From Snuella sedimenti (GTDB lineage Bacteria > Bacteroidota > Bacteroidia > Flavobacteriales > Flavobacteriaceae): DNA of 64,000 bases. The DNA is taken from NCBI RefSeq assembly GCF_016428595.1, contig NZ_JAELVQ010000010.1, forward strand, positions 1 through 64,000, written 5' to 3'. The position numbers were made by a program, and so were the translations under genes. The notes under the pieces were generated by a model. It was not told where the DNA came from. It saw only the letters and a list, made by a program, of their open reading frames with translations, and searched no databases. Numbering within the stretch: position 1 is the stretch's first letter; every line of letters begins with the position of its first letter. This document shows positions 1 through 64,000 of the stretch, in pieces.

Positions 1-111
1 AAAAACGCTCTTGAAATTCGAATAAGGATAGGCTTTTGAATCTTTGCTCCATAAGTTTATGTATTTATCCCTTGAATTTACTCATATTATTAATATTTAC
101 AAAACGCCTAA
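1..111 (-). mobile_element. End of an IS1595-like insertion sequence (partial, cut by window edge)
   Basis: On the minus strand an ATG at 52-50 opens a frame that runs off the left edge and begins MEQRFKSLSLFEFQERF. This resembles the N-terminus of IS1595-family (ISXO2-like) transposases of Bacteroidota as I remember them. Between this start and position ~111 there is no coding sequence in either direction, and the cas9 frame is open only from 112. The simplest reading is that this is the transposase-start end of an insertion sequence sitting inside cas9. The inverted repeat, target duplication and the other end lie outside the window, so the exact boundary and the family remain inferred from 17 residues and the abrupt loss of the cas9 frame. 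Confidence 0.5.
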
Positions 112-1902
112 GTCGATAAAGTAATTTGTGAAGCTGAAGTAAATAGTTTAAAAGACAAACAGCTAGGATTGGAGTTTATTAAAAATCATTACGGACAAAA
201 AGTTTCCACAAGTTCGGGAGAAGTAGAAATTTTATCGGAAGAAGCATATACAAGTTTTGTAAAAGAGCAGTACGACAAAAACAGAGAAAAGAAAAACAAG
301 TTGTTGTTGCCAGATATTCCCGATAAAATGATTGAACGGCAATTGAACGATACGCGTTACATTAGCAAATTTGTGTCTAACCTGTTATCTAATATCGTTC
401 GGGCTGATAAAAGTGATGAAGGTGTAAACTCTAAAAACATCATTCCTGTTAATGGAAAAATAACAGGAAGATTAAAACAAGACTGGGGATTAAATGATGT
501 TTGGAACGATTTGATTTTACCTCGTTTTGAGCGAATGAATGAGCTGACAAAGAGTAATGATTTTACTTCCTGGAATGAAAAACATCAGAAGTATTTACCT
601 ACCGTTCCGTTAGAGCTTTCAAAAGGTTTTCAAAAGAAACGTATTGATCATCGCCACCATGCATTGGATGCTTTAGTTATTGCATGTGCCACGCGAGATC
701 ATGTTAATTTATTGAATAACAAACATGCAAAGTCAAAAAGCGAAAGGTATGATTTGCAATACAAGCTACGCCATACAAAAAAATGGCAAGAGAAAGATGG
801 TAAAGTAAGAAATAAGTTTATTGAATTTAAAAAGCCTTGGGATAATTTTACGGTTGATGCCAAAAATGAATTGGGAAAAATCGTTGTTAGTTTTAAGCAA
901 AACCTACGAGTGATTAACAAAGCAACCAATCATTACGAAAAAATCGTAAACGGTAAAAAGACAAAGGTTGAACAAAAAGGTATGAATTGGGCGATAAGGA
1001 AATCCATGCACGAGGAAACGGTATCTGGAATTATTAATTTGCCGTGGATAAAACTTGGCAAAGGAGAAATTATAACTGCCACACGAGAAAGAAATGATTT
1101 AGTGTCAATGTTTAAAGACGTAAAAACGAAAGATAAAGCTGAAAGCAAGATCAGTAAAATTACAGATACGGGTATTCAAAAAATTCTAATTAACTATCTT
1201 AAAAGTAAAGGCAACAATCCAGAATTGGCTTTTTCTCCTGAAGGAATTGAGGATATGAACAAAAACATTTCTCAATTTAATGATGGCAAATTTCATCACC
1301 CCTTTTTTAAAGTTCGTACGTACGAAAAAGGGAAAGGAAGATTTGTTTTAGGTACAAAAGGCAATAAAAAGAGTAAATATGTTCAAGGTGCTCCAAATTT
1401 ATTTTTTGTAGTGTACCAAAGAAAGGATATAAATGAACGTATCTTCGATACAGTTCCTTTGAATGAAGTTATTGAACATCAAAAGATACAGCACGAGCAT
1501 AAGATTGACAAAGAAGCAAGAACTCCTATAAGTTTAAAAAATACATTAGAATATAGAGGAACAGAAGTTGAGGTTGAGTTTTTATTTAGTCTATCACCTA
1601 ATGATTTGGTGTATGTTCCAAGTAATGATGAGGATATAGAGTCATTGAGTTTTGAAAATTTGACTACTGAACAGAAGAAAAACTTATATAATGTTAATGA
1701 TTTTTCTTCAACTTGTTATTTTACACCAAATAGGCTTGCAAAGGCTATAAGAGAGAAAGAAGTTGATATGAACTTTAATGGAAAGAAAAACAAAATTACT
1801 GGATCATTTGATACTAAAACTGCAAGTCTAAATGGTAAACAAATTAAAGAGGTTTGTATTAAACTTAAAGTTGATCGTTTAGGAAATATTTCTAAAGGTT
1901 AA
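112..1902 (+). pseudogene. cas9: cas9 C-terminal remnant (type II-C), 5' part missing
   Basis: The frame is open from 112 and starts without a plausible initiation codon (VDKVICEAEVNSLKDK). This is the stretch just after the HNH domain in Flavobacteriaceae type II-C Cas9. About 596 residues remain of a protein that is usually ~1400-1500 aa. The RuvC-III motif is present near remnant residues 177-190 (DHRHHALDALVIA), so the HHxxDA residues are kept, followed by the wedge and PAM-interacting region to a normal stop. RuvC-I, the bridge helix, the REC lobes and HNH are absent, and upstream sequence is stopped in all forward frames. The remnant cannot form a nuclease by itself. A TTG at 169 could start a 577-aa fragment but has no obvious ribosome-binding site. 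Break probably caused by the adjacent IS. Confidence 0.88.
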
Positions 1903-1940
1903 TCATAATAAACTCTTGAAGATAAATAAGAATCAAACTA

Positions 1941-2558
1941 ATGGAAGGTAAAAAGGCTGTATTAGTGCCAGATAGCACCTATCATATTTATAATAGGGCA
2001 AATGGTCGTGAGCGGCTTTTTTATAATGAAGGTAATTATCGCTATTTTTTAAGGTTGTTCGAACAGCGTTTGGGGAGTTTGGTAGATGTTTATTGTTATT
2101 GTTTGATGCCTAACCATTTTCATTTTTTGTTAAGGGTGAAAGAGGCTAGGGACATTGAGGAGGCTATTTTTAGATTGAAGTTTAATTCTAGAACCCTCCA
2201 AGGGTTTCAAACCCTTGGGGGGTTGGAAAAAAGAGAGGTGGTATCCAAGTTTCTAACTCAGCAATTTTCACATTTATTTAATGCATATGCTCAGGCTCTT
2301 AACAAAGAACAAAGCAGAAAGGGCAGTTTGTTTATGCATCCCTTTAAGCGAAAGCTTGTAACGGACGAAAGTTATTTGCGAAAATTAATCCACTATATCC
2401 ATTTAAATCCTGTAGTGGCGGGTTTGGTGGACAATCCTGATTGTTGGAGATATTCCTCTTATGGGAACATTATTTTGCATAATTACGATAGGATGATGTT
2501 AGAAAAGGTTATAGGGCTGTTTGGTGACATGGAGAATTTTAAATATTGTCATAGCTAA
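1941..2558 (+). CDS. REP-associated tyrosine transposase (RAYT, Y1/IS200-like)
   Basis: A 205-aa single-domain Y1 transposase of the RAYT group, which are domesticated IS200/IS605 relatives that nick single-stranded DNA at REP hairpins. The N-terminus carries the family signature of the type 'tYHIYNRanGRERLF', and the HUH metal site is MPNHFHFLL, with H59 and H61. The likely nucleophilic tyrosine lies in the helix FSHLFNAYAQALNKEQ. The C-terminal part (HYIHLNPVVAGLV...WRYSSY) is also typical. It starts 38 bp after the cas9 remnant and ends 92 bp before cas1, so it interrupts the usual cas9-cas1 operon. Its own coding sequence holds a REP-like palindrome (2192-2224). No terminal repeats of a transposon are visible around it, as expected for RAYTs. 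Confidence 0.85.
   Translation: MEGKKAVLVPDSTYHIYNRANGRERLFYNEGNYRYFLRLFEQRLGSLVDVYCYCLMPNHFHFLLRVKEARDIEEAIFRLKFNSRTLQGFQTLGGLEKREVVSKFLTQQFSHLFNAYAQALNKEQSRKGSLFMHPFKRKLVTDESYLRKLIHYIHLNPVVAGLVDNPDCWRYSSYGNIILHNYDRMMLEKVIGLFGDMENFKYCHS
2192..2224. repeat. REP-like 33-bp palindrome inside the RAYT gene
   Basis: Two 16-bp arms (2192-2207 and 2209-2224) around a single C form an inverted repeat with one mismatch. The inner 21 bp is perfect, with the core GGGTTTcAAACCC. In frame it encodes a stretch like TLQGFQTLGGL between conserved blocks of the transposase, in a region of low constraint. A second palindrome with the same GTTTnAAAC core lies at 6213-6231. Confidence 0.75.
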
Positions 2559-2650
2559 TCACCAGCATTGACAGGAATCGATTGAAAGTAAAATAACAAA
2601 AAAACCAAAGGATTTAAAAACATATTTGGTTTTACATATTAGGTAAGGTT

Positions 2651-3556
2651 ATGATAAAACGCACTCTTTTTTTTGGCAATCCTGCGTATTTAAGTACTCG
2701 GCATGAACAATTGGTGGTTAATTTCCCTGAGGAGGATAAAAAAGAGGCTACTATTCCGATTGAAGATTTGGGTTATGTGGTGTTGGAAGATCCACAGATA
2801 ACGATAACCAATGGATTATTGATGAAGTTGGTGCAAAATAAAACCGCAGTTATTACCTGCGATAAGCAACATTTGCCCTGTAGTTTTTTACAGCCATTGG
2901 TGGGGCATAGCGAGCAGACTGAACGCATGCGGTATCAATTAAATGCGAGTATGCCCTTAAAGAAGCAGTTGTGGCAGCAGACCGTAACCGCCAAAGTAGA
3001 GAACCAAGCTAACCATTTGCTAAAACAGGGAGGCAATGCTTTAAAATTAAAACGTTGGGCTAAAGGTGTAAAGAGTGGTGATCCAGGGAATATTGAAGCT
3101 ATTGCGGCAGCTTATTATTTTCAGAACCTGTTTGAAGGGCTGGAAGGTTTTAGTCGTAATCAAAAGGGTATACCTCCCAATAACTTACTTAACTACGGAT
3201 ATGCTATTTTAAGGGCTGTTGCAGCCCGGGCCTTGGTAAGTAGTGGGTTGTTGCCTTCGGTTGGTATTTTTCACAGTAATAAATACAATGCTTTTTGTTT
3301 GGCAGATGATGTTATGGAACCTTATCGCCCATTTGTTGATGCTGTTGTATGGGATATTATTGAAACGGGCTGTAATATTAATGAGCTGACACGGTCTATT
3401 AAAGCGGAATTATTAAGTATTCCTGCTATGGATGTGGTAATTGATGGAAAGCAGAGCCCTTTAATGGTGGCCATGAGCCGAACTACCAATAGTTTGTACG
3501 AGTGCTTTGCGGGGATAAGCAGAAAGGTGCTCTATCCAGATTTTGTATGGTGTTAA
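2651..3556 (+). CDS. cas1: CRISPR-associated endonuclease Cas1 (type II)
   Basis: Cas1 is the integrase of spacer acquisition and works as a Cas1-Cas2 complex. The 301-aa length fits type II Cas1. The N-terminal beta domain (MIKRTLFFGNPAYLSTRHEQLVV) and the all-alpha C-terminal domain are both present. The metal-binding residues are visible: E149 in NIEAIAAAYYF, H208 in GIFHSNKYNAF and the acidic DDVMEPYRP segment near residues 219-223. The frame is intact and shows no damage, unlike cas9. The ATG follows a TAGGTAAGG-type stretch. The next cas gene, cas2, is 264 bp away instead of overlapping or nearly touching, because a repeated leader-like sequence lies between them. Confidence 0.96.
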   Translation: MIKRTLFFGNPAYLSTRHEQLVVNFPEEDKKEATIPIEDLGYVVLEDPQITITNGLLMKLVQNKTAVITCDKQHLPCSFLQPLVGHSEQTERMRYQLNASMPLKKQLWQQTVTAKVENQANHLLKQGGNALKLKRWAKGVKSGDPGNIEAIAAAYYFQNLFEGLEGFSRNQKGIPPNNLLNYGYAILRAVAARALVSSGLLPSVGIFHSNKYNAFCLADDVMEPYRPFVDAVVWDIIETGCNINELTRSIKAELLSIPAMDVVIDGKQSPLMVAMSRTTNSLYECFAGISRKVLYPDFVWC

Positions 3557-4168
<612 letters not shown>

Positions 4169-4250
4169 GATTGAAAAAAGCTTAGTGTTTGAAACCTAAA
4201 ACGTGAATTTTATGCTCTATTTTATTATCCTGATATTGGGTTTAAAAAAC

Positions 4251-4280
4251 AGGATACCAGGTTTTTATGGCTGGTATCCT
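4251..4280 (-). terminator. Rho-independent terminator at the cas2-proximal end of the array
   Basis: Perfect 10-bp arms AGGATACCAG (4251-4260) and CTGGTATCCT (4271-4280) enclose a 10-nt loop. Read on the minus strand the hairpin is followed at once by GTTTTTT. The distal arm overlaps the first three bases of CRISPR repeat 1. This is where a leftward array transcript would end, and it would also shield cas2 from antisense transcription. Confidence 0.72.
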
Positions 4281-5004
4281 GCGAATTGTCTACTAAAATA
4301 GTAATCTGAAAGCAATTCACAACTTTGTTGGGTATGGGGGGCATTAGGACTTCCTGCGAATTGTCTACTAAAATAGTAATCTGAAAGCAATTCACAACAC
4401 ATTGATTTCAGCGCCGTTAGCTACTTTCCTGCGAATTGTCTACTAAAATAGTAATCTGAAAGCAATTCACAACTCAAGATAATTTAACACTTGTCGGAGT
4501 TCCCCTGCGAATTGTCTACTAAAATAGTAATCTGAAAGCAATTCACAACAAATTTCAGCCCATACACAATTACGTTACCCCTGCGAATTGTCTACTAAAA
4601 TAGTAATCTGAAAGCAATTCACAACACATTGATTTCAGCGCCGTTAGCTACTTTCCTGCGAATTGTCTACTAAAATAGTAATCTGAAAGCAATTCACAAC
4701 TCAAGATAATTTAACACTTGTCGGAGTTCCCCTGCGAATTGTCTACTAAAATAGTAATCTGAAAGCAATTCACAACTTTCGCGCCAAAACACTGCTATAT
4801 CGCCTTCCTGCGAATTGTCTACTAAAATAGTAATCTGAAAGCAATTCACAACTGTGGTTCCCATATAATTTTAATTTAAGCTCCTGCGAATTGTCTACTA
4901 AAATAGTAATCTGAAAGCAATTCACAACAAGTTATCAGGTGAAGCCATCAGAGGGGGCCCTGCGAATTGTCTACTAAAATAGTAATCTGAAAGCAATTTA
5001 TCAG
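4278..5004 (-). CRISPR. Type II-C CRISPR array: 10 repeats, 9 spacers
   Basis: The 46-bp repeat (plus strand CCTGCGAATTGTC...GCAATTCACAAC) starts at 4278, 4353, 4428, 4504, 4580, 4655, 4731, 4807, 4883 and 4959. The nine spacers are 29 or 30 bp. Repeats 1-9 are identical by eye; repeat 10 has lost its last six bases (TATCAG in place of CACAAC). Spacer 5 equals spacer 2 and spacer 6 equals spacer 3, so a two-spacer block is duplicated and there are seven distinct spacers. The reverse complement begins GTTGTGAATTGCTTTC, the usual 5' end of Bacteroidota type II-C repeats, so crRNA is probably made from the minus strand. Each repeat contains the perfect inverted repeat TACTA-AAA-TAGTA. I found no anti-repeat (tracrRNA) in the window. 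Confidence 0.97.
4293..4322 (-). promoter_or_regulatory. Candidate crRNA promoter within each CRISPR repeat (first copy given)
   Basis: On the minus strand each intact repeat holds TTG (complement of CAA at 4320-4322 in repeat 1), 19 bp, then TATTTTAG (complement of 4293-4300). This differs at one base from the Bacteroidota consensus TTG-N19-21-TAnnTTTG. Transcription would start near the repeat-spacer junction, giving one short crRNA per unit, as known for Neisseria type II-C repeats. Repeat 10 lacks the TTG. Confidence 0.5.
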
Positions 5005-5053
5005 CATACGACAAAGAATTATGATTTATGGATCCATGCTTAGTTTATAGTGC

Positions 5054-5087
5054 AAAAGCCTTTACAAACTAATGTAAAAGCTTTTTT
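5054..5087. terminator. Bidirectional terminator between the CRISPR array and GH16 gene
   Basis: AAAAGCcTTTACA and TGTAAAaGCTTTTTT form a hairpin with a six-base loop. It has a six-T tail on the plus strand and a shorter T-tract on the minus strand. It lies 27 bp past the end of the leftward GH16 gene and most likely serves that gene. Confidence 0.65.
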
Positions 5088-5113
5088 ATGCTTAAAATTA
5101 TTGTTTGGAATTA

Positions 5114-6004
5114 TTATTCTACTAACTCCCATACTTTCAAGTAGTCAATAGCCATTTCGTATGGGAAGCCATCTGTTGAGGTAACATTACCGGGCCAAAA
5201 GTACATGCCGGATTGCCCTTTGTCTGCACAGGCATAATTTAGAATAATGTAAAAATCGGTATCGAAAGGCCACTTTTTAGAGTCTTTCCCAGAGGCTCTG
5301 TGGGTCATAGTCAAGTTATCGTTTACATAAAATTCGATTTTACCAGGCGTTTTTACAATACCATAGGTGTTATAATCATTTAAAGCGATACTTGTTGTTT
5401 GTGAAGCCGAAAGATGATTGCCTCCACTGTCTGATTGATGAACAACCTGATATATAAAACTATCGGTGTTTAGGTGTTCCATGATATCTATCTCACCACC
5501 ATCTGGCCAGCCGGAAAAAACGGGCGTTTGGGGCATGAGCCATATGGCTGGCCAACCGCCTTGACCCGAACTGGTAAATTTGGCTTTTACTTCAATCTTT
5601 CCATAGGTAAAACTGAACTTATCCAGCGTTTGTATAGCGCCTGTTTCGGGGAGATCGGTCTCTGTATTCCAACGGGCTCTCATATATAAGTGCCCATCCT
5701 TTACTTCTGCCAAAATAGGATCATTTGGCACAACATAATGGTTCCAGGCGGATGACCAGCTTTGGGTCTGATAACTGGTCCAATAATTGGTGTCGTAAGC
5801 ATTACCATTGAATTCTTCATCATAAACTAGATTGAACGTAGGGCTGGGTTTTCCTTTATCTGTAAGGTCTTCTGAAAGCATTTCTGATTCCTCATCTGTA
5901 GGGTTGCTACATGAAATAAATGCTGAAAGCGTTCCTAAAAAGAATAGTAAAGGTATTTTCTTTTTCCTGTTTGTAGTTCCTCCTTCTTTTAATAATGTTT
6001 TCAT
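5114..6004 (-). CDS. GH16 family glycoside hydrolase, lipoprotein
   Basis: A 296-aa secreted lipoprotein: a basic N-terminus, hydrophobic segment and lipobox ending ISC-S near residue 32, then a short acidic linker and one GH16 beta-jelly-roll domain. The retaining catalytic motif is GEIDIMEHL near residue 167 (nucleophile E, assisting D, acid/base E of ExDxxE). GGWPAIWLMP upstream is also typical. GH16 enzymes of this type cut beta-1,3 or mixed beta-glucans such as laminarin, or related galactans; the exact substrate cannot be read from sequence. It is last in the leftward gene series of an alpha-glucan locus but separated from the next gene by 337 bp, so it may be a separate unit. No carbohydrate-binding module is attached. 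Confidence 0.9.
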   Translation of the reverse strand: MKTLLKEGGTTNRKKKIPLLFFLGTLSAFISCSNPTDEESEMLSEDLTDKGKPSPTFNLVYDEEFNGNAYDTNYWTSYQTQSWSSAWNHYVVPNDPILAEVKDGHLYMRARWNTETDLPETGAIQTLDKFSFTYGKIEVKAKFTSSGQGGWPAIWLMPQTPVFSGWPDGGEIDIMEHLNTDSFIYQVVHQSDSGGNHLSASQTTSIALNDYNTYGIVKTPGKIEFYVNDNLTMTHRASGKDSKKWPFDTDFYIILNYACADKGQSGMYFWPGNVTSTDGFPYEMAIDYLKVWELVE

Positions 6005-6341
6005 TTGTTTTTAATTAGAGTTATAAATGTTTATATGTTTAAACATTAAATATATCGTATTTTTTTCTTACAAAAAAATAATTACTAAATATAATTAAGG
6101 GATATCCATGACCTTGAAGTACGCAACTTCAAAGCATAATGGAACTGAGTAGAAAATTGAATAAAACAACAAAAGTGGATCGTAAGCATTTTTAGTGCTA
6201 AAGTGTAATAATGCGAAGTTTTAAACTTCGCAGAGCAAGGGAAGTGAAGAATCTTTGAATTATATAAGATCGCCTATGAGATTTCTCCTTTGGTTGGAAA
6301 GACAAAGTACTATCTTTTGCTTTAAACATACAAACTACAAG
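6005..6341. repeat. 337-bp intergenic region with two REP-like palindromes
   Basis: No gene is seen. The sequence holds TTGAAGT-acgca-ACTTCAA at 6114-6132 and the perfect GCGAAGTTT-t-AAACTTCGC at 6213-6231, followed by GCAGAGCAAGG and GAAGTGAAGAATCTT. A pair of palindromes about 80 bp apart is the arrangement expected of REP/BIME elements acted on by RAYT transposases, one of which is encoded at 1941-2558. Confidence 0.6.
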
Positions 6342-7778
6342 TTATTCTACGAGTATCTTGTATTCCCAAGGTTGTAAAGAGAGTGTATTATTTTTGTGAA
6401 AATAGATATTGTTATTGTCTATATAATCTATAAAGTTTCCTGAAACGGGAACACGACATGTTTGCACGGTATCTGAAAAGTTACCAATAAAGATTAGTGC
6501 TTTGTCCTCTTTGTAGCGCTTAAATGCTAGAACTTGGTCATTACCCGAATGGAGCCGTTTGTAACTGGCCTTGGCCTTGCTGCCGTGTAGTGCTTTGCTT
6601 GTAGCTTTTAAGGTGCCCAATTTTTCCAAAAGGAGCCACATGTTGCTTTTTGTTTTGGGAATGGTGTCTTTTTCGAAAAACTTTAAACGGTGGTTTAGGT
6701 TATATTCCTGGCCGGAATAAATAAGTGGCATTCCGGGCATGACATAGGTTAATGCCGTAGCAAGTTCTGAGGCATCGCCCAAACGTTCTTGTACAGTACC
6801 GGCCCAGGAATTTTCGTCGTGATTGGTTACAAAATTCATGAGAATGTCATCGCTTTCGTAGGTGGTGTCAATGTATTCCATAAGGGCATCAAAGTCTTTT
6901 AAGGTCTTTTTATTATGCACTATTTCCTTAATTAAATGGTGTGCTTTCCAACCATATTCCATATCAAATAAATTGGCCTTCATGAATTTAGGGTCGTCAT
7001 TTTCGGCAAGCATAAAGAGTGCTTTCTTTGCACTTAGTTCGGCAATGGCCTTTTTCCAGAAAGTAATGGGGGTAGGCTCTACATGGTCACATCTAAAACC
7101 GTCTACGTCTTCATTTTCTACCCAGTACACCATATCCTTTATCATTGCTTTTTGCATGTCCATGTTGGTATAGTCTAATTGGGCAACATCACCCCAGCCT
7201 TTTGAAGTGCCATCTGCATTTAGAGGATCGGTGATCTCACCTTTGGCATTTTTCATATAAAATTCGGGGTTTGTTTTTAGCCACACATGATCCCATCCGG
7301 TATGGTTGGGAACCCAGTCTAAAATAACGTACATGCCATTTTGGTGCGCTGTTTTTACTAATTCGCGAAAGTCTTGGATGGTGCCAAATTCAGGGTTGAT
7401 CTTTGTGTAATCTGAAACGGCGTAATAGCTTCCCAACATTTTTTTGCGTTCTGTTTCGTCTTCAATCAAACTGGCAAAATCGCCTCCAGTGGCTTTACGT
7501 TTGGTTTCCGAAATTGGGAAAACGGGCATAAGCCAAATAATTTTTACACCGAGTTGTTTTAATTGGGGAATGTCCTTGGTAAAGGCATTAAAAGAGCCTT
7601 CTTGTGAATATTGTCGAATGTTGGCCTCGTAAATAACTGCAGTTTCCAATACCGTGTCTGTTATAGGAGGAAGTGCTTTAACGTCCTGTTTAAAAACGCC
7701 AAGAGTAGTTTTTTTTGTTTCTAATTTACAAGAACAAACCAATAGTGTTAAGATTAAGAATGGGATTAGGTGTTTCAT
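6342..7778 (-). CDS. GH13 alpha-amylase family lipoprotein
   Basis: A 478-aa enzyme with a lipoprotein signal (LLVCSCK, Cys about residue 17) and a GH13 (beta/alpha)8 barrel. The catalytic residues are visible: nucleophile D231 in DGFRCDHV, acid/base E259 in LFMLAENDD and D321 in VTNHDENS; the earlier conserved region is DWVPNHTGWDH. A small beta C-terminal domain ends near WEYKIL. It hydrolyses alpha-1,4-glucans or oligosaccharides, probably in the periplasm or at the outer membrane. The 5' leader is the copy shared with cas2. It lies 376 bp downstream of the next GH13 gene, so it probably has its own promoter within that leader. Confidence 0.93.
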   Translation of the reverse strand: MKHLIPFLILTLLVCSCKLETKKTTLGVFKQDVKALPPITDTVLETAVIYEANIRQYSQEGSFNAFTKDIPQLKQLGVKIIWLMPVFPISETKRKATGGDFASLIEDETERKKMLGSYYAVSDYTKINPEFGTIQDFRELVKTAHQNGMYVILDWVPNHTGWDHVWLKTNPEFYMKNAKGEITDPLNADGTSKGWGDVAQLDYTNMDMQKAMIKDMVYWVENEDVDGFRCDHVEPTPITFWKKAIAELSAKKALFMLAENDDPKFMKANLFDMEYGWKAHHLIKEIVHNKKTLKDFDALMEYIDTTYESDDILMNFVTNHDENSWAGTVQERLGDASELATALTYVMPGMPLIYSGQEYNLNHRLKFFEKDTIPKTKSNMWLLLEKLGTLKATSKALHGSKAKASYKRLHSGNDQVLAFKRYKEDKALIFIGNFSDTVQTCRVPVSGNFIDYIDNNNIYFHKNNTLSLQPWEYKILVE

Positions 7779-8154
7779 ACGTTTAAATTTCAGTAATTAT
7801 TTAATAGTAAATTAATTATAAAATTGAGAACGTATGCAACCACTACGCTCTCACATTAAAAATTTTAAACATTCCCTTTTGTGAAAAAATGCTTAAAATT
7901 TATTAATGTTCGTTTCATCTGAACTTTTAGGCTTTATAAATTAGTATTATTGTACTAAGGTAATTATATCGTTTTATAATTAACGTGAGTTTGACGTGAT
8001 CCAACCAATATTCAAAAATTTATTTTCGATACTATTTTTCTTCGAAAAATCACTCAAATTGACAGTTTTTGAATGAAAATTATATCAGATTACATGGAAT
8101 TCCGAAGGGACTTTAGGTTGAAATCAAATGATTTTCTTATATAACTCATGTTAA
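7779..8154. promoter_or_regulatory. 376-bp gap: leader shared with cas2, plus a dispersed repeat
   Basis: Positions 7779-7921 (minus strand) are the counterpart of 3677-3820, best conserved at 7820-7921. Within it TGAGAGCGTA and TACGTTCTCA (7831-7859 region) form an imperfect 10-bp inverted repeat, 9 of 10 paired, which could be an operator or leader hairpin; the cas2 copy pairs less well. Positions 7993-8075 match 55779-55860 in opposite orientation over ~82 bp with few differences, a separate dispersed repeat containing TCACTCAAATTGACAG. No gene is seen. Confidence 0.75.
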
Positions 8155-10134
8155 TTAGAATTTTGTGGTTAATAAGGTGCTTCCTTTTTTGGAAAGGGTT
8201 AGTGTGTCTTCCCAAATAAGGTTTTTATCCGAAATGATGTTTTTTAATGTTTTACCATGCAATCCTATTTCTTTAAAACGGCTTAAATCTAAATCGAAGG
8301 GAGCGTTATTTTTGTTCATGATGTGTACAATAATTTCATCATTTAGCATTCTAAACAATACATAAACATTGTGTTCGGGTGCAAAATGAATGGTTTTACC
8401 TTCGTGAATGGCTTTACTATGTTTTCTATAATGCAATATGTTTTTTAGGAAGTTTTGCATGTCTTTTTGGGTATCGGTCAGTCCTGTTCCCGCAAATGCA
8501 TTTACCAAATCGCCATCCCAACCACCAGGGAAATCGGTTCTAATTAACCCGTGGTCACCGGGTTTAGCCGAGTCATTCATTAATATTTCTGTTCCGTAGT
8601 AAATTTGTGGGATTCTTGGTAAGGTTAGTAAATAGCTTAATGCCATTTTTGTATTTGTAACATCGCTTTTTAACTGGGTGAAAATGCGGCTCATATCATG
8701 GTTGTCTGGAAAGACCATAAGGTCTTTAGGTGAACTATAGCTAAAATCGTTAGCCAGTCCTTCATAAAGTTTAATAAGACCAGTGCCCCATGATTCTTCT
8801 TCGTTTAAACCTTGGACAATAAGGCTTTGCATGGCAAAATCCATTGGTGATTTTAAATTGGAATCGTAACCATCAAGGTTTTTGTGACCTTCTTGCCAAT
8901 AGGCAATGAGTAGTGGGTTTGTGCTCCATTCTTCACCTACAATACTAAAGTTTGGGTATTCGTTCATAATGGCTCCAGCCCAAGCGCTCATAAAATCTTT
9001 ATCGGGGTATGGATATGTGTCTTGACGGATACCTGCGAGCTTAGCGGTTTCAATCCACCAAATACTGTTTTGAATGATATATGTCGCCATATACGGGTTA
9101 CGTTGGTTGAGGTCTGGCATACTGGATACAAACCAACCGTCTGTCATTCCTTGTTTGTCTTTTTTTGAAGCGTATATATCTTGATTGGATGTCCTTTTAT
9201 GGTTGGAGTGTACTGTAAATTTGTTATCCCAATGGTCTTTATTTGCTTCGTAATCTTCTTGGTGGTTAATCCAATCCTTAAAGGGCAAATCTTTCATCCA
9301 CCAGTGTTCTAAGCCGCAATGGTTGGCCACTTGGTCCATTATTAATTTCATTCCTTTATTAGACATTTTAGACGACAGTTCCAGATAGTCGTCTAAGGTT
9401 CCGAAGCGCGGATCAATCTCATAAAAATTGGTCATAGCATAACCGTGATAAGAGCCATTTGGCATATCGTTGGTTAATAGCGGACAAGGCCAAATAGCTG
9501 TAAAGCCCATACTTTCAATATAGTCCAAATGTTTGGTAATCCCAGCAATGTCTCCGCCATGCCGTGCATAATCATTGGTTCTATCTATGGTTTGTTCTAG
9601 TAGGTTATTATTAATATCATTTGATGGATCACCGTTTGCAAACCGATCGGGGGTGATTAAATATATTGCATCAGAACTATCGAACCCCACATATTCGTCG
9701 GCCGATTTTCGTCTGGGTTTTAACTCGTAAGTATGTATTAACTCCTTTCCATCTTTAAGTTTAAAGTTTATGTTAAATTGACCTGGATTTGTGTTTTTGT
9801 CTATGCTTAAATCAATAAATAAATAATTAGGACTGTCTGCTGAATGTATCTTTTTGATAGCAACACCCTGATATGAAATATAAGGAGCTGCTTCCGAAAT
9901 ATTAGGGTGTTTTACCAATAATTGTAATGTGTTGTTTTTAAAACCAACCCACCAATTGGGTGGTTCAACACGCTCAATTGTATGGTGTTTAACAATTGCA
10001 GGTGTTGAAGGTTCTATTACCGGAGCAATGTTATTTTGTTTTTTACAAGATACATTCAGGACTATTAGGGATAAACATAGCCCTAGTAAGAATATAAGTT
10101 TATTACGTTTTTGTTTTACTAAATAGTTAACCAT
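8155..10134 (-). CDS. GH13 neopullulanase/cyclomaltodextrinase-type lipoprotein (SusA-like)
   Basis: A periplasmic alpha-glucan hydrolase that would shorten imported maltodextrins. The ATG at 10134 (MVNYLVKQKRNKLIF) is preferred over the upstream frame start at 10188, because it gives a clean lipoprotein signal (IVLNVSCK) and avoids overlap with the GH97 stop at 10151; the gap is then 16 bp. Order of domains: N-terminal immunoglobulin-like cyclomaltodextrinase domain (about residues 50-140), GH13 barrel with DAIYLITPDRFANGD, nucleophile D in GIRQDTYPY, acid/base E in SIVGEEW and D in FPDNHDMSR, then a C-terminal beta domain. The arrangement matches SusA-type neopullulanases. About 659 aa, a normal length. 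Confidence 0.92.
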   Translation of the reverse strand: MVNYLVKQKRNKLIFLLGLCLSLIVLNVSCKKQNNIAPVIEPSTPAIVKHHTIERVEPPNWWVGFKNNTLQLLVKHPNISEAAPYISYQGVAIKKIHSADSPNYLFIDLSIDKNTNPGQFNINFKLKDGKELIHTYELKPRRKSADEYVGFDSSDAIYLITPDRFANGDPSNDINNNLLEQTIDRTNDYARHGGDIAGITKHLDYIESMGFTAIWPCPLLTNDMPNGSYHGYAMTNFYEIDPRFGTLDDYLELSSKMSNKGMKLIMDQVANHCGLEHWWMKDLPFKDWINHQEDYEANKDHWDNKFTVHSNHKRTSNQDIYASKKDKQGMTDGWFVSSMPDLNQRNPYMATYIIQNSIWWIETAKLAGIRQDTYPYPDKDFMSAWAGAIMNEYPNFSIVGEEWSTNPLLIAYWQEGHKNLDGYDSNLKSPMDFAMQSLIVQGLNEEESWGTGLIKLYEGLANDFSYSSPKDLMVFPDNHDMSRIFTQLKSDVTNTKMALSYLLTLPRIPQIYYGTEILMNDSAKPGDHGLIRTDFPGGWDGDLVNAFAGTGLTDTQKDMQNFLKNILHYRKHSKAIHEGKTIHFAPEHNVYVLFRMLNDEIIVHIMNKNNAPFDLDLSRFKEIGLHGKTLKNIISDKNLIWEDTLTLSKKGSTLLTTKF

Positions 10135-10150
10135 AGATAGGTGTGTTATT

Positions 10151-12271
<2,121 letters not shown>

Positions 12272-12409
12272 TTATAATGTTTTACCTGTTGCGAATTTTG
12301 TACATAAAAAAGTTCTCGATACGATTTTTTGTTCCTCAAAACCATTCGAACTGACATTAATTGTGTTTGTTTCAAAAATGCACAAAGGGTTTATGTTTTT
12401 GTCTTAGTT

Positions 12410-14719
12410 CTAGTTTAAAGCTAGTAATTGTTCTTTTTGTAGTAACAAAGGACTGTTGTTTACAAAAAATTCTAACGGCTCTCCGCTTATCATTTCAAAT
12501 TGTGTTTGCTTTTGGGTAACGTTTACTTTTAGGATACGGTTTCTAAAATTCACCTTAAAGGAATAGTTTTCCCATTGTTTAGGTATTTTGGGTTCGAAAT
12601 GTAAGCTATTGTTCTTAACACGCATACCCCCAAAGCCTTCAACAATACTCATCCAGGTACCTGCCATAGAGGTAATGTGCAGGCCTTCGTGTACTTCTTT
12701 ATTATAATCATCTAAATCCAGTCGGGAGGTACGCAAATAAAAGGTGTATGCTTGTTCCATACGGTCTAGTTTTGCAGCTTGTATACTATGAACACAGGGT
12801 GATAATGAGCTTTCGTGAACCGTAAAGGGTTCGTAAAAATCGAAATGGCGTTCTAGTTCTTCTTGGGTAAACCGGTCTTCAAAAAAGTAAAAACCTTGGA
12901 GGGTATCCGCCTGTTTTATGTAAGGTGAACGCAGAATTCTGTCCCAGGACCATTTTTGGTTGATGGGGCGTTGCGATGTATCCAAATCGGATACCGTTAT
13001 TAACTCCTTGTCCAAAAAGCCGTCTTGTTGTAGGTAGATATTATATTTTTCTGAAAACGGTAAATATATGTTTTTTGTAACACGCTCCCATTGTTCGAGT
13101 TCTTCCTTTTGTAATTGTATTTTGTCTGCGATACGGGAATAATCATTAGGATATTCGGTTTCTACTTTTTCAATAGTTTCTAATGTATAATTAATACACC
13201 ATTGCGCTAAATAATTTGTGTACCAGTTATTGTTAACGTTATTCTCATATTCATTAGGTCCGGTTACCCCAAGGATAACGTACTTGTTTTTATCTTTCGA
13301 AAAGGTTGCGCGTTGCTGCCAGAATCGGGCAATACCAATTAAGACTTCTAGGCCTTTTTCTGGTATGTAACTGTAATCGCCAGTGTAGCGGTGGTAATTG
13401 TAGATAGCAAAAGCAATGGCGCCATTACGGTGTATTTCCTCGAAGGTGATCTCCCATTCGTTGTGGCATTCTTCACCGTTCATGGTTACCATGGGGTACA
13501 AGGCTGCACCATTATTGAATCCCAGTTTTTCGGCATTTTCAATGGCCTTTTCCAAATGGTTATAGCGGTATTCCAGAAGGCTTCTGGCGACTTGCTGATC
13601 TTTGGTAGCCATGTAAAAGGGAATGCAGTAGGCTTCGGTATCCCAATAAGTACTGCCACCGTATTTTTCACCTGTAAAACCTTTAGGGCCTATATTTAAA
13701 CGTGAATCTTTACCAAGGTAGGTTTGGTTAAGCTGAAAGATATTAAAGCGAATACCTTGTTGTGCTTTTATATCGCCGCCAATCGTTATATCTGCCATGT
13801 CCCAAATATGAGACCATGCTTGTTTTTGGGTGTCTAGTAAACCATCAAAGCCTAATGTTGTTGCTTTTTTGAGGACGTTTTGTGCGGCTGAAACAAGTTT
13901 GTCCTTGGGATGGTTTCTATCAACAGTATAACCTCCAAACTTGTGAATAGTATAGGAATCGCCTTTATTAACCTGAGCCTTATAGCTAAGTGATATGTAA
14001 TTAGAATCTGTAACACGCTTTGGTGTAATGGAAACAGGTGCTTCATTTAAAAAGATATTAGATTCCATAAAGGTACAGGTATGGAAATCTGTTTTCATGG
14101 TTTTCGACACAATAAAGGCTTGTTTTCCTTCGTGGTTTACTTCTAGGGTATCCCAAAATTTATCATCCCAATTGGTGTCTTCATTAGTAATGCCACTGTC
14201 TAAATACGGTTCCAATACGATATCAGCATCACTGTTTAGTGGCATGATTTCGTATTTAATAGCACCAATTTCATCTATGGTCAAACTTAGAAAACGTTTT
14301 GTTTTAACTTGAATTTGGATGTCATTTTGTAGTGTTGCCGTAAAGTATCTGGATAGCCAGCCTTCTTTCATGTTGAGTTCCCGTTTAAAATCTGTAACCG
14401 CTTTACAATTAAACAAATCGAGTTGCTCACCATTTATGGTAACGTTAATACCAATCCAGTTGGGAGCATTAAGAACTTTGGCAAAATATTCCGGATATCC
14501 GTTTTTCCACCATCCTACCCTGGTTTTATCAGGGTAGTATACCCCGGCAATATAACTGCCTTGAAATGTAGGGCCGGAATAGTATTCTTCAAAATTGGCG
14601 CGTTGTCCCATAGCGCCATTGCCTATGCTAAATATACTTTCTGAAGATTTTACATGATCTACATTAAAGCCTTCTTCTATAATGGACCAGTTATCTGGTT
14701 TTATATAATCTTGATTCAT
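12410..14719 (-). CDS. GH65 glycoside phosphorylase, probable maltose phosphorylase
   Basis: A 769-aa cytoplasmic enzyme with no signal peptide. Domains: N-terminal beta-sandwich, helical linker, (alpha/alpha)6 barrel and a C-terminal jelly roll. The general acid Glu is E490 in GVTGPNEYENNVNNN, and the phosphate-binding region is in the HVTSMAGTW-like stretch (HITSMAGTWM). GH65 members phosphorolyse maltose, trehalose, kojibiose and others to beta-glucose-1-phosphate; maltose is chosen here from the setting, a maltose-type transporter and pgmB just upstream and starch enzymes downstream. Coupling phosphorolysis to beta-phosphoglucomutase saves ATP. It is part of the leftward operon. Confidence 0.93.
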   Translation of the reverse strand: MNQDYIKPDNWSIIEEGFNVDHVKSSESIFSIGNGAMGQRANFEEYYSGPTFQGSYIAGVYYPDKTRVGWWKNGYPEYFAKVLNAPNWIGINVTINGEQLDLFNCKAVTDFKRELNMKEGWLSRYFTATLQNDIQIQVKTKRFLSLTIDEIGAIKYEIMPLNSDADIVLEPYLDSGITNEDTNWDDKFWDTLEVNHEGKQAFIVSKTMKTDFHTCTFMESNIFLNEAPVSITPKRVTDSNYISLSYKAQVNKGDSYTIHKFGGYTVDRNHPKDKLVSAAQNVLKKATTLGFDGLLDTQKQAWSHIWDMADITIGGDIKAQQGIRFNIFQLNQTYLGKDSRLNIGPKGFTGEKYGGSTYWDTEAYCIPFYMATKDQQVARSLLEYRYNHLEKAIENAEKLGFNNGAALYPMVTMNGEECHNEWEITFEEIHRNGAIAFAIYNYHRYTGDYSYIPEKGLEVLIGIARFWQQRATFSKDKNKYVILGVTGPNEYENNVNNNWYTNYLAQWCINYTLETIEKVETEYPNDYSRIADKIQLQKEELEQWERVTKNIYLPFSEKYNIYLQQDGFLDKELITVSDLDTSQRPINQKWSWDRILRSPYIKQADTLQGFYFFEDRFTQEELERHFDFYEPFTVHESSLSPCVHSIQAAKLDRMEQAYTFYLRTSRLDLDDYNKEVHEGLHITSMAGTWMSIVEGFGGMRVKNNSLHFEPKIPKQWENYSFKVNFRNRILKVNVTQKQTQFEMISGEPLEFFVNNSPLLLQKEQLLALN

Positions 14720-14822
14720 TTTTAATGGTATTAATAAGAGTTTTACTCGAACATCGAGCCTGCTTGATGCAGGTAGGATTTAAGGGTTCTGTGGGCTTGC
14801 CCCGAGTTAGTTTATATTGCTC

Positions 14823-15503
14823 TTATACTTTTTTTAATTCTTCTTTTTTAGTTTTTATAAGTCTTTCTAAAAAATCCACGTGGATTTCGGTAAAGTCTTT
14901 AAAAACAAAATCTGCTTCATTTAATATTGTGGAATCACCAATGCCAATAGAAATCATATTGGCGACATTGGCAGCTTGAATACCGGCAACCGAATCTTCA
15001 AAAACGATGCATTGGTTTGCTGGTGTATTAATAGCTTTGGCAGCTTTTAAAAACACTTCGGGATCTGGTTTTGCTTTTGTAACGTTGTTACCATCTACTA
15101 TGGCGTCAAACCAATCCAATAAGTTTACTTTTTGGAGTATAATTTTAGAGTTTTTGCTTGCCGACCCCAATGCGATAGGGTGTTTTCGTTGTGATATGTA
15201 ATCAAGTATTTGGGTTACACCCGGAAGAATTTCGTTTTCATCCATAGTGGTAATGTAACTTAGGTACTGATTGTTCTTTTCTTTCATAAGCTCCATAAAT
15301 TTGTCTTTAGGAAGTGTTTTATTACCCCATTCCAGAATTTTATTTAAAGAGCTTTCCCTGCTAATGCCTTTTAATTGTTCATTTTGATGAACCGTAAAAT
15401 CAATACCAATGCTTTTAGCTAAGGCTTTCCATGCCAGATAATGGTATTTAGCAGTATCTACTATGACCCCATCGAGGTCGAATATAAATCCTTTAGTTTT
15501 CAT
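14823..15503 (-). CDS. pgmB: Beta-phosphoglucomutase
   Basis: A 226-aa HAD-superfamily enzyme that turns beta-glucose-1-phosphate into glucose-6-phosphate through a beta-glucose-1,6-bisphosphate intermediate. Motif I is FDLDGVIVDTAKYHYLAW, with the nucleophile and acid/base aspartates D10 and D12, followed by the cap region QLKGISRESSLNKIL typical of beta-PGM. Motif II is GSASKNS, and motif IV is CIVFEDSVAGIQAA. Its gene lies 4 bp after the MFS transporter and 103 bp before the GH65 phosphorylase, whose product is its substrate. That pairing makes the call firm. Confidence 0.95.
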   Translation of the reverse strand: MKTKGFIFDLDGVIVDTAKYHYLAWKALAKSIGIDFTVHQNEQLKGISRESSLNKILEWGNKTLPKDKFMELMKEKNNQYLSYITTMDENEILPGVTQILDYISQRKHPIALGSASKNSKIILQKVNLLDWFDAIVDGNNVTKAKPDPEVFLKAAKAINTPANQCIVFEDSVAGIQAANVANMISIGIGDSTILNEADFVFKDFTEIHVDFLERLIKTKKEELKKV

Positions 15504-15507
15504 TATG

Positions 15508-16869
15508 TTACGATTGTATTACATCATCGATATCTTTTACTTTAGATACCAATGCTGCAGCGATTAAAAAACTTATTCCGCTAATAAGTAAAGCGAAAAT
15601 GGCCTGGTTGTTATAGGCATACTTAACCAATGGACCGCCTATTAAGGCATTAATGATTTGGGGCATAACAATAAAGAAGTTAAAGATGCCCATGTATACG
15701 CCCATCTTTTTTGGGGAAATGGATCCTGCCAAAATAGCATAGGGCATAGCCAGTATACTGGCCCATGCAATACCTACACCTATCATGGATAGTATTAACC
15801 AGTTTTTATCGGGCATTATATAAATGGAAAGCAAGCCTAGACCACCAATGACTAAAGAAAATGCGTGGGTACGTTTTCTACCAATTTTTTTAGCAATGTA
15901 TGGTAGGGCAAAAGCATAAAAAGCCGATACTAAGTTGTAAACGCCAAACAGAATACCTACCCAATCACCAGCATTTTGGAAGGATGCACTGCTATTGTCT
16001 GTGTGTTCTAAGCCATAAACATGTTGTGCTATAGCAGGTGTAGCAAAAACCCATAACCCGAACAAACCAAACCAGGAGAAAAATTGCACCCAACTAAGTT
16101 GTCGCATGGTAGCTGGCATCTTTTTGAAATCTTCAAAAATATCCAAAAGGCTTGATGGCTTTTCGTTGGTTTCACTTGTCGTGTCTTCGCTAGTGTATGC
16201 TGCTTCAAAGCTTGCCAGTTCTTCCGGGGTGTATTCCTTAGTTGTTAAAACGGTTACTAATATTGAAGCAACGAGTATAACGGCTCCGATAATAAAAGAC
16301 ACTATTAAACTAAGGGGCACAGTACCTTCGGTTGCTGCGTTGGAAACACCAAACCAGTTTGCCAATGCGTAGGGTAACCACGAGCCAATAACAGCTCCAA
16401 ACCCAATAAGCGCTGTTTGTACGCTGAAACCTAAAGTGCGTTGATCGGTTCTAAGGTTATCACCTACCAGTGCCCTAAAGGGTTCCATAGCAATGTTAAA
16501 AGAAGCATCCATAATCATAAGCATACCTGCTCCAACCCATATAGCTGGAAGAAATGCAATAAATAGATCTGCTTGTGGTAATAGTATTAAACCAACAGAA
16601 GCAAGGATGGCTCCAACTAAAAAGTAGGGTTTTCTTCTTCCTAATCTCTGGTTCCAGGTTTTGTCGCTGTAATAACCAATAATTGGTTGAACAATAAGCC
16701 CCATTAGGGGAGCAACGATCCAAAACCAAGATAGTTCGTGAACATCGGCACCAAAAATTTGAAGTATTCTACTTGCGTTGGCATTTTGCAGGGCGAACCC
16801 CATTTGGATTCCCAAGAAACCGAAACTCATGTTCCATATTTCCCAGAAACTTAATCTACGCTTTTCCAT
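15508..16869 (-). CDS. MFS sugar transporter, probable maltose importer (GPH/SLC45-like)
   Basis: A 453-aa inner-membrane protein with about twelve hydrophobic segments and a charged central loop (residues ~205-240). The N-terminus (SFWEIWNMSFGFLGIQMGFALQNANASRI) and the loop YYSDKTWNQRLGRRKPY after helix 2 are typical of sucrose/maltose-type major facilitator transporters found in Bacteroidota starch loci. It would bring maltose or short maltodextrins from the periplasm into the cytoplasm for the GH65 enzyme. First gene of the leftward operon after lacI, with a candidate promoter at 16962-16969. Confidence 0.88.
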   Translation of the reverse strand: MEKRRLSFWEIWNMSFGFLGIQMGFALQNANASRILQIFGADVHELSWFWIVAPLMGLIVQPIIGYYSDKTWNQRLGRRKPYFLVGAILASVGLILLPQADLFIAFLPAIWVGAGMLMIMDASFNIAMEPFRALVGDNLRTDQRTLGFSVQTALIGFGAVIGSWLPYALANWFGVSNAATEGTVPLSLIVSFIIGAVILVASILVTVLTTKEYTPEELASFEAAYTSEDTTSETNEKPSSLLDIFEDFKKMPATMRQLSWVQFFSWFGLFGLWVFATPAIAQHVYGLEHTDNSSASFQNAGDWVGILFGVYNLVSAFYAFALPYIAKKIGRKRTHAFSLVIGGLGLLSIYIMPDKNWLILSMIGVGIAWASILAMPYAILAGSISPKKMGVYMGIFNFFIVMPQIINALIGGPLVKYAYNNQAIFALLISGISFLIAAALVSKVKDIDDVIQS

Positions 16870-16895
16870 TAAATAGTATGTTTAAATTAATACTA

Positions 16896-16969
16896 TTTGA
16901 TAAGCGATATTACTTATCAAAACTTACTGTGAGAAGTGAAAATATAAGTTTTGATTTCGGACAAAGATA
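16896..16969 (-). promoter_or_regulatory. Promoter and leader elements of the MFS-pgmB-GH65 operon
   Basis: On the minus strand TATCTTTG (16969-16962) matches the Bacteroidota -7 box TAnnTTTG exactly; no clear -33 TTG is seen. Downstream of it are a 17-bp word GAGAAGTGAAAATATAA (plus strand 16931-16947), repeated before susC, and a perfect inverted repeat TTTGATAAG...CTTATCAAA (16896-16904 and 16913-16921) that could fold in the leader RNA or bind a regulator. Confidence 0.5.
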
Positions 16970-17001
16970 TAAAAGAATTTAGATTTTCCTAATAAAAAAA
17001 A

Positions 17002-18075
17002 TTATTTAGTTGATTCTCTTTCAATCAATTCGGTCTCAATAACTATTTTTATAAAGTCATGTTTTGGGTTGTCATTTACTATATATTGATCACTTTCTGA
17101 GTCTATTGCTTCCAGTCGGTCTATTAATAAATTAGCGGCTTGTTCGCCCATTTTTTGACCATGTTGACTTACTGTAGTTAGGCTAGGTGTAGCATGCTTG
17201 GAAAGTACGCCGTCTGTAAACCCAATTACCTGAATATCCTCAGGAATGCTAAGCCCTAATTTTCTAGCAACTTTCATAGCGGTTACGGCATAAAGCTCAT
17301 TAACCGCAAAAACACCATCAATAGTATTATTCGTCTTAAAGAACCGTTCTATTTCATTTTCTAATACTTCTAGATGATTTTCGACATCCAGGCTATCGTC
17401 AATTTTCAATATTAAATTGGAATCTGCAAATATTTTATGTTCTTCAAGTGCTTCAATATAACCTTGGGTTCTTAATCTACCTACGCTAACGTAGTCCATA
17501 GTAGTTATAAGGGCAATGTTTTTACAATTATTTTCTATAAGTTTTTTTACGGCTTTTACAGAGCCATTAAAATCATCTACAATAACCTTATCGCAGTTTA
17601 CTTCATTTACTACCCTGTCGAACATAACTATTGGGATGCCTTGATTGATTGTTGCATTAAAATGATGGTAATCCTGTTTTAACAGTGTTTCTTTAGAAAT
17701 TGATAATATAAAACCATCAATACTACCATTGGCAAGCATTTCCATGTTAATAATTTCCTTAGAAAAGGACTCGTTAGATAGCCCAACAATAACATTATAC
17801 CCCCGTCTGTTAGCTATAAGTTCAATGCCTCTAATTACAGTAGAAAAAAAATGATGAACTATTTCGGGGATTAGGATGCCTATTGTTTTTGTCTTTCGAT
17901 TTTTTAAACTAAGCGCAATATTATTGGGCCTGTAATTATAAAGTTTAGCAAAAGCCTGAATTTTTTGCGTGGTATCTTCACTAATTTCCTTGCTTCCGCT
18001 TAAAGCTTTAGAAACCGTTGAAACCGATACGTCTAATTCTCGGGCAATTTGCTTTAATGTTATTTTTTTCCTCAT
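17002..18075 (-). CDS. LacI-family transcriptional regulator of the alpha-glucan locus
   Basis: A 357-aa regulator: N-terminal helix-turn-helix ITLKQIARELDVSVSTVSKALSG, hinge helix NNIALSLKNRKTKTIG with the PNxxA-type minor-groove element, then a periplasmic-binding-protein-like effector domain (SxVxGFTDG near the end). It lies between the two arms of the locus, divergent from susC. LacI/MalR-type regulators of maltose genes in Flavobacteriia replace the SusR type known from Bacteroides. The effector is probably maltose or a glucose phosphate, which is inference. A perfect 14-bp palindrome of LacI type lies in the divergent promoter region. Confidence 0.93.
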   Translation of the reverse strand: MRKKITLKQIARELDVSVSTVSKALSGSKEISEDTTQKIQAFAKLYNYRPNNIALSLKNRKTKTIGILIPEIVHHFFSTVIRGIELIANRRGYNVIVGLSNESFSKEIINMEMLANGSIDGFILSISKETLLKQDYHHFNATINQGIPIVMFDRVVNEVNCDKVIVDDFNGSVKAVKKLIENNCKNIALITTMDYVSVGRLRTQGYIEALEEHKIFADSNLILKIDDSLDVENHLEVLENEIERFFKTNNTIDGVFAVNELYAVTAMKVARKLGLSIPEDIQVIGFTDGVLSKHATPSLTTVSQHGQKMGEQAANLLIDRLEAIDSESDQYIVNDNPKHDFIKIVIETELIERESTK

Positions 18076-18207
18076 AAACTAATAAAATCAAAATGATTTT
18101 TGTGAATGTAAATTGGCGTTTTAAAGATACCATATTATTTGTTTTCATCACCATTCAATTGTTGTTTTTCTTACTAAAAAGACGTATATTATATAAAGTT
18201 TTCAACA

Positions 18208-18221
18208 CGAAAACGTTTTCG
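18208..18221. promoter_or_regulatory. LacI-type operator CGAAAACGTTTTCG
   Basis: A perfect palindrome with the central CG dyad typical of LacI/GalR-family operators. It lies 133 bp upstream of the lacI start and 112 bp upstream of the susC start, so one protein could control both directions. I saw no second perfect copy in the locus. Confidence 0.7.
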
Positions 18222-18243
18222 CTAAGAATTTCGTAATTTCTAA

Positions 18244-18296
18244 TTGTTTGTTTACAATTTCTTTACATAGTTTTAACCCGAGAAGTGAAAATATAA
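18244..18296 (+). promoter_or_regulatory. Candidate susC promoter
   Basis: TTG at 18244-18246, 21 bp, then TAGTTTTA at 18268-18275, one base off TAnnTTTG. The word GAGAAGTGAAAATATAA at 18280-18296, also found before the MFS gene, follows at once. The operator at 18208-18221 lies just upstream of the -33 element. Confidence 0.42.
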
Positions 18297-18332
18297 TTGA
18301 ACTAAACAAACACATTAATTAAATATAATTGT

Positions 18333-21320
18333 ATGAAAACAATTGCAAATGGATTACTGTTTCTTCTGCTTTTTGCGCCTGCTTGTATGCTTGGGCAAAC
18401 AACGCTTTCTGGAATAGTAACAGAACAGTCAACATCATTACCGCTTCCTGGGGTTAATGTACTTGTTAAGGGTACAACCGCTGGTACGGCTACCGATTTT
18501 GATGGTGAATATAAAATTGAAGTAAATAATGGCGACGTTTTGTTGTTTTCTTTTATTGGATATCAATCGCAGGAGATAACGTATTCTGGACAAACCGAAT
18601 TGAATGTTGTTATGCAAGAAGATGCTGCGCAATTGGATGAAGTTGTTGTAATAGGTTATGGATCTACGACAAAGAAGGATGCAACGGGTGCGGTAGAATT
18701 ATTAAAGGCTGAAGATTTAAACAAGGGTGCTATTGTGTCTGCAGATCAGATGATAAACGGTAAATCTACTGGTGTAAGGATTGTAAATAGTGGCGGTCAA
18801 CCAGATGCCAACCCTAATATCAGAATTAGGGGAGGCTCTTCATTGTCAGGTAATAATAGTCCTCTAATTGTAATAGACGGTATTCCTTTGTCTAATATTA
18901 GTCCAGCAGGTCAGGCTAACCCTTTAACTTTAGTGAATCCAAACGATATTGAGTCGTTTTCCATTCTTAAAGATGCATCGTCTACGGCTATTTATGGTTC
19001 CAGAGCTTCTAATGGTGTTATTATCATTACTACTAAATCGGGAAGTAAAGGGGCTCCAAAGTTTAATTTATCGTCTAGTGTTCAGGTGGGTACCTTGTCC
19101 GATAAAATAACGGTATTTAATGCTAGTGAATATAGCGATTTCATCAATGCCTTGTATCCGGATAGTAGTAGTTTGTTAGGGGTAAACGGAACCGTTTATA
19201 ATACCGATTGGCAAGAGGAAATTTATAGAACATCTATGAGTGTTGATAATAATTTTAGTGCGAGGGCTAATTTGTTTGGAAAAGTACCTTTTCGTGCTTC
19301 TTTTGGACATTCGGGTATTACGGGGATATTAAAAGAGTCTCAGTTAAATAGGTATACGGCATCGTTAAATATGGCGCCGGAATTTTTCGATAATCATTTA
19401 AAAGTAACCATTAATGCAAAAGGGATTGCTACAGAAAAAGATCAGCCGGATGAAGGTGCCATTGGTAGTGCTTTGGAGTTAAACCCAACACAACCAGTGT
19501 TCGATCCCAATGGAGGTAAATTTGACGGATACTATCAACTTACCGATGCTGATGGTAATGTGGGGCCAACAAATGCTTTGGCTAAATTAAAGCAACGGGA
19601 GCGAAATGAGGATGCGGACAGGCTTCTAGGTAATTTGGAATTGAATTACAAGTTTCACTGGTTGCCAGAATTACGTGCTATCGTAAATATGGGATTGGAT
19701 TATTCTGAATCGGATATCAATGAATTTTATTTGCAGAAAGCCATCGATGCTTATACTGTATTTGAAGGCTTGGAGATATTTAACAACTTTAGCCCCAATT
19801 ATGAAGAAACGCAGATAAAAAGAGACCATACCTTAGATGGTTATTTATCATACACTAAGCGATTGGAAGGTTTTGTGACTAAAGTAGATGCCCAGGCAGG
19901 ATACGCGTACCAAAACTTTTATTCTGAAGGGATTAAGCACCCAACCAATACGGATAATGGTTTTAGACAGCTTTCAGAAATTGTTAGGTATGCCAATGAA
20001 TTAAACTTACAATCGTTTTTCGGACGTTTAAATTTAGATCTTAAGGACAAGTATCTTTTTACAGCTTCTTTAAGAGCAGACGGTTCTTCTTTGTTTAGTG
20101 AAGATAATCGATGGGGTTATTTCCCTGCTTTCGCTTTTGCATGGAAACTGGATGAAGAAGGCTTTTTGTCTGATTCTAATTGGGTTAATACCTTAAAAAT
20201 GAGAATAGGCTGGGGACTTACCGGGCAACAGGATATTACTGGAACCGCTGGGTATTACCCGTATACGGCACTTTATGTTGATGGCGATCCAACGGTAAGC
20301 TATATTTTTGGTAACCAGGTTTACACAACGTATAGGGCCAATGTATATAACCCTAATCTAACATGGGAAAAAACAAAAACACTTAATGTTGGTGTAGATT
20401 TTGACCTTTTCGAAAATGTTCTTTCAGGTAATATAGATTACTATATAAGGGAGACAGAAGATCTCTTAGCTGAGGTTCCACAGCCAGAAGGCGCTCTTAA
20501 AAACCGTTTTGTTAGTAATGTAGGTAATACCGAAAGTGAAGGTGTAGAATTGGCTTTACAGCTAAAACCTATTACTACAGACGATTTTTCTTTAGAAATT
20601 AATGGAAATCTGGCCTTTAACGAAACCTATGTTACCAATCTTGAAAATATTGAACAATATTCCAGTGGCGGAGGTATAGGTCGTGGTACTGGTGTTAATA
20701 TCCTTCAAACAGCAGTAGGGCAACGTGGCCGCTCATTTTGGTTATATGAGCAGGTATACAATAGCAACGGTGCCCCTATTGCAGACGCTTTTGTAGATCA
20801 GAATGGGGATGGTGTTATATCGGATTCCGATAGAGTATTCACCCCAGTAGATCCCAAATGGACCTATGGTTTCGGAACCAGTATTTTCTATAAGAATTTA
20901 GATTTTAGTGCAAATTTTAGAGGGCAATTGGGAGGGCATATTTATGATGCGAACCTATTGAACAGAGGCTATTCCGATGTTGCCATACCTACCAACGATA
21001 CCGGTTATATTAAAAATGCCCTTAACTTATTTGATGGAACGAACTACAATGGGTTTCAGGAAAAACAATCAGACCTCCAGGCCTTGTCAGATTTCTATTT
21101 GTCCGATGCGACATTCCTTCGGTTAGATAATATTACGCTAGGCTATAAGTTAGAAAACTTTATTTCCAAGAATCTCAGTCTACGATTGTACGCATCGGTT
21201 AATAATGTTTTTGTTATTACCGACTATAAAGGTTTAGATCCTGAGAATTTTGATGGCATCGAGCAATCGCCATATGCAAGACCAAGAACCTATACGTTTG
21301 GTGTAAACTTAGATTTTTAA
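18333..21320 (+). CDS. susC: SusC-family TonB-dependent outer-membrane transporter
   Basis: A 995-aa outer-membrane beta-barrel that imports starch oligosaccharides with SusD as the lid. Order of parts: signal peptide (to about ACMLGQ), N-terminal carboxypeptidase-like domain with SGIVTEQSTSLPLPGVNV and the TDFDGEYKI repeat signature, TonB-box region DEVVVIGYGSTTKKDATGAV, plug domain (PNIRIRGGSSLSG...VIDGIP, SSTAIYGSRASNGVI) and the barrel to a C-terminal aromatic residue (FGVNLDF). It starts the rightward operon; susD follows after 11 bp. Regulation by the LacI-type protein is likely. Confidence 0.97.
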   Translation: MKTIANGLLFLLLFAPACMLGQTTLSGIVTEQSTSLPLPGVNVLVKGTTAGTATDFDGEYKIEVNNGDVLLFSFIGYQSQEITYSGQTELNVVMQEDAAQLDEVVVIGYGSTTKKDATGAVELLKAEDLNKGAIVSADQMINGKSTGVRIVNSGGQPDANPNIRIRGGSSLSGNNSPLIVIDGIPLSNISPAGQANPLTLVNPNDIESFSILKDASSTAIYGSRASNGVIIITTKSGSKGAPKFNLSSSVQVGTLSDKITVFNASEYSDFINALYPDSSSLLGVNGTVYNTDWQEEIYRTSMSVDNNFSARANLFGKVPFRASFGHSGITGILKESQLNRYTASLNMAPEFFDNHLKVTINAKGIATEKDQPDEGAIGSALELNPTQPVFDPNGGKFDGYYQLTDADGNVGPTNALAKLKQRERNEDADRLLGNLELNYKFHWLPELRAIVNMGLDYSESDINEFYLQKAIDAYTVFEGLEIFNNFSPNYEETQIKRDHTLDGYLSYTKRLEGFVTKVDAQAGYAYQNFYSEGIKHPTNTDNGFRQLSEIVRYANELNLQSFFGRLNLDLKDKYLFTASLRADGSSLFSEDNRWGYFPAFAFAWKLDEEGFLSDSNWVNTLKMRIGWGLTGQQDITGTAGYYPYTALYVDGDPTVSYIFGNQVYTTYRANVYNPNLTWEKTKTLNVGVDFDLFENVLSGNIDYYIRETEDLLAEVPQPEGALKNRFVSNVGNTESEGVELALQLKPITTDDFSLEINGNLAFNETYVTNLENIEQYSSGGGIGRGTGVNILQTAVGQRGRSFWLYEQVYNSNGAPIADAFVDQNGDGVISDSDRVFTPVDPKWTYGFGTSIFYKNLDFSANFRGQLGGHIYDANLLNRGYSDVAIPTNDTGYIKNALNLFDGTNYNGFQEKQSDLQALSDFYLSDATFLRLDNITLGYKLENFISKNLSLRLYASVNNVFVITDYKGLDPENFDGIEQSPYARPRTYTFGVNLDF

Positions 21321-21331
21321 ATAAAAATATC

Positions 21332-22891
21332 ATGATAAAGAAATTATTAATAATTGTTTTGATCGCTACAGGAATTTATTCTTGTACAGACGATTTGAAT
21401 ACCGAACCTGTTATTGAGCAGAGTTTAGAAAATTTGTTGGCCTCAGATCCTGATGCTGCCTTGGGTATTTTAGCCAGGCTTTATGGTGGTTTTGTGCTTC
21501 ACGGTACAGGAGTACCAGGGTCGGGAGATCAAGAAGCCGATATTGCAGGGGACGATCCTGGAGAAACCGTATGGTTTAGAAGTATGTGGAACATGCAGGA
21601 ACTCACTACGGATATCGTTAAAAACCGTTGGGGTGATGGTGGATTGGATCCTTTAACAACAGCTACAGGATGGGTACCCACCAATAAGTTTTTTGGTTAT
21701 ATCTATAACCGAAGCTATTTTAATATAGCCCAAGTAAATAATTTTGTTTTGGATGTACAAAAAGCAGGTATCGAGAATGCCGATCAGTTTGTGGCCGAAG
21801 CACGTTTTATAAGAGCCATTACTTATTACTATTTAATGGATATGTTTGGTGGTGTTGTAAAGGTGACCGAAGCCGATGGGGTTACAGGAGTGCTTAAGGC
21901 AAAAGAAAAACGAGCTGATATTTTTAAGTTTATTGAAGAAGAATTGTTGGCAATAGAAAGTATTATCCCTGCAAACAATGATTACGGGCGAGCCAATAGA
22001 GCAGCAGTGCACATGGCCTTGGCCAAAATTTATTTGAATGCTGAGGTGTATACAGGTTCGCCGCAATACGATAAAGCCTTAACATATAGTGAAAAAGTAA
22101 TTACGGAATCTAGTTTTTCATTAGATGCAGACTATCAGTCTATCTTTCAGGGAGATAATTATATGGCTTCCGAAATTATATTTCCGCTTATAGGCGATAG
22201 AAGTAATGTACAGTCTTTTGGTAACTCTACTTATTTAACAAATGCTAGTTTGGGTGATACTACAATGCCTATTGGTGATTTTGGGAATTCTGAAGGGTGG
22301 TTTGGTAACCGATGTACACCCGCACTTTATAGTTTGTTTGGAGATTTAAGTACTACGGCCGATAGTAGGGCTATATTTTGGACATCGGGTCATAACTATG
22401 AAATGGCCGATTATAAAGTTTGGGAAGATGGCTATCCAACAACCAAATTTCAAAATGCCTATGCTTCAGGATCTTCTGTAGAGAGTCGGTTTTCTGATAC
22501 CGATATTCCACTATTTAGACTGTCGGATGCATACCTTATGTATGCCGAAGCACATTTACAAGGAGGCGGTGGTACTATAGATAAGGCATTAGGTTATATA
22601 AATGCTTTACGAGAGCGTGCCTATGGTAATGCAAGTGGAAATATTGATAGTGGTGAGCTTACCTTGGATTTTATTATAGATGAAAGAGCAAGAGAGCTGT
22701 ATTATGAAGGACACCGAAGACAAGATTTAATACGTTTTGGCTTATTTACTGGTGGTGATTATGTTTGGCCGTGGAAGGGTAATGTTGCTGAAGGAACTTC
22801 TATTCCTTCTCATTACAATGTGTTCCCGTTTCCATTAGAAGCTTTGCAGGCGAATCCCTTGTTAGAACAAAATCCGGAATACCCTAATTAA
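21332..22891 (+). CDS. susD: SusD-family starch-binding outer-membrane lipoprotein
   Basis: A 519-aa surface lipoprotein (lipobox GIYSC, Cys about residue 18) that forms the hinged lid of SusC and binds starch oligosaccharides. The helical TPR core and the family segments are visible: ARFIRAITYYYLMDMFGGV near residues 155-172, and RLSDAYLMYAEAHLQ and LDFIIDERARELYYEGHRRQDLIRFG near the end. The C-terminal FPFPLEALQANPLLEQNPEY is a standard SusD ending. Encoded between susC and the SusE-like gene with gaps of 11 and 13 bp. Confidence 0.96.
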   Translation: MIKKLLIIVLIATGIYSCTDDLNTEPVIEQSLENLLASDPDAALGILARLYGGFVLHGTGVPGSGDQEADIAGDDPGETVWFRSMWNMQELTTDIVKNRWGDGGLDPLTTATGWVPTNKFFGYIYNRSYFNIAQVNNFVLDVQKAGIENADQFVAEARFIRAITYYYLMDMFGGVVKVTEADGVTGVLKAKEKRADIFKFIEEELLAIESIIPANNDYGRANRAAVHMALAKIYLNAEVYTGSPQYDKALTYSEKVITESSFSLDADYQSIFQGDNYMASEIIFPLIGDRSNVQSFGNSTYLTNASLGDTTMPIGDFGNSEGWFGNRCTPALYSLFGDLSTTADSRAIFWTSGHNYEMADYKVWEDGYPTTKFQNAYASGSSVESRFSDTDIPLFRLSDAYLMYAEAHLQGGGGTIDKALGYINALRERAYGNASGNIDSGELTLDFIIDERARELYYEGHRRQDLIRFGLFTGGDYVWPWKGNVAEGTSIPSHYNVFPFPLEALQANPLLEQNPEYPN

Positions 22892-22904
22892 AATGTATTT
22901 ACAG

Positions 22905-24215
22905 ATGAAAACAAATAAGATATTAAGCTATTTATTTATAGCTGTTTTAAGTATTGTATTTCACAATTGTAGTGAAAAAGAGCTTGTAATGGTAGATGAT
23001 AATGCCGAAACGACCTTACAGTTGTCTAGTGAAGATGCTTTGGTTTTAACCGAAGACATGGAAAGTGAAACGGCTTTGACGTTGTCCTGGTCCCGTCCAG
23101 ATTTTGGATTCGAAGGCGCGGTGCCATCTTACAGCTTGGTATTTACCGTAAGTGGCGCTACCGAAGTATCTCCAAAACAAGTTAATGTGGGCAACACTCT
23201 GGAAAAAGCATTTACGGTTAAAGAGCTAAACACAATTTTGAATCAAGCGGGAGCAGTTGCCGGAATAGAAAACCAGATAAGTATTAAAGTACAAGCCTTA
23301 TTGGGGGAAACTTCAGTAGCAGAGTCTAATGCAAAAACCATTACGGCAACAAGTTACTCAACTATTTTAGATTTATCCTCTACCTGGGGTCTGGTAGGTT
23401 CTGCAACACCTAATGGTTGGGACGGACCCGATGTGCCATTTTATAAAACCAGTACAGGAAATGTATTCGTTACGTATGTTACGTTAGTTGATGGAGAGAT
23501 TAAAATCAGGGAAAATAACGATTGGACTCTAAATTATGGAGACACTGGTGCCGATGGAACTCTTGAAGAAGGTGGCGATAATATAATGGTTACAGCAGGT
23601 ACTTATAAAATTACCTTTAGTCTAAATGACTTTTCTTATACCATTGAAGTGTATTCCTGGGGCTTGGTAGGCTCTGCAACAACTAATGGTTGGGATGGCC
23701 CCGATATGCCACTTACTTACGATGCAACATCCGATAAATGGCGTGCCGTGGTTACGCTTGCTAGTGGTGAAGTGAAAATAAGAAACAATAATGACTGGGC
23801 TTTAAATTATGGAGATACAGGAGCCGATGGAACTCTTGAAGAAGGCGGTGATAATATTGTTGTAGCGAGTGGCAACTATTTGGTTACTGTAGATTTTAAC
23901 AATTTAGAGTATACCATTGAATCCATTGATATTTGGGGCGTTGTGGGCAGTGCAGCACCAAATGGTTGGGATGGTCCCGACGTGCGTTTTACGCCAGATT
24001 ATGCCAATGAAGGGGTGTGGGTTCTTAATGGCGTTACACTTGCCGATGGCGAAATAAAGTTTAGGACCAATGACGATTGGGGGTTAAATTATGGTGATGA
24101 CGGCGTTGATGGTACCTTGGATCAAGATGGAGCTAATATTGCTGTAAGTGCAGGTACGTATAACATCCGCCTTGATTTTTCGGATGAGAACAACCCAACG
24201 TATACTATCAACTAA
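22905..24215 (+). CDS. SusE/SusF-like outer-membrane starch-binding lipoprotein
   Basis: About 436 aa if started at the ATG 22905 (MKTNKIL), which gives a proper lipoprotein signal (HNCSEKE); an ATG four codons earlier is less likely. After an N-terminal SusE domain with fibronectin-like fold (about residues 30-155) come three ~91-residue starch-binding modules starting near residues 161, 252 and 344. Each begins W-G-(L/V)-V-G-S-A and carries GWDGPD and a NNDWxLNYGD segment. The protein would hold starch at the cell surface. Unlike the Bacteroides sus operon, a single protein seems to serve for both SusE and SusF. The modules recur in the amylase encoded 10 bp downstream. Confidence 0.9.
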   Translation: MKTNKILSYLFIAVLSIVFHNCSEKELVMVDDNAETTLQLSSEDALVLTEDMESETALTLSWSRPDFGFEGAVPSYSLVFTVSGATEVSPKQVNVGNTLEKAFTVKELNTILNQAGAVAGIENQISIKVQALLGETSVAESNAKTITATSYSTILDLSSTWGLVGSATPNGWDGPDVPFYKTSTGNVFVTYVTLVDGEIKIRENNDWTLNYGDTGADGTLEEGGDNIMVTAGTYKITFSLNDFSYTIEVYSWGLVGSATTNGWDGPDMPLTYDATSDKWRAVVTLASGEVKIRNNNDWALNYGDTGADGTLEEGGDNIVVASGNYLVTVDFNNLEYTIESIDIWGVVGSAAPNGWDGPDVRFTPDYANEGVWVLNGVTLADGEIKFRTNDDWGLNYGDDGVDGTLDQDGANIAVSAGTYNIRLDFSDENNPTYTIN

Positions 24216-24224
24216 AACATTAAA

Positions 24225-26519
24225 ATGATGTCTAAAATATATTTAAAAATATTGAGTGTTTTTTCAATACTGCTTTTGGCTTCTTGTACAAATGATACAT
24301 TCGAGCGCATTGTTATTGAAGAGAACAGAAATGAATCGGATTATGCAACTGGTGCTGCGCAGGTAAGACCAGATGCTTTGGTGCCTGGTAGTGGTGTGCT
24401 TATGCAGGCTTTTTACTGGGACGTTACCGAAGGCGGTATTTGGTGGGACAATGTAAAATCGAAGTTGGACGGATGGGCCGAAAATGGTATTGATGCTATT
24501 TGGATACCGCCAATTTCAAAAGGGCAATCAGGCGGTTTTTCTATGGGTTATGATCCTTTTGATTATTTCGATTTTGGTGATTATGAGCAGCAAGGCTCCA
24601 AGCAAACACGATTTGGTAACAGGGCCGAATTAGAGAGTATGATAGCCAAGGCTCATGAAAACAACATTGCTGTAATTGCAGATATGGTTATAAACCACAA
24701 TAGTGGTGGCGATTTGGAATATAATGAATTTAGGCAGTTGGAATCTTATACGTCTTTTAAACCAGCTTCAGGCATGTTTAGCCGTTCGCAGTACGATTTT
24801 CACCCTAATGCACAGCATTTATATGATGAAGGTAAGTTTGGTGGTTTTCCCGATTTAGATCTTTTAAACCCTTATGTACAAGATTGGATGTGGAAATCGG
24901 AAGAGTCCGTAGCAAACTATTACTCTAATGTATTGAAAATAGATGGTTGGCGTTTTGATTTTGTAAAGGGATATGCTCCAGAATTAGTTAAGGAATGGGT
25001 AGAAACTGTTGGCGGTTATGCCATAGGAGAAAACTTTGATGGAAACTTAGCAGGTGTTGTTCAGCCCTGGGTAGAAAAATCTGGAGCTAGTGCTTTCGAT
25101 TTCCCTAACTTTTTCAATATGCGCAATGCATTCGAAAATGGTAATTTAACAAGCCTTACAGGATCTAGTTTATTTGCAAGCATGCCTAATAAAGCTGTTA
25201 CTTTTGTTGGAAATCATGATACAGAAGCGCGCGATGGTGGTAACGAATTTCCAGATAAATGGGAACCGCATGCCTATGCTTTTATTATGAGTGCTCCAGG
25301 CTATCCATCCGTATTTTATTCGCATTATGAGGATAGTGGTGATGCCCAAAAGCAAAAAATACAGCAACTTATTAAGATAAGACAAGAACTAGCAGCTGGT
25401 GATTGGATTGTTAATTATGTTGATACTGATGAGTTTATTGCAACGCGGACAGGCGATGGCGAAAAACCCGGGTTGGTAGTGTATATCAATATTAGTAATG
25501 AAGAAGTGTCTAGAGATATCCAAACACATTGGGTTGATGCTAATGTAAAGGATTATACAGAGGAGTTCTTTGTTTTTCAAAAATCGGATGCTTCAGGCAT
25601 GGTTACTGTAAAAGCACCTGCTAGTGGGTATGCCATTTGGGCTTATACCGATGAAGAACAAACTGCATTTCCAGATATGTTGTACTTACCGGGGAATTAT
25701 CAAGGTTGGGATCCTGCTTCGGCTCCATTTTTAACATCGGTGAATACGCCTAATTTGGACGGCTTGTATTCTGGACATGTACGCTTAACGGAAACAACAA
25801 ACGAATTTAAGTTTACCGATGCTCCTAATTGGGACAATGGTATATATGGTGATTCAGGAGATGGTAGTTCAGGCATAATAGCCGTTCCCGGAAATAATGT
25901 TACGTTAGCAGGGCGATTGGATTACGAAATACATGTCGATTTAATCAATAATACTTGGTCTGCTAATACATGGGCTATTATTGGAGATGCCACGCCTAAT
26001 GGATGGGATGATCCCGATACCGATATGTCCTATGATTTTGAAAGAAATGTATGGACAGTGACAACCAATTTAACAGATGGTCAGTTGAAATTTAGAGCTA
26101 ATAATGGTTGGGATGTTAACCTAGGTGATAACAGTGCAGATGGTTCTTTGGAATCTGGAGGAGAAAATATAGTTGTAACAGCAGGGAGCTATCAAATAGA
26201 TTTAGACGTGGAAAATAAAACTTATACCTTAGGGAATTGGGCTATAATAGGTGATGCCACCCCTAATGGTTGGGATGCACCGGATACCGATATGGCTTAT
26301 GATGAAGTGAATAAGGTTTGGTCCGTAACTGTTGATTTGGTTGCGGGAGAAATGAAATTTAGATTTAATGATGGTTGGGATGTTAATTTGGGTGATAATG
26401 GTGCCGATGGTACGTTGGAGTCTGGTGGAAGTAATATTACTATTTCAACAGCTGGGAATTATACTATAACATTAGATTTAATTCATTTTCCTAGAAGATA
26501 TATGCTTACACTAAATTAA
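24225..26519 (+). CDS. Surface alpha-amylase: GH13 domain with C-terminal starch-binding modules
   Basis: A 764-aa lipoprotein (LLASCTN) that would start starch breakdown outside the cell. Residues ~55-480 form a GH13 domain with WIPPISKGQSGGFSMGYDP, the conserved DMVINHNSGGD, nucleophile D in DGWRFDFVKGY, acid/base E in AIGENFDG and D in FVGNHDTEA. This pattern resembles plant/archaeal-type amylases (GH13_7-like). Residues ~485-580 form a divergent starch-binding module (LPGNYQGWDPAS), and two SusE-type modules begin near 583 and 672 (WAIIGDATPNGWD). A second ATG at 24228 is equally good as start. Last gene of the susC operon. Confidence 0.93.
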   Translation: MMSKIYLKILSVFSILLLASCTNDTFERIVIEENRNESDYATGAAQVRPDALVPGSGVLMQAFYWDVTEGGIWWDNVKSKLDGWAENGIDAIWIPPISKGQSGGFSMGYDPFDYFDFGDYEQQGSKQTRFGNRAELESMIAKAHENNIAVIADMVINHNSGGDLEYNEFRQLESYTSFKPASGMFSRSQYDFHPNAQHLYDEGKFGGFPDLDLLNPYVQDWMWKSEESVANYYSNVLKIDGWRFDFVKGYAPELVKEWVETVGGYAIGENFDGNLAGVVQPWVEKSGASAFDFPNFFNMRNAFENGNLTSLTGSSLFASMPNKAVTFVGNHDTEARDGGNEFPDKWEPHAYAFIMSAPGYPSVFYSHYEDSGDAQKQKIQQLIKIRQELAAGDWIVNYVDTDEFIATRTGDGEKPGLVVYINISNEEVSRDIQTHWVDANVKDYTEEFFVFQKSDASGMVTVKAPASGYAIWAYTDEEQTAFPDMLYLPGNYQGWDPASAPFLTSVNTPNLDGLYSGHVRLTETTNEFKFTDAPNWDNGIYGDSGDGSSGIIAVPGNNVTLAGRLDYEIHVDLINNTWSANTWAIIGDATPNGWDDPDTDMSYDFERNVWTVTTNLTDGQLKFRANNGWDVNLGDNSADGSLESGGENIVVTAGSYQIDLDVENKTYTLGNWAIIGDATPNGWDAPDTDMAYDEVNKVWSVTVDLVAGEMKFRFNDGWDVNLGDNGADGTLESGGSNITISTAGNYTITLDLIHFPRRYMLTLN

Positions 26520-26904
26520 TTTCATTGTGAGCTTTTAAGAGCGTTAACTTATGGCCATGTCATACAAAAGCACAATCAAGGTAAATGAGATATTGGATTG
26601 TTGCGCAAAGAATTCAAAAAGGCCAAGGACTGCTTTGTGTCAAGTGTATTGCTCTTAAACAAGATTCAGGTAATGGTACCTGTAAAAAAAAGAGGTCTGA
26701 AAAGCGTCATTCTGAATGAAATGAAGAATCTCTTAAAATCTAAATCATTAGTTTTTAATGTGTTAAGATTCTTCGCTTCAGCCTGTCTTGAGCCACAGCC
26801 GAAAGGCTCTGAATGGACAAAATAAATTACTTTTCAGACCTCTTATCTTTATTCTTATTAGAGACTTTATTATTAACCATTAGAATGGGTATTAAAGTCT
26901 AGGG
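26520..26904. repeat. 385-bp convergent gap with a 155-bp MITE-like element (26690-26844)
   Basis: Between the ends of the amylase gene and secA. Perfect 15-bp terminal inverted repeats AAGAGGTCTGAAAAG (26690-26704) and its complement (26830-26844) enclose two inner arms of a common Bacteroidota dispersed repeat, GAAGAATCTCTTAA and TTAAGATTCTTCGCTTC. The whole could fold as a long hairpin and would also end transcription from both sides. No clear target duplication is seen. A 75-codon frame here is judged spurious. Confidence 0.65.
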
Positions 26905-29900
26905 TTAATCTTCGTCAACTAAAATCCAATCACCACTGGCTAATAGGTGTTCAGCTTGCTTATACTTTAGGGTTTTATTTTCACCATTAATAACGTGTTT
27001 GATGGTAACCCGGTCGTTACGGCCAATTTTAGGCCTGTCTCGAACAATAGTTTCTACCACTTCCTGTCTACGTTGGGTATTACCGGCAGCCCTAGCTTGT
27101 GCCGAACGTTCATCTAAATTAGGGATTTCATCCTTTTGGACATTTAGTTTTTCTTGCTTTCGTGTACGGGCTTCTTGAATGGTATCTTGAGTTTCTTGAG
27201 GTAGCTCACCTTTAAATAGGAACGAAATAACATCCTTGTTAACTTGATCTATCATCGCTTTAAATAATTCGAAAGCCTCAAATTTATAAATCAATAAAGG
27301 GTCTTTTTGTTCATGAACAGCAAGCTGTACCGATTGTTTTAGTTCGTCCATTTTACGCAAATGGGTTTTCCAGGCATCATCAATAATAGCCAGCGTAATG
27401 TTTTTTTCAAAATCGGTAATTAATTGTTTTCCTTTTGTTTCATAAGCTTTTTCAAGATCGGTTACAACTTGTAAACTTTTAATGCCGTCTGTAAAAGGTA
27501 CTACAATGCGCTTGAATTTATCACGTTGTGTTTCGTAAACGTTTTTAATAACCGGAAATGCAATTTCTGCATTACGAGTCATTTTTTCTTTATAATGCTC
27601 GAAAGCAGCCTTGTATATTTTTGAAGTTATCTCCTGAGCTGATAAATTTCCGAATTCAGCTTCCGTAACAGGAGAACTCATTGAGAAAAAGCGGATTAGT
27701 TCGAACTCGAAATTTTTATAATCGTTAGCAGCTTTATTAGATTCAGAAATACCTTCAGAGGTGTCAAAGATCATGTTTGCTAAATCTACACGAAGACGTT
27801 CTCCAAATAAGGCATGGTGACGACGTTTATAAATAACCTCACGTTGTGCATTCATAACATCGTCGTACTCTAATAAACGTTTACGAACACCAAAGTTGTT
27901 TTCTTCTACTTTCTTCTGGGCACGTTCAATAGATTTGGAAATCATGGAATGCTGGATAACTTCCCCCTCTTTTAGCCCCATACGGTCCATCATTTTAGCG
28001 ATACGCTCACTACCAAATAAACGCATTAAGTTGTCTTCGAGAGAAACGTAAAACTGCGAACTTCCCGGATCTCCCTGACGACCGGCGCGTCCTCGTAACT
28101 GACGGTCTACACGACGTGAATCATGACGTTCGGTACCTATAATGGCTAAACCTCCGGCAGCTTTAACAGCTTCGGTTAATTTAATATCGGTACCACGACC
28201 TGCCATGTTGGTAGCTATAGTTACCTGCCCAGGTTGACCGGCCTCTGCAACAATATCGGCTTCTTTTTTGTGGAGTTTCGCGTTCAGTACATTGTGTGGT
28301 ATTTTTCGAATACTAAGCATTTTTCCAAGCAATTCACTAATTTCTACCGAAGTAGTACCAATAAGTACAGGTCTGCCAGCTTGCGATAACTTAGTTACCT
28401 CTTCAATAACGGCATTGTACTTTTCGCGTTTTGTTTTGTAAACCAAATCGTCACGGTCGTCACGTGCAATAGGTCTGTTAGTTGGAATTTCTACAACATC
28501 CAATTTATAGATTTCCCAAAATTCCCCAGCTTCGGTTACTGCTGTACCCGTCATACCCGAAAGCTTACGGTACATTCTAAAGTAATTTTGAAGTGTAACG
28601 GTTGCAAAGGTTTGCGTTGCATCCTCAATCTTTACATTTTCTTTGGCTTCAATCGCTTGGTGCAATCCGTCACTATAGCGACGTCCATCCATAATACGAC
28701 CAGTTTGTTCATCAACAATCATTACTTTGTTGTCAATTACCACATACTGGGTGTCTTTTTCAAACAAAGCATATGCTTTTAACAATTGGTTAAGTGTATG
28801 GATGCGCTCCGATTTTACAGCAAAATCTTTATATAAGGCTTCTTTTAGATTGGCTTCTTCTTCAGCCGAAAGGCCTTGTTGCTCTATTTTTGCAATCTCA
28901 AGACCAATTTCAGGCATAACAAAGAAATCTGGATTGTTCTTTCCAGACAAGTATTCAATTCCCTTATCGGTAAGTTCTATTTGATTGTTCTTTTCTTCAA
29001 TAACATAATACAGCTCGGCATCAACCTTTGGCATTTCACGGTTGTTGTCCTGCATGTAAAAGTTTTCGGTTTTTTGAAGTAGCTGTTTAACACCTTCTTC
29101 ACTTAAAAACTTAATAAGTGCCTTGTTTTTTGGCATACCTCGGTAAACCCTTAATAATTGAAAACCACCTTCTTTGGTGTCGCCCGATGTGATCAACTTT
29201 TTGGCTTCGGCCAAGACACCTGTTAAATATTTACGTTGTACCCCTACAATATCGTCTACCTTAGGTTTTAATTCAACAAACTCATGACGTTCACCTTGTG
29301 GAATAGGCCCGGAGATAATTAATGGTGTACGTGCATCATCGACTAATACAGAATCCACCTCATCCACTATGGCGTAATTGTGCGGACGCTGTACAAGATC
29401 GTTTGGTGCATGTGCCATGTTATCACGCAAATAATCAAATCCAAATTCGTTGTTGGTACCGTAGGTAATATCGGCATTATAAGCTTTTTTACGTGCTTCG
29501 GAATTCGGTTGGTGGTAGTCAATACAATCAACACTTAATCCATGGAATTGAAAAATTGGAGCCATCCACGCACTGTCACGTTTCGCTAAGTAGTCGTTTA
29601 CGGTAACTAAATGCACGCCTCTTCCAGATAGTGCATTGAGATACATTGGTAATGTAGCAACCAAGGTTTTACCTTCACCTGTTTGCATCTCTGCTATTTT
29701 TCCTTGGTGCATGGCAACCCCACCAATAAGCTGTACATCGTAATGTACCATATCCCAGGTTATAGGTTTACCAGCAGCATCCCAAGAGTTGGACCAAGTA
29801 GCTTTGTCGTTGTCTAAGGTAATATAATCATTGGATCCGGATAGTTCGCGGTCGTATGCAGTTGCTGTAACGGTTAATGTTGTATTGTTGGCAAAGCGTT

Positions 29901-30261
29901 TTGCTGTTTCCTTTACAACAGCAAAGGCTTCTGGTAAAATTTCATTTAAAACCGCTTCGGTAGCATCGTAGGCATCGTCTTTAAGTTTGTCGATATCCAG
30001 ATAGATATCTTCGCGCTTATCAATATCTTCCGTATTCTCAGCTTCTTCAAGTAAGCTAGCAATACGGTCGTCTATGTCTTTTGTGGCTGCCGTGATACGC
30101 TCTTTAAATGCAACGGTCTTGGCTCTTAATGCGTCATGTGACAAGGCTTCTAAAGCGGCTTCAAAGCTTTTGATTTCGTTGACTATTGGGGTAATGGCTT
30201 TAACGTCTTGTTTTGACTTGTCGCCAACAAATACTTTTAGTATCGAGTCTAAAAAGGTCAT
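26905..30261 (-). CDS. secA: Preprotein translocase ATPase SecA
   Basis: The motor that drives unfolded preproteins through SecYEG. Started at the ATG 30261 (MTFLDSILKVFVGDKSK), the product is 1118 aa, long as in other Bacteroidota because of insertions around the nucleotide-binding and preprotein-crosslinking regions. Walker A is MQTGEGKTLVATLPMYLNAL, the DEAD-like box is VDEVDSVLVDDARTPLIISG, and the second helicase domain has TNMAGRGTDIKL and GRAGRQGDPGSSQFY. The C-terminus (KQAEHLLASGDWILVDED) lacks the cysteine-rich zinc/SecB-binding tail of proteobacterial SecA. A -7 box TATCTTTG lies on the minus strand at 30355-30348. Confidence 0.97.
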   Translation of the reverse strand: MTFLDSILKVFVGDKSKQDVKAITPIVNEIKSFEAALEALSHDALRAKTVAFKERITAATKDIDDRIASLLEEAENTEDIDKREDIYLDIDKLKDDAYDATEAVLNEILPEAFAVVKETAKRFANNTTLTVTATAYDRELSGSNDYITLDNDKATWSNSWDAAGKPITWDMVHYDVQLIGGVAMHQGKIAEMQTGEGKTLVATLPMYLNALSGRGVHLVTVNDYLAKRDSAWMAPIFQFHGLSVDCIDYHQPNSEARKKAYNADITYGTNNEFGFDYLRDNMAHAPNDLVQRPHNYAIVDEVDSVLVDDARTPLIISGPIPQGERHEFVELKPKVDDIVGVQRKYLTGVLAEAKKLITSGDTKEGGFQLLRVYRGMPKNKALIKFLSEEGVKQLLQKTENFYMQDNNREMPKVDAELYYVIEEKNNQIELTDKGIEYLSGKNNPDFFVMPEIGLEIAKIEQQGLSAEEEANLKEALYKDFAVKSERIHTLNQLLKAYALFEKDTQYVVIDNKVMIVDEQTGRIMDGRRYSDGLHQAIEAKENVKIEDATQTFATVTLQNYFRMYRKLSGMTGTAVTEAGEFWEIYKLDVVEIPTNRPIARDDRDDLVYKTKREKYNAVIEEVTKLSQAGRPVLIGTTSVEISELLGKMLSIRKIPHNVLNAKLHKKEADIVAEAGQPGQVTIATNMAGRGTDIKLTEAVKAAGGLAIIGTERHDSRRVDRQLRGRAGRQGDPGSSQFYVSLEDNLMRLFGSERIAKMMDRMGLKEGEVIQHSMISKSIERAQKKVEENNFGVRKRLLEYDDVMNAQREVIYKRRHHALFGERLRVDLANMIFDTSEGISESNKAANDYKNFEFELIRFFSMSSPVTEAEFGNLSAQEITSKIYKAAFEHYKEKMTRNAEIAFPVIKNVYETQRDKFKRIVVPFTDGIKSLQVVTDLEKAYETKGKQLITDFEKNITLAIIDDAWKTHLRKMDELKQSVQLAVHEQKDPLLIYKFEAFELFKAMIDQVNKDVISFLFKGELPQETQDTIQEARTRKQEKLNVQKDEIPNLDERSAQARAAGNTQRRQEVVETIVRDRPKIGRNDRVTIKHVINGENKTLKYKQAEHLLASGDWILVDED

Positions 30262-30347
30262 GTGGTCTATAAATTTTATATGCACTGCGAAGTACGTAGT
30301 GCGTTGTCTATTTGTTTTATTATCTTAAAACCCACAAAAAGGGCTTT

Positions 30348-30355
30348 CAAAGATA
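30348..30355 (-). promoter_or_regulatory. Candidate -7 box for secA
   Basis: TATCTTTG on the minus strand, an exact TAnnTTTG match about 87 bp before the secA start. No clear -33 TTG was found at the expected spacing. Confidence 0.4.
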
Positions 30356-30387
30356 CATTATGTTATGTTGTTTTGTAAAGATTAGCA

Positions 30388-30418
30388 AAAAAAAAAGCCT
30401 CGATACGAGACTTTTAAC
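30388..30418 (-). terminator. Terminator after the DUF2795 gene
   Basis: On the minus strand AAAAGTCTCG and CGAGGCTTTT pair around a short loop and are followed by a long T-tract. It ends the DUF2795 gene transcript before secA. Confidence 0.65.
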
Positions 30419-30435
30419 TATTCTTTATGCTTTTA

Positions 30436-30657
30436 TTAATATTCGTCCTCGTTCCAGAGGTAATCTTCGTCCGTTGGATAGTCTGACCAAATTTCTTCAA
30501 TTGAGTCGTATGCATCTCCTTCATCTTCAATTGACTGTAAATTTTCAACAACTTCCAAAGGTGCTCCCGTTCTAATAGCGTAATCTATTAACTCGTCTTT
30601 TGTTGCTGGCCAAGGTGCATCACTTAAATAAGATGCTAATTCTAATGTCCAATACAT
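30436..30657 (-). CDS. DUF2795 domain small acidic protein
   Basis: A 73-aa cytoplasmic protein. The first half (MYWTLELASYLSDAPWPATKDELIDYAIRTGAPLEVVENLQSL-like) is a DUF2795 domain, a small helical domain common next to housekeeping genes in Bacteroidota. The C-terminus is very acidic (EIWSDYPTDEDYLWNEDEY). No biochemical function is established to my knowledge. It has its own promoter (TTG-N19-TATTTTTG) and terminator, so it is a single-gene unit upstream of secA. Confidence 0.85.
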   Translation of the reverse strand: MYWTLELASYLSDAPWPATKDELIDYAIRTGAPLEVVENLQSIEDEGDAYDSIEEIWSDYPTDEDYLWNEDEY

Positions 30658-30680
30658 TGTTCTTTGTGTTTAATTTTTTG

Positions 30681-30710
30681 CAAAAATAAATTTTTAGTTT
30701 AAACAGGCAA
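30681..30710 (-). promoter_or_regulatory. Promoter of the DUF2795 gene (TTG-N19-TATTTTTG)
   Basis: On the minus strand TTG (30710-30708), exactly 19 bp, then TATTTTTG (30688-30681): a full match to the Bacteroidota consensus, 24 bp before the start codon. It is the best-formed promoter I saw in the window. Confidence 0.7.
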
Positions 30711-30841
30711 GAAAAAAATGAATTATTTAATTATTAAATTAAAGAACGTATTTTCTTTCGAAATTTAAACAATTGAAATTTACCCCTACTATTATTAATA
30801 AAAATTAAGATTGTGATGGATGTGTATTTCAAAAAACAAGC

Positions 30842-31414
30842 CTATTGCTTTTCGGGTATCCACTTAATTTCATCTGCTTGTAAGTCGTGTGACAACTTTC
30901 GTGCCAATACAAAAAGATAGTCAGAAAGACGGTTTAAGTAGATTAAAGTATTAGCATCTAAAGGACTAATATCATGAAGGGCCGTTGCTAAACGCTCGGT
31001 ACGACGGCAAACACAGCGGGCTATGTGACAGAATGACACGGTTTGGTGCCCGCCGGGAAGGACAAAATGTGTCATAGGGGGTAAGGCATCGTTCATGTTG
31101 TCCATTTCTTGTTCTAAACGTTCAATGTCTTCCAAAGCTACTTTTGGAATATTTAATCGCGCCTTGCCACTTTTTAAAATGGCCTTTTCAGGATCGGTCG
31201 CTAAAATAGCGCCTATGGTAAATAAACGGTCCTGAATATGAATCAAGACCTCTTTATAGTGTGTGTTAATGTCCTGATCGCGAATCAATCCGATATGTGA
31301 GTTCAATTCGTCTATAGTACCATAGCTTTCAATGCGGATATGGTGTTTGGGCACGCGTGTGCCTCCAAATAAAGCTGTGGTGCCTTTGTCACCTGTTTTT
31401 GTGTAAATCTTCAT
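30842..31414 (-). CDS. Cob(I)yrinic acid a,c-diamide adenosyltransferase, PduO type
   Basis: A 190-aa five-helix-bundle enzyme that transfers the adenosyl group of ATP to cob(I)alamin, giving coenzyme B12. The ATP-binding N-terminus MKIYTKTGDKGTTALFGGTRVPKHHIRIESYGTIDEL-like pattern is characteristic of the PduO family; later motifs are CHIARCVCRRTERLA and YLNRLSDYLFVLARK. No other cobalamin gene is nearby and I see no B12 riboswitch. A heptad-repeat array (GTTAAAA units) begins 11 bp upstream of its start codon. Confidence 0.95.
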   Translation of the reverse strand: MKIYTKTGDKGTTALFGGTRVPKHHIRIESYGTIDELNSHIGLIRDQDINTHYKEVLIHIQDRLFTIGAILATDPEKAILKSGKARLNIPKVALEDIERLEQEMDNMNDALPPMTHFVLPGGHQTVSFCHIARCVCRRTERLATALHDISPLDANTLIYLNRLSDYLFVLARKLSHDLQADEIKWIPEKQ

Positions 31415-31425
31415 AGATCGTGCAA

Positions 31426-31485
31426 GTTAAAAGTTAAAAGTTAAAAATGAAAAGTTAAAAGTTAAAAGTGTAAAGTTGAAAGTTG
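31426..31485. repeat. Heptad array, GTTAAAA family
   Basis: About eight 7-bp units in one phase from 31426 (GTTAAAA, with variants ATGAAAA, GTGTAAA, GTTGAAA). It lies between the start of the adenosyltransferase gene and the end of the methyltransferase gene, both leftward. Confidence 0.85.
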
Positions 31486-31573
31486 TTTAGGTATTGGGGT
31501 TTGCAATGGAAGTAGTTAATAGTTGGTAGTGTTTGGTACTCTGTAATTAGTATGCTTCTAAATAGTAGTTTTC

Positions 31574-31657
31574 CATAACACATAACCCATAACCCATAAC
31601 CAGTAACCAATAACCAGTAACCAATAACCAATAACCAGTAACCAATAACCTAATACC
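31574..31657. repeat. Heptad array, AATAACC family
   Basis: Twelve 7-bp units in one phase (CATAACC, AGTAACC, AATAACC, TAATACC). Read from the methyltransferase gene (minus strand), the array starts about six bases after the TAA stop at 31664-31666. Confidence 0.88.
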
Positions 31658-31663
31658 CAATCG

Positions 31664-32431
31664 TTAAATCCTGATGTTAAAATGCTCTTTAGCCTGTTCT
31701 TTTCTAAAAAAGACGAGGCCCCAGTAAAAAGTATCTATGGACACGGTTACTTTAGGATGTTGTTTAATGGTGTTCCATGCTTCGGTCATATCTTCGGACC
31801 AATAGATATCATCAAAAATAAAAAGACTGTCGTTATGGGCTGTCGGTAATAGGTTTTCAAAATAAGACAATGTAGCATCTTTTTGATGGTTGCCATCAAA
31901 AAACACCAGATCAAATGTATGGGGAGGTAAATCTTGAAGTTGCTTGCTAAAGTCTTCTTGTATTATTTTAATATTGCCGACATTCTGTAATTGCTTTTTA
32001 CTGAAATTAGCTATAGATGGGCACCCTTCAATACTGGTTATACATGCTTTGGGGTTGGCTAGGCTTAAAGCTTGGGTGGCAATACCTAAAGATGTTCCCA
32101 ACTCGAGAATATTTGAGCAGTCTAGGTGTTTTGCAAGGCGGTACAGTAATCTTGCACGTTTTGTACTCGTACCTGCATATTTGGCTATGGAAGCGATACT
32201 GCGTTCAGGGTGTTTATCAACATGGGATCCGGCTCCCAGATCGGTTACCGTAATGCGCTGTTTGTTTTTTGAGAGTGCTGATTTGTAGTTTTTTATAGTT
32301 TGGTAGGCACTATATTTTGTTTTGTCGTAAAAACATTGGGTTACCAATTGGTATACAAAAGGAGAGTGAACGCCATGTTGGTTGGTGGATCGTAATAAAA
32401 ATTTCAGGTATTGTTGTATTTGATAAAGCAC
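31664..32431 (-). CDS. Class I SAM-dependent methyltransferase
   Basis: A 255-aa cytoplasmic protein with a Rossmann-like methyltransferase fold. Motif I is NILELGTSLGIATQALSLA, the acidic residue of motif II is in CITSIEGCP and the motif IV region is FDLVFFDGNHQKDATL, as in O-methyltransferase-like families. The N-terminus (LYQIQQYLKFLLRSTNQHGVHSPFVYQL) is a recognisable feature of a Bacteroidota subgroup whose substrate I do not know. It sits between two heptad-repeat gaps and is probably transcribed alone or with the ABC-F gene. Confidence 0.85.
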   Translation of the reverse strand: MLYQIQQYLKFLLRSTNQHGVHSPFVYQLVTQCFYDKTKYSAYQTIKNYKSALSKNKQRITVTDLGAGSHVDKHPERSIASIAKYAGTSTKRARLLYRLAKHLDCSNILELGTSLGIATQALSLANPKACITSIEGCPSIANFSKKQLQNVGNIKIIQEDFSKQLQDLPPHTFDLVFFDGNHQKDATLSYFENLLPTAHNDSLFIFDDIYWSEDMTEAWNTIKQHPKVTVSIDTFYWGLVFFRKEQAKEHFNIRI

Positions 32432-32538
32432 TTAAGTTGTAAAGTTAAAAAGTTTATGGAGTTTCAGGTTTCAAGTTAAAAAGTTTTAAGGTTTTGAGTA
32501 ATAAGTTTTAAAAATGAAAAGCGAAAAGTTAGAAGCTA

Positions 32539-32643
32539 AATAACCAATAACCAATAATCAATAGTCAATAATCAATAATCAATAACCAATACCTAATACC
32601 CAACAACCAACAACCAACAACCAACAACCACTACCCATTACCC
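32539..32643. repeat. Heptad array, AATAACC/AACAACC family, reaching the ABC-F stop codon
   Basis: Fifteen consecutive 7-bp units in one phase (AATAACC, AATAATC, AATACCC, AACAACC, ACTACCC, ATTACCC). The last unit contains the TAA stop of the ABC-F gene (32638-32640, minus strand). Just before it (32432-32538) is A-rich sequence with AAAAGTT-like words. Confidence 0.9.
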
Positions 32644-34500
32644 CTCCAACTTAGCCGACAGTTCAAACCAGCGTTCTTCTTTGGCTTCCATGATCTCTAT
32701 TAACTCCTGAAGTTCAAGGGATAAGGTGTTGATCTCTTCCTGGGTCAGGTCGGGATCATTAAAACGGGCTTCCAGTGCTTTTTTATCGTAGGCCAGGGAA
32801 TTGAGTTTGCTTTCAATGTTTTTAAGTTCCTTTTCTTCGTTGTAAGACAGCTTATTCGCTTCATTTTGCTTTATAGCATGGTTGTCTTTTTTTGTTTCCG
32901 AAACTGATGGAACGATTGGTTGGCTGTCCTCGTAAACTCTGTAGTCGGTGTAATTCCCAGGGAAATCCTCAATAACGCCTTCACCCTTAAAAACAAAGAG
33001 GTGATCAACTACTTTGTCCATAAAGTACCGATCGTGTGACACTACAATGATGCAACCTGGAAAATCCAGTAAGAAACTCTCAAGAACGTTAAGGGTAACG
33101 ATGTCCAGATCGTTTGTTGGCTCATCAAGGATCAAAAAATTAGGGTTTTGTATAAGTACGGTACATAAGTACAGGCGTTTGCGTTCGCCACCACTTAATT
33201 TTTCTACAAAGTCGTATTGTTTTTTTCTACTGAACAGGAAGCGCTCCAAAAGCTGTTGCGCACTAATTTGACGTCCTTTTTTTAGCGGAATGTAGTCACC
33301 AAACGCCCTGATAACATCAATAACTTTTTGTTCAGGTTTTATGTTGATGCCATTTTGGGTATAGTAGCCAAATTTAACGGTATCTCCTTTAATAACTTTT
33401 CCAGAATCGGGTTTGGCGGTTTGTGTGAGAATATTTAAAAATGAGGTTTTTCCGGTGCCATTTTTTCCAATAATACCTACACGTTCCCCTTTTTTAAAGG
33501 TATAGTCGAAGCCGTTGAGTATGATCTTTTCTTTAAATGCTTTCGATACTTTGTGAAATTCCAGTATTTTGCTGCCTAGGCGCTCCATGTTTAACTCCAA
33601 TTGTACTTCATGGTCATTTCTGCGTTGGTGTGCCCTATGTTTAATATCCTTAAAATCGTCTATTCTGGACTTCGATTTGGTAGTTCTGGCTTTGGGCTGG
33701 CGTCGCATCCAATCCAATTCTTTTTTAAAAAGCTGTTTGGCTTTGCCTGTTTCGATAGCTTCTCGTTCAATGCGAGCTTCTCGTTTTTCTAGATAATAAG
33801 AGTAGTTGCCTTTATAGCTATAAAGCTTGCCTTCGTCGAGTTCGATAATTTCATTGCACACACGTTCTAAAAAATAGCGGTCGTGCGTTACCATAAACAG
33901 GGTGATGTTTTCTTTAGCAAAAAAAGCTTCCAGCCACTCGATCATTTCCAGGTCCAAATGGTTGGTAGGCTCATCCAGAATTAACAGGTCTGGTTTATTA
34001 ATTAGGGCATTGGCCAGAGCTAACCGTTTTTTTTGACCGCCCGAAAGGGTGCTTATCTTTTGGTCTAGTTGGTCTAGTTTTAGTTTAAAGAGTATCTGTT
34101 TGTAGAGCGTTTCGAAGTCCCAGGCTTGATGCTGTTCCATTTGGTCGAAGGCATGTTGGTAGGCTTCGGTGTCTTCTGGGTTTAATAGCGCCTTTTCGTA
34201 ATTGGCGATGACTTTTAAAATAGGATTGTCACTTATAAAAATAGCTTCTTCTACGGTAAGGCTGGGATCAAACTTAGGGTCCTGTGATAAAAAGGATATT
34301 GCAATGTCTTTTCTGTAGGTCACCGATCCAGCGTCGGGTTCGTCCTCTCCAGAAATAATATTTAATATAGAGGTTTTACCTGAGCCATTTTTTGCTACAA
34401 AGGCTATTTTTTGATCTTTATGGACGCTAAAGGAAATATCCTGAAAGAGTGTAAGCTCTCCATAAGATTTCGATATGTTCTCAACCGTTAAGTAATTCAC
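32638..34500 (-). CDS. ABC-F family ATP-binding protein (Uup/EttA-like)
   Basis: A 620-aa soluble protein with two ABC domains and no membrane segments. First domain: Walker A GKNGSGKTS-like (AKNGSGKTSIL), signature LSGGQKKRLALANAL, Walker B LLILDEPTNHLD. Second domain: GKNGTGKTSFL, LSGGERKRLYL and FLILDEPTNDLD. The linker between them is charged (ERLGSKILEFHKV), and a C-terminal coiled coil (EEKELKNIESKLNSLAYDKKALEAR) resembles Uup. ABC-F proteins act on the ribosome or, for Uup, in replication-linked DNA stability. Nothing points to an antibiotic-resistance subtype. Confidence 0.93.
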   Translation of the reverse strand: MNYLTVENISKSYGELTLFQDISFSVHKDQKIAFVAKNGSGKTSILNIISGEDEPDAGSVTYRKDIAISFLSQDPKFDPSLTVEEAIFISDNPILKVIANYEKALLNPEDTEAYQHAFDQMEQHQAWDFETLYKQILFKLKLDQLDQKISTLSGGQKKRLALANALINKPDLLILDEPTNHLDLEMIEWLEAFFAKENITLFMVTHDRYFLERVCNEIIELDEGKLYSYKGNYSYYLEKREARIEREAIETGKAKQLFKKELDWMRRQPKARTTKSKSRIDDFKDIKHRAHQRRNDHEVQLELNMERLGSKILEFHKVSKAFKEKIILNGFDYTFKKGERVGIIGKNGTGKTSFLNILTQTAKPDSGKVIKGDTVKFGYYTQNGINIKPEQKVIDVIRAFGDYIPLKKGRQISAQQLLERFLFSRKKQYDFVEKLSGGERKRLYLCTVLIQNPNFLILDEPTNDLDIVTLNVLESFLLDFPGCIIVVSHDRYFMDKVVDHLFVFKGEGVIEDFPGNYTDYRVYEDSQPIVPSVSETKKDNHAIKQNEANKLSYNEEKELKNIESKLNSLAYDKKALEARFNDPDLTQEEINTLSLELQELIEIMEAKEERWFELSAKLEG

Positions 34501-35309
34501 AATGTCTTTTTTGCAAAGAACGTATAAATTCGTAAAACATACCAGAGGGGTTTTAGGTTTTTTGGGGTTATGTAGTTATCTAGTTATGTAGTTATGAGGT
34601 TATCTAGTTATGTAGTTGTAGGGTTATGCAGTTGTCAAGTCATGAAATTAGAGGTCAAAGGCAAAAAGCAAAAAGTTAAAAGGGAAAAGTTGGAAGAGGG
34701 AAGACGGATGTTAATTAGAAGGTTAGAAGATTTTTGCGTCTTTTGTCTAGGGTGTTGGGAATTTACTGTTTAGAAATGCACTGATTACCAACTCTCACTG
34801 TATACTTTTACTGAATACTGATACTGTTAATAGGTCTAAGGTCTAGGGTAATGGGGGTTGGAGTGGTTGTTTTAATTGGTATGATGGGTATTTATAATAA
34901 TCAATAGGCAATAATCAATTGTAAATTGAAGGTTTCAAGTTTCAAGGTTATGGGTCTTAGGTTATGGGTTATGAGGTTGTGTTTTAAATTAGCAGTATAA
35001 ATTGCCATTGTAATCTGGCAGGCGAGTGAAGGTGCCGTAAAAAGAAATGCTGTCTAACGACCAGCGGGAGGAGTTCATTTATTTTAGGCTCCGAGACCCT
35101 GTAAGACCGCCGAAGATTGCTAGGCTAGACTTTTTTGTTACTTTTTTGGGCAATGCAAAAAAGTAAGCTCACATTCATGCCTGTTCATTTTATCTTGATA
35201 CTTTCTTTTGAGTAAATTCAAATCAGAATAGATATAATAAGTTTAAATCTAAAATAATTTTTAAGTTTAAATAAAAATAGCACCTTTGTTTTAATACAAC
35301 AGACAATAG
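34501..35309. repeat. 809-bp divergent gap with 8-bp repeats, a stray minisatellite unit and a dispersed hairpin
   Basis: From 34566 to ~34645 there are ten 8-bp units in phase (GTTATGTA, GTTATCTA, GTTATGAG). At ~34754-34850 lies one diverged copy of the unit that is tandemly repeated at 41736-42313. At ~35020-35170 is a dispersed repeat ending in the perfect hairpin TTACTTTTTTG-ggcaatg-CAAAAAAGTAA (35138-35166). The last ~100 bp before the glycosyltransferase start is A/T-rich and should hold its promoter. No coding frame is supported. Confidence 0.75.
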
Positions 35310-36437
35310 ATGAAGTTAGCAATTATTTCACATACGGAGCATTATACGACCGATACTGGGACTTTGGTAGGTTGGGGGGCAACGGTGAATGAAATCAATC
35401 ATTTGTTGGAGGTATTCGACACCATTTACCACGTGGCCATGCTACATACCGATACAGCACCACCAAGTGCATCGCCCTATGTTTCTGATAAAATCGTTTT
35501 TGTGCCTGTGCCGACTACTGGAGGGCGTACCCTGAAAAGTAAGCTGGATACCTTAGTAAAAGCACCAACTGTTGTAAAGATAATTAACAGCGTGTTAAAG
35601 GATGTGGATTGTTTTCAGTTGCGTACACCAACGGGCATGGGAGTTTATTTGATTCCTTATTTAAGTTGGTTTGTAAAAAAACCGGGTTGGTACAAGTATG
35701 CCGGAAACTGGAGCCAAAAACAGGCGCCCTTGGGGTACGCCTTGCAACGTTGGATGTTGAAGTTACAAGGTAGGAAAGTCACTATTAATGGTAAATGGCC
35801 TGACCAGCCAGATCATCATATAAGTTTTGAAAATCCATGCTTGACCATGGAAGACATTGCCATTGGAAAGCGTATAAGATCGCAAAAAAAGTATACAGGT
35901 GCCTTGAACTTTTGCTTTGTGGGACGATTGGAAGAAGAGAAAGGTGTAGAGCGTATTATTAAAGCGTTTAATGGTTTGTCGGAGGCGGATAGTTTACGGG
36001 TGGGAACTGTACATTTGGTTGGTGAAGGAACTGAAATGCCGTATTTTAAAGCTTTGGCAGCTAAGGGTTCGATTAAATACATATTTCATGGTGCTTTGTC
36101 GAGGATGGATGTATTTGATATATATAGATCGTGTGAGGTATTTGTGTTGCCTACAACGGCTTCGGAAGGTTTCCCGAAAGTAATTGTCGAGGCCATGAAT
36201 TTTGGATGTTTGCCAGTAGTATCAAAGCTATCTGCCATTGGTCATTATATTAAAAATGACGAGAACGGGTTTTTGTTGGATCCGGTTACTATAGAGAACC
36301 TAATGGGGTGTTTGCAGCGTGCTTTATATTTAGAACCTTCGGTATATAAAAAGATGTTGACTACTTTTGATACACTCGTTTTAAAGTTTACCTACGCCCA
36401 TTACAACGAACAAATTAAAAAAATACTATCGGTTTGA
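35310..36437 (+). CDS. Glycosyltransferase family 4 protein (exopolysaccharide cluster)
   Basis: A 375-aa cytoplasmic glycosyltransferase with the GT-B fold. The C-terminal nucleotide-sugar site is clear: NFCFVGRLEEEKGVERIIKAF, HLVGEGTEM, VFVLPTTASEGFPKVIVEAMNFG with the EGFPK...E motif, and LPVVSK. It begins a rightward cluster and its last four bases overlap the start of the polymerase/ligase gene, so the two are translationally coupled. The donor and acceptor sugars cannot be predicted from the sequence. Confidence 0.9.
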   Translation: MKLAIISHTEHYTTDTGTLVGWGATVNEINHLLEVFDTIYHVAMLHTDTAPPSASPYVSDKIVFVPVPTTGGRTLKSKLDTLVKAPTVVKIINSVLKDVDCFQLRTPTGMGVYLIPYLSWFVKKPGWYKYAGNWSQKQAPLGYALQRWMLKLQGRKVTINGKWPDQPDHHISFENPCLTMEDIAIGKRIRSQKKYTGALNFCFVGRLEEEKGVERIIKAFNGLSEADSLRVGTVHLVGEGTEMPYFKALAAKGSIKYIFHGALSRMDVFDIYRSCEVFVLPTTASEGFPKVIVEAMNFGCLPVVSKLSAIGHYIKNDENGFLLDPVTIENLMGCLQRALYLEPSVYKKMLTTFDTLVLKFTYAHYNEQIKKILSV

Positions 36438-37822
36438 GTCCCCGCGTACGTACATACCACGATCATTATATACCCTTGGTATTCGCACATATAGGTATAG
36501 GGATTGTGTTGTATGCTTTCGAACCCTTATCAAAAATTTATTTTTTTGTTTTGTTGGGGTATTTTATGTTTCGTATCATATTGTCTCCGGCTTCTAAAAA
36601 GGCCCAACAGGTATTTTTAGCTTGTGCTTATTTTGCGGGGGCAGAGGTGTTGTTGCGTATGACCGATGGAGCTATTGCATATGAGGCTTCTAAATATCTG
36701 GTTATTCTGTTTATGTTGATAGGAATGTTTTTTAAAGGGGTTAATGGTAAAGGATATCCTTACTTTTTGTACTTGATTTTACTGGTTCCCTCCATATTAG
36801 TGGCTTCTTCTACGCTTAGTTTTTTTGCCAATTTTAGAACCAACATTGCTTTTGTGTTAAGTGGTCCTGTGTGTCTGGGGATTGCCGCTTTGTTTTGCTA
36901 TAATCGAATGGTGACCAATCGGCAAGTGCTAGATATTATAATGTGTCTGGCATTACCTTCTATAAGCATGACTACTTACTTGTTTTTATATAATCCCAGT
37001 ATTAAAGATACGCTTTCGGGAACGGCTTCCAATGCAGCAGCGTCTGGAGGTTTTGGGCCTAATCAGGTAGCAACGGCTTTGGGATTGGGTATGTTTGCTA
37101 TGGTGGTACGCTTGTTTTTGAAATCACCTAATCTGTTCTTGAAAATTTTGAATATAGTCATTCTTGGTGCTATGACCTTTCGAGCTATTGTTACCTTTAG
37201 TCGTGGAGGTGTGTTTGCAGCCGTTATTGTAATTGCAGCTTTTTTGGGAAGTTTGTTTTATCGTTCCTCACATAAAATGAAAAACCAAATTGTAATCTCT
37301 TTTCTGCTATTGGGATTGACCCTTATGGTGAGTTGGGTGGTTAGCTCGAGCCAAACGCATGGCCTGATAGATAAGCGTTATGCCAATGAAAATGCGCAAG
37401 GTATAAAAAAAGGAGATATTACTACCGGACGTATCGACTTGTTTATGGAAGAAATAGATGGCTTTTTAAGTAGTCCTTTTTTAGGAATTGGTGCCAGTCG
37501 GGTCAAGGATATCCGGGTGGAAACCAGTGGAACTTCTTTGCCTTCACATAATGAGATAGGACGTTTATTATCAGAGCATGGTCTTTTAGGGATCATTATC
37601 ATTATGATCTTAATAATTAAACCTATAGGGTATAGAACAGGTAATAAACGCAATTACTTTTTTTATGCTTTTTTGGCCTTTTGGTTTGCCACCATTAACC
37701 ATTCGGGCATGCGTATTGCTGCGCCTGGACTATTGTATGCTTTTGCCTTGCTGAATGTGGTGCCCGAGGGGTATTATTTGAAAACCATAAGGAAAAGTGG
37801 TACGAACAGAAAGTTAAAATAG
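36434..37822 (+). CDS. O-antigen ligase/polymerase family membrane protein (Wzy/WaaL-like)
   Basis: A 462-aa inner-membrane protein with about ten to twelve hydrophobic segments and one long periplasmic loop (about residues 290-370) containing RxxLxxEHGLLG-like GRLLSEHGLLG, the signature of the Wzy_C/O-antigen ligase domain. Also visible is FSRGGVFAAVIVI. Such proteins polymerise lipid-linked repeat units or ligate them to an acceptor; polymerase is the more likely role in this cluster. It overlaps the preceding glycosyltransferase gene by 4 bp. GTG/TTG-type start at 36434 is supported by the overlap. Confidence 0.87.
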   Translation: MSPRVRTYHDHYIPLVFAHIGIGIVLYAFEPLSKIYFFVLLGYFMFRIILSPASKKAQQVFLACAYFAGAEVLLRMTDGAIAYEASKYLVILFMLIGMFFKGVNGKGYPYFLYLILLVPSILVASSTLSFFANFRTNIAFVLSGPVCLGIAALFCYNRMVTNRQVLDIIMCLALPSISMTTYLFLYNPSIKDTLSGTASNAAASGGFGPNQVATALGLGMFAMVVRLFLKSPNLFLKILNIVILGAMTFRAIVTFSRGGVFAAVIVIAAFLGSLFYRSSHKMKNQIVISFLLLGLTLMVSWVVSSSQTHGLIDKRYANENAQGIKKGDITTGRIDLFMEEIDGFLSSPFLGIGASRVKDIRVETSGTSLPSHNEIGRLLSEHGLLGIIIIMILIIKPIGYRTGNKRNYFFYAFLAFWFATINHSGMRIAAPGLLYAFALLNVVPEGYYLKTIRKSGTNRKLK

Positions 37823-37910
37823 TGCTTAGCTAAATTTTAAGTATCTGTAGCAAAACATTCAAGGATAGTTGTTTTTTTTTCTTATTTTTAAAGACACCCT
37901 ACAGAAAGTT

Positions 37911-38726
37911 ATGCTAAAACCGATACAAAAAATACGCTGGATCGTTAAACGGCATCCTTATTTGTATTATACAAGGTTTAAATTATTGTCAAAAAAGGCA
38001 GCTGCCGACGAAGCTTGGGATTATAGTTACAATACCATTAACCAAAGAGAAAACCTTCCGACCTATTTCAAAACTATTAATTTAAAGATATTTGAAGAAA
38101 CTCAGTTTTTGAGTGATTTTGATAAGACGCTGTATCTGGCAAAGTGGTTACGCATGCATATTAAAGGAGGATCGGGGCTTAGTTTGTCCTCTGAAAAAGC
38201 ACTTAAAAAGATGCTTAAGGGGGAAGGGGGGGTGTGTAGCGACATTGCCCAGGTATTCAATAACTTTTGCGTGCTAAACGATATTAAGGTACGAGAGTGG
38301 GGTATCACATCGTTACCGTATAAGAACAAATTTGGCGGACATGCAGTAAACGAATTTTATTCAGACAAGCATAATAAGTGGGTGTTAATAGATGTCGCTA
38401 AGTCTTTAATGTTTTATGAGGAAGACTCTGAAGAGCCCTTGTCGGTATTAGAACTGTTCGAAAATAATAAAGAGAAGAAACGGATTGTTTTCAGGTCCTT
38501 CCTAAGCTCAAATCCTATTGATTATAAGTTGATTAAAGATTATTATCTACATACCGAACGGATGCCATTTTTAATATGTAATTACCGTAATAATACTTAC
38601 GATTGGTATTTAGATAAATTTCAGCCCTACCTTCCTATTTTTGTCATTCATTTTTGGCTATATCTGGCAAAGAAAAGTTATTACTATTTGTTTCCTTTGC
38701 AGTGTTATAAAAATAACCTAGCTTAA
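37911..38726 (+). CDS. Transglutaminase-like domain protein in exopolysaccharide cluster
   Basis: About 271 aa from the ATG at 37911 (MLKPIQKIRW); the frame is open upstream but only with poor start codons. The transglutaminase-like fold shows its catalytic triad: Cys in GEGGVCSDIAQVFNNFC, His in KFGGHAVNEFY and Asp in WVLIDVAKSL. No signal peptide is evident. Transglutaminase-like cysteine proteins occur in polysaccharide clusters of Bacteroidota, but their role there is not established to my knowledge; a peptidase or acyl/amide-transfer role on the polymer is possible. It lies 88 bp after the polymerase gene and 39 bp before a second glycosyltransferase. Confidence 0.8.
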   Translation: MLKPIQKIRWIVKRHPYLYYTRFKLLSKKAAADEAWDYSYNTINQRENLPTYFKTINLKIFEETQFLSDFDKTLYLAKWLRMHIKGGSGLSLSSEKALKKMLKGEGGVCSDIAQVFNNFCVLNDIKVREWGITSLPYKNKFGGHAVNEFYSDKHNKWVLIDVAKSLMFYEEDSEEPLSVLELFENNKEKKRIVFRSFLSSNPIDYKLIKDYYLHTERMPFLICNYRNNTYDWYLDKFQPYLPIFVIHFWLYLAKKSYYYLFPLQCYKNNLA

Positions 38727-38765
38727 ATTCATCGAACCCAACACCTAAGACCCAATCCTAACTCT

Positions 38766-39779
38766 ATGACACATATCCTTTATATAGGAAATAAATTAGC
38801 AAGTGAAGAGCGTAATGCATCAGCCATAGATTGTTTGGGTCCATTGTTGGAAGGAGAAGGTTATAGGGTATATTATGCTTCTTCTAAACTGAATAAAATA
38901 GGGCGATTACTGGATATGCTTTGGGCCTGCTGGCGCTATAGGCATACAGTCCATATGGTGTTGATCGATACTTATAGTACTTTGAATTTCTGGTATGCGC
39001 TTTGCGTGTCGCAATTATGCCGGTTACTTAAATTAAAATATATACCGATACTTCATGGGGGTAACTTGCCAAAGCGTTTGGAAACCAATCCATATTTAAG
39101 CCGCTTGCTATTTTGTTATGCGTATAAGTACGTTGCACCGTCGGCTTATTTAAAAAAGGCCTTTGAAACACATGGTTACACCAATGTAGGACATATTCCT
39201 AATACATTGTCACTTGCGATGTATCCTTTTAAAGATAGAGGCTTTGAGCAAATTAATTTGTTGTGGGTACGTTCGTTCGCTAGGATATACCATCCGGAGT
39301 TAGCCGTAAAAATATTGAAAAATATACAAGAACAGGGTGTTAAAGCATCGCTGTGTATGGTTGGGCCAGATAGTGGTGACAGGAGTTTGCAGGTAACACA
39401 AACCTTAGCTGAAACGCTTGGTGTAAATGTACGTGTTACGGGAAAACTGACCAAGGAAGCATGGATTGCTTTGTCTGAGGATTACAATGTGTTTATCAAT
39501 ACGTCCAATTTTGATAATATGCCTGTTAGTGTTATGGAAGCTATGGCTTTAGGGCTTCCAGTGGTATCTACTAATGTAGGAGGTATGCCATTTTTAATTG
39601 ATAATAAAGTTAACGGCATTTTAGTGCCTCCTAATGATGAAAAAGCCTTTACCAATGCTTTATTGGCTATCTATTCAAGACCACAAAATGCTTTGCAAAT
39701 GGCTAAGCAGGCTCGTATGGTTGTTGAAAAGATAGATTGGAAGCAGGTAAGACAGCTGTGGCGTAATGTTTTACAGTGA
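38766..39779 (+). CDS. Glycosyltransferase family 4 protein (exopolysaccharide cluster)
   Basis: A 337-aa GT-B glycosyltransferase. The acceptor half begins HILYIGNKLASEERNASAIDCLGPLLE, and the donor site includes NLLWVRSFARIYHPELAVKIL, LCMVGPDSGD, NTSNFDNMPVSVMEAMALGLPVVSTNVGG and the E of SVMEA. It probably adds one sugar to a lipid-linked repeat. With the upstream glycosyltransferase, polymerase and transglutaminase-like genes it forms one rightward unit. Confidence 0.91.
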   Translation: MTHILYIGNKLASEERNASAIDCLGPLLEGEGYRVYYASSKLNKIGRLLDMLWACWRYRHTVHMVLIDTYSTLNFWYALCVSQLCRLLKLKYIPILHGGNLPKRLETNPYLSRLLFCYAYKYVAPSAYLKKAFETHGYTNVGHIPNTLSLAMYPFKDRGFEQINLLWVRSFARIYHPELAVKILKNIQEQGVKASLCMVGPDSGDRSLQVTQTLAETLGVNVRVTGKLTKEAWIALSEDYNVFINTSNFDNMPVSVMEAMALGLPVVSTNVGGMPFLIDNKVNGILVPPNDEKAFTNALLAIYSRPQNALQMAKQARMVVEKIDWKQVRQLWRNVLQ

Positions 39780-40258
39780 ACGCGTTAAACTTTTTTAAAT
39801 TGGGTAAATGACCACTCTTTGTCCTAAGTTTGCTGTTTTTTAGTCAGTAATTCAAAAATGGCTTATTATTAACGTGAATAATGTTTAAGAGTTCTGATGT
39901 CACTTCGGAGTGAATTTTTGGAAGAATTTAGCACTCAAACTGACATAAATTCCTTATCCATTGTTCACGCTATTATTAGTCCATGGTTAAATCCTACCCG
40001 TTGTGCATTTTACGATTGAAATGAGTAAAATTTGTACTTCGATAGACTCAGCAGAACTATAGAGAATAAGATCTTAGTCTTTGAAAATAGTTTTCGATAC
40101 GGTTTTCTTTGATTTCGACTGCACTCAGTCTGACAGAAAATGCTCGAACTGATATTTTGAAACTGGTTTAATCCAAAAAATATAAATGAGATCGATAATA
40201 TAATGCTACAATCAAATTAACTTATTATATTTATAATTGCTATTAATCTCTTCTTAAC
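39780..40258. repeat. 479-bp gap with degenerate dispersed repeats
   Basis: No gene is seen. Approximate inverted ends near 39861-39882 (CTTATTATTAACGTGAATA) and 39962-39982 enclose a TCACTTCGGAGTG and GCACTCAAACTGACATA stretch. A second degenerate copy lies at ~40092-40136 (TTTCGATACGG...GCACTCAGTCTGACAG). Both relate to the repeat best preserved at 7993-8075 and 55779-55860. The last ~80 bp is A/T-rich and would hold the promoter of the next gene. Confidence 0.55.
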
Positions 40259-41650
40259 ATGCCCAATCAAAATATTCATTTTAACATTTCTGAACGTAAA
40301 ATTTTATTGAGGGTATTCGATATTTTATGTATTCTTGGTGTGCTCTACTTAGTTGGAAATATATTTGATTTTGATTATTTTATTATAACTAAGGCCAGTT
40401 GGACATGGGTGTTGGTATTGGTGTTGTATATTTCCATTTTTGGGACGGTGTTTGAATTGTACGATCTCCAAAAATCCAGTAAGTTGGAAAGAGTGTCGGC
40501 AAATATTGTTTTAACTGTATCTATTACGGTATTGTTTTATTTTTTAACCCCTTTTTATACGCCTTTTTTACCGGATAACAGACTTCAGATACTCTATTTT
40601 TATTTTGCTATTCTTTTCGCTTTATTTGCTTGGCGTATGCTTTACTTGGCTTTTATTGTGTCTCCTCGATTTTATAAAAAGGTCTTGTTGGTCGGAGAGA
40701 TTTCTAATATGGAAGCAATTGTGCATGCTTTTAATGTGGCAGATCCAAATTATAAAATTGTAGGGTTTGTTAATTGTGAAATGGAACGGGATGATGGTGT
40801 TAAATTTTTAGGTATAAAAGAGTATAGTCCCTATGAGATTGACGGCGTTGTTAAGAAAGAAAATATATCGGAGATTGTAGTGGCTAGTTATAACTCTGAA
40901 ACCATAACTCCTAGTATTTACCGCATTTTGATTTCGCTTTTAGAAACGGGTTTTCCTATACGCGAGTATACGCAAGTATATGAGGATATGACATATAGGG
41001 TGCCGGTACAGTTTGTTGGTAAGGATTTTTACAAGTACTTCCCGTTTAGTAGAAGTAATCAAAATAAGCTGTATTTGTTCTTTCATCGGTTTTTTGATAT
41101 TGTTATATCCTTAATAGGCACTGTGTTTACAATAGCTTTGGTGCCATTTATCCTTTTAGGTAATTTGATAGCCAACCGGGGTCCACTTTTATATACACAG
41201 GTGCGTGTTGGTAAAAACGGGGAAACTTTTAAAATCATCAAATTTAGAACGATGATCGAGAATGCTGAGCCTTCTGGAGCGGTTTGGGCGAAGAAGGATG
41301 ACCAGAGGATAACCTTGTTTGGTAAGTTTTTACGGAATACCCGTTTGGACGAGCTTCCACAATTCTTTAATATTCTTAAAGGGGATATGAGTTTAATTGG
41401 TCCCAGGCCAGAACGTCCTTATTTTGTAAAAGAACTATCACAGCTTTTGCCTTTTTATGAAACACGGCATATTGTAAAGCCGGGTGCTACAGGTTGGGCG
41501 CAAGTAAATACCAGGTACGGGTCGTCGGTAGATGACAGCTTGCTTAAATTACAATATGATTTGTATTATATAAAACATAGGAGCTTTTTTCTGGACGTAA
41601 ACATTCTAATAAAAACCATTACTACCATGATCTTTTTTAGGGGGCAATAG
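40259..41650 (+). CDS. Exopolysaccharide polyprenyl glycosylphosphotransferase (WcaJ/WbaP-like)
   Basis: A 463-aa inner-membrane enzyme that starts repeat-unit synthesis by moving a sugar-1-phosphate from a nucleotide sugar to undecaprenyl phosphate. About four N-terminal hydrophobic segments and a CoA-binding-like Rossmann region (KVLLVGEISNMEAIV, residues ~140-220) precede a re-entrant membrane helix (near 275-300) and the bacterial sugar-transferase domain: NRGPLLYTQVRVGKNGETFKIIKFRTM, TRLDELPQFFNILKGDMSLIGPRPERP and VKPGATGWAQV. It belongs with the two glycosyltransferases and the polymerase. Flippase and export genes are not in the window. Confidence 0.94.
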   Translation: MPNQNIHFNISERKILLRVFDILCILGVLYLVGNIFDFDYFIITKASWTWVLVLVLYISIFGTVFELYDLQKSSKLERVSANIVLTVSITVLFYFLTPFYTPFLPDNRLQILYFYFAILFALFAWRMLYLAFIVSPRFYKKVLLVGEISNMEAIVHAFNVADPNYKIVGFVNCEMERDDGVKFLGIKEYSPYEIDGVVKKENISEIVVASYNSETITPSIYRILISLLETGFPIREYTQVYEDMTYRVPVQFVGKDFYKYFPFSRSNQNKLYLFFHRFFDIVISLIGTVFTIALVPFILLGNLIANRGPLLYTQVRVGKNGETFKIIKFRTMIENAEPSGAVWAKKDDQRITLFGKFLRNTRLDELPQFFNILKGDMSLIGPRPERPYFVKELSQLLPFYETRHIVKPGATGWAQVNTRYGSSVDDSLLKLQYDLYYIKHRSFFLDVNILIKTITTMIFFRGQ

Positions 41651-42386
41651 GGGAAGTTAAAAGCTAAAAGTGAAAAGCTAAAAGTGAAAAGTTGCAGGTT
41701 TCAAGTTTCAAGTTAAAAAGTTATGAGGTTTTAGGTCTAGGGTGTAGGGTGTTTGGATTTACTGTTTAGAAACTCACTGATTACTGACTCTAAATGTATG
41801 CTTTTTACTGAATACTGAATACTGAATACTGAACACTGAATACTGCTAACTGTTAATGGGTCTAGGGTCTTTGGATTTACTGTTTAGAAACTCACTGATT
41901 ACCGACTCTAACTGTATACTTTTTACTGAATACTGAACACTGAACACTGCTAACTGTTAATGGGTCTAGGGTGTTTGGATTTACTGTTTAGAAACTCACT
42001 GATTACCGACTTTAACTGTATACTTTTTACTGAATACTGAACACTGAACACTGAACACTGAACACTGAATACTGCTAACTGTTAATGGGTCTAGGGTGTT
42101 TGGATTTACTGTTTAGAAACTCACTGATTACCGACTCTAACTGTATACTTTACTGAATACTGAACACTGAACACTGAATACTGCTAACTGTTAATGGGTC
42201 TAGGGTGTTTGGATTTACTGTTTAGAAACTCACTGATTACCGACTCTAACTGTATACTTTTTACTGAATACTGAATACTGAATACTGAACACTGGATACT
42301 GCTAACTGTTAACAACTTACTTGAGTAAAAATAGGAGGGTTGATTAGGATTAATTCTCATAGCTTATTTTAACCAACAACCAAACG
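41651..42386. repeat. 736-bp convergent gap: heptad array and five-copy nested minisatellite
   Basis: Starting 3 bp after the TAG stop, nine 7-bp units in phase run from 41654 to 41716 (GAAGTTA, AAAGCTA, AAAGTGA, CAAGTTT). Then a higher-order repeat occurs five times: 41736-41860, 41861-41964, 41965-42089, 42090-42198 and 42199-42313. Each unit begins TCTAGGGTG, contains TTTACTGTTTAGAAACTCAC, and ends CTGCTAACTGTTAATGGG; inside is a run of two to five TGAACAC/TGAATAC heptads. Length differences between copies 2, 3 and 4 are explained by heptad number plus a 2-bp deletion. No gene is seen. Confidence 0.92.
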
Positions 42387-43553
42387 CTATTTATAATAAT
42401 GAACCAAAAATACATATCTAATCATTAGAGCGATTAGGAATGGTATTAGTCCTATGGCGAAAACTTGGACACCTACAATCCAGTGCAGGGTTAATAAGCA
42501 TAGTAGTATAATTAAAAATTTTAAATACTTTATAAACCAAATGTTTGTCTGTTTTTTATAAAGTTGAGGGATTACCAGTAAGTTAAGGGCAAAGGCCCAA
42601 AGCAGATTGTAGTTTTGGTGTGTTCCAGTATGGTCGGTGGCAAACCAAAGTAGTAGGATAAAAACACCAATGGCACCTGTAAGTGAAAATAGTGTAACAT
42701 TTAACCAAACACGAGGCTTGTTGGTTTTATAATCTTTATAGGTGAGCCAGATGATGAGTAACCCGAATAAGCCAAAAATAAACAAAGGGCTTGTGAAAAA
42801 TGCATTTGATTGTAATGTGGGTTTTTGCTCATATAAAACACGGCTTTCTTTTACTAAAGGTAGGCCACGACCTTTAATGGTTGCATTCTGAAAGAATTTA
42901 TAAATGTTTTCTGGTAAAAACATATGGTCTTCTGGTCTTGCTTTTTTATCGATTACAGCACCTAAAGCCACATCAATCCCTAAGCTTCCCCAAGAGTTTT
43001 TGTTTAGGTTGTTCTGGATTAGGGTTCTAAAACTCGCGTCTTTAAAGTCTTCGGGAAGATTAAACTCCAACTGGTTATTTACAGCTATATTAGCAACATC
43101 CTTAATTTTTGTGGCACAATTATCATAAAAGAAATCATAAAGGTAGTTTCTGTTTTCGGGCTTATTGTTTTCTAATAAATAATTGTAAAGGGTTTGCTTT
43201 TCGGGTTGTGATAAATTTAAAACTTGTTCTTTAACACTCCTGTTATAATAGCTATAGAGTCTCAGGAAATCGTAAAAAGCAGTGTCTCCTATAGAATAAT
43301 TTAGCTTGCCTTTGGCAAAGTTTAAATAAAAATTTGGAGCTTCAAAATCGAAGCGACCATAATCGAATGTTTGATCAATGTTGTGAGTTGGATCTTTAAC
43401 CCGAAATGCATTATGTCCAAATGCATCATTTAGCGAGGGACCGGGATCCACAGTTAATACACTAATTTGAGCTTTTGGGGATAGCTCAATTTGTTGCGCA
43501 TTTAATAGGTTAAAGAAGCAAAGTAATAGAATAGGGAGAATCTTTTTAAACAT
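42387..43553 (-). CDS. DUF4105 (Lnb-like) membrane protein
   Basis: A 388-aa protein: signal peptide (LLNAQQ), periplasmic DUF4105 domain (about residues 25-240) with FGHNAFRVKDP, FDYGRFDFEAPNFYLNFAKGKLNYSIG and NYLYDFFYDNCATKIKD, then five hydrophobic segments. DNCATxx contains a conserved Cys and the FGHN a conserved His, consistent with a papain-like catalytic pair. Members of this family have recently been linked to lipoprotein N-acylation in Bacteroidota (Lnb); I give that from memory and as a likely role. The next gene upstream, 12 bp away, encodes a PorV/PorQ-family protein, so they form one leftward unit. Confidence 0.8.
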   Translation of the reverse strand: MFKKILPILLLCFFNLLNAQQIELSPKAQISVLTVDPGPSLNDAFGHNAFRVKDPTHNIDQTFDYGRFDFEAPNFYLNFAKGKLNYSIGDTAFYDFLRLYSYYNRSVKEQVLNLSQPEKQTLYNYLLENNKPENRNYLYDFFYDNCATKIKDVANIAVNNQLEFNLPEDFKDASFRTLIQNNLNKNSWGSLGIDVALGAVIDKKARPEDHMFLPENIYKFFQNATIKGRGLPLVKESRVLYEQKPTLQSNAFFTSPLFIFGLFGLLIIWLTYKDYKTNKPRVWLNVTLFSLTGAIGVFILLLWFATDHTGTHQNYNLLWAFALNLLVIPQLYKKQTNIWFIKYLKFLIILLCLLTLHWIVGVQVFAIGLIPFLIALMIRYVFLVHYYK

Positions 43554-43565
43554 AGTGCTATAAGA

Positions 43566-44660
43566 TTATCTAAAGATACTAAAATCGAGTTTTAAAGAAA
43601 ATACATTAGAGTACAAGGCGATACTCTGGTCTCCAATATCTGTAAAGGCATAATCTATTTGAATGCCTTTGTGATTAAAGCCTAAGCCAAAGCTAGGCTG
43701 GAAGCTAAGTTGTTCTGAATTGCCTATTTGTTTTTCGTATTGGAAATTACCCATACCAGCTCTTAGGTATATCATGTCGATATACCCAAACTCAAGACCT
43801 AATGCTGGATTGATACTGGCAAACGAGGATGAGATGATATCGTTATTTTCTTCGAACCTTACATTTAAATTAATAGCGGTTAGTAGTGTGTAATCGTAAT
43901 GGAAGGTCATAAGTTTGGAAATACCTATCTGTAATTTTGGGATGGTAATTTCGGTAGTTTCTGGAAGTTCTTGGTTTTGACCTTCTATGGCATTTTGTAC
44001 CTTGGCAAATTCATCCTTATTAATACTCCATGCATTAAATGTAGTCGTAATATCTCGTGCCATAACACCAAACATCCAATCGTTGTCGGTTTCAAACTGT
44101 ATGCCAGCATCGAAACCAAAGCCCCATGAGGAAGCAAAATCACCAATGATACGACGTATTACTTTAGCGTTGACCCCAAAACTAAGTCCTTGTACGGGAA
44201 GGTCTCTTGCATATGAAAATGTTAACCCGTAATCGGCAGTTGAGAAGAGACTGATTCTATCGTAATTAATATTGCCTTGATCGTCTATGAGCTGTGTTGT
44301 ATTTAAAATATCATCTACCGCAAAGCGAATAAGCGAGAGTGCCACAACACTGCGGTCATCCAACGGCTTGGCAAACGCAGCATAATCGTAGTTTGCAATG
44401 TTTGCAAAATAACTGGAATGCATTAGAGCCAATTGATTGTCTTCAAGATGCAATAGCCCTGCCGGATTCCAATATCCTGCATTTACATCGTTTGTATGTG
44501 ACGTAACGGCACTGCTCATTCCCAAAGCAGCAGCATCCACCCCAATATTCATAAACTCATTGGAATATTTACGGGTAGTTTGTGCAAATAGGGTTAGCGA
44601 AAGCACAAAAAACAGTATGGTTAAGTAAAATCTCAAATATATTTTTTTACAAATATGCAC
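43566..44660 (-). CDS. PorV/PorQ-family outer-membrane protein (type IX secretion-related)
   Basis: A 364-aa predicted outer-membrane beta-barrel of the PorV/PorQ family. A signal peptide ends near LTLFAQ, then SNEFMNIGVDAAALGMSSAVTSHTNDVNAGYWNPAGL is the family's N-terminal signature; alternating hydrophobic strands continue to a C-terminal aromatic-rich strand (VFSLKLDFSIFR). PorV shuttles type IX cargo to the attachment complex and PorQ is part of the shuttle/attachment machinery; this protein looks like a paralogue (sometimes called PorV2) rather than PorV or PorQ proper. It starts the two-gene unit with the DUF4105 gene. Confidence 0.82.
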   Translation of the reverse strand: MHICKKIYLRFYLTILFFVLSLTLFAQTTRKYSNEFMNIGVDAAALGMSSAVTSHTNDVNAGYWNPAGLLHLEDNQLALMHSSYFANIANYDYAAFAKPLDDRSVVALSLIRFAVDDILNTTQLIDDQGNINYDRISLFSTADYGLTFSYARDLPVQGLSFGVNAKVIRRIIGDFASSWGFGFDAGIQFETDNDWMFGVMARDITTTFNAWSINKDEFAKVQNAIEGQNQELPETTEITIPKLQIGISKLMTFHYDYTLLTAINLNVRFEENNDIISSSFASINPALGLEFGYIDMIYLRAGMGNFQYEKQIGNSEQLSFQPSFGLGFNHKGIQIDYAFTDIGDQSIALYSNVFSLKLDFSIFR

Positions 44661-45607
44661 ATAATTTATAAGCTATAAACTTGAAATGTTAAGAGATATT
44701 GTTTGTAGGTGTTCTATTCTTATGAAGTTATCAAGTTATCAAGTTATGAAGTGATCAAGTTATGAAGTTATGAAGTTGGAAAGTTATGTGGCTTTGGTCT
44801 AGGGTATTGGGTGTTGGGTATTGGGTATTGGGTTTTGGGTTTTGGGTAGGGTTTTGGGGTAAAGTTAAAAGTTAAAAGTTACAAGTTACAAGTTTCAAGT
44901 TTCAAGTTATCAAGTTATGAAGTTGGAAAGTTATGTGGCTTTGGTATTGGGTTATGGGTGAGGGTAGTTATAAGCAATCGTAAATCGTTATTCATCAATC
45001 GTCAATTTAGAGGTTTTGGGTGTTGGGTCTATGGTTTTGGGTGTTGGGTATTGGGTATTGAGGCAAAGTTAAAAGCTAAAAGTTGCAGGTTTCAAGTTTC
45101 AAGTTAAAAAGTTATCTGTCTTTTGTCTAGGGTCTAGGGTCTAGGGTCTAAGGTCTTGGGTTATGGGATAAATTAAAAGTTACAGGTTTCAAGTTACAGG
45201 TTAAAAAGTTATGTGTCTATTGTCTTGGTTCTTGGTTCTTGGGTTTTGGATAAAGGAAATAGTATCATTTGATTTTTAGAGATCTTTTATATTGGTTTGT
45301 CAAAGAGCAATCGTAAATCGTTATGCGTAGATCGTCAATTTAGAGGTCTTGGGTGTAGGGTTTAAGGTTTTGGGGATAGTGTCTTTTAATTTTTAGTATA
45401 CATCCTGATTGGGAATTAATCATCAATAATTAATCGTACATCGTACGTTGTAAATCGTTAATAAGAAGGAGATTCTTCATTTCACTTCACTTCGTTGCGC
45501 TCTCAATGAACCCCTTATAAATTACTATTTGCTTTATTCAAAAATAGGAAACTAGTATTTGATATAGTTTACTATTTTTACAAAACGAAAAACTATAAAT
45601 AGACTTT
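44661..45607. repeat. 947-bp divergent gap filled with 8-bp and 7-bp repeats and G-triplet arrays
   Basis: At 44724-44787 there are eight 8-bp units (GAAGTTAT, CAAGTTAT). At 44802-44859 G-triplets begin at 44802, 44809, 44816, 44823, 44830, 44837 and 44844, exactly 7 bp apart. Similar in-phase runs are at 45018-45055 and 45130-45167 (CTAGGGT units). Between them lie TTTCAAG and AAAAGTT heptads. At ~45465-45510 is a dispersed GAGATTCTTCATTTCACTTC repeat. The final ~90 bp is A/T-rich, as expected for the pssA promoter. No gene is seen. Confidence 0.88.
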
Positions 45608-46360
45608 ATGAAGCGTTACATTCCTAATGCACTTACACTTTTAAATTTATTATGCGGGAGTATTGCAGTTGTTTTTGCTGTTACTAATAATTTTACAATT
45701 GCGGCGCTGTTTGTATTTACTGGTATCTTTTTTGATTTTTTTGATGGTTTTGCTGCTCGAAAGTTAGGTGTACAGGGGCCATTGGGAGTGCAGTTGGATT
45801 CACTGGCCGATATGGTTACCAGTGGTTTGGTGCCGGGGATTATTATGTATAAGTTATTGAGCGTTACGATCGACAGACCAGAGGTAGCTGCCCAGTCTGC
45901 CGAATGGAACACCCTATTGCATGGCGATGGCTTTAATGGATCTATCGTGCCTTTTATGGGTTTGTTGATTACCCTAGCTTCGGCTTATCGTCTGGCAAAG
46001 TTTAATTTAGACGAAGCGCAACAAAGTTACTTTAAAGGCTTACCAACTCCAGCAAATACTTTATTGATTATTTCTTTGCCGCTTATTATAGAATTTCAAA
46101 ATAGCGACATTATGAATGCTGTTATTTTGAATACTTGGTTTTTAATTGGGCTAACTTTATTGAGTTGCTATCTGTTAAATTCAACTATTAAGCTGTTTGC
46201 ATTAAAATTTAAGGATTGGAGCTTTAAGGCAAATGCGTCTCGATACGTGTTTGTAATATTGTGTGTCGTGCTTTTGATTGTTTTACAATTTGCTGCCATT
46301 CCTGCAATTATTCTGCTTTATATAGGGATATCTCTTTTAGACACTGTAATATCCAAATAA
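45608..46360 (+). CDS. pssA: CDP-diacylglycerol--serine O-phosphatidyltransferase
   Basis: A 250-aa inner-membrane enzyme that makes phosphatidylserine, the precursor of phosphatidylethanolamine. The CDP-alcohol phosphotransferase motif DGxxARx8Gx3Dx3D is complete: FFDGFAARKLGVQGPLGVQ followed by LDSLAD, residues ~38-62. About seven hydrophobic segments follow. The N-terminus (KRYIPNALTLLNLLCGSIAVVFA) is typical. It is 8 bp upstream of the TerC-family gene and likely co-transcribed. Confidence 0.95.
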   Translation: MKRYIPNALTLLNLLCGSIAVVFAVTNNFTIAALFVFTGIFFDFFDGFAARKLGVQGPLGVQLDSLADMVTSGLVPGIIMYKLLSVTIDRPEVAAQSAEWNTLLHGDGFNGSIVPFMGLLITLASAYRLAKFNLDEAQQSYFKGLPTPANTLLIISLPLIIEFQNSDIMNAVILNTWFLIGLTLLSCYLLNSTIKLFALKFKDWSFKANASRYVFVILCVVLLIVLQFAAIPAIILLYIGISLLDTVISK

Positions 46361-46368
46361 TTTAATGT

Positions 46369-47166
46369 ATGTTAGAAAACATTTTCACCCTGTTAATGCT
46401 TGTGCTTTTACAAGCTGTTTTAGGTTTTGACAACTTGTTGTATATCTCTTTAGAGAGTAAGCGCGCACCAGAAGAAAAGCAGGCTTATGTTAGAAAGGTA
46501 GGTATTTTATTGGCTATAGTCTTGCGTATTATTTTACTGTTCGTACTAATAGAACTTATAGATTATTTCCAAGATCCTGTATTGCAGTTTGCTTTTGAAG
46601 GTGTTGCCGAAGGGCGGTTTACTATTCATAGTTTTATTGTGTTGGGAGGTGGCATATTTATTATTTATACCGCCATGAAAGAGATTTGGCATATGATTGG
46701 AACGAAAGAAGTCGATCATGCCGTTGAGGGGGAAAGAAAAAGTTCGGTAGCTAAGGTTATTAGCATGATTGTAGTTATGAATGTTGTGTTTTCTTTTGAC
46801 TCCATATTAAGTGCTATGGCGTTGACCAATGTGTTTTGGGTTATGGCGACTGCCATTGTTATTGGTGGTTTGCTAATGATTTGGCTAGCTGATAGAGTGT
46901 CTGGTTTTTTGGCGAAAAATAGAATGTATGAAGTGTTAGGCTTGTTTATTTTGTTTATAGTGGGGGTTATGTTGGTTACCGAAGGTGGCGAATTGGCGCA
47001 TTTAACACTTTTTGGAAATCATATTGAACACATGAGCAAAACAACCTTTTACTTTGTGATCGCTATTTTGGTGATTACCGATATTGTGCAAGGGCGTTAC
47101 CAAAAGAAGTTGCTGGCAGAGCAGAAAAGAAATAATATAGATGAATCGGGTGATTCACATTCTTGA
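46369..47166 (+). CDS. TerC-family integral membrane protein
   Basis: A 265-aa membrane protein with about seven to eight helices and the TerC signatures: acidic residues in ALLQAVLGFDNLLYISLES-like N-terminus (QAVLGFDNLLYIS) and in VMNVVFSFDSILSAMAL. TerC proteins are tied to metal handling, for example manganese supply of exported proteins, and to tellurium resistance; the exact role here is unknown. The hydrophilic C-terminal tail is short. It directly follows pssA. Confidence 0.9.
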   Translation: MLENIFTLLMLVLLQAVLGFDNLLYISLESKRAPEEKQAYVRKVGILLAIVLRIILLFVLIELIDYFQDPVLQFAFEGVAEGRFTIHSFIVLGGGIFIIYTAMKEIWHMIGTKEVDHAVEGERKSSVAKVISMIVVMNVVFSFDSILSAMALTNVFWVMATAIVIGGLLMIWLADRVSGFLAKNRMYEVLGLFILFIVGVMLVTEGGELAHLTLFGNHIEHMSKTTFYFVIAILVITDIVQGRYQKKLLAEQKRNNIDESGDSHS

Positions 47167-47549
47167 GTTGAGCTTATATTAAGGGCTTTTAACTAAGTTA
47201 GGTAAAGCCTTCCATTAGTTTACTTTTGTGTTCAAATATTCTTCGTTTTAAATTGTTTGTAACGACAATCTGTAAAGTGCCTTTTCTTGGTTAAGATGTA
47301 GAGATAGTATTGATGCATGGTTTTATACATTGATTATTCTGTTAAACCATTGGATTCCTGTCGCAGTTTATCTTGAGCAAAGAAGCAAGGCAGGAATGAC
47401 AAGACTTATAAAAAGGAAATCGGAATTGAATTTTACCCTGTCTGTAGTTGTAGTGTAATACAGAGAAGTGGCAGGTTTTAATGGGTTAAATAATTGACTA
47501 ATAGAATATTGTTCTGCAATTATTACATACGGATAATTGAAACTGAAAC
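47167..47549. other. 383-bp convergent gap, degenerate dispersed repeat only
   Basis: Between the ends of the TerC gene and lptB. The stretch around 47345-47402 (GGATTCCTGTCGCAGTTTAT...GCAGGAATGACAAG) is a degenerate copy of a dispersed palindrome-like repeat common in Bacteroidota. I see no gene, RNA or clear terminator in the rest. Confidence 0.45.
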
Positions 47550-48290
47550 CTAATCCCGAATCTTCTTTTTACGTAGTTCGAAGTTTTGTCCCAGATATAC
47601 TTTTCTAACCATAGCATCGTTGGCCAATTCTTCGGGTTCTCCAGCTTTTAAAATGCTACCTTCAAACATTAAGTAAGTTCTGTCTGTAATAGCCAGGGTT
47701 TCTTGTACGTTATGATCGGTAATTAGTATGCCAATATTTTTCTTAGTTAATTGGGCTACGATACGCTGAATGTCTTCTACGGCTACTGGATCTACCCCTG
47801 CAAAAGGTTCGTCCAATAAAATAAAATTAGGATCCGTTGCCAAGGCACGTGCAATCTCAGTACGACGGCGTTCACCACCTGACAACAAATCACCGCGACT
47901 TTTGCGGATATGCCCCAGTCCAAATTCTTCGATCAAAGATTCCATTTTATCATGTTGCTCCTTTTTGCTGAGTTTAGTTAGTTGTAGTACACTTAAAATA
48001 TTATCTTCAATACTTAACTTTCTGAATACGGAAGCTTCTTGCGCTAAGTAGCCAATACCATTTTGAGCGCGTTTGTACATGGGGTACTTCGTAATGTTTT
48101 TGTTGTCTAAATAAATGGTGCCACCATTGGGTTTAATTAAGCCAACAATCATATAAAAGGAAGTGGTTTTTCCGGCACCGTTTGGTCCTAGTAAACCAAC
48201 AATCTCCCCTTGGTTAACTTCCAAAGAAACATCTTTTACAACTTTTCGTCCGCTATAGGACTTCATTAAATTTTCGGCTCTTAAGATCAT
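47550..48290 (-). CDS. lptB: Lipopolysaccharide export ABC transporter ATP-binding protein LptB
   Basis: A 246-aa cytoplasmic ATPase that powers LPS extraction by LptFG from the inner membrane. Walker [21 protein letters not shown]-loop [21 protein letters not shown] (the [15 protein letters not shown] form is specific for LptB), signature [16 protein letters not shown], Walker [15 protein letters not shown] and switch His in [11 protein letters not shown]. Length is normal. LptF/G/A/C are not adjacent here. It is the last gene in a leftward series with the AhpD-like gene, tatC and kdsD. Confidence 0.96.
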
Positions 48291-48363
48291 AGGCTATGTA
48301 ATGAACGCTAAAAATAGTAAAAACGTATAGACTATTGTAGCGGAGATTAAATTTATGTTTTGT

Positions 48364-48711
48364 TTAACGTTGTTGTTCCAGGGCATCCCAAAATTCGTAA
48401 GCACGTCGTAAATGGGGTATTACAATAGTGCCACCAACCAATGTGGCGATGCTTAGGGCTTCTACAACTTGTTCTTTAGGAATGCCTTGCTTGTAGCAAG
48501 TTTCCATATGGTACTTAATACAATCGTCGCAGCGTAATACCGTTGAGGCAACCAATCCTAAAAGTTCTTTGGTTTTAACATCTAGTGCACCTTCGGCATA
48601 GGCATTGGTGTCTAAGTTAAAGATGCGCTTTATAACCTTATTGTTATCGGCTAAAATTGTATCGTTCATTTTTGAACGGTAATCATTAAATTCGGAAACA
48701 ATATCAGGCAT
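48364..48711 (-). CDS. AhpD-like (carboxymuconolactone decarboxylase family) protein
   Basis: About 115 aa from the ATG at 48711 (MPDIVSEFNDYRSKMN), which overlaps the tatC stop by 8 bp; a start at 48747 is possible but would run 44 bp into tatC. The family CxxC with downstream His is present in VLRCDDCIKYHMETCYKQGI, as in alkylhydroperoxidase D-like proteins, which reduce or disproportionate peroxides through the cysteine pair. The natural substrate is unknown. Co-transcribed with tatC. Confidence 0.88.
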   Translation of the reverse strand: MPDIVSEFNDYRSKMNDTILADNNKVIKRIFNLDTNAYAEGALDVKTKELLGLVASTVLRCDDCIKYHMETCYKQGIPKEQVVEALSIATLVGGTIVIPHLRRAYEFWDALEQQR

Positions 48712-49537
48712 GTTGCTTGGCTTTTCGTTTTTCATTTCGTACAACAATTTTTGAAATGTAAATACTTATTTGATAGAGTATCAAAATAGGAATTGCAACA
48801 ATAACCTGACTGGCAATGTCTGGGGGTGTTATAATAGCGGATAATACCAATACAACAACCAAAGCGTATTTCCTGTATTTCCTTAAAATCTCAGGTGTTA
48901 CCAAACCTACCTTAGTTAAAAAATAAATAATAATAGGCAATTCAAAAATGAGTCCAGAGGCCAAAACAGATGATCTTACTAAACCTATAAACGAACCAAT
49001 ATCGATTTGGTTATCTACCGCTTCAGAAATTTTATAGTTAGCTAAAAAGTTTATAGACAAAGGCGTAATTACGTAATAGCCAAATACAACACCAGTAAAA
49101 AATAATAAGGATGAAATGATAATAAAACCACGAGAGTGTTTGCGTTCATTTTCATGCAGTCCGGGACTAATAAATTTCCATAATTGATAAATAGTATAGG
49201 GAAAAGAAACAACAAATCCAGCTAATATAGCTGTCCAGATATCGGCAGAGAACTGTCCGGCCATGGTTCTGTTTTGTAGAATCAAAGGTATTTTGTCATT
49301 GCAAAAACTGGTCTCTAAATTAATGAACGTCGCAATTTTACACAGATAATGGTAGGTGGGGAAACTCATTTCCTTAGGTGCAAAAATAATCTGATCAAAA
49401 ATAAATCGGCTAAAAATAAAAGCCAAACTGGCAACGATTACAATACCTAATACAATTCTAATTAAATGCCACCGTAAATCTTCAAGATGGTCTAAAAAAG
49501 ACATCTCATTAATATTCTTTTGTAGTTTTTTCGCCAT
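48704..49537 (-). CDS. tatC: Twin-arginine translocase subunit TatC
   Basis: A 277-aa six-helix inner-membrane protein that recognises twin-arginine signal peptides of folded proteins. The N-terminal cytosolic motif MSFLDHLEDLRWHLIRI has the conserved FxxHLxELR form, and FVVSFPYTIYQLWKFISPGLHENERK is the first cytoplasmic loop and helix region. LVLSAIITPPDIASQ in a later loop contains the conserved P. A loop insertion at residues ~65-95 (CKIATFINLETSFCNDKIP) is usual for Bacteroidota. Overlaps kdsD at its start and the AhpD-like gene at its end; no tatA is in the window. Confidence 0.96.
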   Translation of the reverse strand: MAKKLQKNINEMSFLDHLEDLRWHLIRIVLGIVIVASLAFIFSRFIFDQIIFAPKEMSFPTYHYLCKIATFINLETSFCNDKIPLILQNRTMAGQFSADIWTAILAGFVVSFPYTIYQLWKFISPGLHENERKHSRGFIIISSLLFFTGVVFGYYVITPLSINFLANYKISEAVDNQIDIGSFIGLVRSSVLASGLIFELPIIIYFLTKVGLVTPEILRKYRKYALVVVLVLSAIITPPDIASQVIVAIPILILYQISIYISKIVVRNEKRKAKQHA

Positions 49538-50502
49538 TATATAATTCCTTCTTTTATTAAATCATGAATATGAACAACGCCTGCATAAAGGCCATTTTCT
49601 TCTACAAGCAATTGCGATATATCGTTATTTTCCATAAGTTCCATAGCATCTATAGCCATGGCATCGGCAGCTATGCGCTTAGGGTTAGCACTCATAATAT
49701 CCTTGGCAGTTAGGGAAGCAAAATTGTCTACCTTGCTAAGCATTCTTCGCAAATCGCCATCGGTAATAATACCAATAATTTTATCATTTTCGATTACTGC
49801 AGTTACCCCGAGCATTTTTTCTGAGATTTCTATAATAACCTCTTTAATACTAGTATTGGCAGTTACTTTTGGTTTTTGGTTAACAGATGAAATATCGTGA
49901 ACTCTTAGGTATAATTTCTTTCCCAAAGCCCCACCGGGGTGGTATTTGGCAAAATCATTGCTTGAAAATCCGCGTAATTCCAATAAACATACTGCCAGTG
50001 CATCACCAATAACCAATTGAGCCGTTGTGCTGGTTGTAGGCGCTAAGTTGTTAGGGCAGGCTTCTTTTTCTACAAAGGTGTTTAGAATGTAATCGGCTTG
50101 TTGCCCTAAAAACGATTCGGTATTGCCTGTAATGGCAATCATTTTATTATTGGCACTTTTAATAAGTGGTACCAATACTTTTATTTCGGGTGTATTGCCA
50201 CTTTTCGAAATGCAAATCACTACGTCGTCCTTAAGAATAAGTCCTAAGTCACCATGAATGGCATCGGCTGCATGCATAAAAATAGCTGGAGTACCAGTAG
50301 AATTAAGTGTGGCTACAATTTTGTTGGCAATAATGGCACTTTTACCAATGCCCGTAATAATAACACGTCCTTTAGACTTGTATATGAGTTCTACAGCTTC
50401 GGCAAAATCATTAGTTACTAAACTTGATAGGTTTGAAATGGCTTTGCTTTCCATGTCAATAGTATGCTTAGCTGTATTGATAATCGTATTTTTGCTGTTC
50501 AA
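49537..50502 (-). CDS. kdsD: Arabinose-5-phosphate isomerase, KpsF/GutQ/KdsD family
   Basis: A 321-aa cytoplasmic enzyme that interconverts ribulose-5-phosphate and arabinose-5-phosphate, the first step of Kdo synthesis for LPS. The N-terminal SIS domain (residues ~35-180) has GRVIITGIGKSAIIANKIVATLNSTGTPA and ICISKSGNTPEI; two CBS domains follow (about 205-320) with IGIITDGDLRR and LLVEENGLYAGVVHIHDLIKEG. Its stop overlaps the tatC start codon. A TAGTTTTG -7 box on the minus strand at 50602-50595 is a possible promoter. Confidence 0.93.
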   Translation of the reverse strand: MNSKNTIINTAKHTIDMESKAISNLSSLVTNDFAEAVELIYKSKGRVIITGIGKSAIIANKIVATLNSTGTPAIFMHAADAIHGDLGLILKDDVVICISKSGNTPEIKVLVPLIKSANNKMIAITGNTESFLGQQADYILNTFVEKEACPNNLAPTTSTTAQLVIGDALAVCLLELRGFSSNDFAKYHPGGALGKKLYLRVHDISSVNQKPKVTANTSIKEVIIEISEKMLGVTAVIENDKIIGIITDGDLRRMLSKVDNFASLTAKDIMSANPKRIAADAMAIDAMELMENNDISQLLVEENGLYAGVVHIHDLIKEGII

Positions 50503-50706
50503 AATTTATTAATTTTTTTAGTTGAAGCTTTTAAAGATTTTGTTACCTTTAGTCTTGCTCAAATTGCACACATGTGTAATTTGAAAATTCGTTACAAAAC
50601 TAACGAAAAAAAAATGAGGGCTCTCTAATTACACAGCTAAAATAATTAATAGAATGTTGAATATTTGTTGTGTTTTTAATAAGTAAATTAATTTTTTATA
50701 CAATTC

Positions 50707-52911
50707 ATGTTAATAGCAAAAAGTGACCTGCATTCAGCACTAAAAAAATACTTTGGGTTTAATAAGTTCAAAGGGCTTCAAGAGGATGTAGTAGAAAGTA
50801 TTATATCGGGAAATCACACTTTTGTGATTATGCCAACAGGAGGGGGGAAATCGTTATGCTATCAATTACCTGCTTTAATGCAAGAGGGTACGGCCATAGT
50901 GGTATCACCTTTAATTGCTTTAATGAAGAATCAAGTAGATGCTATAAGGGGTGTTTCTAATGAAGAAGGAATAGCCCATGTGTTAAACTCTTCGTTAAAT
51001 AAAACAGAAGTTAAGCGCGTTAAGGAAGATATTGTTAATGGTGTTACAAAATTGTTGTATGTGGCTCCCGAATCGCTTACCAAAGAAGAGAATGTAGAGT
51101 TCTTACGATCGGTAAAGGTGTCTTTTATGGCTATTGATGAAGCGCATTGTATTAGTGAATGGGGACATGATTTTAGACCAGAATACAGAAACTTACGCCA
51201 TATCATTGGCCGTATTGGAGATAATATTCCCATTATAGGTTTAACGGCAACGGCTACTCCAAAGGTGCAAGAAGATATTATTAAGAATTTAGGTATAGGT
51301 AATGCAAGAACCTTTAAGGCTTCTTTTAACCGCCCTAATTTATATTATGAAGTGCGGCCGAAAACAAAAAACGTAGACGCCGATATTATACGGTTTGTCA
51401 AACAGCATGAAGGAAAATCGGGGATTGTATATTGTTTGAGCAGAAAACGTGTTGAAGAACTGGCTCAGGTACTCCAGGTTAACGGTATAAAAGCGGTGCC
51501 TTATCATGCTGGTTTAGACGCCAAGTCCAGATCAAGTTACCAAGATAAGTTTTTAATGGAAGATGTCGATGTGGTTGTGGCTACTATTGCTTTTGGAATG
51601 GGAATCGATAAGCCAGATGTACGTTTTGTAATCCATCATGACATACCCAAGAGTATTGAAAGTTATTATCAGGAGACAGGTCGTGCTGGTCGCGATGGCG
51701 GAGAAGGCCATTGTTTGGCTTTTTATTCTTATAAAGACATCGAAAAACTGGAGAAGTTTATGTCTGGAAAACCAGTAGCCGAACAGGAAATAGGACATGC
51801 TTTATTACAAGAAATGGTTGCTTTTGCAGAGACTTCCATATCCAGAAGAAAGTTTATTTTACACTATTTTGGAGAGGAGTTCGACAATGAAACGGGCGAA
51901 GGGGGCGACATGGATGATAATGTGAGGCATCCAAAGAAGAAACATGAAGCTAAAGATGATGTAAAGTTGTTGTTGGAAACCATTAAGAAAACAAAAGAAA
52001 AATATAAATCGAAGGATCTAGTAAATGTTATAACGGGTAAAGAAAATGCGCTCATAAATTCACACAAAACAAATGAACAGCCATTTTTTGGTTTAGGTAA
52101 GCACCAGGACAAAAAATATTGGATGGCTTTGTTAAGACAGGTTTTGGTAGCTGGTTACCTTAAAAAAGATATAGAAACCTATGGGGTTATTAAATTAACC
52201 AAAGAAGGGCTTGATTTTATAGGTAAACCGGAATCTTTTATGATGACCGAAGATCATGTTTATGAAAACGGACAAGATGATGGGGCAATTGTAACGTCTG
52301 CTAAAGGAGGTGGGGCTGTAGCCGACCAACTGTTAATGAATTTGCTTAAGGATTTGCGTAAGAAGAACGCCAAAAAGTTAGGAGTACCTCCATTTGTGAT
52401 TTTCCAGGATCCATCGTTAGAAGATATGGCGCTTAAGTATCCTATAAGTATGGGAGAACTAGCCAATGTTCATGGTGTTGGCGATGGAAAAGCTAAAAAG
52501 TACGGAAAGGATTTTGTGGAATTGATAGCAAAATATGTAGAGGAACACGATATTATTCGTCCTGATGATTTGGTTGTTAAGTCTACGGGAAGTAATTCTG
52601 CACTCAAACTATATATCATTCAAAATATAGACAGGAAATTGCCTCTAGATGATATTGCAGATTCGAAAGGAATGGAAATGAAGGATTTTATAAAAGAAAT
52701 GGAAGCCATTGTCTATTCCGGAACAAAACTGAATATTAGTTATTGGATTGATGAAATACTGGATGAAGACCAACAAGAAGAAATCCATGATTATTTTATG
52801 GATTCGGATTCAGATAGTATAGATGTTGCAATCGATGAATTTGATGGTGATTATGATGACGAGGAGCTTCGACTGTATCGTATCAAATTTATTAGTGAAG
52901 TGGCGAATTAG
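50707..52911 (+). CDS. recQ: ATP-dependent DNA helicase RecQ
   Basis: A 734-aa 3'-5' DNA helicase. Helicase motifs are complete: motif 0 FGFNKFKGLQEDVVESI, Walker A MPTGGGKSLCYQLPAL, DEAH box FMAIDEAHCISEWGHDFRPEY, SAT-like GLTATATP and motif VI YYQETGRAGRDG. The RecQ-Ct winged helix and a zinc region follow, but the usual zinc cysteines are not apparent in the stretch HYFGEEFDNETGEGGDMDDN, as in some Bacteroidota RecQ. An HRDC domain is near residues 530-610, and the C-terminus is acidic. The stop codon is followed at once by a heptad array. Divergent from kdsD. Confidence 0.95.
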   Translation: MLIAKSDLHSALKKYFGFNKFKGLQEDVVESIISGNHTFVIMPTGGGKSLCYQLPALMQEGTAIVVSPLIALMKNQVDAIRGVSNEEGIAHVLNSSLNKTEVKRVKEDIVNGVTKLLYVAPESLTKEENVEFLRSVKVSFMAIDEAHCISEWGHDFRPEYRNLRHIIGRIGDNIPIIGLTATATPKVQEDIIKNLGIGNARTFKASFNRPNLYYEVRPKTKNVDADIIRFVKQHEGKSGIVYCLSRKRVEELAQVLQVNGIKAVPYHAGLDAKSRSSYQDKFLMEDVDVVVATIAFGMGIDKPDVRFVIHHDIPKSIESYYQETGRAGRDGGEGHCLAFYSYKDIEKLEKFMSGKPVAEQEIGHALLQEMVAFAETSISRRKFILHYFGEEFDNETGEGGDMDDNVRHPKKKHEAKDDVKLLLETIKKTKEKYKSKDLVNVITGKENALINSHKTNEQPFFGLGKHQDKKYWMALLRQVLVAGYLKKDIETYGVIKLTKEGLDFIGKPESFMMTEDHVYENGQDDGAIVTSAKGGGAVADQLLMNLLKDLRKKNAKKLGVPPFVIFQDPSLEDMALKYPISMGELANVHGVGDGKAKKYGKDFVELIAKYVEEHDIIRPDDLVVKSTGSNSALKLYIIQNIDRKLPLDDIADSKGMEMKDFIKEMEAIVYSGTKLNISYWIDEILDEDQQEEIHDYFMDSDSDSIDVAIDEFDGDYDDEELRLYRIKFISEVAN

Positions 52912-52974
52912 TGTTCAGTGTTCAGTATACAGTGTTCAGTATACAGTGTTCGGTATGCAGTGTTCGGTACTCAG
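52912..52974. repeat. Heptad array, TGTTCAG family, directly after recQ stop
   Basis: Nine 7-bp units in phase (TGTTCAG, TATACAG, TGTTCGG, TACTCAG) begin at the base after the TAG stop of recQ (52909-52911). The unit is the reverse complement of the TGAACAC heptad in the minisatellite at 41736-42313, so the same family occurs in both orientations. Confidence 0.92.
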
Positions 52975-53092
52975 TTTTACAATCTTAAAATAAAAAGTAT
53001 ACAGTGGTAGGCTAGCGTATTTTTGGGGTTGGTCTCTTGGGGGTATACTTTAAACTTCTTGCTCTGGGCTTCAAACTTCTAATAGACTTTCT

Positions 53093-53100
53093 TATCTTTG
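53093..53100 (+). promoter_or_regulatory. Candidate -7 box for the peptidyl-prolyl isomerase gene
   Basis: TATCTTTG, an exact TAnnTTTG match 24 bp before the ATG. No TTG stands at the standard distance upstream. Confidence 0.5.
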
Positions 53101-53124
53101 CACTTTCTTAAAAAATAGAGCATT

Positions 53125-54057
53125 ATGCAAGACGGATTATACGCAAAATTTAATACAGCTAAAGGAGAAATTATCGTTTCTTTAGAATATGAAAAAACGC
53201 CAGGAACGGTAGGTAACTTTGTTGCTTTGGCCGAAGGAAATTTAGAAAATTCAGCAAAACCCCAAGGGACACCCTATTACAATGGTTTGAAATTTCATAG
53301 GGTAATTCCTGATTTTATGATTCAAGGTGGATGTCCGCAGGGAACAGGGAGTGGAAACCCAGGATATCAGTTTGACGATGAGTTTCATCCTGATTTGAAG
53401 CATGATGGCCCTGGTGTATTATCTATGGCAAATGCTGGGCCAGGAACCAACGGAAGTCAATTTTTTATCACACATGTAGCAACACCATGGTTAGATAATA
53501 ACCATACCGTCTTTGGACGTGTTACTGAAGGTCAGGATGTTGTGGATGCTATAGGACAAGGTGATGTTATTGAAAGTATAGAGATAGTAAGAGTTGGTAC
53601 TAACGCTGAAGCTTACAATGCTATTGAAGCGTTTAGGACTTTTGAAGGTTCAAGAGAAAAAAGATTAGCAGAAGCTAAAGCAGAGGCAGAAGCTGAATTG
53701 GATAAAATAGCTGCTGGTTTTAGCAAAACGGATAGTGGTTTACGTTACCAAATTATACAAGAAGGTAATGGAACTAAAGCTGAAAAAGGAAAGACCGTAT
53801 CGGTACATTATAAAGGTCAATTAACAGATGGTACGGTATTCGATTCTTCATACAAGCGCAACCAACCAATTGATTTTCCTTTAGGAATGGGGCAGGTTAT
53901 TTCTGGATGGGATGAAGGTATCCAATTACTGAAAGTAGGCGATAAAGCACGTTTGGTTATTCCTAGTAGTTTAGGATATGGTAGTCGTGGTGCCGGAGGT
54001 GTTATACCGCCGGATGCAACACTAATCTTTGATGTTGAATTGATGGACGTAAAATAA
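53125..54057 (+). CDS. Peptidyl-prolyl isomerase: cyclophilin-FKBP fusion
   Basis: A 310-aa fusion of two unrelated prolyl isomerase folds. Residues ~1-155 are a cyclophilin ([48 protein letters not shown]). An acidic helical linker ([23 protein letters not shown]) leads to an FKBP domain (~210-310) with [37 protein letters not shown] and [18 protein letters not shown]. No signal peptide is seen, so it acts in the cytoplasm on folding of new proteins, or uses an atypical export. Single-gene unit with its own promoter-like box and terminator. Confidence 0.95.
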
Positions 54058-54079
54058 ACAGTTCATTTTATATAAACTA

Positions 54080-54107
54080 AAGCACTTCGATTGAAGTGCT
54101 TTTTTTA
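54080..54107 (+). terminator. Terminator after the cyclophilin-FKBP gene
   Basis: AGCACTTC-gatt-GAAGTGCT followed by seven T. The T-tract overlaps the leader of the next gene (ATG 54117), so some read-through may feed it. Confidence 0.8.
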
Positions 54108-54116
54108 TATTTATAC

Positions 54117-54662
54117 ATGACAAACTTAGAACTTGAACATTTAAGGTATCCCATTGGTAAATTTGAATGCCCTACCACTATAACAGCTAACCAAGTGAAG
54201 GATTGGATTGCTATTTTAGAACATTTTCCAGAAAGGTTGGAATCTCTTGTAGGTAATTTAACGGACGAACAGTTGGATACTGTATATCGTCCTGAGGGTT
54301 GGACGGTACGGCAAGTGGTACATCATTTAGCCGACAGCCACCTTAATAGTTATATTCGTTTTAAATGGACATTAACAGAGGATATACCGGTAATAAAACC
54401 TTATTATGAAGAACGGTGGGCTGAACTCCCAGATGCAAAACAGGCACCTATTACTATGTCGCTATTACATTTAAAAGTCATTCATTATAAATTGGTGTAT
54501 TTGCTCAAGCATTTGTCTGAAGACGATTTGAGCAGGCGTTTTATTCACCCCGAAACCAATACGGAAGTGCCACTTAATAGAAACATTGGTGTTTATGCTT
54601 GGCATAGCAATCACCATTATGCACATATTGAAAATTTACTAAAGCGTAATAATTGGCTTTAA
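54117..54662 (+). CDS. DinB/YfiT-family putative metal-dependent thiol S-transferase
   Basis: A 181-aa cytoplasmic four-helix-bundle protein of the DinB superfamily. ATG 54117 (MTNLELEHLRYP) is preferred to the GTG 21 bp upstream, which lies in the terminator T-tract. Three histidines that bind metal in the family are visible: H in VVHHLADSHLN and the pair in YAWHSNHHYAHI. The pattern EGWTVRQVVHHLADSH is that of YfiT/bacillithiol transferases. The thiol used in this organism is unknown. Its stop is 3 bp before the GNAT gene, so the two are coupled. Confidence 0.85.
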   Translation: MTNLELEHLRYPIGKFECPTTITANQVKDWIAILEHFPERLESLVGNLTDEQLDTVYRPEGWTVRQVVHHLADSHLNSYIRFKWTLTEDIPVIKPYYEERWAELPDAKQAPITMSLLHLKVIHYKLVYLLKHLSEDDLSRRFIHPETNTEVPLNRNIGVYAWHSNHHYAHIENLLKRNNWL

Positions 54663-54665
54663 ATT

Positions 54666-55157
54666 ATGGAGTTGATTAGACCTGTACGTACAGAGGATAG
54701 CGATCAGCTTTTGGGAATTTATAATTATTACGTTGTAAATTCTATTGTGACGTTTGATTTAAAGCCCTTTGCATTGTCCGAGTTCGAAGAAAAAGTACAT
54801 GCCATCTCAGCAGCTTATCCCTTTATTGTTTTTGAAGATAATGATAGAATTTTAGGTTATGCTTACGCCAGTAAATGGCGCGAAAAACCTGCTTACAATT
54901 TCACGGTAGAGTCTACTGTATATGTTAGACAAGATGCGCAGGGTAAACAGGTAGGCTCTAAGTTATATACAGAGCTGTTACGTTTATTAAGGCAAGGTAA
55001 CTACCATGTGGTTTTAGGTAGTTTAACACTACCCAATGAGGCCAGTGTGAAGCTTCATGAAAAATTTGGTTTTGAGAAGGTAGCCCATTTTAAAGCAGTG
55101 GGCTTAAAGTTTGGCAAGTGGTTGGATGTTGGTTTTTGGCAATTACAGTTAGATTAA
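54666..55157 (+). CDS. GNAT-family N-acetyltransferase, phosphinothricin acetyltransferase-like
   Basis: A 163-aa acetyltransferase with the GNAT fold: IRPVRTEDSDQLLGIYNYYV at the start, the core strand ILGYAYASKWREKPAYNFTVESTVYV, and the acetyl-CoA loop QDAQGKQVGSKLYTELL (Q/RxxGxG/A region). The sequence follows the Pat/MnaT subgroup, which acetylates phosphinothricin, methionine sulfone or similar small amines; the real substrate is not known. It follows the DinB gene by 3 bp and its end overlaps the convergent thioredoxin-like gene by 4 bp. Confidence 0.88.
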   Translation: MELIRPVRTEDSDQLLGIYNYYVVNSIVTFDLKPFALSEFEEKVHAISAAYPFIVFEDNDRILGYAYASKWREKPAYNFTVESTVYVRQDAQGKQVGSKLYTELLRLLRQGNYHVVLGSLTLPNEASVKLHEKFGFEKVAHFKAVGLKFGKWLDVGFWQLQLD

Positions 55158-55711
55158 GGTTTCCATTTTATATTACAACCAATACTTGGCTTTTGTGGTC
55201 TTGTGTTGGCTTCTCCTTTTAATAAGCAGTCCAATGCATGCCTTAAATCGGAACCAGTAACCGGAATACCGTTACCCGGTCTTGATGCATCCAATTGTCC
55301 CCTGTAACGTAGTTTTAAGTTCGCGTCAAATACATAAAGGTCAGGCGTACAAGCAGCGTCGTAGGCCTTTGCTACTTCTTGGCTTTCATCGTACAGGTAT
55401 GGAAAAGGGTAACCTTCGGCTATCGCATGCTGTTTCATTTTGTCGGGACCATCTTGGGGATAATGGTTCACGTCGTTGCTGGAAATGGCAATAAAGCGAA
55501 TGCCTTTTTTTGTATAGCTATTTGCAATTGCAACCAATTCCTTATTAACATGAATAACAAAAGGACAATGGTTACAAATAAACATAATAACAGTGCCATG
55601 TTTGCCTTTAAGGGATTCAAGGGACATTAATGAGCCGCTTACCGTGTCCGGTAATTTGAAAGGTGGAGCTATAGTGCCCAGAGGCAACATATTTGATGGA
55701 GTACGAGCCAT
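55154..55711 (-). CDS. Thioredoxin-family (AhpC/TSA-like) protein
   Basis: A 185-aa protein without a signal peptide and with a thioredoxin-like fold: APPFKLPDTVSGSLMSLESLKGKHGTVIMF, then the redox motif CNHCPFV near residue 45. YPFPYLYDESQEVAKAYDAACTPDLYVFD contains the cis-proline region. This matches a widespread group of peroxiredoxin-like proteins with a CxxC-P site, whose reductant and substrate are not established. It converges with and overlaps the GNAT gene by 4 bp. Confidence 0.88.
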   Translation of the reverse strand: MARTPSNMLPLGTIAPPFKLPDTVSGSLMSLESLKGKHGTVIMFICNHCPFVIHVNKELVAIANSYTKKGIRFIAISSNDVNHYPQDGPDKMKQHAIAEGYPFPYLYDESQEVAKAYDAACTPDLYVFDANLKLRYRGQLDASRPGNGIPVTGSDLRHALDCLLKGEANTRPQKPSIGCNIKWKP

Positions 55712-55778
55712 AATAAATTATTTTAGCAAAGTTCGATATAAGGAAATCATTTGACTTCGCTCAACCTGACATAATTTC

Positions 55779-55860
55779 CATTCAAAAACTGTCAATTTGA
55801 GTGATTTTTCGAAGAAAATAGTATCGAAAATAAGTTTTTGAATATCGGTTGGATTACGTC
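55779..55860. repeat. Dispersed repeat copy (partner of 7993-8075)
   Basis: About 82 bp that match the reverse complement of 7993-8075 with a few substitutions and one single-base gap. Common core TCAATTTGAGTGATTTTTCG and GTATCGAAAATAA. It follows a TTTGACTTCGCTCAACCTGAC element at 55749-55770. Degenerate relatives are at 12316-12357, 39931-39946 and 40092-40136. Confidence 0.85.
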
Positions 55861-55974
55861 GAACCCATGTTGTTTTAGCAAAGTTCGTGATTATTTATAT
55901 TTTTGAAAAATGAATGATTTAATATCTTTTGAAGATTTTACTAAAGTATGTAGGCTCACCCATATTAGAACTGT

Positions 55975-56844
55975 CTAATTTTCTAAAATTTCAACAAAGT
56001 TATTGTTTTTAATTGTAATGGAGCTAGCTCCATTACAATTGACTTCTGCATATTTTATCGGGGACATTTTCCCCAATGTATCATGTGGCCTATAATGGTT
56101 GTAATCGTGCATCCATAATTGGGTTTGTTCTCGGACTTGGTCAATGCTCTCAAAAATATATCGATTGAGTACGCCCCTCCTGAAAGAACCATTAAAGCGT
56201 TCTATAAAGGCATTTTGGGTTGGCTTTCCAGGCTGTATGTATTGAAACGTTATGCCGTGGATTTCACTCCACACAGATGTGATATTTGCTATGAACTCAG
56301 GCCCATTGTCCATGCGTATCTTTTGGGGCTTGCCCCTTTTGTTCACTAAATGGTTCAGAACCCAAACGATACGGTTGCTGGTCAAGGAAAAATCTATTTC
56401 TATATGCAGGGCCTCCCTGTTATAGTCATCAATAACATTGAAAGCTCTAAAACGTCTTTTGTTTTCAAGTACATCCGTTACAAAATCCATGCTCCAAGTA
56501 TGATTAAGAGCTTGCGGAACATCTAAAGGTTCTTTTGTTCTTGCCGGTAAACGTTTCTTGGCTTTGCGCCTTAACGGTAATCCCAATGCTTTGTATACGC
56601 GGTGAACGCGTTTGTGGTTCCAAGGCTTGCCTTCATCCTTTAAGCGGTCAAAAGCCTTCCAAAACCCTTCTTCTGGATGTTCTTCTGCCTTTTGGAGCAA
56701 TGCTCGCTCTATCTCTTTATCCTCTTTAGGCAATGGCGTGTAATAATAAACGCTCTTACTCATATTTAAAACACGGCACGCCCTACTGATACCGTAGTGA
56801 ATAAGTTCTTGGGCTATTACTCGTTTACGGTAGGGCCTTAAAGC
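55975..56844 (-). CDS. IS3 transposase OrfB (catalytic part, reached by -1 frameshift)
   Basis: The DDE integrase portion of the IS3 transposase. In the -1 frame after the A AAA AAG site, codons from 56844 read [18 protein letters not shown]..., joining without a stop to [15 protein letters not shown] at 56763. The helix-turn-helix region and the rve core follow, with DDE residues in [18 protein letters not shown] and [13 protein letters not shown]. The fused OrfAB of ~377 aa is the working transposase. An independent start at the ATG 56763 would lack the N-terminal segment. Confidence 0.93.
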
Positions 56845-57104
56845 TTTTTTTCGATGATCTCTTTGGCCATTTGGTGGTCCAGGGCCAGATTGGCATACAT
56901 CTGTTTGAGTTTGCGGTTTTCTTCCTCCAACTCTTTGATGCGCTTGAGTTCTTTACCGTTCATGCCAGCGTAGCGCTCACGCCATTTATAGAAGGCAGAA
57001 GTGCTTACCCCGTGTTCACGGGTTATCTGTTCGACACTTTTCCCGTTATCGAACTCTTTTAAAATCTTGGCTATTTGCTGCGGACTGAATTTACTTTTTC
57101 TCAT
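56838..57104 (-). CDS. IS3 transposase OrfA (DNA-binding part)
   Basis: An 88-aa protein with a helix-turn-helix ([39 protein letters not shown]) and a C-terminal leucine-zipper-like coiled coil ([23 protein letters not shown]), which binds the IS ends and oligomerises. Its last codons contain A AAA AAG in the right phase (minus strand 56850-56844) followed closely by TAA, the standard IS3 programmed -1 frameshift arrangement that yields OrfAB. Confidence 0.94.
56844..56850 (-). promoter_or_regulatory. Programmed -1 ribosomal frameshift site A AAA AAG
   Basis: The heptamer overlaps codons GAA AAA AAG of orfA and lies two codons before its TAA stop. Shifting back one base reads GCT TTA AGG in the orfB frame. 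The same heptamer is used by IS911 and dnaX. Confidence 0.88.
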
Positions 57105-57530
57105 AATTACTGTTTAAAGTTAATATTTTTTTACACTTTTAAACAGTTCGGTTTTAAGGGGAGCTTACAAGTAGACCTTCGGGTAGGAACTATAATAGAT
57201 GTAAATGACTTTCCTAAAGCCAGAAAACCTGCTTACCAGCTAACGATTGATTTTGGGGATTTAGGGGTAAAAAAAACATCGGCACAAATAACGACTTTGT
57301 ACAGTAAAGAAGCATTATTAAATAGACAAATAGTAGCTATTGTTAATTTCCCTAAAAAGCAAATAGCCAATTTTATGAGTGCTTGTTTGGTATTGGGGGC
57401 AGTTAATGGAAAAGATGTTATTTTGTTAAACCCAGAAGATAGGGTTAAAAATGGGACACCTGTTTCTTAAGGCTAAGTCTTCATTTTTTTAAGCTTGTAC
57501 TAGGATAATATAAAATATACATGAATAAAA

Positions 57531-57559
57531 AAGCCGTTATCAAGAAGATAACGGCTTTT
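57531..57559. terminator. Bidirectional terminator between csaA remnant and DUF3276 gene
   Basis: GCCGTTATC (57533-57541) and GATAACGGC (57547-57555) with a 5-nt loop, flanked by A-run on the left and TTTT on the right, so it works in both directions for the two convergent genes. Confidence 0.85.
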
Positions 57560-57584
57560 GTTGGTTGCATTGATTTTGGGTCGG

Positions 57585-57983
57585 TTATATATCGTCAAAA
57601 TCTATATCAGTAAAACTTTCTGCTGGTTTGTGGGCATTTTCATTATTAGCGTTTGCATTATTATACCCATCTTGGTCATATTCCTTTTTAAAGTCCTTTT
57701 GATGACGTTCGCTAATAACTTCATCGCCTTTTTCCTGGATAATATAATCGGTCATTTCGGCTAGGATAGATTTAAATTCAGAGAAGTCTTCTTTATAAAT
57801 ATATATCTTGTGCTTTTTATAATGAAAAGACCCATCGTCATTAGTAAATTTTTTACTTTCCGTAATGGTAAGATAATAATCGTCTGCTTTAGTCGCTCTT
57901 ACATCAAAAAAATATGTACGTCTTCCTGCTCTTAATACTTTTGAAAATATCTCCTCTTTCTCCATCATATCATTATTGTTCAT
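57585..57983 (-). CDS. DUF3276 (PUR-family) nucleic-acid-binding protein
   Basis: A 132-aa cytoplasmic protein. Residues ~5-90 match the DUF3276/PUR-alpha-like domain: EEIFSKVLRAGRRTYFFDVRATKADDYYLTITESKK and HYKKHKIYIYKEDFSEFKSIL. The fold is related to the purine-rich-element-binding Pur domain, and a bacterial homologue binds single-stranded nucleic acid in vitro. The C-terminus is acidic and asparagine-rich (QDGYNNANANNENAHK). Cellular role not settled. It is followed by a strong terminator. Confidence 0.9.
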   Translation of the reverse strand: MNNNDMMEKEEIFSKVLRAGRRTYFFDVRATKADDYYLTITESKKFTNDDGSFHYKKHKIYIYKEDFSEFKSILAEMTDYIIQEKGDEVISERHQKDFKKEYDQDGYNNANANNENAHKPAESFTDIDFDDI

Positions 57984-58139
57984 AGTTGTATTTTAAATTT
58001 ATCTATTGTCATTAAGTTCCTCAAAAATCTAAAAAAATAGCATATTAACCAACAAATTATGAAAATTCTTTTATTTAAGTTGCTATTTAGGCAATTTAAA
58101 GTGGCTATAAATGTATATTCTATACGCCTTTGCGCGTTA

Positions 58140-59906
58140 TTAATCCATGTCAACTTCAGATTCACTTAGTTGTTTTAAATACAGGTGTTTGTAGTAACCT
58201 TCTGCATTTATGAGGGTGTCATGTGTGCCAGATTGTACAATTTCTCCATTATCGAGTACAATAATTTTATCGGCGTTTTTAGCAGATGAGACCCTATGGC
58301 TCACAATAATGGTTGTTTTGTTTTGCGATATCTTGTTTAGGTTTGTTAGTATTTTTTCCTCTGTTTCGGTGTCAACAGCCGATAGGCAATCATCAAATAA
58401 TAAGATTTGAGGCGATTTTATAATGGCCCTGGCAATCGAAACGCGCTGTTTTTGTCCGCCAGAAAGTGTTATCCCGCGTTCGCCTAAAACGGTATCATAG
58501 CCATTGTTGAATTTGATAATGTTTTTGTGAACGTGGGCTTTTTTAGCTGCACTTATCACGTCTTCGTCGGTAGCATCTTCTTTTCCAAATTTAATATTAT
58601 TCTTTATGGTATCTGAAAACAAAAAGGCATCTTGTGGTACATAACCAATACCGTTCCTTAAAGATGTGAGATTGTGTTGGCTAATTTTTGTCCCATTAAT
58701 TGTAATGGTTCCTTCGTCGATATCGTAAAGACGTCCAATTAAATCCAGTATGGTGGATTTTCCCGATCCGGTTTTTCCCAAAATAGCAAGGGTTTCTCCT
58801 TGTTTAAGGGTAAAGCTAACATTTTTTAAGGCTTGTATGTTGGTGTCGTCGTAGGTAAAGGATACGTTATTGAAACTAATATCGCCATCAATATTCGTAT
58901 CTACATTAACAGTATTCTTTATTTCGGGGGCAATATTTAAAAACTCGTTAATTCGTTTTTGGGAGGCTTCGGCCTGTTGTACTATTGAAGTAACCCAACC
59001 TACTGTTGCTACTGGCCAAGTAAGCATATTGACATAAATAATAAACTCGGCAATGGTACCCAAACTTTCAATTTCACCATTAATATATTGCATACCGCCA
59101 ATGTAAATAACTAATAGGTTACTGGCACCAATAAGTAGTATCATCATTGGGAAAAACAATGCTTGTACTCTAGCCAAGCTAAGGTGCTTGTCTTTACTGT
59201 CTGCAGCCAATGCATTAAAATTTTTGGATGTTTCTGGTTCAATGCCATATGCTTTTATAACAGAAATACCACTAAAGGATTCTTGTGTAAACGTGGATAG
59301 TTTTGAAAGGTATTCTTGTACTATGGTACTGCGTTTATGGATTTCCCTACTTAATTTATAAATGGCCACAGATAGAATTGGTAAGGGCATAATAGTATAA
59401 AGAGTAAGCTTAGGCGCTTCACTAAACATATATATTAATGCTATAATAAATAGTGTTACGGTGTTAATACTGTACATAATGGCAGGACCCGCGTACATAC
59501 GCACACGACCAACATCTTCACTAATTCGGTTCATTAAATCGCCAGTTCTGTTCTTTTTATAAAAGTTTAAAGATAACTTTTGATAATGTTCGTAGACTTC
59601 ATTTTTTAGATCGAATTCTATATAACGGGAGACATTAATAATGGTTTGTCTCATAAAAAACGTTAGGATACCCGCAATAAAAGCGGCTCCAATAATGTAA
59701 AAGATAATCTCTCCAAGTTCGGCTTGTATGCTACTCGATCCAAAATCGCCGCCATCTTTATACTTTTCTACAATTACAAAAATTTCACGAACAAGGCGTG
59801 GTGTAAAAAGTAAAAATATTCTAGCTACAATGGTGATAATGATCCCTAATAAAAGATACGTTTTGTATTTAAAAAAGTATTTGTTTAAATGTTGTAATTC
59901 TTTCAT
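58140..59906 (-). CDS. ABC exporter, fused membrane and ATPase domains (MsbA-like family)
   Basis: A 588-aa half-transporter that would work as a dimer. Six membrane helices cover residues ~15-310 with coupling loop ENRTGDLMNRISEDVGRVR-like (KKNRTGDLMNRISEDV). The ATPase domain has Walker A ILGKTGSGKSTILDLIGRLYD, Q-loop IGYVPQDAFLFSDTI, signature GITLSGGQKQRVSIARAI, Walker B ILLFDDCLSAVD and H-loop IIVSHRVSSA. Substrate unknown; lipid, drug or peptide export are all possible. Walker B has D in place of the catalytic Glu (LLFDDCLSAVD), as in one half of many heterodimeric exporters, so a partner subunit may exist elsewhere. Confidence 0.92.
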   Translation of the reverse strand: MKELQHLNKYFFKYKTYLLLGIIITIVARIFLLFTPRLVREIFVIVEKYKDGGDFGSSSIQAELGEIIFYIIGAAFIAGILTFFMRQTIINVSRYIEFDLKNEVYEHYQKLSLNFYKKNRTGDLMNRISEDVGRVRMYAGPAIMYSINTVTLFIIALIYMFSEAPKLTLYTIMPLPILSVAIYKLSREIHKRSTIVQEYLSKLSTFTQESFSGISVIKAYGIEPETSKNFNALAADSKDKHLSLARVQALFFPMMILLIGASNLLVIYIGGMQYINGEIESLGTIAEFIIYVNMLTWPVATVGWVTSIVQQAEASQKRINEFLNIAPEIKNTVNVDTNIDGDISFNNVSFTYDDTNIQALKNVSFTLKQGETLAILGKTGSGKSTILDLIGRLYDIDEGTITINGTKISQHNLTSLRNGIGYVPQDAFLFSDTIKNNIKFGKEDATDEDVISAAKKAHVHKNIIKFNNGYDTVLGERGITLSGGQKQRVSIARAIIKSPQILLFDDCLSAVDTETEEKILTNLNKISQNKTTIIVSHRVSSAKNADKIIVLDNGEIVQSGTHDTLINAEGYYKHLYLKQLSESEVDMD

Positions 59907-60491
59907 TTATAATTGTGGAACTAATTTAAGAAAACAAAGATACAGGATTAAAACAATACATACGTGCTAATAAATGTTAAGGGAATTGTAATACTAGTAT
60001 TGATTTTAGAGTGCTTCAGGGTTTTTCTATTTTCTAAAAAGGGTTGTATTTACTCGTAATTGCTACTTAAATGCTCTAAGGTTTGTTTAAAGGCTAAAAG
60101 GTTTCTCCATTAACGGCATTGTAGACTTGCTCAAAGTAGTTTGCTTGTATTTCGTTCCTATTTGTTTCTTTGTATTTTAAAAGTGCCTTTCTCGTGTTAG
60201 GTCCACTTCATTTTAGATTAAGAACAAAACGTTAAGATGGGCTATGAAATGCCCATTAACAAAAAGTTGCAATCCCAACCGAAATCGAAGATTCATGAAC
60301 TCCTATTTTCAAAATAAAAACACGTGAGTATATGGTAATTTGGGCATCGCATCTGACCACTAAAAAACAATAGACATTAACAGATGAAATAATAAGCTTA
60401 TATTTTGATTATAATTTTTTAAAATAGTTTTATTTTTGCAGCTTGAAAAACAACTAAGTTTTTACTTTTTTAATTTTAGTTCATTGTTATT
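59907..60491. other. 585-bp divergent gap; partial dispersed repeat and nusB promoter
   Basis: Positions ~60238-60390 show partial likeness to the first part of the cas1-cas2 spacer (ATGAAATG-CCCAT, GCATCTGACC, AACAGATGAAA). No gene or RNA is recognised elsewhere in the gap. The promoter of nusB is at its right end. Confidence 0.5.
60405..60438 (+). promoter_or_regulatory. Candidate nusB promoter
   Basis: TTG at 60405-60407 and TATTTTTG at 60431-60438, spaced by 23 bp, slightly longer than the consensus 19-21. It lies 53 bp upstream of the nusB ATG. Confidence 0.55.
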
Positions 60492-61436
60492 ATGCTAAAC
60501 AGAAGACATATTCGTGTAAAAGTAATGCAAACCATTTATGCCTTTAAAGGCGGGGAAAGTGATGATTTTAGCAAGGATCAGAAATTTTTATTGTTTAGTA
60601 TAGATAACATGTACAGTTTGTACTTATTGATAATTTCCTTGTTATTGGAAGTTCAAAAACGTGCAGAAAGTGATCTTCAGAAAAAACAGCGCAAGCATTT
60701 AGCAACTAAGGAAGATAAAGACCCTAATAGAAAATTTGTGAATAACGAGGTCTTTAAGCTACTTCAAGATAATATAGAATTGAAGAATCAATTAGAAGCA
60801 TATGGTGTAAATAACTGGGAGTTAGATAGCGAATATGTTGATGTGATCTTTAAGGCTATTGTAAACAGTGATTTGTATAAGGAGTATATGCAAACAAGAG
60901 TATCTGACTTTAAGGAAGATAAAACGTTTGTTGTAGATGTGTTTAAAGAGATAATAGCGCCAAACGATAAGCTTTACGACTATATAGAAGATAAGAACCT
61001 TACTTGGTTAGATGATTTGCCGACGGTGAATACGACCATTCTAAAATTATTAAGAAAGGTAAAAAGAAGCACAACTGAAAATCATTTTACACCTAAATTA
61101 TATAAGGATATAGAAGACAAGCAGTACGCTATCGATTTATTTAAGAAAACACTATTAAACAGAACCGCCATAAACAAAGAAATTGAGCTTAAAACCCAAA
61201 ATTGGGATTCTGAACGTATTGCAAGTATCGATTTTGTTTTGTTACAAATGGCTATTGGTGAATTAAAGTTTTTCCCTTCAATTCCTGTAAAAGTAACCAT
61301 CAATGAATATTTGGAAATAGCGAAGGAATACTCTACGCCTAAAAGCAGTATTTTTATAAATGGTATACTGGATAAGCTAGTGAAAGAATATGCCGAAGCA
61401 GGTGCCTTAAACAAAGTAGGGCGTGGCTTGATGTAG
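60492..61436 (+). CDS. nusB: Transcription antitermination factor NusB (long Bacteroidota form)
   Basis: A 314-aa protein, about twice the length of E. coli NusB. The N-terminal NRRHIRVKVMQTIYAF and the C-terminal half (residues ~190-305) with the NusB core, NRTAINKEIELKTQNWDSERIASIDFVLLQMAIGEL and VTINEYLEIAKEYSTPKSSIFINGILDKLVKE, are diagnostic. The middle part is an extra helical region typical of this phylum. NusB with NusE binds boxA RNA and keeps rRNA transcription from terminating. It is followed by the DUF1573 gene 80 bp on and then yajC. Confidence 0.94.
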   Translation: MLNRRHIRVKVMQTIYAFKGGESDDFSKDQKFLLFSIDNMYSLYLLIISLLLEVQKRAESDLQKKQRKHLATKEDKDPNRKFVNNEVFKLLQDNIELKNQLEAYGVNNWELDSEYVDVIFKAIVNSDLYKEYMQTRVSDFKEDKTFVVDVFKEIIAPNDKLYDYIEDKNLTWLDDLPTVNTTILKLLRKVKRSTTENHFTPKLYKDIEDKQYAIDLFKKTLLNRTAINKEIELKTQNWDSERIASIDFVLLQMAIGELKFFPSIPVKVTINEYLEIAKEYSTPKSSIFINGILDKLVKEYAEAGALNKVGRGLM

Positions 61437-61516
61437 GTTTTTTGTTAAGAAATTGATAAAACTTTTTAATGGATTAAATAATTCCTATTTTTATACCCAA
61501 ACTAAAACGATCTATT

Positions 61517-61981
61517 ATGAGAAAAATAATATTAGGAGTAAGCGTATTTTGTTTAGTGGCGTTTGTGTCGTCATGTAAAGAAGATGCCTCAAAAAAGATT
61601 AACGAAAATAACGTAGCTGAAGCAGCAGTAAGAGATGCCAATGCATCTAAATTTCCTGTTATCGAGTTTGATAAAACAGAGCATGATTTTGGAGAAATTG
61701 AAGCTAAAACATCGGTAGAAACTGTTTTTAAATATAAGAATACAGGAGAAGCTCCTTTAGTGATTACCGATATAAAAAGTTCTTGTGGCTGTACAGTGCC
61801 CAAAGATTGGAGCAGAGAACCACTTGCACCAGGAGCGTCAGGACAGTTTTCTGTAAAATTTAACGGCAGCGGAACCAATAAAGTTTCGAAGACCATTACT
61901 GTTACTGCTAATACAGAAAAGGGTAGAGAAACTGTAAAAATTACGGCATTTGTAAAACCAGATCCAACAAAAGCAAAGTAA
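61517..61981 (+). CDS. DUF1573 lipoprotein
   Basis: A 154-aa exported lipoprotein (lipobox FVSSCKE, Cys about residue 17) with one DUF1573 immunoglobulin-like domain: VIEFDKTEHDFGEIEAKTSVETVFKYKNTGEAPLVITDIKSSCGCTVP. The motif SSCGCT is the family hallmark. The biochemical function is unknown; related domains sit in ASPM/Hydin-type folds and T9SS-associated proteins. In Flavobacteriia it is regularly next to nusB and yajC, as here. Confidence 0.93.
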   Translation: MRKIILGVSVFCLVAFVSSCKEDASKKINENNVAEAAVRDANASKFPVIEFDKTEHDFGEIEAKTSVETVFKYKNTGEAPLVITDIKSSCGCTVPKDWSREPLAPGASGQFSVKFNGSGTNKVSKTITVTANTEKGRETVKITAFVKPDPTKAK

Positions 61982-62024
61982 AACAATCAGCTGAACAATT
62001 AAATTCAGCATAATATTTAAAATA

Positions 62025-62324
62025 ATGACCGAAGGAGGAGGAATAGGTAGTTTTTTACCATTTATATTAATGTTTGTAGTAGTGTATTTCTTTATGATTG
62101 CACCACAAATGAAGCGTGCTAAAAAAGAGAAAAAATTTAACGCCGAGTTAAAACGGGGCGATAAAGTAATCACTAAAAGTGGACTGCACGGCAAGATATT
62201 AGAATTAAACGATAAAGATGGTAGTTGTATTATCGAAACCATGTCGGGTAAAGTTAAGTTTGAGCGCTCTGCACTTTCAATGGAGTTGAGTGCCAAACTA
62301 AATGCAACTCCAGTAACAAAATAA
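62025..62324 (+). CDS. yajC: Preprotein translocase subunit YajC
   Basis: A 99-aa inner-membrane protein of the SecDF-YajC accessory complex. One N-terminal membrane helix (SFLPFILMFVVVYFFMIAPQ) with the family MIAPQMKRAKK junction, then a small cytoplasmic domain LKRGDKVITKSGLHGKILELND. The start MTEGGGIGSFLP follows GAGG-like upstream sequence. Third gene of the nusB-DUF1573-yajC series, with a terminator 59 bp past its end. Confidence 0.95.
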   Translation: MTEGGGIGSFLPFILMFVVVYFFMIAPQMKRAKKEKKFNAELKRGDKVITKSGLHGKILELNDKDGSCIIETMSGKVKFERSALSMELSAKLNATPVTK

Positions 62325-62686
62325 AGAACAGCTATTCCTGTTTAAAGACCGCTTAATTGTGGTTAATTATCCATAAAAATTATGAGACTGTCTTAGACTA
62401 AAGGCAGTCTCTTTTTAATTTGGGCGGTATGCGATAGTGTATTCTCAATATTGAAAGAACTAATTATTTACAGTTAAAAGAAATTAATTGAAAGCTAAGA
62501 GACTGTTTAAATTCCACCTTTTGGTTTTGTTATGCCCCTTTTTTCACCACTTTTCGTTATGAAAATCCTCATTTAGCGCTGCTAAACTCCGGTTTTAAAG
62601 CCTTAATTGGCAAAAAAATGACCTATAACAAATTTCAAAAACGAATTTTAAACAGTCTCTAAATCAAAGTCTGATTATTTGGAATT
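62325..62686. repeat. 362-bp convergent gap with a 163-bp MITE-like element (62498-62660)
   Basis: Besides the yajC terminator, AGAGACTGTTTAA... at 62498 and its near-complement ...TTAAACAGTCTCT ending at 62660 form ~17-bp terminal inverted repeats with one extra base on the right. The 130-bp interior is non-coding, with a TTTAGCGCTGCTAAA palindrome. I recall similar elements in other flavobacterial genomes. The right end lies 26 bp from the stop of the M14 peptidase gene. Possible flanking duplication is not clear. Confidence 0.65.
62383..62416 (+). terminator. Terminator after yajC
   Basis: GAGACTG and CAGTCTC form the outer stem, with an inner CTT/AAG pairing, followed by TTTTT. It ends the nusB-DUF1573-yajC transcript. 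Confidence 0.75.
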
Positions 62687-64000
62687 TTAGTTAACTCTGT
62701 AAACAGGGTATTGCAAATGTGCTTTTTCGTAATGTTCACTTTGTTTGTGTAGCCAGTCTAATTGCGCATACCAATTGTTGTTAAATTCAGTTAAGTCTTT
62801 TTTCCTGTGTTCAAAGGCTTCCTTTAACCCTGGGTTGTCATTTAATAATTTTAACGCCTTGTCTTCCCAAACATAAGGAGAGAATCCTTCTTTTTGCTGA
62901 AGTATTGTGTCAAAGAAGTTCCAATTAAAGAAGGAGTCGAAAGCTTGCGGTTCTAGGGTCTCTAATAAATACCTAAAGGCATATTGCTTGGTACTTATTA
63001 TATAATCACCTTTTGAGAAGGTAATTTCTTTTTCTTCCTTTGTTATTTCAGTATTGTAATGGGAGTAATGACCTTCATAAGGTGCTTTTTTTGTTTCAAA
63101 TGATTGAATCTTATAGCTTTCAACTGTAAGTGTGGTGTCCTTTTTAAAAGGAGTCATTTTAACCTGATTTAGTTTTAGTAAGTCGATTACATTATGCCAG
63201 CCTTGGGGAATAACATAAGCAGAAGGGGTTTTTACTTTAAGACTCGGAATAAAGTGGTTTTGGTAAGGCGTGTCTTTTGTAAACGGTTGTGTTCTATAAA
63301 ATTTAAGACGATTTTTACCTGTAATCTCACTAGGAATGCGTTCGCCTTTAAACCCTTTAAAATTCACGGTACTCGTTTTGGTGGTATCAATTTTCCAATC
63401 TAATGGGTAGTATTTGCTTTTGTGTAATTCTAAGGGTGCTTCTTTTCTAATAGCAGTAATTTTTTCACCATCTTCTTCGGTAATTTCAATCATACTTTTT
63501 AAAAGTTCGTAAGTGCCTTCAACTCTTTTTGGGTATGGCTTTAGCATGTGTGTTTCAATCATCATGCCTAAGGTGTTAAATAAGGTTGTATAGCCAGTTG
63601 AATACCTTGGGTAATCCATAAATTGGGAAAAGCCTTTTTCGGGTAGATTATTGAAAACATTTACATAAGGCGTAATATCCCAATGTTTTTTAGTTAATTT
63701 TTGTTCTAGTTTCGGCATCATGCTGTCGTTTAAATAACCGCCTAATTTGCCGCTAAGTTTATTATGTTGGGTAAATAAATGTGTAAGCGTGTATTGGTAG
63801 TCGGCACCATTGCTCACATGCGTATCAATAAAAACATCTGGTTGTACTAAATGAAATATTCTTGTAAATGCTTTTGCATTTTTGGTATCACATTTTATGA
63901 AATCTCGATTTAGATCGTAGTTTCTGGCGTTGCCTCTAAAACCATATGATTTTGGTCCGTTTTGATTGGTACGGGTTGTAGAGTTCCGGTTTAAAGCCCC
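62687..64000 (-). CDS. M14-family zinc carboxypeptidase, C-terminal part (5' end outside window)
   Basis: The frame is open from the right edge to the stop at 62687, 437 codons. An apparent GTG start at 63817 is internal, because the sequence upstream in frame continues the family pattern: NQNGPKSYGFRGNARNY, NYDLNRDFIK (substrate-binding Asn-Arg) and DVFIDTHVSNGADYQY, whose His is the third zinc ligand. The first zinc motif HxxE lies beyond the edge. The C-terminal region contains a domain ending WYAQLDWLHKQSEHYEKAHLQYPVYRV. Related Bacteroidota proteins are secreted peptidases; the signal peptide cannot be checked here. Confidence 0.87.
   Translation of the reverse strand, partial: GALNRNSTTRTNQNGPKSYGFRGNARNYDLNRDFIKCDTKNAKAFTRIFHLVQPDVFIDTHVSNGADYQYTLTHLFTQHNKLSGKLGGYLNDSMMPKLEQKLTKKHWDITPYVNVFNNLPEKGFSQFMDYPRYSTGYTTLFNTLGMMIETHMLKPYPKRVEGTYELLKSMIEITEEDGEKITAIRKEAPLELHKSKYYPLDWKIDTTKTSTVNFKGFKGERIPSEITGKNRLKFYRTQPFTKDTPYQNHFIPSLKVKTPSAYVIPQGWHNVIDLLKLNQVKMTPFKKDTTLTVESYKIQSFETKKAPYEGHYSHYNTEITKEEKEITFSKGDYIISTKQYAFRYLLETLEPQAFDSFFNWNFFDTILQQKEGFSPYVWEDKALKLLNDNPGLKEAFEHRKKDLTEFNNNWYAQLDWLHKQSEHYEKAHLQYPVYRVN

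Follow-up and report, generated by a model that had tools for sequence, protein, structure and literature searches.

The question raised by this locus was why a cas9 gene followed by cas1, cas2 and a CRISPR array begins without its first half, and what became of the functions of the system. The window, which is the whole stretch of 64,000 nucleotides of Snuella sedimenti that was analysed, carried only the 3' part of cas9. The cas9 frame opened at position 112, after a TAA at 109-111, and its stop ended at 1902; the cas9 sequence itself occupied positions 125 to 1902 of the plus strand, with the frame undamaged. In the profile search this piece corresponded to positions 613-1070 of TIGR01865 and matched RuvC_III (PF18541, E=4e-63) and the C-terminal (PAM-interacting) region only, as had been read from the sequence alone, where the frame was described as open only from 112 and lacking RuvC-I, REC and HNH. 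The first base of the window was the end of contig C2, and the missing half of cas9 therefore had to be sought elsewhere in the genome, a draft assembly of 57 contigs. It is highly probable (about 0.93) that an IS1595-like element present in many copies jumped into the cas9 gene of a complete type II-C locus, duplicating 8 bp (TAAAGTAA), and that this inactivated the locus.

Positions 1-116 were the right end of the insertion sequence (IS), on the minus strand and with the terminus ...GCCTAAGTCGA. These bases were found again, identical, at six further places, all at or near contig ends, as is typical of a multi-copy IS at which an assembly breaks. For the left IS end, starting TTGACTTAGGC, seven occurrences were found, also at contig ends. 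The IS transposase started at a minus-strand ATG at position 52, with its first 17 codons inside the window, and ran on the strand opposite to the cas9 3' half. In the copy on contig C22 the frame extended to 90 aa and matched Zn_ribbon_IS1595 (PF12760, E=9e-8, above cut-off), which bore out the suggestion of the sequence-only reading that the frame at 52 is the N-terminus of an IS1595-type transposase.

The element shared with the IS1595 family the N-terminal zinc ribbon, termini that are inverted repeats (TTGACTTAGGC and GCCTAAGTCGA), A+T-rich target duplications of about 8 bp, and a C-terminal stretch at the left end (YRFNRS...NLLNRMVNTEPCFIKNISS) resembling the C-terminus of its closest complete relative. 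That relative (genome G013, locus L180) had a 297-aa transposase (NF033547 IS1595, E=6e-44; PF12762, E=5e-16), and the unit containing it, about 1 kb long, carried inverted repeats. The element differed from the family in that its middle, including the DDE (ISXO2-like) catalytic region, was absent from the assembly, as is expected for a collapsed repeat. The only IS1595 DDE match in the genome, on contig C1, was rejected as the source of this middle; it belonged to a different element, and the IS ends were not found at that locus. At C1:373590-374039 (L023, genome G000) an IS1595-type transposase different from that of the present IS was read as two frames split by a stop, and is probably decayed.

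A search of the genome for HNH_4 gave a single match, on contig C17, at whose end a cas9 5' half (L009:4310-7015, outside the window) ran into the IS left end. It held RuvC-I, the bridge helix, REC, RuvC-II and most of HNH, and reached up to 73% identity to homologues within the same order. Its frame of 901 aa, which begins MKRILGLDLGTNSIGWA and ends ...EHIIPQSRYFDDSFSNKVIDLGI*, corresponded to positions 2-615 of TIGR01865 in the profile search, and its final residues were encoded by the IS sequence starting TTGACTTAGGC. Neither of the two cas9 halves bore any further lesion.

The IS ends were paired by taking TTGACTTAGGC as the left terminus and GCCTAAGTCGA as the right terminus and comparing the flanking duplications. 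The seven left and seven right ends in the genome matched one-to-one through A+T-rich duplications of about 8 bp, and the cas9 pair, C17 with C2, shared TAAAGTAA, its first copy lying directly before the IS left end on C17 (L009 near 6991-6998) and its second copy at positions 117-124 of the window (no strand). The pairing at cas9 is more than chance, because all seven left and seven right ends paired likewise. When the flanks were joined in script to give the empty site, one frame of 1,488 aa resulted, whose sole stop was terminal. The IS cut HNH immediately behind its conserved SNK motif; in intact relatives the sequence SNKVICESAVN, or a near variant, continues uninterrupted over the insertion point. 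This Cas9 was present in 28 other genomes among 396 of the order, with no internal stop within the matched part, and the alignments of the 5' half to the order homologues nearly all reached exactly residue 897, the insertion point. The proposed join of C17, IS and C2 rests on the target duplication and on the continuity of the frame. Leftward extension, which the sequence-only reading had called for, thus yielded the cas9 5' half, the IS left end and the matching target duplication; the added upstream sequence did not complete cas9, since an IS end stood on both sides with the matching 8-bp duplication. With both halves, both IS ends and the duplication found, the disruption of cas9 by an IS1595-type element that this reading had proposed was supported.

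In two other sequences cas9 was broken close to this position of HNH, no more than about 12 codons away, by an in-frame stop after PQSR in L078 (near 6980) and by a frameshift at IIPPQSR in L102 (6965-6990). The HNH domain was considered as a breakage hot spot of cas9 and rejected; the 28 order-level homologues were without internal stop, L078 and L102 come from MAGs, and L071 represents a gap in the assembly.

The remainder of the locus was preserved, as had been claimed for cas1, cas2 and the array. An intact cas1 of the type II kind (2651-3556, plus strand; TIGR03639, E=1e-89) was followed by an intact cas2 (3821-4168, plus strand; TIGR01573 and PF09827) and by an array at 4279-4998, assigned to the minus strand from the tracrRNA anti-repeat, with 10 repeats of 46 bp, the last one degenerate, and 9 spacers of 29-30 nt. 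The leader and repeats look intact. The tracrRNA anti-repeat, a 19-nt exact match, was located upstream of cas9 on C17. The gene content was that of type II-C, with cas9, cas1 and cas2, without csn2 and cas4, and with only a Y1-transposase-like gene in between; the kind of Cas1 and an array with a matching tracrRNA anti-repeat were also those of type II-C. A one-chain Cas9 with RuvC and HNH was absent, as the IS splits HNH, which makes the locus a broken member of the type. A second cas9 had been proposed as something to look for, and neither a second cas9 nor a second cas1 was found in the 99.7% complete genome; a further system with an effector of the Cas3, Cas10, Cas12 or Cas13 families and no cas1 of its own may be present.

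The original locus would have consisted of tracrRNA, cas9, the Y1-transposase-like gene, cas1, cas2 and the array, and a multi-copy IS1595-like element would have transposed into cas9, duplicating the 8 bp TAAAGTAA. The 5' half would then encode a 901-aa protein with a few IS-encoded residues at its end, having RuvC-I, RuvC-II and a truncated HNH and lacking both RuvC-III and the region that interacts with the PAM. As the 3' half is closed by a stop in the IS end and has no obvious promoter, no working Cas9 would be made; acquisition by Cas1-Cas2 would probably be absent or strongly reduced. No Bacteroidetes-type promoter that could drive the 3' half was found above chance in the IS end, the matches in L001 being at chance level. 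As HNH is cut, RuvC-III and the PAM-interacting region are split off, and no second Cas9 or Cas1 was found, interference is almost certainly lost, judging from established Cas9 anatomy. As no other lesion was present in the cas9 halves and the IS ends were identical among copies, the inactivation looks recent. The sequence-only reading had also offered that the locus might be a fossil, a term to be used with reserve, the halves being free of further lesions. A minority of cells may carry an intact cas9.

Two explanations would leave Cas9 activity in the organism. The break coincided exactly with contig ends in a draft assembly of 57 contigs, and it could be an artefact in which cas9 is intact and IS sequence just happens to stand at two contig ends that do not belong together. 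This is very improbable: the two contigs bore opposite ends of one IS, the same flanking 8 bp and one reading frame, all other IS copies paired likewise, and an intact cas9 was assembled nowhere. It is even harder to credit that the two parts of Cas9 are both produced and come together again as an enzyme that still works in part, as a binder or a nickase for instance. Both halves are open and undamaged, and L078 and L102, which derive from MAGs, have natural cas9 breaks at nearly the same place, an in-frame stop and a frameshift respectively; however, it is HNH that is broken and not a linker, no start lies close to the 5' end of the 3' half, promoter-like sites in the IS end do not exceed chance, the 28 homologues from the order are all unsplit, and sequence errors may account for L078 and L102.

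A locus that only adapts, in which Cas1-Cas2 still add spacers without PAM selection and nothing cuts, is unlikely, if less so than an artefact or a reassembled enzyme. The cas1 and cas2 genes, leader and repeats are intact, and Cas1 and Cas2 are required for acquisition in Riemerella type II-C (PMC6008519). On the other hand, the array held only 7 distinct spacers among its 9, spacers 2-3 coming back as 5-6, and none could be dated after the insertion or assigned a PAM, as there was no viral match for the four scanned and no target in the own genome. Exact 22-23-nt matches in IMG/VR were absent for 4 of the 7 distinct spacers, those scanned. No self-targeting spacer was found in the own genome, the best match of the array elsewhere in it being the tracrRNA anti-repeat, and self-targeting was rejected for the same reason as a selective cause of cas9 loss. 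Phage matches of the array were rejected as spacer targets, as they fell mainly on the repeat. The duplicated spacer block looks like recombination rather than new acquisition, and no sign of acquisition after the IS insertion was present in the array. A role of Cas9 in recognising the acquisition motif has been described for type II-A, whereas for Flavobacterium type II-C its help is only called possible (PMC8092290). Inactivation by the IS would leave acquisition at best crippled, and probably absent or strongly reduced. The earlier statement that the locus could acquire spacers yet not cut was upheld for the loss of cutting but not for ongoing acquisition, and acquisition blind to the PAM, although possible, drew no support from these findings. 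Short unannotated type II-C-like repeat arrays, with spacers of about 30 nt and adjoining a DinD gene, were observed in the Riemerella phages CRP19 (L185:1490-1760) and RAP44 (L186:1495-1604).

Between cas9 and cas1, inside the cas operon, the window carried a Y1 or REP-associated tyrosine transposase-like gene (1941-2558, plus strand; PF01797, E=7e-7, above cut-off) with the HUH motif NHFH and the catalytic-tyrosine region YIHLNP; its match to NF047646 (E=1e-17) reached 64 bits, below the cut-off of 80. Related Y1 genes were inside the cas operon, all in the cas direction, in 15 of the 80 loci with mapped cas9 and cas1, a count that includes the window and one near-duplicate contig pair (L100/L101), and genomes G022 and G075 held two more beyond these. 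Besides the window, cas-operon Y1 genes were located at L052:1097-1738 and in L069, L072, L073, L078, L079, L100, L103, L109, L113, L119, L133, L134, L152 and L163; the gene of L052 had lost the first HUH histidine (NLFH) and that of L119 was broken, and in L133, from Algoriphagus oliviformis H41, the gene sat between cas9 and cas1. They stem from several transposase lineages. The Y1 tree needed six label changes, of which well-supported branches force three or more, so that the association with cas probably had more than one origin or suffered repeated loss.

A near-perfect palindrome lay between the HUH and tyrosine motifs in most of these genes (positions 2198-2218 in the window), differing in sequence among them and pairing perfectly. 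Such an internal hairpin, with arms of at least 15 nt, was present in 12 of the 15 cas-operon rows of the Y1 tree compared with at most 10 in codon-shuffled controls; the palindrome was found in the window, L052, L069, L072, L073, L078, L079, L100, L109, L113, L133, L134 and L152. No other copy of the window palindrome occurred in the genome at up to 2 mismatches, and it was thus not a dispersed REP. The hairpin was discarded as a new feature, since TnpA-REP subclass 2.4 has already been described with hairpins within the gene (PMC6006769). No published report of the Y1-cas association was found in a limited, partial literature search. It is unlikely that the Y1 gene, instead of being a passenger, belongs to Bacteroidota type II-C operons as an accessory part that recurs among them; if it did, the Y1 proteins, as single-strand DNA endonucleases, might have DNA ends or hairpins as substrates when spacers are captured. 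Against this stands the reading of the gap between cas9 and cas1 as a cargo site. In Bacteroidota type II-C loci this gap also held RhuM, DUF6155, YhcG-type PDDEXK nuclease, nucleotidyltransferase, AAA ATPase and pRiA4b-like genes (L054, L064, L066, L068, L070, L074, L080, L081, L096, L107, L111, L123 and L136), and the RhuM, DUF6155, YhcG-nuclease and nucleotidyltransferase genes favour a cargo site.

The locus shared with other Bacteroidota type II-C systems (Riemerella, Flavobacterium, Chryseobacterium) the order tracrRNA, cas9, cas1, cas2 and array, and its 46-bp repeats and 29-30-nt spacers were similar to the arrays of Riemerella and F. psychrophilum, with repeats of 47 and 46 bp (PMC6008519, PMC10309648). 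It differed from them in the IS-split cas9 and in the Y1-transposase-like gene between cas9 and cas1. In Flavobacterium psychrophilum CN46 the type II-C locus likewise carries IS insertions with target duplications, IS982 separating tracrRNA from cas9 and IS256 sitting in the array, and interference persists there (PMC10309648); here, in contrast, the IS1595-like element interrupts cas9 itself. In the degraded type II loci that are common in Mollicutes, cas9 is disrupted and other parts of the locus persist, and inactivation was judged in at least 8 of 21 type II systems (PMC6882279). The cases considered belong to II-A or to other II-C lineages and arose by frameshift or show only gene fragments, in some instances together with self-targeting spacers; they differ from the present IS insertion without a self-target. 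As II-C loci with IS insertions and loci with a degraded cas9 have already been described, there is little new in kind, and the locus is a well-proven new example of a known, ordinary route of CRISPR inactivation. A contig end at an IS can mask why a cas gene looks truncated, and pairing of the IS ends by their target duplications uncovers the cause. The locus provides a well-documented natural knock-out of cas9, with cas1, cas2, tracrRNA and the array left in place, and the strain, if culturable, would offer an immediate way to test whether Cas9 is needed for acquisition in type II-C.
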